Positions 1 to 64,000 of a stretch of DNA of 64,000 nt are shown here, in pieces. Both the position numbers and the translations under genes were made by a program. Within the stretch, counting starts at the first letter, position 1; the number at the start of each line of letters is the position of its first letter. The notes beneath the pieces were generated by a model. The model worked only from the letters and a program-made list of their open reading frames with translations, made no database searches and had not been told where the DNA came from. Source of the stretch: Rhipicephalus microplus (lineage: Eukaryota; Arthropoda; Arachnida; Ixodida; Ixodidae); assembly GCF_043290135.1 (NCBI RefSeq), contig NC_134700.1:162774053-162838052 (forward strand), given 5' to 3'.

Positions 1-209
1 TTTTGATTTCAACTATGATATCATTAACACCCGTTTGTTCCCTAATCCACTCTGCTCTCTTCTTGTCTCTTAAAGTTACACCTACCATTTTTCTTTCCAT
101 TGCTCTCTGCGTCGTCCTCAATTTAAGCTGAACCATTTTTGTAAGTCTCTAGGTTTCTGCTCTATAGCTAAGTACCGGCAAGATGCGGCTGTTATATATT
201 TTCCTCACT
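1..209 (-). pseudogene. RTE-type LINE, C-terminal RT fragment (broken)
   Basis: Read on the minus strand, this stretch encodes the thumb and tail region of an RTE/BovB-like reverse transcriptase. Visible motifs are ILPVLSYRAET, then KLRTTQRAMERKM, then LRDKKRAEWIRE and TGVNDI, in the order usual for RTE-clade ORF2 C-termini. The tryptophan expected after AET is a TAG stop, so the copy is dead. The fragment continues beyond the left edge of the window, and a plus-strand LINE-B remnant abuts its 5' side at about 215. The family call rests on remembered motif order; no search was run. Confidence 0.75.
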
Positions 210-214
210 TTGTA

Positions 215-1740
215 CATATGCTTACATATATAGTAGGCACGAAAAGGGGACCATCAGAAAGATCATTGCTCCAAGTGTATCAGGCACTTTTCGTAAGCTA
301 CCTGCAATATAACTTGCTCGTTATGACCAGTATTCACCTACCCTGCCTGCGTACGTTGAAAAGCGTGCAAGCTCATGCAGGCATTGACAACCTGTCTTGG
401 ACTGCCACACTGTACTTCAACTATGGAAGTTAGTGTGGAAGCACGGATAACTGCAATAGACAGCTATATTTCATGCAAACCATTAAAGGTATATCTCCGA
501 CTGTTAACACGTAACGGTCGTCACCCTTTATCGACGATCTATACCCATCGACCGGAAAGCACTTTTGCAGAAGCAATGTCCTGCCATGAGAGCTTTATTC
601 CCTCAGGCTTTGCTCCGGTGAAAGTTAGAGGCACCAGCATGAACGTTATCAAGACCTGATGTGCACCTGTCTATTCCAGGAATGGACAGAAAATCTCGTT
701 TGCCCTTATGTGGCCTGAAACGACCTACGTTATCGTTTATATCTACAAAATATGCCTCTTTCATACATGTCTTTACTGACGGGTCTGTGCGACCCACTGC
801 TTAAACAGCGGCGTTCGTCATACTAAGTCTAAAGACGAGCGAACGCTTTCGTCTAGATCATCGAATAACATCAACGGCGGCAAAGATTGTGGCCATCCGC
901 GATGCAATTCGTTATAGATCGACGGAGCCTCCTTGCAGCTTGACTATACTCTGGGATTCTAAATCAGCATAAGGCCATAAATTCGGTGCCCAAATGGAAG
1001 CATTATTATCTCCCTGCTGAAAAAGTGCTCAGTTACACGATGTAGCTCTAGAAAGTGGCCATCTTATGAGCTATCAGTAGATTCCAAGACACTGTGGCCA
1101 ACGAAGAAACAAGCAAGCCGATATGGAGGCAAAAATGGCTCACGAAAACGCCGGAATGTTGAATATTCCGTTTTCACGACCGGATAATAACTCTGTTGTG
1201 TATACGTTCATGTAAAAAAAACTCCAGCAGCATATTGGCTCTTACGAAGTTATCATCGGCGCCATCTTGACAAACTCGACCCAGATATGCATGTTAGATT
1301 ACCGCTAGTCATGGAAAGGTGCAGTACAAGCCTATTGCACCGGTTGCCATTAGGTGTGGCACTTACTTGTCGTTACCTATTCGTTATCGGCCGTGTACAC
1401 AGCCCTAATTGTAAGGCTTGCAGCACTTACAAGACAATTAAACAACGTTTGTGCGTCTACCCACAATATATTTCACAAAAGAATTTAATGGCCACCATCT
1501 CTATGAAATATATCAAGCCCAAAGTTTCCGAAAAATATCTGTTGGAACTACCACCGTTTCATCAGGGCGATATTCTAAAAACGCTGACCAAGTTTTTGAA
1601 AGGTACAGAATTTGACAAAGTACACTGTAAATTTATCCAAGGTCTTGCTTCACCGCCATCCTCCTCATCATCAACGTCTTCTCTCTCTGCTTTCTTTTCC
1701 ACCCCCACCCCTCTCTTAACGCTGACTAGCACGCTATGAT
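215..1740 (+). pseudogene. LINE-B remnant: RNase H and C-terminal zinc-knuckle part of ORF2
   Basis: A decayed, 5'-truncated non-LTR retrotransposon ORF2 spread over several frames. In order I see the post-RT segment (SLLQVYQALFVSYLQY, then LKSVQAHA and CLGLPHCTST), an RNase H core (VFTDGSV near 768 and ADMEAKMAHENAG near 1120), and the C-terminal HRLPLGVALTCRYLFVIG segment followed by a degraded CxxC-type knuckle (CKACSTYKT). The last open piece (1287-1739) ends with the serine-rich tail common to this family. The same C-terminal module recurs at 61,625-62,266 and 30,560-30,830. Stops and frameshifts are frequent, so no product is expected. Confidence 0.65.
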
Positions 1741-1942
1741 TCAGGCCGACCTCTCAGCTTTTCTGTATTATTAAACATTCATTTCTCTTTCTATCTCTCT
1801 CACCGTAAATGTTCCCCAGTTGATCGTTATGTGAAGAGGGCGAGGAAGCACTGCAGCTATTTTCTGAGTTCTCCGCTCCACCGCATTGTCTTCGTCGCTC
1901 ATACTCTAAGCACACAGACTGTCGGTAAAAGAGGAAGCGTGC

Positions 1943-2222
1943 GAAGAGCGAATGCATTGATTGATTGATTGATTGATTTGTGGGGTTTAACGTCCCAAAA
2001 CCACCATATGATTATGAGAGACGCCGTAGTGGAGGGCTCCGGAAATTTTGACCACCTGGGGTTCTTTAACGTGCGCCCAAATCTGAGCACACGGGCCTAC
2101 AACATTTCCGCCTCCATCGGAAATGCAGCCGCCGCAGCCGGGAATCGAACCCGCGACCTGCGGGTCAGCAGCCGAGTACCTTAGCCACTAGACCACCGCG
2201 GTGGGGCTGAAGAGCGAATGCA
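1943..2222 (-). mobile_element. Ruka-type tRNA-derived SINE with 14-bp TSD
   Basis: Full-length SINE (1957-2208) in minus orientation. The tRNA-like head lies at the right with A box (tggtctagtgg on its own strand) and a B box differing by one base from the other copies (ggttcgattcc). The conserved body follows, then a (GATT)n tail at the left. It is flanked by a perfect 14-bp duplication, gaagagcgaatgca, at 1943-1956 and 2209-2222. The perfect duplication suggests a fairly recent insertion. Confidence 0.92.
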
Positions 2223-2378
2223 AAACGAGAGCATGGATGGAAGTGGATGAATGGATGGATGCATGCATCAGGCTATGCCTTTTAGATCGAGTGGTGGCTC
2301 ACGCCACCTAGCCATACGGCTAACTACTATCACTGTGTGTTTAAAGATTGAATTTCACTCGCGCCTCGGTTGTGGTCA

Positions 2379-2606
2379 CTAATCAGTTAGCCTCCTCCTG
2401 GTTATTTCTACCCATTTAAAGCCTATTTTGCCTTCATTATCCCTAAACCCTAATGCTCTGAAAAACTCCGCGCCATTATCTTCGACTATAGGGCGGAGCC
2501 CTTCACAGAACATTATCAAATGTGCAGCCGTTTCCTCCTCTTCTCCACGAGCACTACATACCGTGCCTGTGCCTTCGTATTTTCCTCGGCATGTCTTGGT
2601 CCGCAA
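2379..2606 (-). pseudogene. LINE-C ORF2 C-terminus (zinc-knuckle tail)
   Basis: A 75-residue open segment carrying a C-terminal zinc-binding-like motif (VCSARGEEEETAAHLIMFCEG), then ALGFRDNEGKIG and EITRRRL. The copy at the right edge of the window has the same layout (ICCGKDKETAEHVLIEC, then ALGFRDNNGKLN and EISKRRLEYW). Two independent genomic copies sharing this motif order support real coding ancestry. The segment belongs downstream of the RT fragments at 3146-4098. It is broken from them by frameshifts and is not expected to be translated as part of a functional protein. Confidence 0.65.
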
Positions 2607-2669
2607 TACTCCAGTTCTAGCCCCGAATAGCAGACGAATACCCCGAGAATCATCGTGGATCTTTTCTCT

Positions 2670-3550
2670 TCAAATTTCCTGCTTAAAAGTTTGGTAGGTC
2701 TCCAGTGATAATTTCGTAAGAATTTCCATCTTCCACATATTCCCTTCGGTTTCCTTCACCTTCTTCGTAAGCGATGTTTCCTTTTGGCTTGGTATTTTGC
2801 TATTGTCTAAATACTTGCTTGACAATCTTCTAGTTCGTTTCTTTGATTTAGTATCGACATTCTTCATGTACGAATGACTAAAAAATTTCCTAGCTCAACG
2901 CCAGTCTCCAATTTTTCTCAATTGCTCCTCAAATTTCATATTGCTCCTAGCTTCCCTGCACTCAAACGATGTCCATCCCACATCTCCCTATACCTCCTGA
3001 TTCAGAGTATTCCCGTGTGCACCTAAAGCAAGTCTACCTATGCCACGTTGTTTAATTTCCAATCTGGCTTGAACTTCTTTATTCATGCACAAGGCAACAT
3101 TGCCGAACGTCAAAACCACGACCATGACGCCTTTTCAAATCCCTCTCACAACGTCATACCTATTGTAGTTCCGCAGTGCCCTTTTTTCATTACTGCTGCA
3201 TTCATGGTGCCCTTAGTCATTACGTATCTTTCGTGCTCTCTTAGATACTCAGTCCTATTATTTATCCATACGCCCAAGTATTTGCATTTATCCACCATTT
3301 CTAGCGCGGCTTTCTGCATCCTATGTTCACTGCCTTTGTAATCATTAAAAATCATGACTGCCAATTTTTACCTGCTGAAGTTCAGATTTAACCTATCTCA
3401 CTCCTTACCACAGATGTCTATCAATCCCTGCAGATCTTCCTTGTTGTCGGCTATTAATACTATATCATCTGCATACATCAATGCTGGTAATGACTGTTCA
3501 ATATGTTTTCTTTTCTTAGCAAAATAAAGGCTTAAGCAGAGTTGACTCCC
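2670..3550 (-). pseudogene. LINE-C ORF2, RT connection region
   Basis: Degenerate minus-strand coding DNA between the RT core and the C-terminal knuckle. The best piece (3146-3364) contains CKYLGVWINN, matching the (Y)KYLG motif that follows the RT palm in LINE reverse transcriptases. A lysine-rich open piece lies at 2670-2867. Near 3430-3500 the opposite strand of tgtcggctattaatac and catctgcatacatcaa corresponds to the YADD-type palm region, but decay prevents a clean reading. Confidence 0.5.
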
Positions 3551-3551
3551 C

Positions 3552-3816
3552 TCTATTTGGCTTCCCCCCGCCGCGGTTGTCTAGTGGCTAAGGTACTCGG
3601 CTGCTGACCCGCAGGGCGCGGGTTCGAATCCCGGCTGCGGCGGCTGCATTTCCGATGGAGGCGGAAATGTTGTAGGCCCGTGTACTCAGATTTGGGTGCA
3701 CGTTAAAGAACCCCAGGTGGTCTAAATTTCCGGAGCCCTCCACTACGGCGTCTCTCATAATCATGTAGTGGTTTTGGGACGTTAAACCCCACATATCAAT
3801 CAATCTATTTGGCTTC
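3552..3816 (+). mobile_element. Ruka SINE nested in LINE-C, 13-bp TSD
   Basis: Full-length SINE at 3565-3803 with A box, perfect B box (ggttcgaatcc) and a short (TCAA) tail. It is flanked by the perfect 13-bp duplication tctatttggcttc at 3552-3564 and 3804-3816. It interrupts LINE-C reverse transcriptase, so it is younger than LINE-C. Confidence 0.93.
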
Positions 3817-4330
3817 TAGTCCCTGGAGATGCAGCATGAATAACAAAGGTGACAAGGGACATCTCTTTCTAAGCCCATGTTGTATCTCTATAGGTTCAGA
3901 TGCCTGTTTTTCCCATTTGATAACTCTCTTGTTACTTTTATAGATATTCTTTAGAAGATTAGTCATTCCATCTTCCACATCTAGTGTGTCCAGTATTCCC
4001 CACAAGTCTTCTTGAATCACACTATCGTAAGCTCCCTTAAAATCTATGGAAATGTCAGCCATAGGGGCCTGTGTTCTTTTTCCGCTATTTCGATACACTG
4101 CATCTACGAAAACAGATTGTCCTTCAACCTCCTTCGTTCACGGAACTCATTTTGTTGTTCTCCCAGCCCCCCCCCCCTCATTCTCCACCCATGTCTGTTG
4201 TATTTCCTTTGCTAGCTGCATCACCAGCCTGTAAGCTACTGATGCCACTGTTATAGATCATCCTTTATAGATCATGCTCATCCTGCTTAGTTTCCACCCA
4301 TAGGGAGCTTCACCATACATTAATGCTTTG
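3805..4330 (-). pseudogene. LINE-C ORF2, RT finger and palm fragment
   Basis: Minus-strand open segment of 97 residues with RT motifs in order: DISIDFKGAYDSV (motif A, catalytic Asp retained), then GLRKRCPLSPLLFMLHLQGLE (motif B region; a Gln usual before the CPLSP is Arg here). Upstream, at 4258-4330, WKLSRMSMIYKG matches the segment that normally precedes the RT fingers. The distance between these pieces is shorter than expected, so an internal deletion is likely. The downstream palm is cut by the Ruka insertion at 3804. Confidence 0.7.
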
Positions 4331-4599
4331 CTCGCTGCCACTCTTAATGTCTGCTTAGAGTTTTGTCCTGGTTTCTTTATTAGCATGATTCGGATAGGCT
4401 CCCAACAACCGCAAAGCCTTTCCTCGTCCGCTCCGGAATCCTTGATTACCTGTATTAAATGCGGCTTCCTATGTACCCTTGCCACGTCAATACTGAGCTC
4501 CTCGCACAAACGCACTAAATCCAGTTTCTTTAACTTCTTCAAATCCAAGGTCGCCCAGTGCAGACTTTCGATGCTCAAGCTGCCGTGAAGGTACTTCAA
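4331..4599 (-). pseudogene. SAP-like N-terminal fragment fused to RT remnant
   Basis: The 113-residue open frame (4258-4599) begins with LDLKKLKKLDLVRLCEELSI, then DVARVHRKPHLIQVIKDSG. This two-helix pattern resembles the SAP-like N-terminal segment seen in some tick retroelement gag proteins. It then runs directly into the RT-associated segment ending SRMSMIYKG. I infer an internal deletion that fused two parts of an ancestral element, or two elements side by side. The SAP-like call is by helix pattern only. Confidence 0.35.
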
Positions 4600-4600
4600 T

Positions 4601-5404
4601 AAACACTGCCTTCACAAAGCAGCAACCAATCTACTCCTTTGGAAAGATATTACCATCTAACCAAGACACCTGGTATAATCTCTACGAAAAGTGAGCACTC
4701 GCAGGCATCGCCACTATGAGAGAACCCAACCAGATCTCACCGCTGCCACCAGTCGTGGTGACCGAGGAGCGGGCTACAGGTGGACACCCAGGCGCTGGGA
4801 CAGGAGGAACTCTAGGGAGGCTTCTTGACGACTCAAACACAATTTATTTACATATTTACAGGAGTTCAATTGACTAGGCGTCGAGACGCGCCATTACATT
4901 AGACACCACAGGCCCAAGCGAAGCCCAGAGAGAGAGAGCACCTTTGATTCAAGTAATTCTGCTTTAGCATCGTTTGCTACCCAACTGACAGTTCCAGTTT
5001 AGCTATCCTGCCCATCGACATCGCTATCTGCTAAGAATAGCACCTCCGTCTCTATGCGTTCTGATTTGGCCAGTGCAACTGCACACTCTTCCTGATCAGC
5101 CGAAGGTACCGCATCTGTCCCAAGCCGAGAAATGCCTTCCTTTACGACCGAGTTATCTTGACATTCTCTAATGCTTGGAAAACATGTTATCTCCGACTGG
5201 CCACAGACGCCACACTCAGCAGATAGCTAAACCACGCCTTCCAAGTTTATTGTGCCTGGTTTCTCTTGAATCTTTTTTTTTTACTGTGACCTGACCACCG
5301 GCACGTTTCGCCAGGACACTGAAAATTTTAAGCCTCAATTGTTCCGTTTTCATTTCATGAGCTGCAGCTTCCTCGTTACGCCTGGCGTGCTCTCTCTCTG
5401 GCCT
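4601..5404. other. Non-coding stretch, possible retroelement debris
   Basis: No convincing gene. On the minus strand, 4999 to about 5228 is open for some 75 codons and holds a CGVCGQSE motif, then ADSDVDGQDS before the stop; I do not recognise it. The stretch near 4840 (caatttatttacatattt) recalls the A/T-rich start of some LTRs, but I find no paired LTR. Confidence 0.3.
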
Positions 5405-5487
5405 TCGCTGGCCCTCTTGCGTCTCTCACAATCATATGGTGGTTTCGGGACGTTAAACTCCACATATCAATCAATCGCTGGCCCTCT
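5405..5487 (+). mobile_element. Very short 5'-truncated Ruka copy, 13-bp TSD
   Basis: Only the last ~57 bp of Ruka (5418-5474, from gcgtctctcac to the TCAATC tail) is present. A perfect 13-bp direct repeat, tcgctggccctct, flanks it at 5405-5417 and 5475-5487. This is a clear example of early arrest during target-primed reverse transcription. Confidence 0.88.
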
Positions 5488-7181
5488 CATGTGTCATAAA
5501 AAGGCGAGTGTAATTGCCTGGTTTGCAAAGTATTGTATATATGTAAATAAATTGTGTATTTGTGTCGTCAAAAAGCCTCGCAAGGGTTCTCCTTCCCTGG
5601 CACCTGAGTGACGGCCTGTGCCTCGCTCCTTGGTCACATCAGCCCCCATTTCTCGGAGGGGCATTACATAAGGGAGGAGGTTTGTTTTGGTTAACAATAA
5701 GCAGGCAACGTAGGTTTTGATGTTGAAGGCGATAATAATGCAGTGTTGAAAAACACATGATGAAGCAATGCGAATGAGATTCTGGGGAAGGCCGTTCTGC
5801 TTTGTGGCTGCTCAAAAAATAAGGACGCAGTTCATATAAAGCATTGTAGTTTTCGATAACATCAAATATGACTCTGTATGTAATAGCAACCTATACCATT
5901 TAATGCTGGACGTCGCCTGCATACCTCGCTTTCTGTACCGCGTAGAAACGAAAAGAACGCCTAGCTGAACTTACTGCGACACCATAGACGATTCTGTCTA
6001 GTACTTAAATCAATCACTCAATCAATTGACTAAGCAGTCAATCAATCAACCAGAAGACCAATCAAAAATCAATTATTCAGGCGATCAACAAATTTTGCTA
6101 GTAGACTGCAGAAAACATAAGTCAAAGTTTTTTATCAATTAAACTGAGCTAATTTAAACAGTCATAATGCTTTGATCAAAGTGATTGCGACATTCGCTAA
6201 ATGAACATTAACCATGCCAACCTTACGGAATTCACTGAGAGACAGTAATTCAAAGGGATTCGCTTTGAGCATTATATGAACTGTACACATACGTTGTGTG
6301 ATGAAAAGACCACATGAAAAGTTATATTCGTGCGCGTCACGAATTGTAGGCTATTATTCAATATCGCCGGAACTGAAATGCGTGGGAATATTTATCGCAT
6401 AGTGTTAGGTTTTTTATGTTCATAATCTCCAGATCTCTATAACTTAGACCTCAGGTACACACGACCTATAACCTGGACCTCAGGTACTTGTTCGTAGGTT
6501 TTGCACATACATTGAGGAATATGTGGGCAATCAAAACCCTTCAACGATCAATACACGGTGGTGAAGTAGCCTACTTTTACACATGTGTGCAAGTACAAAG
6601 AAAAACAACAGATGTTGCATGAAGACAGATAGAGCTAATCAAATATATGCTAGCTCAGAAAGAAGTTTGCATAAATTTAGGGCAGTAGTAAGTATCGCGT
6701 ATGTTCGTTCAATACCACACATGTCGATTCTGTCAAGCTCATAGCTTGTATAGCTGTATTCGTGCGACGTCATCGCGTTCACACCATATGAATTGATTTG
6801 TTAACTACGTCATGCTGTTAGTTCTGATACTCTGCAGATGCTAAACACTGGTAGAAAGGGCTAATGAAAATGTTGAAAAATGTAAGGTGGGCTTAGAACG
6901 CGACACTCAGTGGTGGTACACTAATACCGCTCAAGTTAAATAAATATTTAGCTTGAATGCATTCTTGTTACGTCCAGTCATTGATGCTTACCAAACAGGG
7001 CCGTCATGGCATGAATATTTTGAAGCCTACCACAGTAAGTTAAAACGGCCTGCATGTCATCGCCATGAAATCTTGTAATTTTTGTCAAGGCATATGTCGT
7101 TTATCTGCGGGATACATATGTCATGTCTGCACAATCTGACATATACCAATTTACAAATTTTATATAAAACGACTAGCGCAG

Positions 7182-7186
<5 letters not shown>
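5488..7186. other. No gene recognised
   Basis: AT-rich sequence with no convincing coding signal. An ATCA-rich patch at about 6005-6090 looks like an isolated SINE-type tail, without a recognisable body. Confidence 0.5.

Positions 7187-7257
<71 letters not shown>
7187..7257. repeat. (AT)n microsatellite
   Basis: About 35 uninterrupted AT dinucleotides. Both strands are open here only because ATATAT reads as Ile-Tyr, so the open frames are artefacts. Confidence 0.97.
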
Positions 7258-7258
<1 letters not shown>

Positions 7259-10200
7259 GGTGAAAGGTAGTGTAGCTCACCGAGATAACTTGCAATAAAA
7301 AATGACACAATGTAATATGTTTCCACTGGTGCCTACAGAGATAGTTTATTTCGTAATGATGCTTCTAGTAATAATGCCATGAAGTCGTAATCTGCTTGAT
7401 TTACTAGTTTTAGCTATAATCACTGAAGCTGCCGCGTACGTCCGAACCAAAATGAACTGATTATGTGGAAAGTATCGCAATGCACCGTGCCTCTGGTGAG
7501 TACATCTTTTTGAAGCAACAATGAAAAGCATACTATAGCAATCCTCTTCAGCAAGAGCGTTTATTTTTACTCGTGCTTTATATCGTTCTTCAAAACATCC
7601 CTCGCTTGAAAGCACGCACGCTAAAGAATATTTCAAAGCAACATAGAATCTCGCTTACCTAAAGAGCCGATGCTGTGCCTCTGGACGTGACATGTTTTAT
7701 TCAGGCCCATGCTAGAGCGCTGGAGAGTTGCGAGCAGACAAACCCTATTGCTTAAGCCGTTGTCTTGCAGTGGCCCCCCATTAGAGCACGAAGCACTGAG
7801 AGCCATGGTGTTGCGCTTTCCATTGAAATATTAAACAACTCGGATGTAAAACACTGCAGCTTCATACAGAGCAACTCTACAGGTAGGGAGCTTTTGAGAC
7901 TCTAAATGGGTAGATATACCGCACGGAAAAACTCAAATTACACAGAAACTGGTACTTTAAAACAAAGATGCTGCGAGAATATTTTGGGAACACAAGCACG
8001 GTGACTGAGTCAGGGCTCTACAGTCAAACGTTCCCGGTTACGTTAAAGAACAAAGTGCTGTATGCAGGAGAGGAAACACGTATCTTGTACCTGGTTTCTT
8101 TGTTAAAACGGAAGCAGTTCTTTCGTTTGCGCTATTGAGTTTATTTTCAATTGCGTATGTGGTGGCGCGTGTATTTGTAAGGAGGAACTCCGCTTTTCAG
8201 TCCTCCTTTTCATCATGAGCCGTCAAGAAAACATAATGCCCTCGAATGAGATTTCCCGGAAATATCGTTGAAGGACTGTACTTTCAAGTGTTCTTGTATG
8301 CAAGGGTGGCTATTGCATTGAAATACAAAAGCTCTTTCATGAGGCCTCTTGTAGTTGCTTGGTACAGCGTTTGGGAAGTGGTGAAGCGTCTGTCGGCGGT
8401 GGCGGTGTGAACGCTGCCACATGTCTGCACTGTACAAAGGCCCTTCGGGAGGAAGACTGACTCTTGATGTGCACCAGGGTGGCCCAATGAAGTAGGCATA
8501 CGAGCCAAGCAATTCGCGTGAACAACTCGCAAATTTTTCACGAAACGTCTTCATTGGCCAGAATTTTCTTTCATGAGCCGATAGCCAGTGAATACGTAAC
8601 TCATGCACATATAAATGAAGTTCACAAGTCGTATAGTCGATAGTTGAAGCCCGATTTGCAACGTATAGTCCCTACTGAAAATTTTCAGCACAAATGACTG
8701 TTCCGGTGAACAGTCGTTCACCCCCCCCCCTCCTCAATCAAGAATACCACGGTTGAAAAATAGCTCAATGCGGCTTTCACATTGGCGACCCGATACGCCA
8801 CAACCACCACGGAAGGGGGAGCAGTGTGGCGGAGGTGACGAGAATGAATCAGCAATACAACACAACATAGACAGCCTGCTCGCACGCCACGACGTCCTAG
8901 CACATCTATAAAAAAACAACAAGCAGCGTGCCCGCCACAGCTCAAACAGCTGGACAGATACCAAGAAGCAGATTAGACCCGATTACAAATAAGAACCTTC
9001 CGAAGTTTAGTACACCTAAACAGAGTCAATTTCCGACAATACCTGAAATGAAGCTTTGGAAGCACGAGTCCGCAGATATGGTGCATATCTTACGAAAATG
9101 CAGACAGATAAGAGTAATGAACCCTGAGGACAACATAGGACCGATCTTCATCAAGAAGTGATTGCTAAACATTCTGATTATCTTAAATCTACACCACAGA
9201 CTGCGGGACATATATAGGAGAAAGCATATATACGTCACCACACATTCCGCTCCGTGGTCTGAGCCCGGGCTGGCATCCTTGCTGGTGCTTCTTTCCAGAT
9301 TTCTGTTCGTCCATCCATCCGTCGATCGGGCTAATCTTATTCTGCCGTGACTATTCTTATGAAGACGTATAAATATGAAGCATATGAAGAGAAAGAACAC
9401 TGTGAACAAGACAAGCGCCAACTGGCATGTGGTTTTACAGGAGCATGCATACACAATCGCATGATGGAGACACGCCCATCACGACGATCAGCCGTATAGT
9501 AAATGCTTTGGCATATTTCGTAGTTATGCTTCACGCGCAAGCCTATTCAGAAGTGCGAACAGGCACAACGTCCAGGTTGGATTGTAAATAACTCGCCCAT
9601 TTCACCTTCCTAAGGCATGTTGCTGAAAGAATACATGATTGCACGCCCACTTAGCTTGCTCGTTTTTGCGGTCGCACATGCACGCACATGTCACACTTCT
9701 CGGCATTGTTTCATACTCGGTTTGTGCGTGCGTGTCAGTAGTGTGGCACCGTGACACCGATGGTGAAAACGGGAATCAGCCTGGAGTGTCGGGGTATTTT
9801 CCATCGTAATAAAAGGCTGACGACTCACAATGGAGAAGTTTATTTACTATCTTCTCTTTTATATCGACTTCGTTAGTCTCAGTTTAACGTTCTTGTCGCT
9901 GACATTACCGCTGGCGACAGCAGTACCTATGATATTTTTGAGCAGATGGACAGTGGCCGAACACATCACGCAAGATGAGATTTCTGCCGGCATATTGGCT
10001 CCACCCTTCGTCATATAATCTCAACCCCCTGCTGGCTGACTTTCAAGTATCCACCTTTTACAAGTGCCATCAATCTTCTGAATTGCGCAGTCTTGTTCCT
10101 TTTGCTGTGGCCTCGGTCTTGGTCCGCATGCGTCCATCTACTTCCATGCTGCCGGCATCGCCGGTTAGGCTGGGCCAACCAGTCCACTACAGTTATTAAT

Positions 10201-10949
10201 TCGCCTGGAGCAATGTGACTCTGTGACACACATACTAATGAAAATATCAAAAGGAAAGAAGAGTGCTTGAGTGTATGCAAAGGTTGCGTCTGCTCTGCAT
10301 GATCGGCTGCGAACTTCGGCCGAAACTGCCAGTTTTCCATTTCTGGCGGGCACAAGGTGAGCAGTGCGCATAACGTCTTGCCACAGAAAAAAAGAAACAC
10401 TAGCAGTAATAACGATGACGTGTGTCGAGTACAGAATCACCTGTAAGCAATAACTGCCCATGTACTCCCGTGACGTTGGAGGTTGAGGGCAGAGTCTAGT
10501 CACCCCTTACTCTACGGCAAGGCCACCATATCATTTTCTATTTGGTTGTGCATTTGATGTGTATAGCTCGCACAGCTGTTTCATATACCTGTCAATAAAT
10601 TTGTGCCTAGCACCAAGAACTCCGCTTGCGAGAAGAAAAGCAAGTGGGGTCAAAGCAAAGTGACAATCTGTAAAGCCGTGCGAAACAAATAAAGAGGGGA
10701 GGGGGGATAGTCCTGCACGGCGTTGCTGTTGCATGGCTAAAGAAGGCCTTGCGCAGCTGCATTTGTTATTATATTGTTCTACTAAGGTTTTACAACATCA
10801 AGTTCTGCAAAGGTCGGCTAGTCATATGAATATTTACAGTTAAAAATTAAATGGCTATGCTGCACGAAGAATACAAGAGCCATTTTAAGCTTTAGTTTTT
10901 TTCGTTTATTCAACAAAATAATAACGAGAACATATACCAAGGAAATTAT
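7258..10949. other. No gene recognised
   Basis: Several open frames of 60-142 codons occur on both strands (for example 8213-8608 and 9026-9454, minus), but none shows a recognisable domain. They overlap one another and lack any supporting duplicate copy. I see no SINE head here. Confidence 0.5.
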
Positions 10950-11062
10950 AACAGACAGTTAGAGAAGTATAATAAGAAAGGTGGTGAGGTTAACTAGATT
11001 ACGTTCATTTTCTACCATACACGTGAGAAGAGGGAATTTAGAGGGCAAAGAAAAGAAAGACA
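10950..11062 (-). repeat. LINE-B 3' UTR fragment
   Basis: Read on the minus strand, this contains the sequence that closes LINE-B: the ggtagaaaatg box, then ctagttaacctcaccacctttctt. It matches the better preserved LINE-B end at 30,200-30,280 in order and spacing. No coding part survives. Confidence 0.55.
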
Positions 11063-11439
11063 GCAGTCGAGATAAAAAGTATAAAATTACGTTATAAACG
11101 TGTAAAAGTGAATGGGATGAAAAGATGATTTGCCTATGGCAGCGACCAAACCTGCGACCTTCGAATAATGCGTCCGATACTATATCATCGAAGCAACAGT
11201 GGTTAGAAAATGGTACACAATGTAACAGGAAAGTAAATGCTCGCTTGTTCCACCTGTATTCCCATTGCAGTTCTCCTCTTTCGATATATTGTCCGCCCCA
11301 GTGGAACCGTGCTTACTGTGATCGACTTTAATTGTTAAGTTAGCGCGTTCGATACCGGTTGCGGTGTTCGAATTTTGCGAGGAGAATCACGAGAGACCCG
11401 TGGAATCTGTGATATCAGTGCGCCTTGAAAAACACCCTA
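11063..11439. other. No gene recognised
   Basis: No coding, RNA or repeat signal I can support, apart from degenerate tRNA-like words near 11,350-11,380. Confidence 0.4.
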
Positions 11440-11512
11440 TGATCAAAATTTGCGAAGCCCTGCGGTGTCTCTTATAATCATATCGTGGTTTTGAGACGTA
11501 AAACCTAACATA
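11440..11512 (+). mobile_element. Degenerate Ruka 3' fragment
   Basis: Matches the Ruka tail half with scattered substitutions (gtgtctcttataatcatatc, then ggttttgagacg). The head is absent and no TSD is visible. Confidence 0.65.
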
Positions 11513-12649
11513 TTCTTTCAAACGATGAGGCAAGCTTCCACTCATCGATGTCATTTTTCTTTCTCATTATCTCAATGATCTGTATTCGCTTTCCCTTTCG
11601 CATTGCTTACGACATGACTTCGAAGTGCATGCGTACTTTCCTGCGACTACCCATGGTGACTCCAAGCTTGAATCCCCTGCAGGGAGGTAGAGCGTCAGCA
11701 GTTACATCATAGCGGTAACGTCACGTTCTTCGATGCATACTGGACGCACATTCCGGAAGCAACCAATGACGTCGACCCGTGCTCCTGCGTTTTTTTCTGG
11801 CGCGGCATGAAAAGTAGCTTTTGCAGAAGTAAATCACGTGGTGCAGGGACGTCCTGGGGGAGAGTGAGTACGAGTGTGCTTGGTGGTTGCTGTTACTTTA
11901 CGTAACGCTAGCTGCTGCGCTCAGTGGCTGGCGGTGTGCAGTAGTGTGTTTACTCGGCGAAAAGGTTTTCGGATTCTGTTTACACAATACACCCTTCTTA
12001 TAGAATTTGATCCACTGTTAAAATTATTCGAGGATGATCACTGATAAACGTCAACTCGGGCAATGTGGTTGTCTTCTTGGCTGATGACATACCCACAGAC
12101 ACGGGAATTCTGACATCGATCGGATAGCAAGAGCTCTACGCTGACTGCAGCGACGAACTCAAGCGACTCCACTCGCCAAATTCCCCTCAACAATTACATG
12201 TCGTCACAGCTTCACAAGTGACAAATCACTTGATTAGCTGCAGACGCCTACAATGAGGCAATTTAGGTGGTGTCAGTGAAAAGCAGCCTCCGGAAAAACA
12301 TTGTGATGCAGCTCACGTCACTGTGGACGATGTTGTAACAAGGGCAGACGACGACAATCCCAACAAACGGTTAAGGGACGTAGACAAGTCTTATCCAATC
12401 AGTTCAGCCGTGGGTGTGACATAAGGGGGAGGCATGAATTTGAAAACTAGTTCGAATGAGCCACTGCGATCTGTAGTGGTTCACACGCTTAAACTCTTGT
12501 AATAAATTTCCACGTTGGCGTGGGGAGCCTTAATGGGTCTAGAAATTATCCTTAGGACCTTTATTACCAGTTCAAAGCGTGAACACAAAACCTGACATGT
12601 CAACCTATAGGATCTCTTCAATAACCATATATATTTCCTGCGTGCTGCT
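11513..12649. other. No gene recognised
   Basis: Moderately GC-balanced DNA without supported features; only short open frames are present. Confidence 0.45.
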
Positions 12650-12854
12650 TGACCTGCCTCTTTCCGATGGAGGCGGGAATGTTGTAGGCCCGGGTGCTCA
12701 GATTTTGGTGCACGTTAAAGAAACCCAGGTGGTCGAAATTTCCGGAGCCCTCCATTACTACGTCTCTCATAATTATATGGTGGTTTTGGGACGTTAAACC
12801 TCTCAGATCAATCAATCAATCAGTCAATCAATCAATCAATGACCTGCCTCTTTC
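12650..12854 (+). mobile_element. 5'-truncated Ruka SINE, 15-bp TSD
   Basis: The element (12,665-12,839) starts inside the body at cgatggaggcg, so the whole tRNA head is missing. It ends in a long (ATCA)n tail containing one variant unit. The perfect 15-bp duplication tgacctgcctctttc lies at 12,650-12,664 and 12,840-12,854. Confidence 0.92.
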
Positions 12855-15316
12855 GGATCAGAATCACACATATGCCAATGATCCTCTTTCGCTCCGCGAC
12901 CGCAATTCTGGTGGCACAAATTAATGTATCAGTGACAATTCAGGTGCACACGGGGGTCAAACACACTTTCTATCGCAATATAGTTAGAACAGAGTCAATT
13001 TTCTTGATTTGATTCCGCGAGATGCAAAATACAGCGGATAGTTGTGAGGCAATTCAATCGTTATGGCAGTTTCATAGTAATCCGAAGTGCCTGTGTTACA
13101 ATCATAGTATTCATGCGTATTATCAACCGAACGATTTTAACATAAACCAGTAATATTTTTCGTTTTTTCTCCCGATGCACGTTTTTTCAATATATAAATT
13201 TTTGTCACCATTGCAGCTTCTCCCTTTGTTCCATTCTTATTGAAGCCTTTGTTTTTTATTAAAAGCAGAAAGCCCGCTGATGTCATTTCCCTTCTGCTAT
13301 TCTTTTTTAGAGCCTTTCTCATGGCATTCCGACAGTGTAGCATGCAGGGAATGATTACTATGGCGGCTATGTTACTTGAATAAAAACAATGGACCCAGTT
13401 GCATTCATCCTAAAATCTTTATGAAGTACGAAGCAGAAACGCACTTCCCCTTCAGCTTCACTCGCGTTTATGGGTCAGCAAGCACTGTTGATCTGAGCCT
13501 GGAGCCTGCTATCGGGAAATGAAAACTTCCTTTGTGATGCCGGGGCACCCTCGCCGCATTTTCTTTTTCTTTCGCCCTCCCTAATTTTCTCCTTTTCCCG
13601 GCTATGCTATACTTTAGACGGCTACGCTATGCTTTACCTCGCCCTCCTTTCTTGCAACACAATTCTATTTTCTACCCTCTCACTCCTTGCCTTCTTCGTC
13701 TCCTTCACATATTACCACCTCACCCTCACTACACTTTCCCTCGCCTTGGTGTATTCTATTATGACTGTGCAATGTTTTTATTCTCCCCTCGTCTTTCCCC
13801 ACATCTTTATTCTGGCCTCATTTTCCCGACCCTTCCTGCAAGGACAGAATTCTGGTCTGCAGTATGTTATAAAATAAAATAAAATGAAATAAAATAAATA
13901 CAACGCGTGACTATGCTGGCTAGACTAAGCTTCACCTCTTCCCTTCATCATTTTTGTTCTCCTAACCAAAACACCCTTTTTCTTTGTCCTCAATTTCCTT
14001 TCCGGCCCCCTTGCGGTGCATATTATACATTCTAAACTCTTGAGGCATCATAGTTATACATCGCTACAACATATCTTGTTTATTATGTAATACCTATACA
14101 GGGACCTTTAGGGAAAGTGAATTATGATGAGGATGATGCTAGTGATGGTGATAGTTTTGCCTGCGTGATGCGATATATGCTATGCTGAAATTTACCCTCT
14201 CCCTTTCCCATATTAGTCCTCTTCACCTTCACATCTACCGCACGATGACTGCATAGGACACGACGACTGCACACGATGACAGCATAGGACAGCGAATGCC
14301 ACTAAAGTGGTCCGCCATGAAAAGTTCTGCTGAATACTACACTCTCTGTAACACTTCAAGGTGAAAGTCTGCTGCACACTTCATGGAACACGTTCTACTA
14401 TTGTACACAAGGATTAATGCCGGTCTTAGCAAGCCGTACTGTGAGAGCCTCACATTAAATTACCTTCACGTTCTTAGCGTAATCAAACGTTTCTTTCTTC
14501 ACAATGAAGTCGCAAGGAGTGATTGTTTTCTCCCCAAATGCCTGCCAGAAGGTCAAGCTAACGGGGGTTTCGGCCTCGCTTTATAAGCCTCCCACGTTTT
14601 TCTCAATGTTCACCTCGAGAGTAGAACCTCGAAGTCCAAGTATACGTTCTCGCTTGCTGTATACAGGAAAGCGCACGAAGCTGAGACGATAGATTGCCAG
14701 TCAAACAATCTATTTTTCTTTAACTTTGTTGATAATGAAGACACCACTTTTCTTCTTTTCACAGGCCTGGTGATCTGACGGCTTATTGTCTTGTTGCCTC
14801 CAAGCAGATTCATCATCATCATAGCATCATCTCTCATAGTGTTTGTTGTGCGAGAAAATGTTTTCTTTATAAGCACGAACAAAACAAGAGCTTTTATGTT
14901 TTTATTGCGCTTGAATAAAAAGAACAGCTGTTTGTCCTAAAAATGCTGAAAGATCCCCGACCGCTTCACTCGACGTGAGAGCGGCATCAAACAAATCCTT
15001 CTTTTGTTTGGTCTCCAGAGGCTGCTTCCTCGCTTCTCTTCGTATTTCAGTGCTCAAACCTAGCCGGCACGAGGCTGCCACTCCGACAAGTCGAGTGCTA
15101 GCCTTCTTAATGCCATTCTGCTGTTTCTGGCGGCTATCCCCGAGGGCATCAAAACAGGATATCCTGCTTTTTCACTCTTACGTCAAAGAAACAATTCTAC
15201 AGCTTTCCTTACAAGAAAACAGCAGCTTTATCTATAGCTTTCGACAGCTTTCCATCTACCGCCACAGAAATATGAATGCTTTTCAGGATGAGAACCAAGA
15301 AATCGCTTTTTCCGAA
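12855..15316. other. No gene recognised; pyrimidine-rich low-complexity patches
   Basis: The 13,560-13,880 and 14,180-14,240 stretches are strongly C/T-rich and include an (AAAATAAAAT)-like end near 13,870-13,900. Open frames there (13,604-13,882) are driven by composition. I see no domain in the remainder. Confidence 0.45.
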
Positions 15317-15404
<88 letters not shown>

Positions 15405-15546
15405 CATCTATCCATCTATCCATCTATCCATCTATCCATCTATCCATCTATCCATCTATCCATCTATCCATCTATCCATCTATCCATCTATCCATCTATC
15501 CATCTATCCATCTATCCATCTATCCATCTATCTATCTATCTATCTA

Positions 15547-15636
<90 letters not shown>
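15317..15636. repeat. Four-phase compound microsatellite
   Basis: About 320 bp of tetranucleotide-derived repeat in ordered blocks: (TATC)n at 15,317-15,399, an octamer (TCCATCTA)n at about 15,400-15,525, (TATC)n again to about 15,549, then (TGTC)n to 15,636. The two 160-230 codon plus-strand open frames across it (LSIYLSIY and CLSVCLSV) are repeat artefacts. Confidence 0.95.
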
Positions 15637-15765
15637 CCACAATCACATCTTTTCATAATAGATTCATCATATGCAAGTACCGCCATACAGCGGACATTCT
15701 AAGGAGAGGTAGCTACTACATACAGGAGATGCTTGACCCACGCCTTAAGCAGCTTCGCCCCTAAT
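15637..15765 (+). mobile_element. GTCY-element 3' part (copy G4)
   Basis: Directly after the (TGTC)n block comes the conserved core (cacatcttttcataata, then agtaccgccatacagcggac) and the terminal agcttcgcccctaa. The same core follows the microsatellite at 58,735-58,790 and 63,285-63,345. The same end is found at 59,470-59,487. The microsatellite is therefore internal to a repeated element and not free-standing. Confidence 0.65.
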
Positions 15766-17376
15766 AAACAGGCCCATTACCTAATGCGTGTTTAGGCTGA
15801 GGCTTTAAAATAATATAGCATGACAGACATGGTAGGAGGCGCTGGAGGATTCTAGAAAGACTATGACTATTTGTGTCTGGTCACTAATTTATTTAGTGAA
15901 ATCCTGCAGGATATAAACAAGATGTGTAACGGTGGACAGATCAGCCCTGAAGCAGTGTTGATAGGGGTGGCGAGTCCTATTTGTCTCAATGAATCCAGTA
16001 ACAGACTTCCATATGATACGCTAGAAATTTTCGCAAGTACATATGAGAAATATAGGCCTGTAATTAGACTGGAAAGAAGCATCACCAGATTCGTAAACTG
16101 GCGTTATTTATGCGATTTTTCATTCAGCTGGCAATGTATGGGGCAGTATCCACGGCCGTTTTCAATGACTAGGAGACGAAAGAGGCTTCTCCACTTCCCT
16201 TGCGCACATGCCTGGGCAAGGTGGATAGAGAAATGAGTATACGCTTAAAAATTGTATGAATCCCGTCATGAGCTCTTCTTCGTATCAAGAGAGCTAGGGC
16301 CTCCTAGAGCTGCGGTACTGAACAACAATTCCAAAGATGTTTGCTTAAGAAAAGAGAAAATACTCGCATGAAGCCGAGCGTATACGGGAGATGTGGTACG
16401 ACTGGTGAGCCTCGCGCATTTCAGATAAGAGAAATTCTTGTTGAGGAGTTTTGCAGATGTCATTCGTTTTCGAAACCTGGGAAACGAATTACGAAGAAAA
16501 AAATAGTGTATTTGCTCTGAAAGTGCTGCGCGAAGTAAGAGGTGCGCAAGATGGCCGTGGGCAAGTGGTCTGGAATAGAGCGCTGAAGTTCCTAACTTGT
16601 GCTTCCAGGAATTGCATAGCTATCCAGCGTGGGATGCGCAAGTAGCACTGCGTCTCCCCGAATGGGTTTGCTCTTGATAAAAGGCGAAAGCAAACGTATT
16701 TCGCTTTCGCGAGTTATTCTAGCCCTTAAACAGGGTGCTATTGCCTTCAACGGACTGGGATACTGAAAAGAGAGTTTCCTGCCATCTCTGTTGCAGTTTC
16801 GGGTCATGTTTATATAAGTGAGAAACGCGTAATAACCAATACTAAGATCACATTTTCACTCTGAGCAATCACACACTCAAATTTTCAAAAAATAAGAAAA
16901 TAAAAGGAACCGTTGGAAACTCACTGTTAGTTTTGTGTTGAATGGTTTGTGCTTTAAGAAACAGTTCGAAATAAGATCTCGTCGTCTTAATAGGGGGGTC
17001 GGCATGCTTACTTCTGAAAACATGTTTTGCCAACTTTGGCCCTAGACATTCTAGGAAGCTATTACAACTAATCCTGCTTCGTCTATGTCATGATCTAGTG
17101 AGTTCGTTCGAGTGTACGTGAAATGTCAAGCAGAAACTCTTAGTAATAGAGAAATGTAGAGGTCAGTTTATTCGTATATATAGCGTCATATTTTCCTAAT
17201 TATCCCGATTTTCTTCCGCAGAGAGCTCGATCACACATTGTTGTTTATTTTCAGAGGCGAAGCTTCCTATATCGTGGTTCGTTCCCCCTTCCGTATGCAT
17301 GTGTGTAGCCACCCTTAGTTTGAATTGTTCAATATATGGCGTTGGGAATATCACGACTTGATAGCGTTAGTGGTTT
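15766..17376. other. No gene recognised
   Basis: Open frames such as 15,871-16,236 (plus, 121 codons) show no domain I know and have no second copy in the window. No SINE or LINE hallmark is seen. Confidence 0.45.
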
Positions 17377-17663
17377 TCACATCATATCCACGGAGTGAAT
17401 GACGATGAGTGAGTCGAAGCGTTCGTTCGTCTGTCCGTTCGTGCTTCCGTCCGTCTAACTGTCCGTCCCTCCCGGCGTCCGTGCATCCGTACTTCTGTGC
17501 GTCCTTCCGTCTGACCTCTATCCTTACTTCTGTCCGTCCCTGTTTCCGTCTGTTCATCCGTCTGGACGCACGGACGCACGGACACTTAGACTAATGGGTC
17601 GATGGAGGGATGGATGGACGCTTCACCCCACTCAGTATTTTTAACTCCGTGGATATGCTGTGA
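17377..17663. mobile_element. GTCY element with inverted ends (copy G1)
   Basis: The left arm starts tcacatcatatccacggagt (17,377-17,396). The right arm ends with its near-perfect reverse complement (17,644-17,663, one mismatch). Similarity continues inward through the tgagtg...gaagcg block for roughly 50 bp on each side. Between the arms lies about 180 bp of imperfect GTCC/GTCT repeats. Open frames across it (Arg/Thr-rich or Ser/Val/Cys-rich) are compositional. Confidence 0.7.
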
Positions 17664-18994
17664 TTTTTTGTGGCATCCACTCGAAGCACCAGCATACAAA
17701 TTGAAGTAAAATAAAATGTAGCATTCATGCTTGCATTTTTTGGAGCTCTGTGTGTAAGGTGAAACTCATGCACAGCGAAAAATTATAGCTATAGAGAGAG
17801 AAGGGGGCTGAATGCAAGCATGTTACGAACAGAGTGTCTAAACTATATGTGCTTGGTGAAACAAGGAATTAGCCATAAACGGCTGCTTTGACAATCAACA
17901 TGGCTAAAAAAGAAACGCTTCTTTTCTTAGTTTCATTGCGCACGTTTATCCATCCGGACAGTGGTGCGTCACATCGTAATTTTTGTCAACATGGCCTCAA
18001 GTGCGAGGCCCATGGAATGGCTTTATGCTTTCCCATAGAAGGGTACAAATTACTTTTAATATTAACCACTGTTTCTACAAATGAGAAAAATTTCCCGAAG
18101 CAAATGGCACGTACAAATTGTCTAAACGTTGCCGTTCGATCACTGTCATTGATTAAATCTCGAGTGTCCTGAAGGGGTTTCTTTTGATCAGGGTTGCACG
18201 ATCTGGTGAATCATCCCAAAGTGATTTGCGTTAAGCTATGCTATTTGCGAACAAATATACATGTTGAACCGGCAACCAAGTGGCGTTTTGTGCAAATAAT
18301 GGTTGTGGCTCAGAAGGATGACGTTGAAAAAGCAACACTTGTAGTAGTACGAAACACAACAAAAATACGGTGCAGTCAGACACAGCTCACTCGTCCCACG
18401 ATTGCGCAAAACTTCGACTGCCGTCCGCGTTCGTGGAAATCGTTTTATTATTTCGCCGTGCCGTCGATGTATGTTATTTAGTGGAGTCCCTGTCGTACAC
18501 GAGTGAACTCCAGCCCTGAAAACTAATTTTGCGTTCACGCCTGTGGAGGGAGCTGGGCACTTTCGACGCCGCATTCTCGTTTTCCGTTCACAGTGGAAGC
18601 GACATGGAGGCAGACAGTCACCCGGCACGACCACGTCTCCCTCATTTTACGTAATGGAGATTAATAAGTGAGCCTGACTTTCTCCTCGTAAAAGCGCTTC
18701 GTGTGTTTCCGACGTCGCCCCGTGCGGGCTTGCCAACACTCCCCCTCGTGGGTTCTCGCGAAGCTGAGAGTAGGTTCCAGTGAGGCGGATGGAAAACGGC
18801 TCGCTGGACGATTTTTTGAAAAATGCGACTGTCTGCATCCCGTTTCGTGTGAAGGGATGGAAATTGAAAGGGCGGGGACACGGTGGCAGCGAGGCACCAG
18901 CCACTCACTGACGAACAACTAACGCGCACTGCAATTGCACTGAAGCGGATGCCAGTGTATGTACTAGATCGGGGACGCGTTTGCAGGAAGCATT
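17664..18994. other. No gene recognised; one short dispersed repeat
   Basis: 17,995-18,065 (aagtgcgaggcccatgg, then ttatgctttcccatagaa) is matched in reverse at 29,085-29,150, so it is a dispersed repeat. From 18,480 on, the sequence is unusually GC-rich for this window, with overlapping open frames on both strands that show no recognisable domain. Confidence 0.4.
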
Positions 18995-19021
18995 TACGGC
19001 ACAGTCCCTAGTGCGTGTACA

Positions 19022-19312
19022 TTGGCTCGCCGAGCGAAATGTGCAGCACTGAGAAATCGTTGCTGGGAAAGTTTTCGTGGAGTTTCCCGTCACAGTGAGG
19101 GAGAGGGTGCTCACACTCCGGAAGGATGTTCAGCTTTTCGCGCTGCGCCAAACGTTCCACCTTTGACGAAGTTCGTTGCTTCTGTAATTGGAGGGGCTCC
19201 GTTCTTGATTGATATAGCGGCGTCGACCAGTTTGTTACCGGCAGATGCTGAGCGCTGCAATGTTTGCCAGTGGGTGAAATTTTTGCGCTGTCAGTCGATT
19301 GTACACGAATGA
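19022..19312 (+). pseudogene. Possible retropepsin-like fragment
   Basis: A 96-codon open frame containing GGAPFLIDIAASTSLLPAD. Retroelement aspartic proteases usually read FLIDTGAS-x-S-LLP around the catalytic Asp-Thr-Gly. Here the Asp and the flanking hydrophobic pattern are kept, but Thr-Gly is Ile-Ala. No gag or RT motif lies nearby, so this is either a decayed LTR-element relic or chance. I consider both plausible. Confidence 0.25.
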
Positions 19313-21623
19313 AATACTTCGAACAATGTTATGCTCGCTAGGAAGTACGTTTAGGATTCAGTGAGTTTCTGAAGACTCCTTCATGTGAAGCCTAAAGTCA
19401 ATCTATTTTTTTTTCTTTTTTTGGTGTTAGCCATCAGAGTTTTTTGATGACACCTATACACAATCTAAAGTGCCAAAAAAACTTCGCTAGAAAATCTCGA
19501 TATTCTTGTCAGAACTTGTACCGCTTGGAGCAGTAGAATGGATAATGTATTTGTAAAAAAAAGGCCCCTATTTTCTCCGATTTTCTGGTTGTGTACACAG
19601 GTTCTTGTTAATCTCATCTCTTACCATACTGCATTTAATTTTCACTTTCTTAAGATCCTTTGTCACAGAGGCGTAACTCGTTTCTTGATAGAAAGAAAGC
19701 ATTTTGCGTGCAGTGCAATAGATTACACCCGCGTGATCATCTGCATGCGGAAAAGCCGACAACGCGACATGTTTCGTGATCAATGATATCGCATAGATTG
19801 CGCGACGTGCCTGGAGGTATCGTTAACTGTGGCGTAAGCTTTCTTGAGTGTGACAAAAAAAGAGAACTTGAAGGAGTTTGATATAAAAAAAAAGTGGTCT
19901 GTTTCATTAACGTGCCGATTTAAAGCCTCGGAAAGACCAATTCAAACCCACAACGCCACGAATATATGCACGCAATCTCACAGGATCTATTTTTAGCAAG
20001 CGGAAATCACCTAAGTACGCGTTTTTCAAATGGCCTACTTCAAATAGTCTGTGTAGTCGTGCTGAGCCTGTCGTAATCGAAGTGATCGATTTCCCGGCAA
20101 ACGAATGAGGGTCACTGGCATGTTCACGAGTGAAACGGAAAGAGAAATGTGAGAAATGTACTTGAAGGTTATACATTTTGTTGATGAATTTAATCTAGTA
20201 ACGGGACCCACCAGTTGCGGAGCACGCGAGGCCTTTGTTGTTTCAGCGTCTGAGCGCTTTCGGAAAGACAAGGAAAGATGAATTATGAGTTGTCGCGAAC
20301 AGACAAGTACGCAGAAAAGAACTGAGACGGACTCAGTGCTACTATTTATGAATGCAAAGCAACTAGCCAGCCAACGTGATTTATCAAAAAGCACGAGTTA
20401 CAAGCGCATTGCGAAAAGCTATCTTAATCCGCGCAAAATAAATGTTTTCGACAATTTTAACAACTGGTGTGTTCGTGAGCTCATCGAAGCAGCTATACTT
20501 CACTAACGTAGTGAGCTTGATTACAATATAATTTAAAACGTGTATGCAAAGAGTGACAAGACAATCATAGGCAACTGAAAGGGCTCGTTATTGCAGATTT
20601 CTCGGGAATAGGAATACTGATGAAATTAACCCGGTGTCGAACGATCGAAAGTATCCAGAACACAACGAGGAAGTGTATATTGTATGAATGAACTTTCATT
20701 TTCTTTAGAAATACGTAAATTGAGCAATTGTTTTGCATAAGAGCCATGCAAAAGTAATCCCTAACATTGTTCACATTGTGAACGCGGCTCAATATCCTGA
20801 TGTTTTAGTTCGAAATGTACTCAAAAGTCACGCCTTATTACGCACCAACAATGTGATGGTGCATGGCTGCCTCGCCTTTCTGAATGTGTGTGGCCGTTAC
20901 GGCTTGCCGCGATTGTCGTTTCCGTTGTTCTTTTGTCACTTATTTTTGGGGCTTCGCACTCGGCGCTTCAAGGATTTTCCGAAATAACTGGTTTGCAGCC
21001 GAAAATGGCCATATTGCCCTGTGTTTACTGCTATCGAACAATATACATATTGGCAGGATCTTGAGAGCAAGTACGAATTATCCATTTTTCTGACGTAAGT
21101 GTCGAATTACTGAGCTTTGATTGTATATGAGAACAAATCAATATTCCCCGATCATAGCACGAGTTTTTTAGGAACAATACATGCTAATGATATGTTTTAT
21201 TTTTTGTATGAGAAATTAATTGAACAAATCGCGAACCATGATGAGAGGGCAATGACAATCACATCAGTGACAACAATGACAAAGAAACCAAAGACAATAA
21301 CAACAGCAGATAAGGTGTCTTGAAAACTTCGCATTCGAGCACGTGGCAAAAAATTAAAGCGAGCTCCATGCCTGTTCCGTCTGAGTAAACAGCCGAGCTG
21401 GCAGGCAAGCACCACTACCTAGCGAACGCACATTCAGTTCTATCGTCCTCTTTTTTTATCATCTTCTATTTTAAGATGTGTCTTTCATGTTTTTTTTTTC
21501 ATCCATGTCGTCCCCTCTCCTCCTCACATGACCCCTCCTCTTCCTCAGATCTTCTTTTGACCACTTGCTGCTACACTGTACATGACTATGATATGGTGTA
21601 CCCTTTTTCTTCGTCTTTTTTCT
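19313..21623. other. No gene recognised
   Basis: AT-rich DNA with short open frames only. A pyrimidine-rich patch (21,440-21,640) immediately precedes the Ruka insertion at 21,638. Confidence 0.45.
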
Positions 21624-21895
21624 CCTTCTCACCGTTGATTGATTGATTGATATGTGGGGTTTAACGTCCCAAAAACACTATATGATTACGAGAGACGCCG
21701 TAGTGATGGGCTCCGGAAATTTAGACCACCTGGGGTTCTTTAACGTGCACCCAAATCTGAGCACACGGGCCTACAACATTTCCGCCTCCATCGGAAATGC
21801 AGCCGCCGCAGCCGGGATTCGAACCCGCGCCCTGCGGGTCAGCAGCCGAGTACCTTAGCCACTAGACCACCGCGGCGGGGCCCTTCTCACCGTTG
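21624..21895 (-). mobile_element. Ruka SINE, full length, 14-bp TSD
   Basis: Element 21,638-21,881 in minus orientation, with an intact tRNA-like head (right), body and GATT tail (left). The perfect duplication ccttctcaccgttg lies at 21,624-21,637 and 21,882-21,895. The 71-codon open frame inside it recurs in other Ruka copies and only reflects SINE sequence. Confidence 0.93.
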
Positions 21896-22945
21896 CATCG
21901 GTCTCCTCACCACCACTTTCATTTCCCACCCCTTGATATATTCTAGCACGCATGAATAGCTATGCTATGAGCTCACTTGGGGCATAACTACTGCCTGTGT
22001 GGCGCAAAAATTATAATATATTGAATGTGAAGAGTATACAGCTGAAACTTGGTGGTACATAACACGAGTGGAACAGCGCACACGCAGATAGTGATGGAGT
22101 GTAAGCAACACCACACAAGCACTTGTGTGAGGCTACTTACTCTCTTCTCGTCGAAGTGTGCGTTTGACCACCCACGTATGTTATCCAATGTCAAGCCATG
22201 CTTTACCATCCGTTCTCTTTTCTTTTCCCTTAATCCTCGCATCGCTCCTCGGTACCGTCACTTTCATTTCCCACGCCTTGCTCTTCGCTACTGTGGAATT
22301 ATTTGCTATATGCTATTAGCTGCTTGACCCATACCCTCCAAGTTTTCTGTCTATGGCTACGGTCTTTATGCGAGCATAAGCCGCACTGCTGGTAAGAGTA
22401 AATTCCAGCTGCCGCACGGCAATATAATTCAAGTATGAGGGGAAAATATTTGCAGTAGCGCCATCTGCTACTTTCCATGCACTCTTCGTGAGTTTTCTGT
22501 AGAAGAAGCTGAAGATTTTTCAGCATGACCAAATCGTTCTTCGGGAATACTCATTCCCAATTTCGAGAATAAACCTATTACAACCATGAAATAACAGACG
22601 TATGAAAAGTAAACTGTACTAAAAGAATCAGTTTGCAGGTGATAAGGCGTGTAAAACATGTCTAAGGGTGCGAAAGCCTCTGTCTAGATTTAGTGGCTTT
22701 TTGCTTTCTCCTCACAGCATTATTCTTGTGCCTCTTGAAACGTCGCCTTTATAGTTGAAATCAAATTGAATTGAAATTGAGAAGACTTTGTTACATGGTT
22801 TCTTAAAAATTTCCGCGGAAAGATATATAGATGTATCAGCGAACTGAAAACTTTCTCAAGTGCCACTTTTTTAGCTATAACGACCCTGTCACAAGTCTCG
22901 TCTAACCCTTTTGAAATGCCTTCCTCTTCCGAAGGATATTCGAGC
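21896..22945. other. No gene recognised
   Basis: Pyrimidine-rich and AT-rich DNA; no supported coding or RNA feature. Confidence 0.45.
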
Positions 22946-24090
22946 TACCATTACTTATGCGACAGGTAATATTTCATGCCTTAAGGAAAAGACAAATGAT
23001 TGCAGTTCAGTATATGAAGAACGGGATAACTGTATGAATGAATGAAACCATGTTTATTCCACTTTGTTCGCGCCGAGGGCGCTGCGGTGGACAGTCAGGG
23101 CACTATAGCAGGGGGGGGGGGGGGTAGAGCTGCCTCCGTTTTATTACCGGACGTCATGGAGGCAGCTAAGTGGGGGCCGCTTGAATGGCTTGAATCTTGT
23201 GGCTGTCGCGGAGCCGGTCGCCAACCGGTGGCGCGGCCGGGTCCTGGAGGAACATGATGAGTGCTCGCCAGAACTCGATGGCGCGATCAGGGGGCGAAGG
23301 CTCCGGGCAGGCCCATGTCCGGAGAGAAGAAGGCCAGGGTCCCCGTTTTATGGTGGCCAGGGCACGGAGCCTAGGCGGGTTGTACACAGGGCACTCCCAG
23401 CACAGGTGGTTGAGATCAGCCCGGCAGTTGCACGTGGAGCAGAGACCTGTCACGGGTGGTGGCGTGTCACCCCTGTGGAAACGGTTCAGCAAGAAAGGAG
23501 TAAGGAGTGTTCCTGCCTGAATTCTCCGAAGCAGGACAGACTCTCTCCGTGTGAATATCTTCGAAGGAAGCAATGGTATCGAGAGTGGATTACCCACTGC
23601 TGTGAGGTAGGCGGCGCGACGTTGTTTGGTAATGTGCTTATCTGCTATCGGATCTGCTAGCTCGGGTGGGGTAGCCAGAAAAGTGGAAGGAGTATCGGAA
23701 GCTCTGGCTAGCGCGGTGAGGAGATGAGCGCGCGCTAATCTGTGAGCCTTCTCGTTTCCGGGGATACCGCAATGCCCGGGGACCCAGTGGATGGTAACGT
23801 CATGACCACATTCGCGGAGCAGGCGCGTCTGGTGTCGGATCTTCTGGAGTACAGGATCTGTGTAAAGAACATTAGCGCATGCCCGATGGGCAGCCTGGGA
23901 ATCAGTGTACACACGATGGTGAACAGGGTCAGTTTGAGGTGACATTTCGAGGGCCCACTCCAAATAATCTGAGATGCCCACTAGCTTATGCCCACTAGCT
24001 TACCCTTACTTATGCGACAGGTAATATTTCATGCCTTAAGGAAAAGACGAATGATCACAGTTCAGTCTATGAAGAACGGGATAACTGTAT
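22946..24090 (-). mobile_element. 5'-truncated LINE-D flanked by a 90-bp direct repeat
   Basis: The insert (23,036-24,000) is a minus-strand LINE 3' end, terminating at the left in an aataaacatgg box and an (ATTC)n tail (23,036-23,060). It is bracketed by a 90-bp direct repeat at 22,946-23,035 and 24,001-24,090, with five mismatches. The repeat fits a target-site duplication, though far longer than the 13-15 bp seen at the SINEs here. A 14-bp sequence (atgcccactagctt) is doubled at the 5' junction (23,974-24,001). Confidence 0.75.
23166..23999 (-). pseudogene. LINE-D ORF2 C-terminus: RNase H and zinc knuckle
   Basis: An uninterrupted frame running from the 5' junction to a stop. It begins inside RNase H: YTDSQAAHRACAN (third acidic motif), then IHWVPGHCGIPGNEKAHRLA. 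In that motif the His and the GNE are kept, but the final acidic residue is replaced by His. A C-terminal CxxC-x7-H-x4-C knuckle follows (CSTCNCRADLNHLCWEC), then a tail of about 80 residues. It lacks the endonuclease and RT, so it is a 5'-truncated, non-autonomous copy. Its complete frame argues that the insertion is not very old. The family differs clearly from LINE-A and LINE-B in sequence. Confidence 0.8.
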
Positions 24091-25622
24091 CAGGTTTTCC
24101 ACACGGGCAGCTACCGATTCTCGCTCTCTTCGGCATGGAAATACTCGTTTATGGCACAAGAGATCCACACACTAGTGCGTGCATTGAAAATAGATTGCTG
24201 GGATGATTATTGGAGCATTATTTAAGATAAACACCTCTCAGTTGAGTGATCTTGCATAGATGTCTCTTACTTCTGTCATCATTTTGGAACGTAAATCAAG
24301 GCTAGTTAGAAGTGCACATGCGCTAGCTTTGTTTTAGGGTTCCAGCTTGTTAGATGTCCTTTTTCGAGCTTAAATTCTACACTTCATAAAGCGCCAATGA
24401 AAATACTCGTGATCCCTGACCTGCACAGCTGATAATTGGGGTCTCCGCCCCAACACCAGCTTTATTTCCTTGGTTCTTGTTGCTCTGAGACAAAGAAGAG
24501 GAAGGCAGGACAGCCGACCGCATTGTACAATCCGGCATGTGATTCTGTACTGGGGGGGATGAGATCGGAAAGTGGGCTGGGGGAACATTAGATTAAAAAA
24601 TGACAAGGAGATAAAAACATGTCTTATCGCTCTGTCATAAGAACTGGTAAAACACGAAAGTAAAACGTGTCTTCATAGATGATGTTGAATTTTTATTGTG
24701 TGTTGTTTCGCCAAAATGGCAAAGGAATGAATGCTAGCAGCAAATTTTGCTGTAATGGGATGAGCAGTGAGCAACAGGAGACTTGCAGATCACTCGTCAC
24801 TGCAGAAAGGTCCCACGAAAAGGCAATGCAGAACACACCTTACAGCTAATAATTTTTTTTCAATTGCTTGATGTGTAGTTCCGTCCCTGCTTTCGCTGTA
24901 GTTTATTATTTTCATTTGGTGTTTAAAACGTAGTTGATTAGGAACACGTTTTACTTTCCCTACTTTTTTTGGGCTGAGTTTCCTTTAAAATAAGATATCA
25001 TGCTGATAGCTGATAGCAGTTGTTGGCAGGTTGGTGATGTAGAATACCGACTGTGCACGCATTGCTACGTAACTTCTCTTCATTTGTAGGCGTTATGCGT
25101 GCGGATAAGTAAGCAGGCCACTGCTTCCGAAGATGAAAGCCATGAACACCGAAGCAAACTTAGACAGACAGATACTTGCTTTCCACTCGGCGTTGTTGTG
25201 CTAAAATGGCGTCTGTAGCACACTTTTGAGAAAAAACTTTGCACGAAGTTGCTGCTGCGCCAAGCTAGAAGCCGCAACAGTGCGATAAAGTTTCTTGGAG
25301 AACCACAAAAATTGCATGCATAATTTTTACTATCCTTGCTGAGCCCACGGACGTAGTCTCCGGAATATGATAGCGCTATCCGCAATCGTGTACTCGTCTT
25401 GCCTGGCAAAGAGGTAAAGTGCTCCGTCTCCGAACCACAGTGTCGAATATCAAGCAGGTGCCATGCGGTATGACTTCCTGAAAGCGTCAAGACTATAGTT
25501 TTCGGTTGGCTTCTTCCGCGACATTCACTGCAGTTTAGTTATGTTTAACGAAAATGATGATAGCGTTGTGATAACTTCTACTATTATAATGGGAGTCGTC
25601 TAGGTGGTATGGTAGTTACGGC
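24091..25622. other. No gene recognised
   Basis: No supported feature. Open frames such as 25,080-25,490 (minus, 136 codons) show no known domain. Confidence 0.45.
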
Positions 25623-26348
25623 CAGTGTTGTACCCGTTAGCGAAATAATGTCAGGAAATTAGCACGATATTTATTCCTCCATTAGCACAATATTTGTTCC
25701 TTCAAAAGAAAAGAACGCTTTACCGCCCTACGTTACCTACAAAAAAAAGGTATACCACGTTACCGTTCCCGTAAAAAGTAACGGACGTTAGCTCTGCCAT
25801 TATGACCCAATTATAAACTTTACTCAATTTGTCTTTGTTACAGGAACACAAGATATGAATTTTTTATATCGTGAATTTAGGTATCAGATAAAACGTATAG
25901 CCCCCCCCCCCCCAAAAAAATTATGTGCAATGTGCTCCTTTAACGAGTATTACTTGCACATTTCTATTGTACCATGGCAGTGTTACAGTGTCTTATAGAG
26001 ACCAACATTCAATTTTTATGGTGGCATTCTTTTTAGCGGGACGGAAAGCTTTCCGGTCAGGCAGTCTAATCCCGGAATTTCAAAGTGTAAAATGCCGCGA
26101 AACATTTGTAATCAGAGTTCTTCCATCTGCAGTTAATATGGAGTCGTATATTCACATGCTTCAGAGAGTGAGCACGTGGTGGTTCTCTGAGCATGTGTGC
26201 ACTCCGCACGCATGCGCTATGGCTAGATTTGTTACACGAGAAGCCACGATGGCAGTGCTCATTTTCACCGTGCTACACATTTATGTCGTAAGCAACATAT
26301 AATTGAAAGGCAATGTGTAATATTATACATTTTTTAATTTTGAGGACT

Positions 26349-26588
26349 GCCCCGCCCCGGTAGTCTAGTGGCTAAGGTTCTCGATTCTGACCCGCAGGTC
26401 CCGTGATTGAATCCCGGCTGCGACGGCTGCATTTCCGATGGAGGCGGAAATGCTGTAGGCCTGTGTGCTCAGATTTGGGTGCGCGTTAAAGAACCCCAGG
26501 TGGTAGAAATTTCCGGAGCCCTCCACTACGGTGTCTCTCATAATCATATGGTGGTTTTGGGACGTTAAACCCCACAAAACAATCAATA
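26349..26588 (+). mobile_element. Ruka SINE inside the hAT-like region
   Basis: Full-length copy with a mutated head (ccccggtagtctagtgg, B box gtgattgaatcc), good body and a short degenerate tail. Flanking words ttgaggact and ttgcggact may be a worn TSD. Confidence 0.85.
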
Positions 26589-27804
26589 TGTTGCGGACTC
26601 GCACGCATGACATCAGTCAACGTGACTACGTACAGCAGAATGATAGACTCGATATTTCATATTCCAGCTTCAATTCTCTTAGGCTGCGCCACGTAACGGT
26701 TTGTGTAACTTTTAAGCACGATTTAAAAAAATACAAATCCAACTCATAATGCCATAAGAAGGCTGAAATTTGTGACTATATTTTGTGGTCTTTTCATTTC
26801 TTCCAGCATCTATTCCCACTTTCAGACCAGTTGTTGGTCCCTTTAAAGCTATTTATGTGTTATGACTTGGGACTGTAGCAAATCGTGAAGCCATTTTTCT
26901 CAATGTGACATCATATGCAATATCAGAATCAATCATCCACCCTAGGTACACGCAAATCACCTCTGAACTCTAAATAAATTCACAGCAATGGGCTTTTTTT
27001 CGTGTCCGTACAGGCCCTTCAGTGGAGATCATCGAAGTAGAAAGCAGTGGTCCTTTGCCTCTGAAGAAACTGCGCACCAGTAGGCAATCGCCGAGGCCTG
27101 CATTGGTAGCATTGGCGCTTTTTTTTCTGGGTGGGGGGATGTCATTTTTCTGTTTGTGACACGAGACGTTCCTAGGTCTATTCCTGTCCCTTCATTTGGG
27201 CGACCAAAACTTAGGGCGCGTGCCTTATCGATGCCGGCGCGCATGTGCCGACCACCTACATAGAAAAGGTCTATTCTTACGGTGCGCTAAGAAAATGCTT
27301 TATGGCTTAGTCACAGGCAAAAATATTTGTGCATAAACATTTCTCGTTCACTTTAACCTGTATAATTACCGCAAGGTTTGTGAACGTTCATGTCAGCGTG
27401 TTCAAGAACAGCCTTGCTGTCTCAGGAGTTGAACAACCAAGAACGTAGCTGCCATTGCAGAGAGAAAGAAGCCAAAACTTGTTTTATAAGGAAAGTTAAT
27501 AGGTATTATGAACATTCTGGTGGCTATTTGGTAGCAACCATGATAACAACTTCCATATTTTGACATTTTTTGATAAGTTTTTTTTGCTCTACAAATTTCA
27601 ACCATGTTCCTTTATTCTTTGTTGTGCATATATTTCGCACAATAGATGTCTTCTGTGTAACGGTAAATTTTTTTGTGTTACATTATTATGAACTTTCGAG
27701 AACGACTGGTGGGAAAATTAGTCCTTCCGTGTTGAATTCGTTCCATATTTTTGTCTCATAACCTGTGCAGTTAAAAAGGAAACTTTGTTACTTCGTTTCG
27801 ATAC

Positions 27805-27829
27805 CACCCAGTAACTACGTTACTGGGTG
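27805..27829. repeat. Short perfect hairpin
   Basis: Arms cacccagtaac (27,805-27,815) and gttactgggtg (27,819-27,829) are perfect reverse complements around a 3-nt loop. The GTAAC/GTTAC motif is shared with the sub-terminal repeats of the surrounding hAT-like element. Confidence 0.6.
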
Positions 27830-29084
27830 CTATATGCACAAAATATGACATATTTATTTAAATTTAAAGTATTATTTTTCGAATTCAAATCTATCTTTCC
27901 TGGAAGCACCTGTTTGTGACAGTGGTATATCCAGGGGGTGGCCCATCGGGCCTGTTTCCCTCTCCAATGTCCACCCCCCCCCCCAAAAAAAAATTCTGCC
28001 TAAGCCCCTGCTTCATGATAACCGTAGTTGGGAGACTCACTGACTCACTGTGGTTATGTCTGCCGTGTAGCTGCCTGTAACTGTTGTCAGCCCTAGTGTT
28101 CGTGTGACAGCGCTATTAATGGACTTAGGTTGAAACAGGGGGTAGTGAGAAGGCAAGCCAATGGAAGTAGCGAAAAAAATAGTAAAAACGTTTTGCGCCT
28201 CACTCGCAAAATTATTTTTTAAATTTTTATCTATTATATTGTCCATAATTTGCAGGATTTCGTTTATAGGCGTGCTTCATCGGTAGTGCACCTGTAGACC
28301 GGGTTAGTTATCGGCTGTTTCCTGGATGAGCCAGCATTCCACAAAAAGCCACTTATAAATTGGGCTCTAAGTCTACGACGTCGAAGTTGTCCAACATGAT
28401 GCGGTTGTTGTTCAGCACCCTGCGCTCACCGAGTGTACTCCATTGTCACTCAAACTTGCAAGCGTCAGTCTTATGTTGCTGCATGCTCACGAAAAGTTCT
28501 TTGCTTTTTCACACGTACAAAGTGTGACGATCAGCGCAAGGTATGAAGTAAACCAGTTCATGTGCTTTCCGCTCGAGAAGCCTGTCTTTCGGGCACGGAG
28601 AGGCGCAGGGGCAAGCAGTCCACCTGCTACAATGCATTTCTATGAAAAGCATATTTCTACAGTTTGTGATGATGCATTCCGCGGCTTTCTTGAAGCTATG
28701 TGTGGTGATAGCCAAAAACTCCTCACACGATGTCGGGTCGTTTCAGGAATTTTCATCAGCAATTTATACCACAAAACAAAATCCCACTTTCACCTTCTTC
28801 GCCTGCAGGTAGATGGCTGCCCGCCACTGCGTCGAAAGAATTCATCAGGTTGAGCTCTGGTAAAATGACACCTACAATTAAGATGCAAAAGTAACGAGTA
28901 ACCTGACATCGCACGTTACCGAAAAATTGTAACGTCAGTACGTTACAGTTCTAAAATTCGAATGGGTACTTCACTAAGTTGCCAAAAAAGTAACACGTTA
29001 CTTGTAATGGCGTTACTTTTAACACGTTATCGCCAACACTGGAGCTTACTGCGCTTTGCTGTGTGATTAAAAAAAGTGGTTAAC

Positions 29085-29150
29085 AATTTTGAGTACTCGG
29101 TACTTTGTTATGGAAGAGTACAAAGCCCTCCCGTGTGCCTCACACTTGAT
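29085..29150 (-). repeat. Dispersed repeat shared with 17,995-18,065
   Basis: Reverse-complement match: gaggc-ca-gg followed by ctttgtactcttccataac on the minus strand resembles the plus-strand copy at 18,003-18,050. The repeat family is unidentified. Confidence 0.5.
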
Positions 29151-29194
29151 GAGGCCACCCAGCGCTTTGCTGGTAACTCGATGATTGTGGATTA

Positions 29195-29317
29195 AGTCCT
29201 GGTCGTGGCGGGTGCATTTAAATTGAGGCGAAATGCTTGCAGACCGTGAACGCTCACTTGAGCGCACGTTAAACAAACCCAGGAGTGTGAAGTGTTTGGG
29301 CCCTAAAGCATACCTCG
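29195..29317 (+). mobile_element. Strongly decayed Ruka-like SINE
   Basis: Remnants of a tRNA-like B box (gattaagtcctgg), then attgaggcgaaatg and gcacgttaaacaaaccc match the Ruka body order with many changes. A younger Ruka inserted directly next to it. Confidence 0.5.
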
Positions 29318-29593
29318 TAGTCAAAACATCGCCCCACCGCGGTGGTCTAGTGGCTAAGGTACTCGGCTGCTGACCCGCAGGTCGCGGGTTCAAATCCCGG
29401 CTGCGGCGGCTGCATTTCCGATGGAGGCGGAAATGTCGAGGCCCGTGTGCTCAGATTTGGGTGCACGTTAAAGAATTCCAGGTGGTCAAAATTTCCGGAG
29501 CCCCCCACTACGGCGTCTCTCATAATCATATAGTGGTTTTGGGACGTTAAACCCCACAAATCAACCAATCAATCAATCATAGTCATAACATCG
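29318..29593 (+). mobile_element. Ruka SINE, full length, 14-bp TSD (one mismatch)
   Basis: Element 29,332-29,579 with intact A box and a near-perfect B box (ggttcaaatcc). The tail is (ATCA)n. Flanks tagtcaaaacatcg (29,318-29,331) and tagtcataacatcg (29,580-29,593) differ at one base. Confidence 0.92.
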
Positions 29594-30194
29594 TTTTCGC
29601 ATGTGAAATTCCCCCACTCGTAAGCATCACTGAATTAGTCTTGAAAACTATGTTGTTCTAACATACCATTTTATGTTACTTATTGTTTATAGCAAAGAAT
29701 AAACTTACACATTTATTTAAATCCAGCCAACACATAACAAATGACTCAGCATTACTAATATACTGGGAAGGGGAGATCATTATTTGTCAATGCCACTGCT
29801 ATCAATTACACCAAAGACTAAACTCAATTCATGTGTCTTCGACCTTAAGAATTCTTGATTGGGACACTGAATAAAAATTGGAAATTTTGCGAACATTTTA
29901 TTGTTTTTAGCCTGTGTTTTCACGCCTGGCATATACTTCAGACGGTGTGTATCGTAATCCGCGCCATTGTTTTGTAATTAAGTAGAAGCCTTAGTTTGTT
30001 AAACAAGCACGTAAATAAAAGCTAAGAAGGGGCTAAGTGTGTAGGTAAAAGTGCTTCAGATCCAGTAACACGAAGCCGTGGGAGGGGAAGCGATGCATGC
30101 AGTGACTTGAGCGAGATTTCGTTGAGGAGGCAGTAGTGGTGGCAAGCCTCAAAACAGGCTTATAGGGAGGGGTGCTTCCTCTTCACTAATATCC
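29594..30194. other. No gene recognised
   Basis: AT-rich DNA; no supported feature. Confidence 0.45.
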
Positions 30195-30830
30195 TAGGAG
30201 AGAGAAAGAAAAAAATGAGATGCAGGTAAAGGCGGGCTGGTTAACCAGACGGACGTCCCATTTTCTACCATGTATGGGGGAAACGCAGAAAGGGGGGAAA
30301 GAGATGGAAGAGAGAGATGAGAAACACGTAAACACTAGCCCACTTGGGAGACCACATGCAGTCTACAGGCGGCAGCTCACATTTGAGGTCAGGTGCTTCA
30401 GTAACTGTGTAGTTAATTTCTACGCTATCGAAGCACACGTCTAAGGAAGAAAAGGTGGTAAGAAATAAGTGGTAAGACAAGGAAGTTAGCCGGTTTCTAG
30501 ACCAGCTTACTACCCTGTGCTTGAGCAAGGGAAGTAAAATATTATAGAAAAGAGGTGTTACAAGGTGCTGAGAGTCATGTGTACAAAGAATGTTCTGGTG
30601 TCCAGTTCGTCCAAAATCAACCGGAGCGAGCAACGCTGGGCTCGTAGCGAGCGCAACTACACAGGACGTGTTCGATGGTCTAATAGGCTTCTCGAGATTC
30701 ACATTCACTGGTGTGTGCCATAATGATGCGAAACCAGTACGCCTTTGTGAATGCAACACCCAACCGAAGGTAACACAGCAGTGCAGCATCAGCGCGGGAA
30801 AGTTGCGAATGTAGCAGAAGCATGAGCAAA
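30195..30830 (-). pseudogene. LINE-B 3' end with ORF2 C-terminal remnant
   Basis: On the minus strand the coding remnant reads ADAALLCYLRLGVAFTKAYW and then, after a stop, TIEHVLCSCARY, the C-terminal knuckle of LINE-B (compare LLCRLWLGVAFTNAYSYLIG at 61.9 kb). Downstream, about 300 bp of 3' UTR ends with the ggtagaaaatgg box and a tctggttaaccagc box near 30,230-30,265. The first Cys pair of the knuckle is lost and at least one stop interrupts it, so the copy is dead. Confidence 0.65.
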
Positions 30831-32390
30831 AAAATCAAATATATGAACGTTCTCGGAAAACTGCGTATAATGTAGCTTACCCTTACGTGGTGGTTTTTTT
30901 TCCTGACATGCCTGGTTCCATCTTCCCATGGTATGTAGTGAGCAGAAGTACATACGCATTGTGACGCGTAAAACTTCTTAGGACGAACCGTGATGCATAA
31001 CACACCATAATGACAGGAGACATCCAGAAGCCTCCCTAAGGTGCTTCGCTTCAAATATTGACAGTAAATACGGCAGAGTGAGAACTAGGATGCTTTAATT
31101 AGACGATTATTCATTGTCACGAGATGGGAAATACTTATTACGTGTGATGAAATTGAAACAGTGGATAAAACGAAGATGTAGCACACCGTGACATCACACT
31201 TGGTATAGGGTCGCACTCTTTAAGCTACCGTATGGGTGATTCCACGAGAGATCGACACGGGTCCAAAAGTTGATATTTCAGATTTCATTGAATATTTTAT
31301 ATTTCGTGCAACTCTCACCAGAAAGCCCGAAAGTCAACTTCGTTTTATGATTAACGGCATAACTTACGAGAAAAAAAATATCAATCTTCACCAACACGGA
31401 GGCACCAATTTCGTCACCTGTCATTTTCAAAATTGCAGATGCTATAAAAAGACATATGTTTTTGTTTCAAGGAAGATATTTTTTACCTGAAACACATGTC
31501 TAATGAAGAATGAATTCATACGGTTTCAAGTTTGTAGACCTTAAGAAAATAGCTTTTCAAAATGTCTAATTTCGCGACAGTTTAAAATAAGTTACGTATT
31601 CCCCATTTTTTTCTCCGGAAGTAATGCAAGCAGCGTTTTCAAACTTGACATGTTTTAAGGATATAGTGTGTTCATTAGGTACATAAATTATTGCTGTCGT
31701 AGGGCAGCTGTAAATTTTTATATATTGCCCCAGAGTTCTCATATTGGCAAAATTGTACTCCACTGAAATTTGAATAACAAAAAAACACCATCTTCGATTT
31801 TTCTTAAAATCTCGTACATAGACAACCGAAGGCCATCATGCAGTAACATAGAAAAACATGTTGCATTATTTTGTTTTTAGCGACAACATTCGTGGTACCA
31901 ATAAGAGCTTTTCGAGAATGCGCTGATAAGTTGAGAAATCTAGAAATCAGAACGGAAAAGCGGCAATAAGCTTCAAACGCCAGTAAATGTGACCGCATTT
32001 GGTGAAGAAAGGCTGTTTTAGCAGATAGGAGTAACTATTTTGAGCACGATATTCTAGGTATCTGAATTCACTCTTATACGTAGAGCACTGAGATTTCTAA
32101 TATGTGGTGCCTCTCCATTACTGACACACAGATGGAGCTACTGTGACGGCCATGTGTTTGCAACACGTTGGGTAAGAAAATTGAATGTTGAATGAGTTCA
32201 TAAACGATTCATAACAACTTTTTATCACTTGGGGCACGAAGACTGCCGCATTAGACTGAAGAACACGCTTTAGGGCAAGTTGTCATCCGTCGTCTGCTCT
32301 ACAGATGAATTGCTGTGCGCCGCATCTCGAAGGCAATGCTTTAGATTATATGGTTCAAAGTAGGGACAAAGATTACGCCTCCCGTAATTT
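30831..32390. other. No gene recognised
   Basis: No supported coding or RNA feature. The open frame at 30,680-31,054 (minus) is the LINE-B remnant continuing into unrelated DNA. Confidence 0.45.
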
Positions 32391-32558
32391 CATCGACAAA
32401 AACATTGTGACTATACTTCAGTTGTACTTCAGTTGTACATTGTACTATACTTCAGTTTTGCATTCACACTGTGGATACTTGTGCGCAAGTATCCACAGTG
32501 CGAATGCAAAACTGAAGTATAGTACGTTAAAATGAATTTCACAATGTTTTTGTCGATG
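32391..32558. repeat. Nested foldback repeat (168 bp)
   Basis: The inner arms, 39 bp each (32,443-32,481 and 32,486-32,524), pair with one mismatch around a 4-nt loop (tgcg). The outer arms, 20 bp each (32,391-32,410 and 32,539-32,558, catcgacaaaaacattgtga on the left), pair perfectly. The two arm pairs are separated by 32 nt on the left and 14 nt on the right. The small open frames on each strand are mirror images of this palindrome. Confidence 0.93.
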
Positions 32559-34962
32559 TGTATCTTACTGTATGTAATGTGTATCTTACTCAACCTGCCG
32601 CCTCCAGGAAAGGAGAAAAAAACTTCACGCTCACCGCCTACGCCACTAGCGGTGCTCACCAACACTACAAGGTTTAAATGTAGATATTTATTTCACAAAT
32701 TAGATGGGAGAAAGACCGCATCAGGTGTTCTTCGAAGGTCGAAGGTTTCACCCAGGCCAACCGAAAATTATCTTTCGTCTCTTTTCTTTCGTCATATTTA
32801 CCTTACAAATGATATTGATAACATCCCCTATAGTTGCCTTGGCGACATGTCTGTTTTCTCATGAATATTGTATATACCAAAGAAATAACGATCATTTAAG
32901 CTTCCACTACTTTTCTTAAACAAGTGCGGTTTAAAAATATTCAACCGAGAGTGTTTATATAATTGCTATCGCAATACAAGATTTAGCCTGAACACTTGGG
33001 CTTGCACAACTGTGACACACAAATGAAAATTGAGCTTATTTTATTTTTACGCAGTGGGCTTTTAATTACTCTTGTCACTCTATAACAGCTAAGGTTGTCG
33101 CTGTTCAAAGGTTTTTTTTATAAATAAAAGTAATAAATTGCAATCGAAAAAAATAGTTTTCCCCTATGGAGGTATACTAGACAACCATATAATTTGGACC
33201 AGCTTAGCTAAGAACCATACACACTAGCACCTACAGTGGCCCATGAGAACATCTAGGATAGGGGATTTTAAAGTGTGAAATAATTACGGTGTGCTCGTAA
33301 CTTCGACTTCAAATGAAAAGATCGTACACATACTAACATCAAAAACTATTTTACCACAAAGCCATACGCCTCGTATGACATTTATTTTAACAGTTACTAA
33401 GGTAAGCACAGCTTGACAGGTAAAATAGGCAATATATCAATTTAACAGTTGAAAATTAGGTACTCCTTTTCCGTTCCACTAAAAAAAATGCAAACGTAAC
33501 CACATGGATGCGAAAGAAAGATAATGCAAGTGCAATTCACGAAAAGAAATAGAGATTTATAACTAAAAGACCTTTTTGTCGCTTTGTTATTCTCCCTGCT
33601 TTCCTGCGTATTTCACGTGTACATGCATTGATGTCTTTTACATTATATTGAGAGCTCGATTTATAAGTATTTCTGCATAGAGCTCCGCAGCATGTTACAT
33701 TTCTAACAGCATGCTCCGTTCACTCTTAACGTCATTTCATTCCTATAAGTTACGTCCGGCAGGAAACTTCCACGTTTTCTTTTTCCCATCGTTATCAGGC
33801 CGGATGCGATTTTACACATCTCGTTGGCTGAAATCAAAGCACTGGTAAAAGCAAAACCAAGGAGTTTACTATGTATAAAAAATAGAAAATAAAAAGTAGA
33901 AGAAAATACGAGAAATACAAACTATGAGGTAAAAACGGAGCTGTTCAAAAGTCGTCCTGTTCAATCCAATTCAGCTCAAGTTCATGGGTCATACTAAAGA
34001 CAGACGTTATCTATTCTCAGCTATTATGCGGGACATTCTGAAATCTCTGCGGGCAAAATGAAAGCAGTTTTTTGTCACAGGGAATGAAAATGTTCTTTTT
34101 TTAAAGCTCGAAAGTCTAAACCTCTCAGCAGAAAGTTAGTTATTAAGCATTGCTCTTGCGATACTTTATTGCAAAGTCACTTTTTTCGTTTTTGTTGCAT
34201 TACGTCATGTGGCGCGGCATAAAATCCTGACTTCCTTTGACCGGTCTCCCTCACTGTATTCTCGGTTCCTGTTTATGTTATCGCCGGTGGTTATTTTTCT
34301 TATTCGCAATGTCGATGTCTTTAAGCATCTAAACTCCAAAGTGGATTTCATGTCATCTAGTATAAAGCTGTTCCCTTCAAAGCCTTTCGAGTATATATAG
34401 TGCACTCCTTATCTGGGCCCGATTTCGGGAGCTGAATTCATGAACTGTCGTTAAGGGATATTTTTGCAAAACAGAAAAGAAGGTGTTTTGCGATGGTGGG
34501 TTACATATAATTACAAAGCGATAATCCAACAGCATTCACAATGGATGATGACCTGCTTTGAACATCCTATTTCTTTTTTATAAATGTTGTGAAATCAAAG
34601 AGAACAGGAAGGACAGGTGTATCCAGCAGCACGTAAATCGCAAAAAATGCTGTTATAAGAAACAAGTCGGGAACGTGAACTTTCTCCCAATGAGTATAAT
34701 GCTCCCATCGCTATCGAAACTATAGCTTTTTGATGTTTTAGGGAGTTTCTGCGTTCCATCGTTTAGTTGCAAGATTGCTTTTTCTCTCAATGCTCGTAGG
34801 AAGCTAGGTGGAGGGATCTGTGGTACGTATTTCATGAAAAGTAATTTCATTGATGAAAGATTTTCTTGTCAGGGCGTCTTGTCTCTTTGTGCACTTCCTT
34901 TCAGTGGGGATCACGGAGAGAGAACATATGGCCGCACTTATAAAGATAACCTTATAATATTG
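32559..34962. other. AT-rich DNA, one SINE-like word
   Basis: No gene seen. At 32,945-32,976 the words gagtgtttatataattgct and atcgcaata match the 3' end of the SINE at 57,139-57,374, suggesting a fragment of that family. Confidence 0.4.
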
Positions 34963-35050
34963 CAACTTCTGTATTTGAAATGTGTCGATATTTAAATGAT
35001 TAACACAACTTCTGTATTTGAAAAGTATCGAAGTAATAAATGATTAACCT
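34963..35050. repeat. Two-copy tandem repeat, 43-bp period
   Basis: The word caacttctgtatttgaaa starts at 34,963 and again at 35,006, each followed by a diverged tcga...aaatgattaac. Confidence 0.8.
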
Positions 35051-35804
35051 ACCATTCATGAACTCTTCAGTAAATTTATTAAGTTTACTTTCATGAGACA
35101 GTGCTTACTGCTACTATATACAGCGTGTTGAAAATGAAGAAGTGGGGAATGGGCTTTATTTGTAAGTAACCTTATGATTATCCACTCTTATATTTTCTAG
35201 ATGACTGAATATTTATTTTTCCTTCTTCAAAATTTAAATTTGTTTTCCCCAATACAGTAACCGCCGGTTTATTGACCAGTCCCCCATAGTAGGTACGAGC
35301 CAAGCAATGGGAACAAGCAAGCAAGCCCTGATGGTGTTAACATCGTGTTCGTGACCTACGCACACGGGTCCGCATTCGTAACATTTGGTGTCGTTAAACC
35401 TGGCAGTGGTCGTTCTGGGACTACGATGTCGTCAGCCCAGCGTACCGGAAGTTGCGTGAGACTGTCAGGACCAGCGTCTGACAATATAATACGCTCCTGG
35501 CAGGACTGCTGCGACACTCTGACACCTAGGCACGTGAGGTGAACATGAAAGACATCGTTTTGATGACTAGAGAAGCTGAGATCCGCCAGTTGGGCAAGCA
35601 GGTCCACGACGTCACTGAAGACAAGGTAGGTGACCATGAACTCAAGGATTCTGCACGCTACCGTGAGAAGATCGTGCATGGAATCGCAGAGGGGCACTAT
35701 TTCCTGACCGAGCGCGGACAGCCTTTTCACCTACGTGGCACACGCTATCCACCTCTTGATTACGTCAGAAATACCAGCAGCAAGTAGAACGACCTGGTAT
35801 CTGT
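35051..35804 (+). other. Unidentified stretch with small ORF
   Basis: A plus-strand frame at 35,539-35,787 (about 82 codons; its first ATG is at 35,545) is hydrophilic and includes REAEIRQLGKQVHDVTED and EGHYFLTERGQPFHLRG. I do not recognise it. The overlapping minus-strand frame (35,356-35,730) is equally unfamiliar. A repeat related to 53,325-53,670 starts just downstream at 35,805, so this may be part of a larger repeat unit. Confidence 0.25.
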
Positions 35805-36185
35805 AAAAAAAAAGTCAGGCCTGCGCGGAAGGTGCAGCACAGTCACAGCGAAAGCTGAAAGAGCGGCCTTTCAAAGCCTCTTCTGAACACTCATTGGGTA
35901 ACTGCTGCAAGCAAACTTGCTGAGTACCCACTACGACAATAATAATAATTATTTCTGGGTTGTACACAAGCATTACCTGTGGCATTTTTTGTCATTCTTC
36001 TGAAAAGCGTTGTATTCGCTAAACACTTGCAAGGAATTTTGTGCCAATTGTTCATGTAGTGGCTAACAATAATAAAGAATTATGCCTGGAGTGAGTATGC
36101 GCCATAGTTAATAGGTGATCAATAACAAGCTTTTGTAATGGGTTGGGGCATTGGACGACCCACTCGTTACGCTATTTGCATTGTG
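35805..36185 (+). repeat. Dispersed repeat, copy 1
   Basis: Starts in an A-run followed by gtcaggcctgcgcggaagg and continues through agagcggcctttca, acactcattgggtaactgct and gctaaacacttgcaaggaat. The same order and spacing recur at 53,325-53,670. It carries no open frame and no tRNA-like head; class unknown. Confidence 0.75.
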
Positions 36186-36297
36186 TGACGCCTTATTGTT
36201 CTTTTGCTGTTCTAAAACGCTTTATTGCTCATATTAACACGAATCATTTCCCGACATCAAGCCTGCCTAAGGCAAGTTTCTGAACAAGTCCCAAGGG

Positions 36298-36490
36298 CTG
36301 GCGTGGCCAGTGGTAGAATACTGGGGCTGGCACGCAGTGGACCCGAGTTCCAGCCCCACTGTGGCCTTGTTACTAGGTTTTTCCGCCGTATTCTGTGATA
36401 GTGGTTACGCACACGGGCAGCGGTGGCGGCAGCGGACAACTACAGCGCGTGGCCTGAGTTTTGATCTCACAACTGCTTTTGCTGTAAAAC
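36298..36490 (+). mobile_element. Second tRNA-derived SINE family
   Basis: tRNA-like head ctggcgtggccagtggtaga followed by a B-box-like gagttccagcccc. The gggcagcggtggcggcagcg / gacaactac block and a ctgctgtaaaa-like end are typical of another abundant tick SINE. No clear TSD. Confidence 0.55.
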
Positions 36491-36803
36491 GCAGTTTCCT
36501 GGAACAACATATTCAAAAGCAGCCGAAAAGACACGAGATATTCTGAAGGCTCATGTTTGGACCATCAAAGCTGTCTTTCTGTAGGTCAAGAAATATGTGA
36601 AAACAGATTGATTGAAGTTGAAGGAAATACCACAGCCTTGGGCGTGACGGCATGCGAGAGTGGGGTACCGCCACCGCAAATTTCGATGCTTCTGATTACG
36701 TTTGTCAAAGGATCAAGCGACAGTGCTGCGCGCGCAAGATTCTCTGGAGCAACAGTGTTACACTGGTAGTTCTACTAGAGAGGAACAGCCAATTAAGCAT
36801 TGA

Positions 36804-37017
36804 GGAGACATTCCCAAGTGGGAGGAAGAACCGAGAGAACAGTATCAAGAAGTGATAGCCAAACCCGGAGGTCGAAATAGAAGCTGTGACATGAATGATA
36901 AGATTGAAGATGATGAACGCGTCGCTGTCACGGAACCACTGAGGAAGCCGGCAAATGAAGAACCCGCTTACAGTTTGTCCACCAGCAACGATGGCTTGTT
37001 TGATCTCCTCCGTGGTG
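36804..37017 (+). pseudogene. 5' part of an ORF interrupted by LINE-A copy 1
   Basis: An open plus-strand frame after a TGA at 36,801 is hydrophilic and acidic (DMNDKIEDDERVAVTEP, then NDGLFDLLRG). The LINE-A target duplication falls exactly at DLLRG, and the same residues restart in the same frame on the far side at 43,063. I infer one pre-existing reading frame split by the insertion. I do not recognise the protein; a gag-like or host origin are both possible. Confidence 0.4.
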
Positions 37018-37282
37018 CCCGCAGGGGCGCCTGTGAAAGCAGGCGTTTGGTGTGTAGCGACACCATAGACCCGAGCTAACGGGGGAGTTTCTACTCCCTC
37101 CCACGCCTAGCCGTGCGTGGCTTTGCCGTGTCCGGGAAAAGGGGATCCTGGGGGTTGAGCCGACGCTAGGTGATTGGACCGTTAAGGCCCCCGGCAGAGG
37201 CAACACACCCCTTTGGCCCCGGCTTCACGTAGACGGCACCCCTGGGCTGACCCACCCAGGGGAAATCGGCAGTCGCCTTTTC
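37018..37282 (+). promoter_or_regulatory. LINE-A copy 1 structured 5' leader
   Basis: GC-rich leader almost identical to that of copy 2: 8 substitutions and 2 single-base indels over about 265 aligned bases. Stem sequences of the predicted hairpins are unchanged. Observed differences lie in a loop (tgcaag to tgaaag), in linkers and in the more 3' part. Full-length LINEs carry their promoter in this region. Confidence 0.6.
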
Positions 37283-37543
37283 CTATCTCTCTCTCCCTAC
37301 ATCTTCGTCTTTATCTTTTACTATTTATCTGTCCTGTCTTCTACTCTCTTCCGTTTACTTCCAAACTTCCTGGCGGCTAGGGTTAACCCTGTGCAAATAG
37401 CCTACCTTGGTCTAGGCGCATTGGGTTATAGTGGCGTTGTACGGCTGGCGTCTGCAGGTTTCAGCATCCGTAAACTTGCAGCGTCCCCTCGTTGGGCTCC
37501 GTGGTGGGTGGCCGCCAACGCTGCTGAACAACATACAATTAGC

Positions 37544-38714
37544 ATGCACAAAGCATTCCCTTTACTCAGTGATCGTGCCTCCTCAAAGCGGGTACGCACC
37601 AAAGATATCAATTTTTTTCGTCCGGCCAAGACAAACCTTTCCTCATTTCCACGTTATACACTGCGAAAAAACTAACAAGCAAGCCAGAACAGTATCCCCC
37701 TTCGTAGTGGCTAGGTCCTTAACCGAAACTCTCGGTGCCGGGTACAAGGTTACCAAAATGGCCAGTGGAGATCTACTCCTTGAAATACGTGACTGACCAA
37801 TTCGATAAACTGAACACCCTCACAACGTTTGGAGACACACCCATCAGTATTACGCCACACAGGTCCATGAACTCATCTCGCGGGATCGGACGCAGATTTG
37901 CTTGACCTGACCGAAGCTGAACTTTTTGAAGGATGGAAGAGTCAGAACGTGACAAACGTACAGCGTATTAAGATTAGAAGAGATCAAAAGGAAATACCAA
38001 CAAAACACTTAGTACTGACCTTTGCTTCGAGCGATTTGCCGGAAACAATCCAGACTGGGTATACAAAGACATCTGTGAGGCCATATATTCCCAACCACCG
38101 CCGTTGCTTCCAATGTCAGAGATATGGCCACGGCTCGCAAAGCTGTCGTGGCCGGAAAACTTGTGCTCTGTGTGGAGTCGTGGGCCATGCGTCCGACAAC
38201 TGCGAAGCACCTGCACACTGTGTGAACTGTGGCGGTAATCATGCCGCGTACTCACGTTCCTGTTCTTTCTGGAAAAAAGAAAAAGAGATCATCACTTTAA
38301 AGATAAAAGAAAACATTACATTTAAAGAAGCAAGAAAAAAAGTCTCGCCATTTTATGGCCCCACATATGGCGAGGGCTGGAGCAGTGTCGCACCAGCCCT
38401 CGCCACTCCTTCGGCCTGCGCAGAGCGAGCCATTGGCTGTGGCGCCTGCCCCCAAGGCAGCAGTAGTTGAGTCTACTCCGCCTACTATTGAACAGAGACC
38501 AGGGACTCCAGGGTCCTCGGGTCTCAAGGCCTCACCTCGCCAGGCGAGGCCCAAGCTTCGAAAAACCAGCTCGCATGAGCGGGCATCCAGTGCCTCCGAG
38601 GAGGCAATGAATACGGCGGCACCCCTGGTGCCAAAAGAGCGGCGCGGCTCTCTGGAGCGCGCCAAGAAAACTAAAAAGCTCATAACAGGGCCTGATAATA
38701 GCCCTATTACTTGA
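37544..38714 (+). pseudogene. LINE-A copy 1 ORF1 (frameshifted gag-like protein)
   Basis: Corresponds to copy 2 ORF1 but is spread over at least four frames, with breaks near 37,640, 37,795, 37,900 and 38,450. The best piece (37,898-38,470) keeps DLTEAELFEGW and three CCHC knuckles: CFQCQRYGHGSQSC, CALCGVVGHASDNC and CVNCGGNHAAYSRSC. The proline/serine-rich C-terminus continues in another frame to the stop at 38,714. ORF1 proteins of this type bind the LINE RNA; this one cannot be made intact. Confidence 0.85.
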
Positions 38715-38779
38715 GCTCGACCTTTCAGCTGAAACAAGTCACTCCCTTAACGTACACACAGCACTACTTTACTTCCAAT

Positions 38780-41700
38780 ACGGAAACACAAATTATACAT
38801 TGGAACGTCAGAGGTCTGCTTAAAAACCTCGACGACGTCCAAGAGCTTTTATACAAATACTCACCTCAAGTGCTGTGTGTACAGGAAACACACCTAAAAT
38901 CCTCTAATACAAATTTTTTACGTGCTTACGTCATATACCGAAAGGACCGAGATGATGCTGTGGCGTCATCCGGTGGCGTAGCCATTATTATTAACCAAGG
39001 AGTAGCGTGTACACATTTACCACTCCAGACATCCCTTGAGGCGGTGGCTGTTCGAGCGGTACTTTTAAACAAACTCGTCACCATCTGCTCTTTGTATGTA
39101 CCTCCCCACCACGTCTTGAAAGACGTGAATTCCAGTCCTTAATAGACGAACTGCCTGAACCTTATTTGCTTCTTGGGGACCTAAATGCACATAGTGGACT
39201 GTGGGGCGATTCTCGCTCTGATGCACGAGTTCGTCTCATTGAACAATTTCTCTTCTCTTCCGGTGTCTGTTTGTTGAATAGGAAAGAGCCAACATACAAT
39301 AACGATGCCAACAAAACTTACTCGTCTATATACCTCAGCATTGTATCACCTTCACTCCTACCCCTACTGAAATGGAAAATCATAAATAATCTATATGGAA
39401 GTGACCATTTTCCTGTAGTGTTGACTTCACAAACAACATATGAATGTCCTCTACATGTTCCCAAATGGCTGATAAACAAAGCAGACTGGGAACAGTTCCA
39501 CAACACTACACGTTTGAGTTGGACAGACATATGTAGGTTAAACATAGATGAAGCTGTGCAGTATTTCACAGCTTTTCTAACTGACGCAGCAGCCAGGTGC
39601 ATACCGCAAACATCTGGAATGCCCGGCAAACGACACGTCCCATGGTGGAACACAGAGTGTCGTAATGCGCGAAAGGAACAGAACAGGGCATGGAGATTGC
39701 TTCGTAACTCACCAACAGCCGAAAATCTTGACACCTTCAAGAAAATAAAGTCTCAAGGAAGGAGAACGCGTCGGCAGGCCAGAAGAGAAAGCTGGCAGAA
39801 GTTTTTGTCAGGGATCAATTCGTACACACAGGAGGCTAAAGTTTGGAACATGGTCGGTAGGATAGCAGGGAAACAAGTACACACACTTCCACTCGTAAAC
39901 ACTCAAGGTGATACCTTGGAAGATCAGGCAAACTTCCTCGGGGCACATTTTGAACGGGTATCCAGCTCGTCCCACTATACTGACACTTTCCAAAAATACA
40001 GAACAAGAATAGAAAAGCAGAAACTAGAACACAAATCCACTAGATAAGAGGCATATAACCAAGCTTTCAGTCTAGCTGAGCTCCGAACATCTCTAAACTC
40101 CTGCAGTACTTCTGCCCCAGGTTCTGATCGTGTGGTGTATGAAATGTTAAAAAACCTACCAGCCGAAACACGAAAAACCTTACTTTGTTTGTACAATGCT
40201 ATCTGGTTTTCTGACACTATCCCTACCTCCTGGAAAGAGGCTATTATTATTTCCATTTTGAAAAAGGGCAAGGACCCTTCTTTAGCTTCAAGTTATAGGC
40301 CTATTGCACTTACAAGCTGCTTGTGCAAAGTATTCGAAAAAATGATAAACTGCCGAGTTGTACATATTCTTGAAACAAACAATTTGCTCGAGCCATTTCA
40401 GTGCGGGTTTCGAGAAAGTAGATCCACCCCAGACCACCTTGTTCGTATCGAGGCACAGATCAGAGACGCCTTCGTCCATAAACAATATTTTCTCTCTGTG
40501 TTCCTCGATATCGAAAAGGCTTATGATACAACATGGCGTTTCGGAATGCTAAGAGACTTGTCCCACCTTGGTGTGCGCGGAAGAATGTTTAATATAATCT
40601 AAAGTGACCTGTCAAACCGGACATTCCGTGTCCGTCTGGGCAGTGTGCTCTCCCAAACATTTGTCCAGGAAACAGGCGTGCCACAAGGTGGTGTGCTTAA
40701 TTGCACACTTTTTATTATCAAAATGAATTCTTTGCACTTGTCCATTCCCCGCAATATGTTCTATTGTACATATGTCGACGACGTGCAGCTTGGCTTCAAG
40801 TCATGCAACTTGGCCATGTGTGAGCGGCAGGTTCAGCTGGGTTTAAATAAGGTCTCCAAATGGGCAGTTGAAAACGGATTTCGGCTTAACCCACAAAAAA
40901 GCACCTGTGTCTTGTTCTCTCGAAAGAGAGGCATGCACTCGGAACCTGATATTCGACTGAACAGGCAACGCCTGTCCGTCAAAGCTGAGCATAAATTCTT
41001 AGGCTTAATCTTAGACAACAAGTTGACCTTCGTACCGCACATCAAGTACCTAAAAACAAAATGTTTAAAAGCCATGAATGTTATAAAAGTGTTGTCACGT
41101 ACTACTTGAGGTAGTGATAGGCAATGCCTCATGAATCTGTATCGAAGCCTCATTCGCACCCGCTTAGATTATGGGGCCGTTGTTTATCACTATGCAACTC
41201 AAAGTGCTTTGAAGATGCTGGACCCCGTGCACCATTTGGGCATTCGCCTTTCTACGGGTGCTTTTCGCACCAGCGCTGTAGAAAGCCTTTACGTTGAGTC
41301 AAATGAATGGTCGCTTCATTTACAGAGAACTTACATGTCCTTTGTATATTTTCTTAAGATGAAAGCAGACAAGAAGCACCCCTCGTACTCTACTAATAAT
41401 GATCTGTCGAGCTCCATTCTGTTTCAAAACAGGCCTTCGGTGAGGCAGCCCTTCTCAGTTCCCCTTAAGTGTCTAGCTGAAGAAACTGAAGTCTCAATTG
41501 AACACAGTTTAATGGCTCCTGTAGCATACCCGCCACCGTGGCAGTGGCAGACTATAGACTGCGATGTGTCTTTCCTAGAAGTTACAAAACATGCACCTAT
41601 TGCCCATATCCGAACATACTTTCTGGAACTTCAACACAAATACACACGTCCTGAGTTCTTCACAGATGCCTCCAAGACTAACTCCTCTGTGTCCTACGCT

Positions 41701-42498
41701 GCTGTCGGCCCATCCTTTTCGGATGCTGGCCCTCTACATCCAGGCACAACTATCTGCACAGCGGAAGCTTACGAGATACTTGTGGCAGCTAAACACATCA
41801 AACAATTACAAATACAAAAAGCAGTAATTTATACAGACTCCCTCAGTGTGGTAACGGCTCTGCACAGTCTTAAAAAACAAAAAAATCCGGTCCTTGTCTC
41901 ACTTCACTCCATTTTGTGCACACTCTACACACTCAAACAACATGTTGTAGTGTGCTGGGTGCCAGGGCACCGTGAGATCCAAGGCAATGTGAGGGCGGAT
42001 CAGCTCGCTGCATCCGTCCACGAAAGCACTGCCCCTACACCTATATTAATCCCGGCCCTTGATCTTAAGCCGTCTCTCAAACGAAACCTCAAGGACTACT
42101 GGCAGAGCAAGTGGGATACACACACACAAAACAAACTACACGTTTTCAAGCCACACCTTGGCCATTGGCCACCAGTATCAAAATCACGTCTAACAGAGGT
42201 AACACTAACAAGACTCAGGATAGGACACACATACACGACACACACACATCTTTTGTCCAGTGGTGATCCACCATTGTGTGATAAATGTGGTGAGGCATTA
42301 ACAGTTCTTCACGTTTTATTTCAATGTAAGCAGTTAGATGCTCTAAGAAGACAACACTTTCCATTACCCTACCGACAACATATACTTTTACACCCTGCAA
42401 TGTTCGTTGGTAGGGAACCGCTTTTTAGTCATAAATCATTGTTAGCGTTTTTAAAGGAAATTCATAATTTTCATATCATATACCCGGTCATACCGTAG
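38780..42498 (+). pseudogene. LINE-A copy 1 ORF2 (EN-RT-RNase H, inactivated)
   Basis: Aligns along its length with intact ORF2 of copy 2. Domains in order: endonuclease (HWNVRG, QETHLK, GDLNAH, GSDHFP), RT (FLDIEKAYD, GVPQGG, YVDD at about 40,771), RNase H (FTDASK, TAEAYE, YTDSLSVV, CWVPGH) and a C-terminal CDKCGEALTVLHVLFQC knuckle. Lesions: the start codon is ACG at 38,780; a frameshift lies near 39,125-39,165; an EN catalytic Asp is Tyr (SSIYLS, about 39,325); stops at 40,045 (TAA), 40,600 (Lys to TAA) and 41,107 (Trp to TGA). RNase H and the C-terminus remain open in one 455-codon frame (41,131-42,498). Confidence 0.92.
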
Positions 42499-42641
42499 CA
42501 CGACCTCTCTAGAGAGGTTTTTGCTGCGGTGGCTACACAGGAAAGCACTTGCCTCACGGCCCTTGGACGCAAGGGTATGAACGAGTGAGGTGCTTGTGCT
42601 AATGCCATACATGTCCACCACCGTTTTTCATTATCACTAAC

Positions 42642-43062
42642 TTTTGTCACCTATTCACACCACACACACCTTTCACAGCATGGTCATGATTTTATTACTT
42701 GTATGTTTTACCTGCCTTATTGCGAGGAATTTTATGGCCCTTATACAGCCGCTAATCACAATCATTGTCCACATTCTTTGTCCCATGAACTGGCGCTCTT
42801 TGGCCATCAAATGGCCCTTGCGCCAAAAAACATCATATATCATCATCAACTTTGTTCATCTATTCGCACTACACACACCTTTCACGGCACGGTCATGATT
42901 TTATTACTTGTATGTTTTTACTCGCCTTACCGCGAGGAATTTTATGGCCCTTATAAAGCCGTTTATCGCAATCATTTTCCACATCTTTTGTCCCATGAAC
43001 TGGCGCTCTTTGGCCATCAAATGGCCCTTGCGCCAAAAAACACTAATATCATCATCATCATC
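42642..43062 (+). repeat. Tandemly duplicated LINE-A 3' UTR and ATC tail
   Basis: Two copies of a 209-bp unit (about 42,642-42,850 and 42,851-43,062). Each carries a ttcac-gca-ggtcatgattt block, tgcgaggaat or cgcgaggaat, ctggcgctctttggcc and cccttgcgcca, and each ends in ATC repeats. Both units lie inside the target duplications. Copy 2 has a single 3' UTR with the same final boxes. Confidence 0.9.
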
Positions 43063-43415
43063 ATCTCCTGCGTGGTGAAGCCGGCAGTCCTGCGTTTCCT
43101 GTGGTGCCCCCGTCATTGTTTGCCAAGGGTGGACGTCAAAACTTTGTTTTGCTCAGCTTCGAGGAATTGGACAATGTCGTGACAAAACAAGGAGATGGTC
43201 GCCTAGAAACACAAGTGAGAACCTTGCTTCTGCCTCTGAAAGTGAATTGGAGGGTCCTGGAAAAGGAGCTGCAGCAGAACCACCACGCGAACCAACCGCA
43301 TAAGCATATTCCTCCGGAGCAGCGGGAAACAAACTACCGGGTTTGGGCCACAGCAAGAAACATCGCTGCAGGAATCAAGGCACCTCATGGAGAATACTCC
43401 AAAATGCTGCAGTAA
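43063..43415 (+). pseudogene. 3' part of the ORF interrupted by LINE-A copy 1
   Basis: Resumes in the frame of 36,804-37,017 at LLRG and stays open for about 116 codons to TAA at 43,413. It contains PPSLFAKGGRQNFVLLSFEE, then NVVTKQGDGRLETQV and ARNIAAGIKAPHGEYSKML. Composition (few stops, balanced residues) looks coding, but I recognise no domain. The downstream sequence to about 43,870 includes purine-rich and CCACGGGTCC words that could be an LTR-like end, so a retroelement gag origin remains possible. Confidence 0.4.
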
Positions 43416-45417
43416 ACGCACTACGGGAGCCCCCGAGTGTGCAGTACACCCGCTACGCCACACAGAGATGTGGAAACAACGAGGATGGGAGCGCGCGCAT
43501 TATTTACGTGTTGGATCAGTAGGCTTTATCTCAGATTGGTGTCGCAGACTGTGCAAGAACACCTGTCCGAATGATGCAACTGTATTAAGGACGAGATGAA
43601 ATGGTTAGAGCCTGCTCCGTGCGTTTGGCAACTGACCACGAGGTGAACCACCCAGGACATAAGCTGTACACGTTGGGAGCGACAGCATGGATTGTGCCAC
43701 ACGTACCTTTCCCGTAGGAGGATGCTGAAGTACAGGGGCGTGGCCTTGGGGGAGGCCCGACAGACTTAGAGAAAGAGAAGAGCGAAGTAGGAATGTGGTG
43801 CTATCGGCCTGATGGAGTAGACATCGCGTTCTTGAGTTACGACCACGGGTCCTCGTTCTTAACACAGTGTATATGTATGAAATATAAATGTGAAGATACA
43901 TAAAAATTATGTCTGTCTTCATTTCAATGCTGAAATGTGAACATGAAATTTAAATTTTTAGGAAAAATAATATTCATAGTGATGTGGAATGCCGTAATTG
44001 ACAAGTGCGCAACCTGAGGTCTGATGAGCGTCCCTAACAGGCCGGTAATCTGTCCGGCAAATGATGTAAGGCTTGACAGACAAGTCCACTCAACGAGTAA
44101 TTATTTCTTCTATGCAATAACCCAATGATAGCACACGCGTGCACATACATTCAAGCACATGCACACACATATACACGCGTATAATCAAGTGGGCAAGTGA
44201 ACGCACGCTCGCTCGCTCACCCACTCACTCACTCACTCACAACCCGAGCGTCCCGGTTATGCTGTGCAACACATACGATGGGTAAAAAAATACGAGGTTT
44301 GGCTTACGCAGAAGGCCATTCATTCTTTATAAAACGAATGATCTACCTCAAAAAACAAAACAAAAAAGACCAGACATGTGCGTGAACACGATCACCAGAA
44401 GTGCAATCCCCCGTGAAACTGTGTTTTCGAGAGCTCATCGCTCTGTTACATACTTTATACACATAAAAATTGCAGCAGGCAGGCTTTTGCTTTCACAACA
44501 CGACCGGACGCTGGTTTCACTGCGTCTGTCTAAACCGTAGGACAGTGAGGTTTGCAGCGATAAGCTTTCTGAGACTTGGCACGAAGGCGTCTTTGCACTG
44601 CAGGTCACGTTGACAGGGTCGACGATTTCTCCGACGACCATTCGCGACAGGCACCACAGATTCAGTGCGATTCTTGCGTAACTGGTTAAGAGCGATCTCG
44701 TCGTAGGCAAAAAAACAAAGTGCACCGCAGCTTGGTGCTGGGCTGCGGACAACAAGACGTTGCCCTGTGACTCAATTTGTATCTTCAACTTCAAATTTAC
44801 CGACACGTGTGCCCTCTCCTGTGTGTTTTACTACTTAAGTCCATCAAGGGCCATCGCACGGTGTAGTGCTACAGATTAATCTTGTGTGAACCTTATGTTT
44901 TGCTTTCGTAGTTCACAGATGACCATTCAGTTTACTTGTTTGCAGTTCCCCGTACATTTCTTATTCAATATTGCTTGTGCTTGACTTTGCCCACAGCACT
45001 TAAGCGTGACTGCTTGTTACAGAAGCTCACTGGACGTGCGTACGTAAATGAAGCTATCTCGATAGGTTGAACAGTCGGAGGCCGTGGGTGCAGTGCCAGT
45101 GCACCTAAGATATATTCAGCTTGGGGTCAGTACAAAACGAGGACAAAGGATAGGTCGTAGCTTATACAAATTGTTATGCCTACTATGAACATGTTCGCTT
45201 GTTAAAATAATACGTGGTCCCACATTATAGTACTTTCATAGCACACGGATTGTTTTCAAACGTCGAAGCAAATAACTTGATTATGTTTAACTGGCCTGGA
45301 TCTCCCATAATAGCCCGATGCGCCTTTTACTAATGGCTTGTCGGAGGAAAAAATGAAGGCCTCGAACAGTGCATGTTCATGTTCACCTCAATATATGGAG
45401 GTACATGTGTCAATGAC
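43416..45417. other. No gene recognised; (ACTC)n patch
   Basis: A short CTCA/ACTC repeat lies at 44,205-44,241. The open frame 44,435-44,806 (minus, 123 codons) has no known domain. No SINE is seen until 45,430. Confidence 0.4.
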
Positions 45418-45678
45418 CTGTTTTGGTCATCACCCCGCCGCGGTGGTCTAGTGGTAAGGTACTCGTCTGCTGACCCGCAGGTCGCGGGATCGAATTCCGG
45501 CTGCGGCGGCTGCATTTCTGATGGAGGCAAAAATGTTGTAGGCCCGTGTGTTCAGATTTGGGTGTACGTTAGAGAATTCCAGGTGCTCGAAATCTCCGGA
45601 GTCCTCCGCTATGGCGTATTTCATGAGCATATGGTGGTTTTGGGACGTTAAACTCCACATGTCAATCTGTTTTGGTCA
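45418..45678 (+). mobile_element. Ruka SINE, full length, 12-bp TSD
   Basis: Element 45,430-45,666 is more diverged than the other full-length copies (one base missing in the A-box region, B box gggatcgaattcc). The perfect 12-bp duplication ctgttttggtca lies at 45,418-45,429 and 45,667-45,678. Confidence 0.9.
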
Positions 45679-46157
45679 CTATTTTAAATATAAAAAGAAA
45701 CAGAATCTTTAAGCAAGCTCGTACATGAACGCCAGCGTCTATGTTTGTTTATAGCAAGAATTTTTTTTGTGAAATGTAAGTAAAGGAGTCCTGTAACACT
45801 TATTGAGCAGGGTCCGAAAACACCGCCGCTTGGTAGCAGAGGCTTCCAAGAACACGTGAGCGAACTATTATAGCGCAGCACGCGGCCAGGTATTCAGAAA
45901 AATTGTCAAAGACAGCTGAAAAATATTTTCCCTTCTTTCGACAAATGACGGAACACGCTCAAAAATTACTCGTAGAAGGCTTTCTATCAGCAATTTGCAG
46001 CGGGCTCGGTCATTACAGGGATCGCCGCGGGAGGCCGAAACATCTCCACGCGTGCGCGTGCGATCACACTGGCACAACCATTTATTCGAAGAAAAAAAAG
46101 AAAAAAGTGTTAGAGGTTAGCAGGCGTGCACGGCGTATTTTGTTTGCCCCTGTCATG
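45679..46157. other. No gene recognised
   Basis: Unique-looking flank of LINE-A copy 2; the poly-purine word near 46,085-46,108 is low complexity. Confidence 0.45.
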
Positions 46158-46169
46158 CCTCCCTGCTTT

Positions 46170-46434
46170 CCCCGCAGGGGCGCCTGTGCAAGCAGGCGTT
46201 TGGTGTGTAGCGACACCACGGACCCGAGCTAACGGGGGAGTTTCTACTCCCTCCCACGCCTAGCCGTGCGTGGCTTTGCCGTGTCCGGGGAAAAGGGGAT
46301 CCTGGGGGTTGAGCCGACGCTGGGTGATTGGACTTTTAAGGCCCCCCGGCAGAGGTAACACACCCCTTTGGCCCCGGCTTCACGTAGACGGCACCCCTGG
46401 GCTGACCCACCCAGGGGAAATCGGTAGTCGCCTT
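46170..46434 (+). promoter_or_regulatory. LINE-A copy 2 structured 5' leader (hairpin array)
   Basis: Consecutive short stem-loops can be read directly: cgcctg/caggcg (46,181-198, 6-nt loop), tggtgt/acacca (46,201-218, 6-nt loop), cccg/cggg (46,223-236, 6-nt loop), gggag/ctccc (46,236-251, 6-nt loop), ccacgc/gcgtgg (46,254-273, 8-nt loop) and cccctggg/cccagggg (46,394-417, 8-nt loop). The first bases (cccc-gca-gggg) can also fold. LINE promoters normally lie here; a ribozyme or translation element is possible but unproven. Confidence 0.6.
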
Positions 46435-46699
46435 TTCCTATTTCTCTCTCTCTATATATCTTAGTCTTTTCTCGTCTTTAAATCTATCCTGTCTTCTTCT
46501 CTCTTCCATTTACTTCCGATTTTTCCTGGCGGCAAGGGTTAACCCTGTGTGGCTATCCTACCTTGGATACACCATATTCGGTTATAGTGGTGGCGTACAG
46601 CTGGCGTCTGCGGGGCCTGTACTTACAGACCCTCCAGCGTCCCCTTGTAGGACTCCATGGTGGGTGGCTGGCGCCGCTGCCGAAAGTAAGCATTTACAT

Positions 46700-47887
46700 A
46701 TGGCTTGTTCCTTCCCCCCACTCCCTGATCGCCCTCAGAAAAGAGGGCGCACCGATGAAGTTTTCCAGTTTTTTGGTAACCAGAAAGTATCTTTTCCCCG
46801 ATTTCATGTTATTCACGCTGACACACCCGGTAAATCAGTGCGAACACTTTCACCTTTTCTAGTATCAAAGTCTTTGACGGAAATCTTTGGCCCAGGATAT
46901 AAAGCTTCGAGAATGGCAAGTGGTGACCTCCTGTTGGAGCTCCGCTACCAGAAACAATATGAAAAATTGCCTAACCTTGTGAAATTCGGAGATAACAAAT
47001 TAATAGTAACCCCACACAGAACCATGAACACCACCCGTGGCGTTGTCTCAGATGATGACCTGTTAGGGCTGACAGAGGCTGAACTCCTGGAGGGTTTCAG
47101 CGAACAGAATGTCATAAACGTAAAACGAATCAGCATGAGGCGTGATGGCAAAGAAGTCCACACTAAACACCTGATACTTACCTTCAATTCAAGTGTACTG
47201 CCCGACTCCGTTGAGGCTGGGTATATCAAGCTTCGAGTTAGGCCATATATACCAAACCCCCTCCGATGTTTTAAATGCCAACGATTCGGCCACAGTTCAC
47301 AGAAATGCCGAGGCCGCCTAACTTGCGCGAAATGCAGTGCTGAAGAGCACACATCAGATGCCTGTGAAAACTCTCTTCACTGTGCGAACTGTAATGGGGA
47401 ACATGCCGCATACTCGCGGTCATGCCCGTGCTGGAAAAAGGAAAAGGAAATTGTCACAATTAAGGTAAAACAAAATATTTCATTTAAGGAGGCACGAAGG
47501 CAGGTGTCCTGCCTACCAGAAACTAGCTTTGCCGAAGTGGCGCGTCAGGGGGCAGCGCCACGACGGCCCCTGGCGCCTGTCTGGCACACGCGTAGTGAGC
47601 CAGCGGTGACGCCATTCGCCCCCTCGGCGGTTGCAGCCAGTGCTGCTCCGCCATCTAAGAAAGACCCACCAACCTCTGGGCTGGGGGCCCCGAAGGTCTC
47701 GTCTTTTGAGGCGAGGCCCTCAAAACAAATGCAGCGCTCGCAAGAGCGCCTGTCCAGCGCCTCGCAAGAGGCAATGGACACAACACCGAGCGTGAGGGCG
47801 CAGTCAGCGCCTAAGGATCGGCGCGACTCCGTCGACCGATCTAAAAAAGAAAAATCTCGTGTCATGGCCCCTGGAAAGGGTCCGTGA
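46700..47887 (+). CDS. LINE-A ORF1, gag-like nucleic-acid-binding protein (395 aa)
   Basis: I chose the ATG at 46,700; the frame is open upstream but has no earlier ATG, and copy 1 has an ATG close to the same place. An RRM/PRE-like region (about residues 30-185, including LSPFLVSKSLTEIFGPGY and LTEAELLEGF) precedes three CCHC zinc knuckles: CFKCQRFGHSSQKC (190-203), CAKCSAEEHTSDAC (209-222) and CANCNGEHAAYSRSC (228-242). A basic WKKEKEI follows, then a Pro/Ser/Ala-rich, probably disordered C-terminus rich in Arg, Lys and Ser. In I and Jockey elements such proteins coat the element RNA and form ribonucleoprotein particles. ORF2 starts 42 bases after its stop in another frame, which implies re-initiation or another unconventional mode of ORF2 translation. 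Confidence 0.92.
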   Translation: MACSFPPLPDRPQKRGRTDEVFQFFGNQKVSFPRFHVIHADTPGKSVRTLSPFLVSKSLTEIFGPGYKASRMASGDLLLELRYQKQYEKLPNLVKFGDNKLIVTPHRTMNTTRGVVSDDDLLGLTEAELLEGFSEQNVINVKRISMRRDGKEVHTKHLILTFNSSVLPDSVEAGYIKLRVRPYIPNPLRCFKCQRFGHSSQKCRGRLTCAKCSAEEHTSDACENSLHCANCNGEHAAYSRSCPCWKKEKEIVTIKVKQNISFKEARRQVSCLPETSFAEVARQGAAPRRPLAPVWHTRSEPAVTPFAPSAVAASAAPPSKKDPPTSGLGAPKVSSFEARPSKQMQRSQERLSSASQEAMDTTPSVRAQSAPKDRRDSVDRSKKEKSRVMAPGKGP

Positions 47888-47929
47888 GCTAACATTCCAT
47901 CCTTGAACACACAGCACAAAACATCTAAA

Positions 47930-50900
47930 ATGGATACACAGATCTTACAGTGGAATGTGAGAGGACTTCTCCATAACCTGGATGATATTAGAGAACTTCT
48001 TAATAAACATACTCCAAAGGTGCTGTGTGTTCAGGAGACACATCTCAAGTCCACACAAACAAACTTTCTAAAGCATTATGCCATCTTCCGCAAAGACCGT
48101 GACGACGCTGCTGTTTCGTCAGGCGGTGTCGCTATAGTAGTTGATAAAGGTGTTGCCTGTAAGCAATTAAACCTCCGAACTTCTCTTGAGGCAGTTGCTG
48201 TCCGAGCAGTGCTGTTCGGGAAGCTACTAACAATTACCTCTATTTACATTCCCCCGTGCTATCAACTTTCAAAGACACAATTTCAAAGCTTCATTGATGA
48301 ACTTCCTCCGCCATATATAGTCGTTGGTGATCTAAATGCACATAATCCCCTTTGGGGCGACTCCCGTTTAGATGCACGAGGACGCCTAATAGAACACTTT
48401 CTGTTTTCGTCAGGTGCATGTCTACTAAACAAAAAAGAACCAACGTATTATAGCACTGCACATAACACATACTCTTCTATTGACCTGAGTATTGTCTCGA
48501 GTGCTATAATTCCATACCTGGAGTGGTTCGTTCTCAAGAACCCTTTTGGGAGTGACCACTTCCCGATTATGTTAAAGTTAACAAAAGAAGATACACGCTC
48601 GCCTGACTTTCCTCGCTGGAACACCAATTCAGCCAACTGGGAATTATTTCGAGAAATTACATTTTTAGACGGAGATGAGATTGCTGATTTTAATATAGAC
48701 AATGCTGTAGCATACCTAACAAGTTTTATTATTGACGCTGCAGTGAAATGTATCAAGCAGACCAACGGAATGACCAATAAACGTCGCATCCCATGGTGGA
48801 ACGACGATTGTCGGAAAGCACGCAATAGACAAAATAAAGCTTGGAGACTACTCCGAAATTACCCGACGGCTGAAAACCTCAACAATTTCAAACAGGTTAA
48901 GTCCCAAGCCAGAAGAACGCGTCGTCTTGCAAAGAAAGAAAGTTGGAATAGGTACATCTCCGGCATAAACTCTTACACCGATGAAACGAAGGTTTGGAAT
49001 AGGGTAAAGAAGTTAATGGGTCGGGAGTCACACCCCCTACCCTTGGTAAGTAGCCAAGGGGAGAGCCTGGAGGAGCAGGCAGACTGCCTAGGCGAACACT
49101 TTGAATGCGTCTCGAGTGCATCGCACTACACAGAAACGTTCTTAAGATTCAAAGAACGCGAAGAGCGGCAACCCCTTAATACTAAACGTCCCTCCAGGGA
49201 GGCTTACAACTGCCCATTTTCATTAGCCGAACTTAAGGCATCTCTTGCGTACTGCAACAACTCGGCGCCAGGTGGCGATCGTATAACGTACGAAATGATC
49301 AAGTACCTTCACCCAGAAGCACTAAAAACGCTCCTAACCCTCTTCAATACCATGTGGGAAGCTGGATATATTCCATTGTCATGGAAAGAAGCGATAGTCA
49401 TCCCGGTACTTAAACAAGGCAAAGACCCATCCTTGGCCGCCAGCTACAGGCCAATAGCGTTAACAAGCTGTTTGTGCAAACTATATGAGAAAATGTTAAA
49501 CCGGCGCTTAACCCACTTCCTAGAAAGTAACAGTATACTAGACCCCCTTCAGTGTGGTTTCAGAGAGGGGAGGTCGACAACAGACCACCTTGTTCGCATA
49601 GAGACATACATCAGAGATGCATTTATTCATAGGCAGTTTGTACTTTCAGTATTCTTAGACCTGGAGAAAGCGTACGATACCACATGGCGATTCGGGATTC
49701 TACGCGATCTTGCCGCCATGGGCATCCATGGGAACATGCTCAGCACAATTAAAAGTTATCTGTCTAACAGAACCTTTCGCGTAAAAGTGGGAAATGCTCT
49801 CTCTAGATCATTTACCCAAGAGACTGGTGTTCCGCAAGGGGGCGTGCTTAGTTGCACACTCTTTCTTGTAAAAATGAACTCCCTGCAGTCAGTCATTCCA
49901 AGTACGATGTTTTATTCGGTGTATGTTGATGATGTGCAGATGAGTTTCAAATCGTGCAATATGTCTATCTGCGAACGACAAGTGCAGCTTGGAATGAATA
50001 AATTCTCTAAATGGGCGGATGAGAATGGTTTTAAAATAAACACCGAGAAAAGTACTTGCGTACTCTTCTCCAACAAACGAGGGGTAATGCCACTTCCAAA
50101 TATTACGATCAAGGGAGACCAACTCTCTGTGAGAAGCGAGCATAAATTCCTAGGAACTACTTTAGATTCTAAGCTCACGTTTATTCCCCATATTAAACAT
50201 GTAAAAATGAAATGTCTGAAAGCGATGAACCTCCTAAAGCTCCTATCACGTACAACATGGGGTAGTGATCGAAAGTGCCTCTTGAAGTTATACAAAAGCC
50301 TTGTCGGGTCGCGCCTTGATTATGCCTCTATAATTTATCATTCCGCAACGCCAAGTGCATTAAAAATCCTAGACCCCGTTCACCATTTGGGTATCCGACT
50401 TGCAACCGGTGCTTTCAGGACAAGCCCGATCCAGAGCCTCTATGTAGAGTCGAATCAGTGGTCACTTCACCTGCAGCGATCCTACAGCAGTTTCACATAT
50501 TTTATAAAGGTGCGTGCAAACATCAAGCATCCATCTTATTCAACTATAAACGATACGACCGCTGCCACCCTCTTCCATAATCGACCCACAGTGAGAAAGC
50601 CGTTCTCCTTGCGTGTGAGAAACCTATGTGAGGAAATGGGTGTTCCGCTGCTGGAACTCTGTCCTACGCCCACAGCGATATTTTTACCGCCGTGGCAGTG
50701 GCAGCTTATACACTGTGACACCTCATTTGTTGAGATCACTAAACATGCACCAGAAGCACATATCAAAATGCATTTCCGAGAACTCCAGTCCAACTACTCA
50801 TGCGTAGAGTTTTATACTGACGCTTCTAAGTCGCATGCAGGGGTGGCTTATGCAGCCGTCGGACCATCCTTCTCGGAATCCGGCGTGCTGCACCCGGAAA

Positions 50901-51700
50901 CAAGTATATTTACGGCTGAGGGTTATGCATTATTGTCCGCTGTGAAGCATATACGGAAATCAAACATACGAAAATCAATTATATTCACAGACTCGTTAAG
51001 CGTCGTAAATGCATTAAGATCCCTTTTCAGATTCAGAAATCCGATAATAATTGAGCTATATTCCGTTCTGTGTACAGCGTATATGTCCAACCAGCATGTC
51101 ACTATTTGCTGGGTACCTGGCCATAGAAGTATCGAGGGCAATGTGTTAGCTGACCAAATGGCCACGTCAATTATAATGCGCGCTATTAACCCCACCGCTA
51201 CTGTCCCTGCAACAGATTTAAAACCCTTTCTACGAAAGAAACTGCGAAACCACTGGCAACGCTTGTGGGACACAGAAATAAATAATAAGCTTCATTTGAT
51301 TAAGCCGCGGTTGGGTTACTGGTCCTCCGCTACAAGAACACGGCGAACTGATGTCCTATTCTGTCGCCTCAGAATAGGACACACTTATGGTACTCATAAC
51401 TTTCTTTTGACGGGCGATGAGCCTCCTACTTGTGGTAGATGTGGTGAGAGGCTAACCGTCCTCCACGTCCTCCTGGAGTGTCCGGAAGCTGAAAGTGAGA
51501 GAAAGAAATACTTTGGTTTAGCATACCGCTATCATCTTCCCCTACATCCTATTATGTTCCTCGGCGAAGAGCCGCTTTTCGATGCAAAATCTGTTTTAAG
51601 CTTTTTAAAGGATGTAGTATTGAATGTTTTTAGCCCAACATTGAATGTTTTAGCCAAACAGGTTCATAGCGCATCCTCTGTCCAGAGGATACCGCTGTGA
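47930..51700 (+). CDS. LINE-A ORF2: endonuclease, reverse transcriptase, RNase H (1,256 aa)
   Basis: Start ATG at 47,930; an upstream in-frame extension begins with TTG and is unlikely to be used. The APE-type endonuclease (about 1-215) has QWNVRG, QETHLK, GDLNAH, SSIDLS and GSDHFPI, all catalytic residues kept. RT (about 480-760) has LTSCLCKLYEKM, FLDLEKAYDTTW (motif A), GVPQGGVLSC (motif B), YVDD (about 664) and FLGTTLD. RNase H (about 955-1,080) shows FYTDASK, TAEGYA, FTDSLSVV and CWVPGHRSIEGNVLADQ, the full D-E-D-H/D set. A CGRCGERLTVLHVLLEC knuckle lies near 1,167. The enzyme nicks DNA, primes cDNA synthesis on the nick and may remove the RNA strand. Size and domain order fit the I group. 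Confidence 0.95.
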   Translation: MDTQILQWNVRGLLHNLDDIRELLNKHTPKVLCVQETHLKSTQTNFLKHYAIFRKDRDDAAVSSGGVAIVVDKGVACKQLNLRTSLEAVAVRAVLFGKLLTITSIYIPPCYQLSKTQFQSFIDELPPPYIVVGDLNAHNPLWGDSRLDARGRLIEHFLFSSGACLLNKKEPTYYSTAHNTYSSIDLSIVSSAIIPYLEWFVLKNPFGSDHFPIMLKLTKEDTRSPDFPRWNTNSANWELFREITFLDGDEIADFNIDNAVAYLTSFIIDAAVKCIKQTNGMTNKRRIPWWNDDCRKARNRQNKAWRLLRNYPTAENLNNFKQVKSQARRTRRLAKKESWNRYISGINSYTDETKVWNRVKKLMGRESHPLPLVSSQGESLEEQADCLGEHFECVSSASHYTETFLRFKEREERQPLNTKRPSREAYNCPFSLAELKASLAYCNNSAPGGDRITYEMIKYLHPEALKTLLTLFNTMWEAGYIPLSWKEAIVIPVLKQGKDPSLAASYRPIALTSCLCKLYEKMLNRRLTHFLESNSILDPLQCGFREGRSTTDHLVRIETYIRDAFIHRQFVLSVFLDLEKAYDTTWRFGILRDLAAMGIHGNMLSTIKSYLSNRTFRVKVGNALSRSFTQETGVPQGGVLSCTLFLVKMNSLQSVIPSTMFYSVYVDDVQMSFKSCNMSICERQVQLGMNKFSKWADENGFKINTEKSTCVLFSNKRGVMPLPNITIKGDQLSVRSEHKFLGTTLDSKLTFIPHIKHVKMKCLKAMNLLKLLSRTTWGSDRKCLLKLYKSLVGSRLDYASIIYHSATPSALKILDPVHHLGIRLATGAFRTSPIQSLYVESNQWSLHLQRSYSSFTYFIKVRANIKHPSYSTINDTTAATLFHNRPTVRKPFSLRVRNLCEEMGVPLLELCPTPTAIFLPPWQWQLIHCDTSFVEITKHAPEAHIKMHFRELQSNYSCVEFYTDASKSHAGVAYAAVGPSFSESGVLHPETSIFTAEGYALLSAVKHIRKSNIRKSIIFTDSLSVVNALRSLFRFRNPIIIELYSVLCTAYMSNQHVTICWVPGHRSIEGNVLADQMATSIIMRAINPTATVPATDLKPFLRKKLRNHWQRLWDTEINNKLHLIKPRLGYWSSATRTRRTDVLFCRLRIGHTYGTHNFLLTGDEPPTCGRCGERLTVLHVLLECPEAESERKKYFGLAYRYHLPLHPIMFLGEEPLFDAKSVLSFLKDVVLNVFSPTLNVLAKQVHSASSVQRIPL

Positions 51701-52031
51701 TAGCAGCCTTTAATGAGCCCAGGCCTCCATGCTCTTGTTTTAAGGGTTCTGTCGAGGCACTGGTGCTCCATCCCAAGTTTTTATTTCACATACATATCAC
51801 TTTTAAACCATTTTATGTTTCCATAGCACACATCAATTGTCATTGCCATAATCTTACTATATATATATATATATATTTTACGCACCTACAGCGACTGTTT
51901 TTTAGGCCCATTTACAGCCACATCATATCTCTTTTATCTACACTGCACATCGTACAATTCATTATCATCGTTCTGGCGCTCTTTGGCCACATCTGGCCCT
52001 TGCGCCAATAAACTCCACTAATCATCATCAA
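51701..52031 (+). repeat. LINE-A copy 2 3' UTR and tail
   Basis: Single-copy 3' UTR with a (TA) run at about 51,860-51,877, then the boxes ctggcgctctttggcc and cccttgcgcca that also end copy 1, an aataaa word at 52,007, and an ATC-repeat tail meeting the TSD. Confidence 0.85.
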
Positions 52032-52042
52032 CCTCCCTGCTT

Positions 52043-53324
52043 AGCGTTCAGCGTTTTCATCGAAAAGAGGGAAGGTAGAATGCGATTGCACCATGCGACA
52101 AAATTTTGTAACTCCGCTCGTGCTGGACGGGTTCTTAAAATTTTGTGGCGTTGTATACGTGTGGCAATACGCTTTTTTAGTCAATCTATTCCATGGAAAA
52201 AGCGTTTCAGAGGCCCTTTAAGAAAATATTTATGCTTATGGCTGACCCCGCTACTCCTCTGTTTTTGCATAAGTTGTCGTTATAAAAGTAATGGATAATA
52301 ACAAAACAACAATTAGGTGGACACATAAACTCGCGCACTTAGCCCCGTACTTCAATATGAAGTAATGTTCACATAACAAAAGAGTTCACAAAACATTGAT
52401 TCACGCACAACGGAGATGCCATCGGGTCACAGCTTGAACCCTTGCATTGTTTCCCTCTTCCGCACTGTCATGTCCGACGAAACAAACAATTCATAGTACA
52501 AACTACAACCAAAATTGCGATAACACGTAACTGAGACCACCTATCGATAACTAACCATGCGAGCAATTTCTTTTTATTTGGCTTAGTATTTTTGCGATAC
52601 TTTTTTATTCTTTAAAAATTGTACTAGCGCGCGAAAGAAGGTTTTGAAAATATTATGTTGGCCATGGGTTTTTTGCGAATGATAGTGGCCGCCTATGCGT
52701 ACAGTATTGTTTTTTTCTAAAAGTGTCTTTCGAGAAGCATCATGACGTGTACAGTCTAAAAGAATGTGCTCTATCTGCTAGACTCTTCCTATAGAACACG
52801 TAGAACATTATTTTTTCATCCCCCACAGGAATCACGTTCTATAGGTACTACCCTGTCGAAGGCAATGAATGAATGTTTCGGCAGATCTGGTAACGTTTAT
52901 CGGAATAGTAAACTGTATGCCAGACTCAATACTGTGTAATTGATAGAGTTACTATTTACAGACTAAGTTTACTTGGATAACCAAATCATAATTTGCTAAG
53001 TGAACACTGTGGATTACTCGTCGCTAGGTGTAATAATGATAAAGCAGTCTGCGGATACATTGCATGCGCTATGCTATCAGGTGGGGCATTTACTGTCATT
53101 TGTGACCTCAAATCCGCTGAAAAACTGTGTCGGGATGCAGGCTTTTGGCTATAGCGTACGTCTTCTACATTTCGTGTGTCGTTGTGCTACCAGTTTTCTT
53201 AAGTTCATTTCTCTTACACAAAATACTGAGAATTGTGAGTGGTCCAGAGTCAGAACTGGCAATCGAAGTTCCTCAATGTTGACATATTTACCAATCCTAG
53301 AACGAGCATAATATGGTTATTTTT
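52043..53324. other. No gene recognised
   Basis: 52,085-52,220 (ending cagaggccctttaa) resembles a common tick repeat. The rest is AT-rich without a supported feature. Confidence 0.4.
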
Positions 53325-53670
53325 ATGAAAAAAAAAACGCCAGGCCCGCATGCAAGGCCACCACAGTCAAAGCGAAAACTAGAAAAGCGGCCTTTCAGGG
53401 CCTTTTTAAACACTCATTGAGTAACTACTGCTAGCATGCCTGCTTGATACTCTCTATGACTATAATAATGATATTTTTTGGTAATAGGCCAGCATTCCCT
53501 ATGCTACTTTTCGTCATTCTTCTGAGAAGCGTGGTATCCGCTAAACACTTGCAAGGAGTTTTGTGCTAATTCTTCATGCAGCAGCGGACGACGATGAAGA
53601 TTTATGACTGAAGTGGGTATGCACCACAGTTAATGGGTGAACAAGAACAAGCTTCATTAATGAGTTAACA
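53325..53670 (+). repeat. Dispersed repeat, copy 2
   Basis: Second copy of the repeat at 35,805-36,185, beginning in an A-run followed by gccaggcccgcatgcaagg. Shared blocks include gcggcctttca, cactcattgagtaactactg and cgctaaacacttgcaaggag. It runs straight into the satellite array. Confidence 0.75.
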
Positions 53671-53734
53671 AGCGTATGGCGCGAAAAAAAGCACGACAGA
53701 AGAAAGCCAGTAAAACAGCATCGAGCGCATCATC

Positions 53735-54480
53735 AGTGTGCATGGTATGTTGTCATGTTCTTGCATGGCACACACGTCATCATTATCATTATTGCGCCAT
53801 TCATGTACCTTCGTCAACTATTAACGTCACGTAATACCAAACTTGGTAAAGTGAAGCTAGTGAAATGACCGCGAGAGCACTATGAGCATAGCATGTAGTC
53901 ATCTTTTACATGACACGCATGTCATGATTATCATCTTTGGACGCGTCATTTACCTTCGTTGTCCGTTCGTGTCAGCTAATACGAAATTTGGTAAATGTTA
54001 AGCTAGCAACACGGCCGCAAGCGCACCACGAGCGTGGCATATAGTCATGTTCTTACATGACACGCATCTCAGAACTCTCATGTTTGCACTAGTTATATAC
54101 CTTCGTCACCCATTCACTTCCCGTAATACCAAATTTGGTGTACTTAAAGCTAGCTAAATGACCGCGAGCGCAGCATGAGAGTGTTGTATATTCATAGGTT
54201 GTCACAACTTCAAAATTATGACATTCATGTCAAGATTTCCACGTTAGGGTCTGTCACTTATGTTCGCTATGCAGTGCATTCATGTCATACCATACCAGTT
54301 TAGCAATATATCGTGTGAATGAAACCACGCAAGATCAAGAACAACATAAAAGATAACCCATGACTTTCATGACACACATATCAATATTTTTATGTTATGA
54401 CTAATAAATTATGCTTCTTGTACAGTTATGTTATACCCCACCAATTTATTATCGATGCCATGTTCCAAACGGCCGGGTGA
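53735..54480 (+). repeat. About 145-bp tandem satellite, about five monomers
   Basis: The landmark (gtaataccaaa-ttggt and variants) recurs at 53,831, 53,976, 54,123, 54,284 and 54,430, giving spacings of 145, 147, 161 and 146 bp. Each monomer also carries a tcatgt-acatgacacgcat-tca block, and in the left part gctag-gaaatgaccgcgag. Monomers decay toward the right. Confidence 0.85.
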
Positions 54481-54503
54481 GCTAGCTAAAATTCGTATGC
54501 GGC

Positions 54504-54726
<223 letters not shown>

Positions 54727-54739
54727 ACACGCTCAATGT

Positions 54740-55195
54740 TGTCGAAGTTCGCTAAGAAATGCTTCGCATTCAGAAAAGTCACAGCTTGGCCGCAAAAGCG
54801 AAGCAATGATTCCGATAGCAACAAAGGTCGCACGCAGAATGGCAAGCAGGTGGAAACGTGCCCCAGGTTTTTCACGCACAACAAACGCACGAAACATACT
54901 CACACATACAGCTTAACGCAAATAAGCGTCTCAGTTGTTACTTCGCTTTGTCTGAAAAGTGCGCCCTTTTCGCAAACGGGGGCTGTGCAACGATTGCAGG
55001 GACCTTTGTGCGCCAGGTAACAACAGAATCTTTCCGACGAAACTCAAACTAGCAAGGCGCACAATTCTCCCCACTACAAGATAAGGGCGCGCGATCGAGC
55101 GTAGAGCCCCTTATTCTATACGTGGGCCAAAGTACGCGTGAGAGTCGAGAACTGTCACGCGCTTACTGCGCCATCTTGCTGATAAAGCTAAAAAC
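54740..55195 (+). repeat. Dispersed repeat, inverted partner of 59,640-60,130
   Basis: Matches the reverse complement of 59,640-60,130 over about 450 bp. Shared words include aaataagcgtctcagttgtt, gacctttgtgcgccaggtaa and gcgccatcttgctg. In translation both show NKRLSCY and TFVRQVTT, but I know no such protein and the frames break, so I list it as a repeat. Confidence 0.75.
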
Positions 55196-55259
55196 ACGAT
55201 AGTCTCTCCCCCTCTCCCCGAGAAGCCCGCCAACAGCGGTAAATGCTAGATATAAATAG

Positions 55260-56278
55260 CTTGCCGTTTGCACATCGAACGAGGTACCTCTCGGTGGCTA
55301 TTTAGGTGCAGCAAGTAAACCCCCGATGCACTGCTCCGAGATATGCGAGGCACACTTCGAGCCGTCGATGTTTGAGCAAGCCCACAAAGATGGGTGGAAG
55401 AAACTTAAGACTAATGCCACTCCCACCATATTTACTTACAATGAGGAAGAACGAAAGAAGGCACTGAAAAAATCACCAGACGCTACAGAACCATCGCCTG
55501 AGCAGTTATACCATCCAGAGTCATCAGAAGAGAATCCTTCGACAAGTCGCCTGAACGCTATGTGAAAGCTGAACCAAACCAGTTGGAGACAAGCGACCAT
55601 GCCTACCCTGAGGAAAGTGCTATTTCGCTGACCTTAAATACTGATGAAACAGCAGACGTACTGAACGCTTGCCAAGACCAGAGCTCTAGCACCAATGAAA
55701 CATTGTCCATAGAGCCACTTGAGGATCACGGCAGCTCGGAACGCCTTACTTCAGTTTTAAGTCTTGCCTGTGCCTTTCCAGACCAAGGATCTACATATGT
55801 GATTCCTTGCCGTTGCTCTTTTACTATGCCACCCCCTCCCGGATCCCTTGAGGGGGCAAGTTAACTACATATCTTACAGTACCATTTCCCGACAACAGCC
55901 ACATTTTGTCTATCTGCAGACTGAGGAAGCCACACCTGTCACGCCACGTCACATGCAGAGATCGCTGCAAGGGCCAAAGTTGGGTTATCTGCAAAAGAAA
56001 CAGAAGCCGACACTAGCACAGAGGGCGAAAATGTCACGAGCATTGGAAACAGCTATAACTTCACTGAAACAGTGAATAATGTGGTTTTGAAGTCGGAGTG
56101 CAGCGATTCGACAGATCCCACGAATAGCTGGAACTTCACTGAAGCAGCGAGTAACCTGGTTGTGAAATCGGAGTTTAATGCTTCAGCGGATCCTACGAAT
56201 CGTCCAAACTTCAGTGAAACAGCTGGTAACAAGGTTTCAATGTCAGAGTTGAACGCTTCAGCAGTTGCCTTCGAGTAA
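55260..56278 (+). pseudogene. THAP-domain gene remnant with 25-residue repeats
   Basis: The first part (55,326-55,565) carries the C-terminal half of a THAP zinc finger: ICEAHFEPSMFEQ, then WKKLKTNATPTIF, the latter matching the conserved AVPTIF end. The N-terminal CxxC half is absent, so an upstream exon or a deletion is implied. The frame then shifts near 55,560 and again near 55,855 (in a G-run). After a third shift near 56,060, a tail of three 25-residue units follows (NFTET..., NFTEA..., NFSET...) at exactly 75-bp spacing, ending at 56,278. THAP proteins bind DNA and include both host factors and P-element-type transposases. Three frame changes make this a pseudogene unless unseen introns or assembly errors explain them. 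Confidence 0.6.
56057..56275 (+). repeat. 75-bp in-frame tandem repeat (three units)
   Basis: The word aacttcactgaa begins at 56,057 and 56,132, and its variant aacttcagtgaa at 56,207: an exact 75-bp period, in frame, so the repeats add 25 residues each. Confidence 0.9.
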
Positions 56279-56723
56279 TTAATCGATGACACAAGAGGGG
56301 CACTTGAAGTTATTGCATAGAATGCAACACTTCGAACATCAAAGTAATCTCTTGTGATTTAGAGAAGGTGCAATAGAATGCAAGTACGGACGCTTGCAAA
56401 ATGGACCGAAAGGAAGTTTCCACGATGGCCAAATTGAAGCGTTGGGCCGCGACAGCAAGAGTGGATGCAAATGGTCAGAATAGACAATCGGGGAGAGTCT
56501 GCTGCTTTATATCGCCTGTGGCACACGGGGGTATGTGCTGCTCTGCTCTAAGTTGTGGCCTCTGTCTTCTGCAAGAAGCTTGCGTGGGTGGTTTATAGCT
56601 AAGCAATGCACCGCAAATTTCTAGCCGCCGACAGTCCCCTCCGTGGAATGGTTAACAACTACGGCTGGGGAGAAAAAATCCTTGCAATTGCGTCGTTTCT
56701 TTAACAGGCCGACATGTGTTTTG
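56279..56723. other. No gene recognised
   Basis: Nothing supported between the THAP remnant and the next SINE. Confidence 0.45.
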
Positions 56724-56897
56724 AACTCATTAGTAGCTTTCCGATTGAGGCGGAAATGTACTCCCGTGTGCTCAGATTTGGGTGCACGTTAAAGAACCCC
56801 AGGTGGTCAAAATTTCCAGAGCCCTTCATTATGGTGTCTCCCATATTCATATTGTGGTTTTGGGGCGTTAAACCCTACACATAAACTAATGAGTAGC
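56724..56897 (+). mobile_element. 5'-truncated Ruka SINE, worn 14-bp TSD
   Basis: Element 56,738-56,883 starts in the body (ttccgattgaggcgg) and has a short internal deletion before ctcccgtgtgctcag. Flanks aactcattagtagc (56,724-56,737) and aactaatgagtagc (56,884-56,897) differ at two bases. Confidence 0.85.
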
Positions 56898-57138
56898 ATG
56901 TATCCAACCATGGCACTGAGCCTTTCCAGTGAGGACCAGTACTATTCCCCTGGCCATACATTTCCTTTAAAGAAATTGATAGATGTGTTCTAATCTCTGA
57001 AGGTACAGAGTGTAGTTTTCAAACCGATGCTAACAGGAGTGATCTTTTCATTGTTGTTCATTGTATATCTTCAAGGCTTCCTCCTTGATTAAGAAAGCAC
57101 GGTCTTGTTCCTACTTAGTGGTTAGTGAAAATAAACCT

Positions 57139-57374
57139 CTCGGTGGCTAATTGGTCAACGCCTCGCATTCACGATGCGCAGGTCGCACGTGCGATCCTGC
57201 GCACCGCAGTTTTTTTTAATATTTTTTTCTTTCTTGCGTTTACATATACATAGATACGTATACATATACGGTGCATGACATCGACGCCGTCGTCCACGTC
57301 GACACCGACGCCCACGCATACGCCGGCGGTGAAATCCAGCCGGAAGTGTCCATATAATGACTATCGCAATAAAA
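57139..57374 (+). mobile_element. Third tRNA-derived SINE family
   Basis: tRNA-like head with A-box-like ggtggctaattgg and B-box-like gcacgtgcgatcc (57,139-57,205). A T-rich linker, a CG-rich cgacgccgtcgtccacg segment and the terminal catataatgactatcgcaat follow. The same 3' words occur near 32,955 and, inverted, near 58,265. Confidence 0.65.
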
Positions 57375-58254
57375 CGAGCTGATGCAACACAGCAGTTCAC
57401 TTCGAGATGTTAGTCATTGGCAGCAGTGAAGAGGAACGTCATATCACACTTATTTGAGTATGTACGACGTCAAAACTCGTGAAGAGGAGTATTCTGATCA
57501 GCTGTCGCTTCTCAGAGCTGCTGCTGCATTTTAGAGCTGTCACCTCCACCGTACGGAAACGCATGACCTCAAAAATCCGTAGATTTGCGGATTTCGCGCT
57601 GTACATGTGTCGCATGACAACGGTGAAATAGAGAGCTCTTTTTAACGTGATCTCACAAACACACTACACGCGTGGCGTAGAAGCTGTGTTACGAGGCTGC
57701 GGTCAATGAAAGAGGTGTTAGAACCAATTTTAAAGCAGTCGTGAAATGGGTGCAGGTGTAAAAAATGCATTATATACTATGGAATCAACGCGTCACGATT
57801 TCTTTATTGACTCAAAAACGGACACATGAGGTGTGGCCGTTCATAAAAAATTATTATCGCATTTTCGGACTGATTAGTTGTTTTTTACATGTAGGTAGTG
57901 CAGTAACTTACAAAAAACTACAGTAGCTTGTGATGCACGAAAGCTATTTGAAGCAACCGTTTCCTTTCGTCATTGCTGGCTAATTCGTTTTTTTATCAAC
58001 TTTCTGCATTTACTGACTCATGACCCCACGACACTCAATATTTGTTATCGTGATGGACCATCCTGCTCAATTTTGGAACGTTAACCGCACATATCAAACT
58101 ATTCTGCTTGAGATCTAGCGTTATCACTATCAGTAGGGCAAAGCGTTGTGACTGCTACATGCTACAGCTGTGTAAGTCAGCCAGTGTCTGTAAAAAATAG
58201 TTTTGCGATCTTTTGTCGCATGTTTTTACTGGTCGAGAGCACACGTGGTTCTAG
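57375..58254. other. No gene recognised
   Basis: AT-rich DNA. A degenerate Ruka-like word (acgttaaccgcacatatcaa) near 58,078-58,097 is too short to call. Confidence 0.4.
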
Positions 58255-58261
58255 TTAGCCT

Positions 58262-58330
58262 TTTATTGCGATAGCAAATATATGAACATTCTCGGGCTGG
58301 ATTTTAGTGTGGGGTGTCGGGGTCAACGTC
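58262..58330 (-). mobile_element. 3' fragment of the third SINE family
   Basis: ttttattgcgatagcaaata followed by ctcgggctggatttta matches, inverted, the end of the SINE at 57,330-57,374. It opens the foldback and TA-repeat structure to its right. Confidence 0.55.
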
Positions 58331-58343
58331 CACATCATTCATC

Positions 58344-58402
<59 letters not shown>

Positions 58403-58458
58403 GACACCCCAGACTAAAATCCAGCCCAAGAATTGGGTCAACGTCCGCATCATTCGTC

Positions 58459-58493
<35 letters not shown>
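58295..58493. repeat. Foldback enclosing (TA)n, followed by a second (TA)n
   Basis: The left arm 58,295-58,321 (gggctggattttagtgtgg...) pairs with the right arm 58,401-58,427 with a single mismatch. Between them is 58,345-58,400, 28 uninterrupted TA units. The words gtcaacgtcc-catcattc-tcg that precede it recur at 58,437-58,459 before a second (TA)n (58,460-58,493). Confidence 0.9.
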
Positions 58494-58494
<1 letters not shown>

Positions 58495-58814
58495 GTAAAC
58501 ACCAGAAAAAAAATGGCAGCATATCCACGGAGTGAATGATGGAGAGTGGGGCGAAGCATTCGTCCGTCCATGCGTCCGTCTGTGTGACCGTCCATGCGTC
58601 TGTTTGTGCGCCCGTCCCTGCGTTCTTTCATGCATCCGCCCCTGTGTCCGTTCATGCGTCCATCCATGCATCTGTTTGTGTGTCCGTTCGTTCATCTATT
58701 CAACACTCCAAGTCCCACCATCTCGCATCTTTTTATCATATATTCCCCATATAGAAGCACCGCCATCCAGCGGACATTCCAAGGACTAAACGAGAGGTGG
58801 CACACGCACACTTT

Positions 58815-59260
58815 CTTACGGCCTGCGCTTTGGGTCCACTTCCCACCTTTAACCACCTCGAGTTCATGGTATATTCTAGTTCACTGTATTCATGGCACTG
58901 CGACCAAACGCTCGCTACACCTTTCGAAAACCAAGGAGGTTACGCCCAGCGAGTATAACGTAGCAACCTTTCCCTGTCAGATAGGGCTCAATTTACATGC
59001 CAATGGCTGCTAATGAGAAATGAGAGACAGGAGAATTCGGCTTTTACTTTCTCACGGCTTGCGCTTCGTATCTACTTCTCATTTTTAACCACCTTGAGTT
59101 CATTCATGGTATATACAAGTTCATTGTATTCATGGCACTGCGGCTCAACGCTCGCTAAACCTTTCTAAAGCTAAGGAGGTTACACCCAGCGAGTATAATG
59201 TAGCATTCCTTTCTTGTCCGATAGTGCTCAATGTACATGCCAATGGCTGCTAATGGGGAT
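58815..59260 (+). repeat. Two diverged tandem units of about 235 bp
   Basis: The block tt-ttacggcctgcgcttt...caatggctgctaatg at 58,815-59,013 recurs at 59,050-59,258 with the same internal order (tgtattcatggcactgcg, aaggaggttac, cccagcgagtata). Confidence 0.8.
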
Positions 59261-59343
59261 CGCAGCGTGCGCGTTGACTAAAAGCCGAATGTTCATGTCT
59301 CTCATTCCCCATTAGCAGCCATTGGCATGTACATTGAGCACTA
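59222..59343. repeat. Perfect 38-bp inverted repeat
   Basis: Arms 59,222-59,259 and 59,306-59,343 are exact reverse complements (left arm begins tagtgctcaatgtacatgcc), with a 46-bp spacer. Confidence 0.95.
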
Positions 59344-59514
59344 TTTTTTATTGTTAAACAACGCACAGAAGAAATCTCTCACTGGCACCACCTTGGAGGT
59401 CAAGTGTTATACCTATTTCGGGTATGTGCCACTGGTGGTTACATAAGAGGGACGCCCAAGCCACGCCATAAGGAGCTTCGCCCCTAAAAAGTAATCCAGA
59501 AGAAGACTTAGGCG

Positions 59515-59597
59515 AGTTGTATCAAACTTCAGACCTCTGAGTCATGAGTTCAAGGCTTTAACCTCTGAGCCAAGGAGGAGGACCTGCTTCAAAGTTC
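59515..59597 (-). mobile_element. tRNA-like SINE head (possible)
   Basis: On the minus strand: A-box-like tggctcagaggttaaag, an anticodon-arm-like gactcatgactcagagg, and a decayed B box tgaagtttgatac. No tail or TSD seen. Confidence 0.4.
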
Positions 59598-59639
59598 AAA
59601 CGGCAAGCTATTTCTTACCGCTGATGACAGGAATCTCGG

Positions 59640-60130
59640 GGGAACTATTGCGTTTTCAGCTTAACCAGCAAGATGGCACAATGAGTGCGTGTCGCCACAT
59701 CGTCACGACGCGGAGGCGCGCGCTCTTGTCTTCCACGCGTACTTCGAGCCGCGGAGAGAAGCGGGGCGACGTTCACTCGCACGCTGTTATTTCGCGGCGG
59801 GGAGAATCGTACGTCTTGGCTGGCCTTGGGCTTTCTTTGGAATGATTTTGTTGTAGTTACCTGGCGCACAAAGGTCACTGCAATCGGTGCACAGTCTCCT
59901 TTTGCGAAAACGACGTGCATTTCAGACACAAAGAGGTAACAACTGAGACGCTTATTTATGTTATTCTGTGCCTGTGAGTACGTTTTGTGCGCCATTTGTG
60001 CACGAAAAACATGGGGCACATTTACATCTGCTTGCAATTGTGCGCGTGACCTTCCAATTTGTTGCCATCGCGTTGATTGCTCCGCCTTTGCGGCAAATCT
60101 GGGATTTTTTCGGAGTACCAAAGTCTTACA
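59640..60130 (-). repeat. Dispersed repeat, inverted partner of 54,740-55,195
   Basis: On the minus strand it is open for 158 codons (59,645-60,121) and shares NKRLSCY and TFVRQVTT with the other copy. The two copies differ by many substitutions. Whether it once coded for protein is unclear. Confidence 0.7.
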
Positions 60131-61368
60131 AAGAAAGATATCTCCGAAAATACCTCAATGAACTGGAGTTCTCACAAGCGTAGGTGTCGCAATTTCACAA
60201 GTTGTAAATATTCTAGTGTAATGTAGAAGAATAAAAGAACAGCCAAGCGCTTTGTACAGGTACCACCATCTGGCTGGTCGCACTTATTTCGCTGACACAT
60301 TTACGTGAGGGAAATGCATCATGCAAAACTTGATGGACCCTGGAATTAAATTTTTTGTGTTAAAATTACCTCCCAAGCATTTCATAGAGAGGGTTTAGCA
60401 GCTAAGCTGAAACGTGTGGCCACAATTGGTTGCAGACTTCACAGCTGAACTCAAAGGGCTGCTCGAGAAACTCCTGCTCAAAGCGGGCGTGCTTTCGCGC
60501 TGTTGCCTCGTTGACGCTGCCCTAGCTGCAACGCCGCTTCAGTATCTTGCCGTTGTCGTTTGCATTAGGCTCGGAAGGCTGCCGGATCCTCGGTGCGAAG
60601 TTGGTGCTTGTGCTTCGCCACCCGGGCGGGCCTTGTTTTTGTGCCTCGACAGTTGCACTGGCCCGGTGATCATGAATTTTCTCACGGATCGGCTGTCGGC
60701 GCTGTTCTTGGAAAGTTTTTGTCTGCTCTCTGGGAGTTCGTACGAGCCATGTCCATACCGTGAGGAAGTTGAAAGTTGAAACAAGTGCGCGTGGGCTCGG
60801 CAGCACGGCTGCGAAGGGATGAACACTGACGTTGGCCAATTGTGCGCGCGCTTGGGTGCGACGTAGATAACGGCGTGATTAACGGCACAGCCAATGAAGA
60901 GCTTTATTATTCCTTATGGCAAACGAACTTTCGTTTCGCCCCGCCATCAACAGGTTTCCCTCTAAAGCTATTGATATGAAAAGGTAAAGTAAGCCAACGA
61001 ACTATGACTTGTACGACACAGCAACGCAAGTCCTGTCTTTTTCTCAGTTAGAAGAGGAAAGTGTCTGCATTGGTACCATAATGCAATGCTAGAACGACAT
61101 GAGAAACCCAGCAGTCATGCTAGAATTCTAGAACGTTATCAGTAGTAAATGTAATGTAATTATGAAGAAATGCAAGCGGGCGGAAAGAAAACTCAATGTT
61201 TTTAATTACTATACAAGGGATGATTGGTCTGCTCCTAGCTCGGTGTAAATTGAAGTGCTACGTGATGCCAACAGGTAAAAAAAAGTCTTGATGTCTATTG
61301 GAGGGGCTGTATGATGATCCCACGTTCTAAATGCACTTATATACTCCTTTATGTGGACGAGGAGATCA
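60131..61368. other. No gene recognised; GC-rich patch
   Basis: 60,410-60,870 is GC-rich, with overlapping open frames on both strands (longest 121 codons, plus, 60,414-60,779). None has a recognisable domain. Confidence 0.4.
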
Positions 61369-61544
61369 TGGCAGCTCAGTTTATAGCGCATGGGACGCGT
61401 CACTCGAAGGTGGAAAGTTCGGTCCCGTGCCACGGCAAGTTATCTTTTCATCTAATTTTTTTCTTCATTCAGCATTACATTTACCACTAACACCCGCTAT
61501 ACTTTCCTTGTAATTATTGTCTAATAGCTCTCAATAATAACTGC
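61369..61544 (+). mobile_element. Fourth tRNA-derived SINE family
   Basis: Head tggcagctcagtttatagcg (A-box-like) and aaagttcggtcccgtgcc (B-box-like), then gcaagttatcttttcatc and the end ctttccttgtaattattgtc / aatagctctcaataat. This order is familiar from tick SINEs. No TSD identified. Confidence 0.6.
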
Positions 61545-61621
61545 TGGTGTTATGCACCAAAATTAGTATATGATCATCGGGGATGCCGTTGCTGACGGCA
61601 CTGAAAATTTTGGCCACATGG
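61545..61621 (-). mobile_element. Degenerate Ruka 3' fragment
   Basis: tggtgttatgcaccaaaatt, atatgatcatcggggatgcc and gaaaattttggccacatgg follow the minus-strand Ruka order with many substitutions. It abuts the LINE-B stop codon. Confidence 0.55.
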
Positions 61622-61624
61622 ACA

Positions 61625-62266
61625 CTAAAGTCTGTCTCTGAGGCCAGTTGTCCGCAAAAAGCGCAGCGAAGCTTTCAATGCTTTCTGGGCTGAGGATGGG
61701 CTTGGCCAATGAACCAGAATCCTTTGTTCCGAGAAAGGCCGATCATGCAGTCTATCCAAAGCTGCAGTCAGTTCTTGTCTTTGCGCGTTGAAATGGGTGC
61801 ACTCACACAGGTGTGCGATGGTTTCTTCGCAGCTGCAGTAAATGCATGTAGAAGAGCTGGCCTTTCCAATGAGATAAGAGTATGCGTTCGTGAAGGCCAC
61901 TCCAAGCCACAAGCGGCATAGAAGAGTCTCCTCAGCTAGAGATATCCTTGAGGGAAGACGAAGCTGCAGATCGGGATCCAAGTTATGCAGGCGCGCGTTT
62001 GTGAAGCCTGTTAAATTACACTGTACCAGTGTGAGGTCACGTGCTAGCGAACCAAGTCTTGTAACTGCGTCGATTCTTGCATTAGAGCACTGTAGCCACC
62101 ATACGTGCACGGTGGATGGTATAGACCCGTCGAGTATACCAGTATGACAGGTTGGGCGACTTGGTGCATATTCATGTTGTAAAGTGTTGAGGGTCGATGG
62201 CAGGTATGGCGGGTTTGTTACGGTAGCTGGCTCCCCACCGTCACCCGCATAGCCAATCTTTGCCAC
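61625..62266 (-). pseudogene. LINE-B ORF2 C-terminus
   Basis: A 213-residue open frame. It contains the linker after RNase H (LARDLTLVQCN, ARLHNLDPDLQLRLPSR), the LLCRLWLGVAFTNAYSYLIG segment, a C-terminal knuckle CIYCSCEETIAHLCEC and the end SSAQKALKASLRFLRTTGL. It matches the plus-strand LINE-B remnant at 1,287-1,740 and the fragment at 30.6-30.8 kb. RT and RNase H are missing, so it is 5'-truncated. It is the best preserved LINE-B piece in the window. Confidence 0.75.
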
Positions 62267-63117
62267 TGAGACGTGTTCTTAGAGACAGAACGAAGGTTTA
62301 TTTACACGGTGAACAAACGATGACGTAACTGTACAGAGATTCCGCTACTATGTACAAAATGTCTTCGGTTTTTATAGCCGTCGATTCCTTACACGACAGT
62401 CCGAAGAAGGCGGTGGCCACTGTTGCCACGAATCAGGTGACGTGAAGTCTAAGTGATCCACCCACCAGAAAGGGTGCAAATATTGGACCACACGGCTGAT
62501 TAAGAACACGGGCGAAAATGTCCAATGGTATATAGCACGAGCGCACCACACAATGACGCGCCCAGCCCATGCCTTGAAGACGTCAAAGGACGAGGAGGTA
62601 GAGTTCGGTGGAGGGGGAATTCAGAGCTCCTCCGGGGAGATGGCTGCTGACACGAACGTCAGCAGCGCTCCATGACTGCGTTAAGCTACATGGTTTCAGA
62701 AGTTTCTCGAACTTGGCAGGTCAGGTGCTCGATCCCTGATAACTTCAACTGCGATGCTTTCACACGCTTCCGAACTGTATAGGGTCTTTGTCACGACCTC
62801 GCGTATAGGACAATGGCTGTGTGGCCAGGTTGACTTCACGAGAACTACAACAGTGACGCCGTCTCGCGCTGTTCGACCCCACTCAACGAAGGGTTGTTCG
62901 CAAAGCTGCCGTCGAGTTCCTTGTAACCCGGCCACAGCAAACTGCCTGACCCACCTGCAGGACAGCGTCGCAATTTTCGCTTCTGACCGCGGGCGCCGAT
63001 ATCGGGGTGATAGCCTTTTCACAGACCAGCTCACGCACAACGGCGTCTGCTAAGACGAACTGCCGGGCCGAACGTAACAATGTCTTCAATGAAACAAACA
63101 CAAAAAACGAGAACAAA
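62267..63117. other. No gene recognised; possible LTR-like sequence
   Basis: 62,285-62,420 (aaggtttatttacacggtg...) is reminiscent of the ends of tick LTR retrotransposons, but I find no partner LTR and no gag or pol. Open frames at 62,696-63,040 are overlapping and unrecognised. Confidence 0.3.
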
Positions 63118-63450
63118 AAATCACAGCATATCCACAGACTGAATAATGATGAGTGGGGCAAAGCATTCGTCTGTTCATGCATCCGTTTGTCCGTCCAACA
63201 GTAGGTCAATCTGCCCGTCCGTGCATCTGTTTGTCTGTCTGTATGTTCGTCCATATAGTGAACGCTCCAAGTACCAATATCACGCATCTTTTCATCATAT
63301 AATGATAGTATACAAGTACCGCCACCTAGCCGACATTCCAAGAACTAAACAAATCTAGCGGACCTACAACCTATCCCCTCCGAGTCTATGCCTTGTGGCA
63401 TATACCCACTCTCTCGGGTATGTGCCAGCGGTGGTTACGGACGGCAACGG
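63118..63450 (+). mobile_element. GTCY element (copy G3)
   Basis: Starts aaaaaatcacagcatatcca and gatgagtggggcaaagc, then GTCC/GTCT-type repeats to about 63,265. The core (cacgcatcttttcatcata, then gtaccgccacctagccgac) follows, then ctcgggtatgtgcc-gcggtgg, which also occurs at 59,418-59,438 in copy G2. The right end is unclear; LINE-C sequence begins by 63,540. Confidence 0.6.
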
Positions 63451-63539
63451 GGGACGCTCTGACTTTTTCACGTCTCCGTTGGAAAAATTCGGCCCTTTAG
63501 TGCGGGACGACTTTGCCTTTCTCTGCGTATATGCATTCG

Positions 63540-64000
63540 TGGATGGATGGAAGGATGGATGCTATGAGCGTCCCCTTTATAACGGGGTGGTGACAAGTAT
63601 GCCACCAGGCTCGACAAAAAAAAAAAACCTTTTTTCTTTTTTGATGTTGGCCTAATGCCTCTACTTCGATAAATTCTATCTTAATGGAAAAAAAGGTAAA
63701 TTTTCAGCTTAAGTTCTCTGCCATTTACGGCACACTGTCCATATTTTATTTTTCCAATATTTATTTTTCTCCTTTCTCTCTAATTTTCTGCCACCAATAC
63801 TCTAACCGTCTCTTACTTATTTCAATCGCGGGTGTGTTCAGCTTTCCATTGTTGTCCCTAAAACCCAAGGCTTCCTGTAGGCTCGTGCCCAAACGTACAC
63901 CTGGGTGGATATCTCCACATTCAATCAGAACATGCTCCGCCGTTTCCTTATCTTTCCCGCAGCATATGCATTGTTCTTCTTCTTTACTGAATCTTGCTTT
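63540..64000 (-). mobile_element. LINE-C 3' end (second copy), continues beyond window
   Basis: On the minus strand: ORF2 C-terminus (63,761-64,000), 3' UTR with an A/T run (63,617-63,640), a ggtggcatacttgtcacc hairpin-like box, and an (ATCC)n tail at about 63,540-63,560. The same order is seen in the copy at 2,225-2,606. Confidence 0.75.
63761..64000 (-). pseudogene. LINE-C ORF2 C-terminus (partial at window edge)
   Basis: 79 codons open from the window edge to a TAA at 63,761-63,763. They include FSKEEEQCICCGKDKETAEH, VLIECGDIHPG, LQEALGFRDNNGKLN and EISKRRLEYWWQKI. The C-x-x-C-x7-H-x4-C spacing fits a LINE C-terminal knuckle. No stop or shift is visible here, so this copy could be less decayed than the one at 2.4-4.6 kb. 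Whether the rest of ORF2 is intact lies outside the window. Confidence 0.7.

What the first reader, a model, noticed from the sequence alone, without database searches (positions are those of the whole stretch)
46170..46434. Consecutive-hairpin 5' leader in LINE-A, a candidate structured RNA element
The leader reads as a chain of short GC stems, most with 6- or 8-nt loops: 46,181-198, 46,201-218, 46,223-236, 46,236-251, 46,254-273 and 46,394-417, plus a cccc/gggg stem at the very start. In copy 1 the stems are unchanged, while some differences fall in a loop or in linkers. Known 5' elements of LINEs include promoters and, in R2 and L1Tc/ingi-type elements, HDV-like ribozymes. I could not thread an HDV-like double pseudoknot by eye, so ribozyme activity is only a hypothesis; a packaging or translation signal is equally possible.
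Basis: partly seen in the sequence, partly recalled or inferred. Interest (0 to 1): 0.75.

Follow-up and report, generated by a model that had tools for sequence, protein, structure and literature searches.

The report
Shared hairpin-rich leader of tick retrotransposons
The first 270 letters of a tick jumping gene really do contain a row of tight RNA hairpins, and two jumping-gene lineages whose protein genes have drifted far apart carry almost the same leader, probably because it was recently passed between them or because it is under unusually strong constraint; no self-cutting ribozyme was found.

Summary
The hairpin array is real, but only partly as described. Four perfect 6-bp hairpins lie in the first 107 nt (0 of 1000 shuffles, both copies) and an 8-bp one at 46394-46417. 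The cccc/gggg and 46223-236 stems have little support. Target-site duplications place the leader at the exact 5' end of a full-length LINE, 46169-52031, and of a second copy from 37018. ORF2 has endonuclease, RT and RNase H.

The main finding lies elsewhere. The leader is 260/270 identical between the copies, while their proteins are 59.6% identical and 293 of 413 fourfold sites differ. Identity falls abruptly at 46439-46455. Leader divergence (3%) matches the decay that premature stops imply for copy 1 (3.3%), so the source leaders were probably nearly identical. I favour recent exchange of a functional 5' module by template switching; extreme constraint is a close rival.

No HDV-like ribozyme is supported: no Rfam match at E<=10, anchored threading no better than chance and absent in copy 1. 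No pair covaries. Two copies cannot settle the cause; the own-genome search did not complete.

The parts
46158..46168 (.). Left target-site duplication of copy 2 (right one 52032-52042)
   Evidence: 11-nt exact match
46169..46440 (+). Leader of copy 2: 5'-terminal part of the LINE's 5' UTR
   Evidence: 260 of 270 columns identical to copy 1 over 46171-46440, 8 substitutions, 2 one-base indels; change point 46439-46455
46181..46198 (+). Hairpin H1, 6 WC bp (7 with U-G)
   Evidence: its one difference between the copies is in the loop (GCAA to GAAA in the 7-bp reading)
46201..46218 (+). Hairpin H2, 6 bp
46236..46251 (+). Hairpin H4, 6 bp, 4-nt loop
46254..46273 (+). Hairpin H5, 6 bp, 8-nt loop
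   Evidence: pair probability 0.00 in copy 1 with the longest context
46394..46417 (+). Hairpin H6, 8 bp, 8-nt loop
   Evidence: opened in the two-sequence consensus fold
46441..46699 (+). Rest of the 5' UTR: variable pyrimidine-rich stretch, then moderately conserved sequence
   Evidence: 175 matches, 83 substitutions, 1 gap against copy 1; 46451-46480 17 of 30 differ, 46481-46540 9 of 60
46631..46691 (+). Non-coding block conserved at nucleotide level
   Evidence: matched by N-terminal extensions of ORF1 homologues in three reading frames
46700..47887 (+). ORF1 with CCHC motifs
   Evidence: uninterrupted ORF; in 24 of the 60 homologue rows printed (of 120 proteins) residue 1 aligns to this ATG; CCHC motifs read from the sequence, no Pfam match
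47903..51700 (+). ORF2: endonuclease, reverse transcriptase, RNase H (first ATG 47930)
   Evidence: Pfam
37018..37286 (+). Leader of copy 1
   Evidence: starts right after its own duplication 37003-37017
37287..43062 (+). Rest of copy 1, interrupted ORFs, 3' end before the right duplication 43063-43077
   Evidence: duplication 14 of 15 nt; 4 stops in the ORF2 match plus frame breaks between matches

Best explanation
The feature is the 5'-terminal head of a full-length LINE of I-factor-like organisation: the first ~270 nt of its RNA, GC-rich, with a cluster of strong hairpins, followed by a pyrimidine-rich stretch and the rest of a ~530-nt 5' UTR. Shown: the element's ends, the hairpins of the first 107 nt, near-identity of the leader between two lineages with near-saturated fourfold sites, and one abrupt edge. 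Inferred: the leader is a functional module (internal promoter and/or RNA structure needed for a productive full-length RNA), and one lineage recently obtained it from the other, or both from a third, by reverse-transcriptase template switching during target-primed reverse transcription; RT coming from the 3' end may pause at the structured leader (H6 lies 22-38 nt beyond the edge) and resume on another LINE RNA. ORF1 is probably reached by scanning from the capped end, as upstream ATGs are scarce. No self-cleavage is needed.
For: Leader 260/270 identical against 175 of 258 gap-free columns in the rest of the UTR, 59.6% amino-acid identity (941 of 1580) and 293 of 413 fourfold sites different. 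Single change point 46439-46455. Leader divergence 3% equals the decay implied by 4 stops in copy 1 (3.3%), so the source leaders were nearly identical. Loops and linkers are nearly as frozen as stems, which structure alone would not require. The copies sit in different, well-supported ORF1 groups, copy 1 beside a Rhipicephalus protein, copy 2 among Dermacentor proteins. Promoter replacement is called frequent in LINEs (PMC2881922, passages) and template switching is discussed for LINE-1 5' chimeras (PMC13174262, passages). Upstream ATGs: 1 against 4.5-6.3 expected in copy 2, 0 against 3.8-6.2 in copy 1.
Against: Only two copies; no donor and no third leader seen. The rest of the 5' UTR is also more alike than fourfold sites, and a block of it is conserved widely, so strong constraint on the leader is possible without exchange. 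The edge coincides with a variable pyrimidine-rich stretch, where constraint could simply end. H6, the proposed pause site, is opened in the consensus fold. No promoter activity is shown, and no initiator or DPE was found at the expected places (consensus motifs recalled).
Confidence: 0.5

Rival explanations
1. Extreme constraint: both lineages inherited the leader from their common ancestor and selection kept nearly every base, as a 5'-terminal RNA structure and/or promoter.
For: Hairpins in the first 107 nt above chance in both copies; sense-strand stability; 0 of 8 substitutions in stems (P = 0.063); the H1 loop change keeps a GNRA loop in the 7-bp reading; the rest of the 5' UTR is also conserved at nucleotide level, one block across ticks and a scorpion protein's N-terminus.
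Against: It needs near-zero change in ~190 non-stem positions while fourfold sites differ at 71%. No compensatory change. The second part of the leader (46276-46440) does not fold better than shuffles.
Confidence: 0.35
2. An HDV-like self-cleaving ribozyme at the 5' end that releases the element's RNA from a longer transcript.
For: The element's first six bases are complementary to 46286-46291; copy 1 keeps CCCG/CGGG with both the C run and the G run one shorter; five anchored threadings exist in copy 2; an unanchored threading in copy 2 scored as high in only 1 of 60 shuffles. R2 ribozymes in arthropods, with a structure reported earlier for the Ixodes scapularis R2, are known (PMC3774820, passages and sections).
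Against: 38 of 200 shuffles also thread; copy 1 gives no threading (32 of 200 of its shuffles do). The anchored threadings need a mismatched P2 and most use P2' inside H6. The unanchored threading uses the target-site duplication 46158-46168 as P1. The 5'-end pairing has probability 0.0 in a nested ensemble (pseudoknots not modelled). No HDV family in Rfam at E<=10. No positive control was run for the descriptors.
Confidence: 0.04
3. The leader derives from a host RNA (for example an rRNA spacer or an unknown structured RNA) captured separately by the two lineages.
For: GC-rich, partly structured sequence with a sharp edge; LINE-1 forms 5' chimeras with structured RNAs (PMC13174262, passages).
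Against: No Rfam match in the leader at gathering level or near a gathering score at E<=10. Both copies begin at the same base (within 2 nt) and lose identity at the same place, which separate captures would not predict. Tick rRNA spacers could not be compared.
Confidence: 0.05

Closest known systems
Drosophila I factor and I-type LINEs
   Same: ORF1 with CCHC motifs, ORF2 with endonuclease, RT and RNase H (PMC2881922 passages), 5' UTR before ORF1, short tandem repeat at the 3' end (here ATC units, read), target-site duplications
   Different: Hairpin-rich GC-rich 5' head; no initiator or DPE at the expected place. Clade membership was not tested by an RT tree.
Promoter / 5' UTR replacement and 5' template switching in LINE-1
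   Same: A 5' module behaves independently of the coding part (inferred here)
   Different: Here the 5' modules are alike and the coding parts are not; no donor was seen and both lineages share an alignable 5' UTR downstream of the edge
HDV-like ribozymes of R2 and L1Tc/ingi elements
   Same: Position: structured RNA at the exact 5' end of a LINE
   Different: No double-pseudoknot fold above chance, none in copy 1, no Rfam match

Membership tests
HDV-like self-cleaving ribozyme | P1 of 6-7 bp starting at the cleavage site, here the element's first nucleotide | tested here: inconclusive
   Copy 2: TCCCCG/CGGGGA, 46169-46174 with 46286-46291; copy 1 only CCCG/CGGG, 4 bp (copy 1 read)
HDV-like self-cleaving ribozyme | Double pseudoknot (P1, P2, P3, P1.1) with catalytic C in J4/2 | tested here: not met
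   5 threadings in copy 2, 0 in copy 1, at least one in 38 and 32 of 200 shuffles; no positive control run
HDV-like self-cleaving ribozyme | Match to a known family model | tested here: not met
   No HDV-type family among the 5 matches at E<=10 for 46100-46600
HDV-like self-cleaving ribozyme | Self-cleavage at the 5' junction | not testable with these tools
   needs a transcript assay
I-type LINE | ORF2 with endonuclease, RT and RNase H | tested here: met
   Pfam Exo_endo_phos, RVT_1, RNase_H above cut-off
I-type LINE | ORF1 with CCHC zinc knuckles | tested here: met
   Three CCHC-like motifs read from the ORF1 translation; Pfam gave no match at E<=0.001
I-type LINE | Position in the RT phylogeny | not tested
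   only an ORF1 tree was made
Jockey/I-type internal promoter | Initiator at +1 and DPE at about +28 | tested here: not met
   no TCAKTY in 46150-46250, no RGWYV at +28 for +1 = 46169-46172 (consensus recalled)
Conserved structured RNA element | Compensatory changes across copies | tested here: inconclusive
   0 of 90 pairs with a two-sided change, two sequences only
5' module exchanged by template switching | Leader tree in conflict with ORF trees | not testable with these tools
   only two leaders reachable; own-genome search unanswered
5' module exchanged by template switching | Abrupt single change of identity | tested here: met
   change point 46439-46455 within 2 lnL units; also compatible with constraint

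The most novel reading that the evidence does not exclude
A new 5'-terminal structured RNA element of arachnid I-type LINEs, held almost base by base for longer than it takes synonymous sites to saturate, which licenses the element's RNA for expression, translation or packaging and which lineages keep or trade as a module.
Probability: 0.22. Interest if true: 0.7.

Novelty: new variant of a known kind. Interest (0 to 1): 0.42.

Why it matters
If exchanged, this is a clear case of a LINE 5' module moving between lineages whose proteins are only 60% identical, and it offers a test of whether RNA hairpins promote RT template switching. If constrained, it is an unusually conserved non-coding element of a LINE. 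The two readings make opposite, easily checked predictions for leader trees across tick genomes.

Tried and rejected
HDV-like ribozyme: Rfam, unanchored and anchored threading; rejected as told above, including the copy-2 threading that beat 59 of 60 shuffles but uses target-site DNA. Hammerhead: by eye the H6 neighbourhood holds CUGA and GAAA but not the full core (motif recalled); no Rfam match. tRNA or known RNA in the leader: none. Non-AUG N-terminal extension of ORF1: rejected because the upstream block is matched in three frames and 24 of the 60 printed homologue rows begin at ATG 46700. More copies: two leader patterns and an ORF2 search in viral contigs found nothing; genome contigs gave one Burkholderiales contig matching 24 of 25 nt, taken as chance. 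A minus-strand frame of copy 1's leader as protein query found no candidate. In the window the leader has these two copies only. Kissing loops: 4-nt UAGC/GCUA complement between the H2 and H5 loops and the 46223-236 loop, seen by eye; too short to count. Papers: searches; no listing returned named a tick LINE leader in its title or shown abstract start; I claim no more about what is in print. Seen of each paper: PMC3774820 abstract, passages and sections 12, 15, 16; PMC4908430 abstract and Results; PMC13174262 passages; PMC2881922 passages; the rest listings only.

Full report
What was checked. Perfect Watson-Crick hairpins of at least 5 bp with loops of 3-8 nt in 46169-46440 lie at 46181-46198, 46201-46218, 46236-46251, 46254-46273 and 46394-46417. 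Four of them, with 6-bp stems, lie in the first 107 nt; 0 of 1000 dinucleotide shuffles reached four, in copy 2 and in copy 1. The remainder, 46276-46440, has one, which is not unusual. With shorter stems (>=4 bp) the excess shrinks (6 and 44 of 1000 for the first part) and vanishes for the whole leader (437 and 632 of 1000). Folding energies: z -2.35 (copy 2) and -3.11 (copy 1) for the first ~105 nt on the sense strand, -1.61 and -1.90 on the antisense strand, -0.60 and -0.67 for the rest; the whole leader is only z -1.57 and -1.81 (copy 1). Pair probabilities support these five stems except in copy 1 with the longest context (H2 0.63, H5 0.00), and give little support to the cccc/gggg stem and 46223-46236. 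The two-sequence consensus fold keeps H1, H2, H4 and H5 but opens H6.

What carries it. Copy 2 is a full-length LINE. An 11-bp target-site duplication lies at 46158-46168 and 52032-52042, so the element spans 46169-52031. Copy 1 begins at 37018, directly after 37003-37017, which reappears at 43063-43077, right after the ATC-repeat tail, with one mismatch (a competing 9-nt exact match at 43101 was also listed). Both copies start at CCCGCAGGGG; copy 2 has two more bases (TC) in front. ORF1 starts at ATG 46700: in 24 of the 60 homologue rows printed (of 120 proteins) residue 1 aligns there. ORF2 carries endonuclease, RT and RNase H domains. Named relatives in the list of 120 are mostly ticks and spiders (967 proteins passed, 120 listed), so a tick host is likely; this is inference.

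The unexpected part. From 46171 to 46440 the copies share 260 columns, with 8 substitutions and 2 one-base indels. From 46441 to 46699 they share 175, with 83 substitutions and 1 gap. In the ORFs 941 of 1580 compared residues are identical, and 293 of 413 fourfold sites (counted where the first two codon bases agree) differ, 71%, close to the 75% of random bases. One change point lies at 46439-46455 within 2 lnL units, best 46451. A tree of a 154-aa ORF1 stretch has 84 rows: the two copies and 82 of the 120 listed homologues, those with at least 130 residues aligned to copy 2 that I had labelled by species or that are numbered up to P0080. It puts copy 1 beside a Rhipicephalus microplus protein (100/94) and copy 2 beside the unnamed P0001 (100/99) in an 11-row group (100/100) whose five labelled members are Dermacentor. 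The two lineages are therefore distinct and probably old.

Reading it. Four premature stops in copy 1's ORF2 match imply about 3.3% decay since insertion (a small count), the same as the leader's 3%. The leaders of the two source elements were thus probably almost identical. Two readings remain. Exchange: one lineage acquired the leader recently, with an edge 22-38 nt 3' of H6, where an RT coming from the 3' end could pause and switch. Constraint: selection kept nearly every base. Against constraint on structure alone, loops and linkers are nearly as frozen as stems (0 of 8 substitutions in 78 stem positions, P = 0.063) and 0 of 90 predicted pairs show a two-sided change. For constraint, 46481-46540 differs at only 9 of 60, and the block 46631-46691 is matched by N-terminal extensions of homologues in three reading frames. 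Of the 120 N-termini, 10 match the copy-2 stretch at E<=0.01: P0001, P0003, P0048 in frame 3; P0035, P0044, P0060 (Haemaphysalis longicornis), P0097 (Centruroides) and P0021 in frame 2; P0028 in frames 2 and 1; and P0120 outside the block. With copy 1, 11 match, P0026 in the third frame. So the block is conserved as nucleotides, not as protein. I lean to exchange of a functional module, about 0.5 against 0.35 for constraint; the pausing step is the weakest, since H6 opens in the consensus fold.

Ribozyme. HDV-like ribozymes cleave at the first nucleotide of P1 (PMC4908430, abstract and Results); R2 ribozymes typically have a P1 of 6 or 7 bp (PMC3774820, section 16). The element's first six bases are complementary to 46286-46291, and the C and G runs are both one shorter in copy 1: the best hint for such a P1. 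But the anchored descriptor threads copy 2 only with a mismatched P2, 38 of 200 shuffles also thread, and copy 1 does not. The unanchored threading that beat 59 of 60 shuffles uses target-site DNA for P1. Rfam gives no such family at E<=10. No positive control was run.

Translation and promoter. The 5' UTR holds 1 upstream ATG in copy 2 (expected 4.5-6.3) and 0 in copy 1 (expected 3.8-6.2), which favours scanning over internal entry; the copies are not independent. No initiator or +28 DPE is present by recalled consensus.

Limits. Two sequences only. The own-genome search was unanswered 15 of 15 times, so copy number, other leaders and covariation could not be examined. The hairpin statistics are for a region chosen after looking.

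Noticed in passing
window 46631-46691: 5' UTR block just upstream of ORF1 matched by N-terminal extensions of homologues in three reading frames, including Haemaphysalis and a Centruroides protein: a nucleotide-level conserved block.
   Followed up: partly
window 46535-46546 and 37379-37390: Perfect 12-nt palindrome AGGGTTAACCCT, present in the 5' UTR of both copies and nowhere else in the window.
   Followed up: no
window 51973-52009, 42790, 43000: Stem-loop near the LINE 3' end, conserved in copy 1, where it occurs twice; a likely RT recognition site (inference).
   Followed up: partly
window 42630-43042: Tandem duplication, about 210 bp apart, of copy 1's 3' end (families D9 and D12).
   Followed up: no
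window 46700-51700: Copy 2 has two uninterrupted ORFs and a perfect target-site duplication, so it looks young and may be intact.
   Followed up: no
window 2128-2203, 3569-3644, 21802-21877, 29335-29410, 45437-45508: tRNA-like sequences, four called tRNA-Ser(gct), at the heads of a repeat family of ~200-250 nt: a tRNA-derived SINE; the tick SINE name Ruka is recalled.
   Followed up: no
window 15222-15629 and 54501-54603: Tandem repeat with an 8-nt step, with an inverted counterpart 39 kb away.
   Followed up: no
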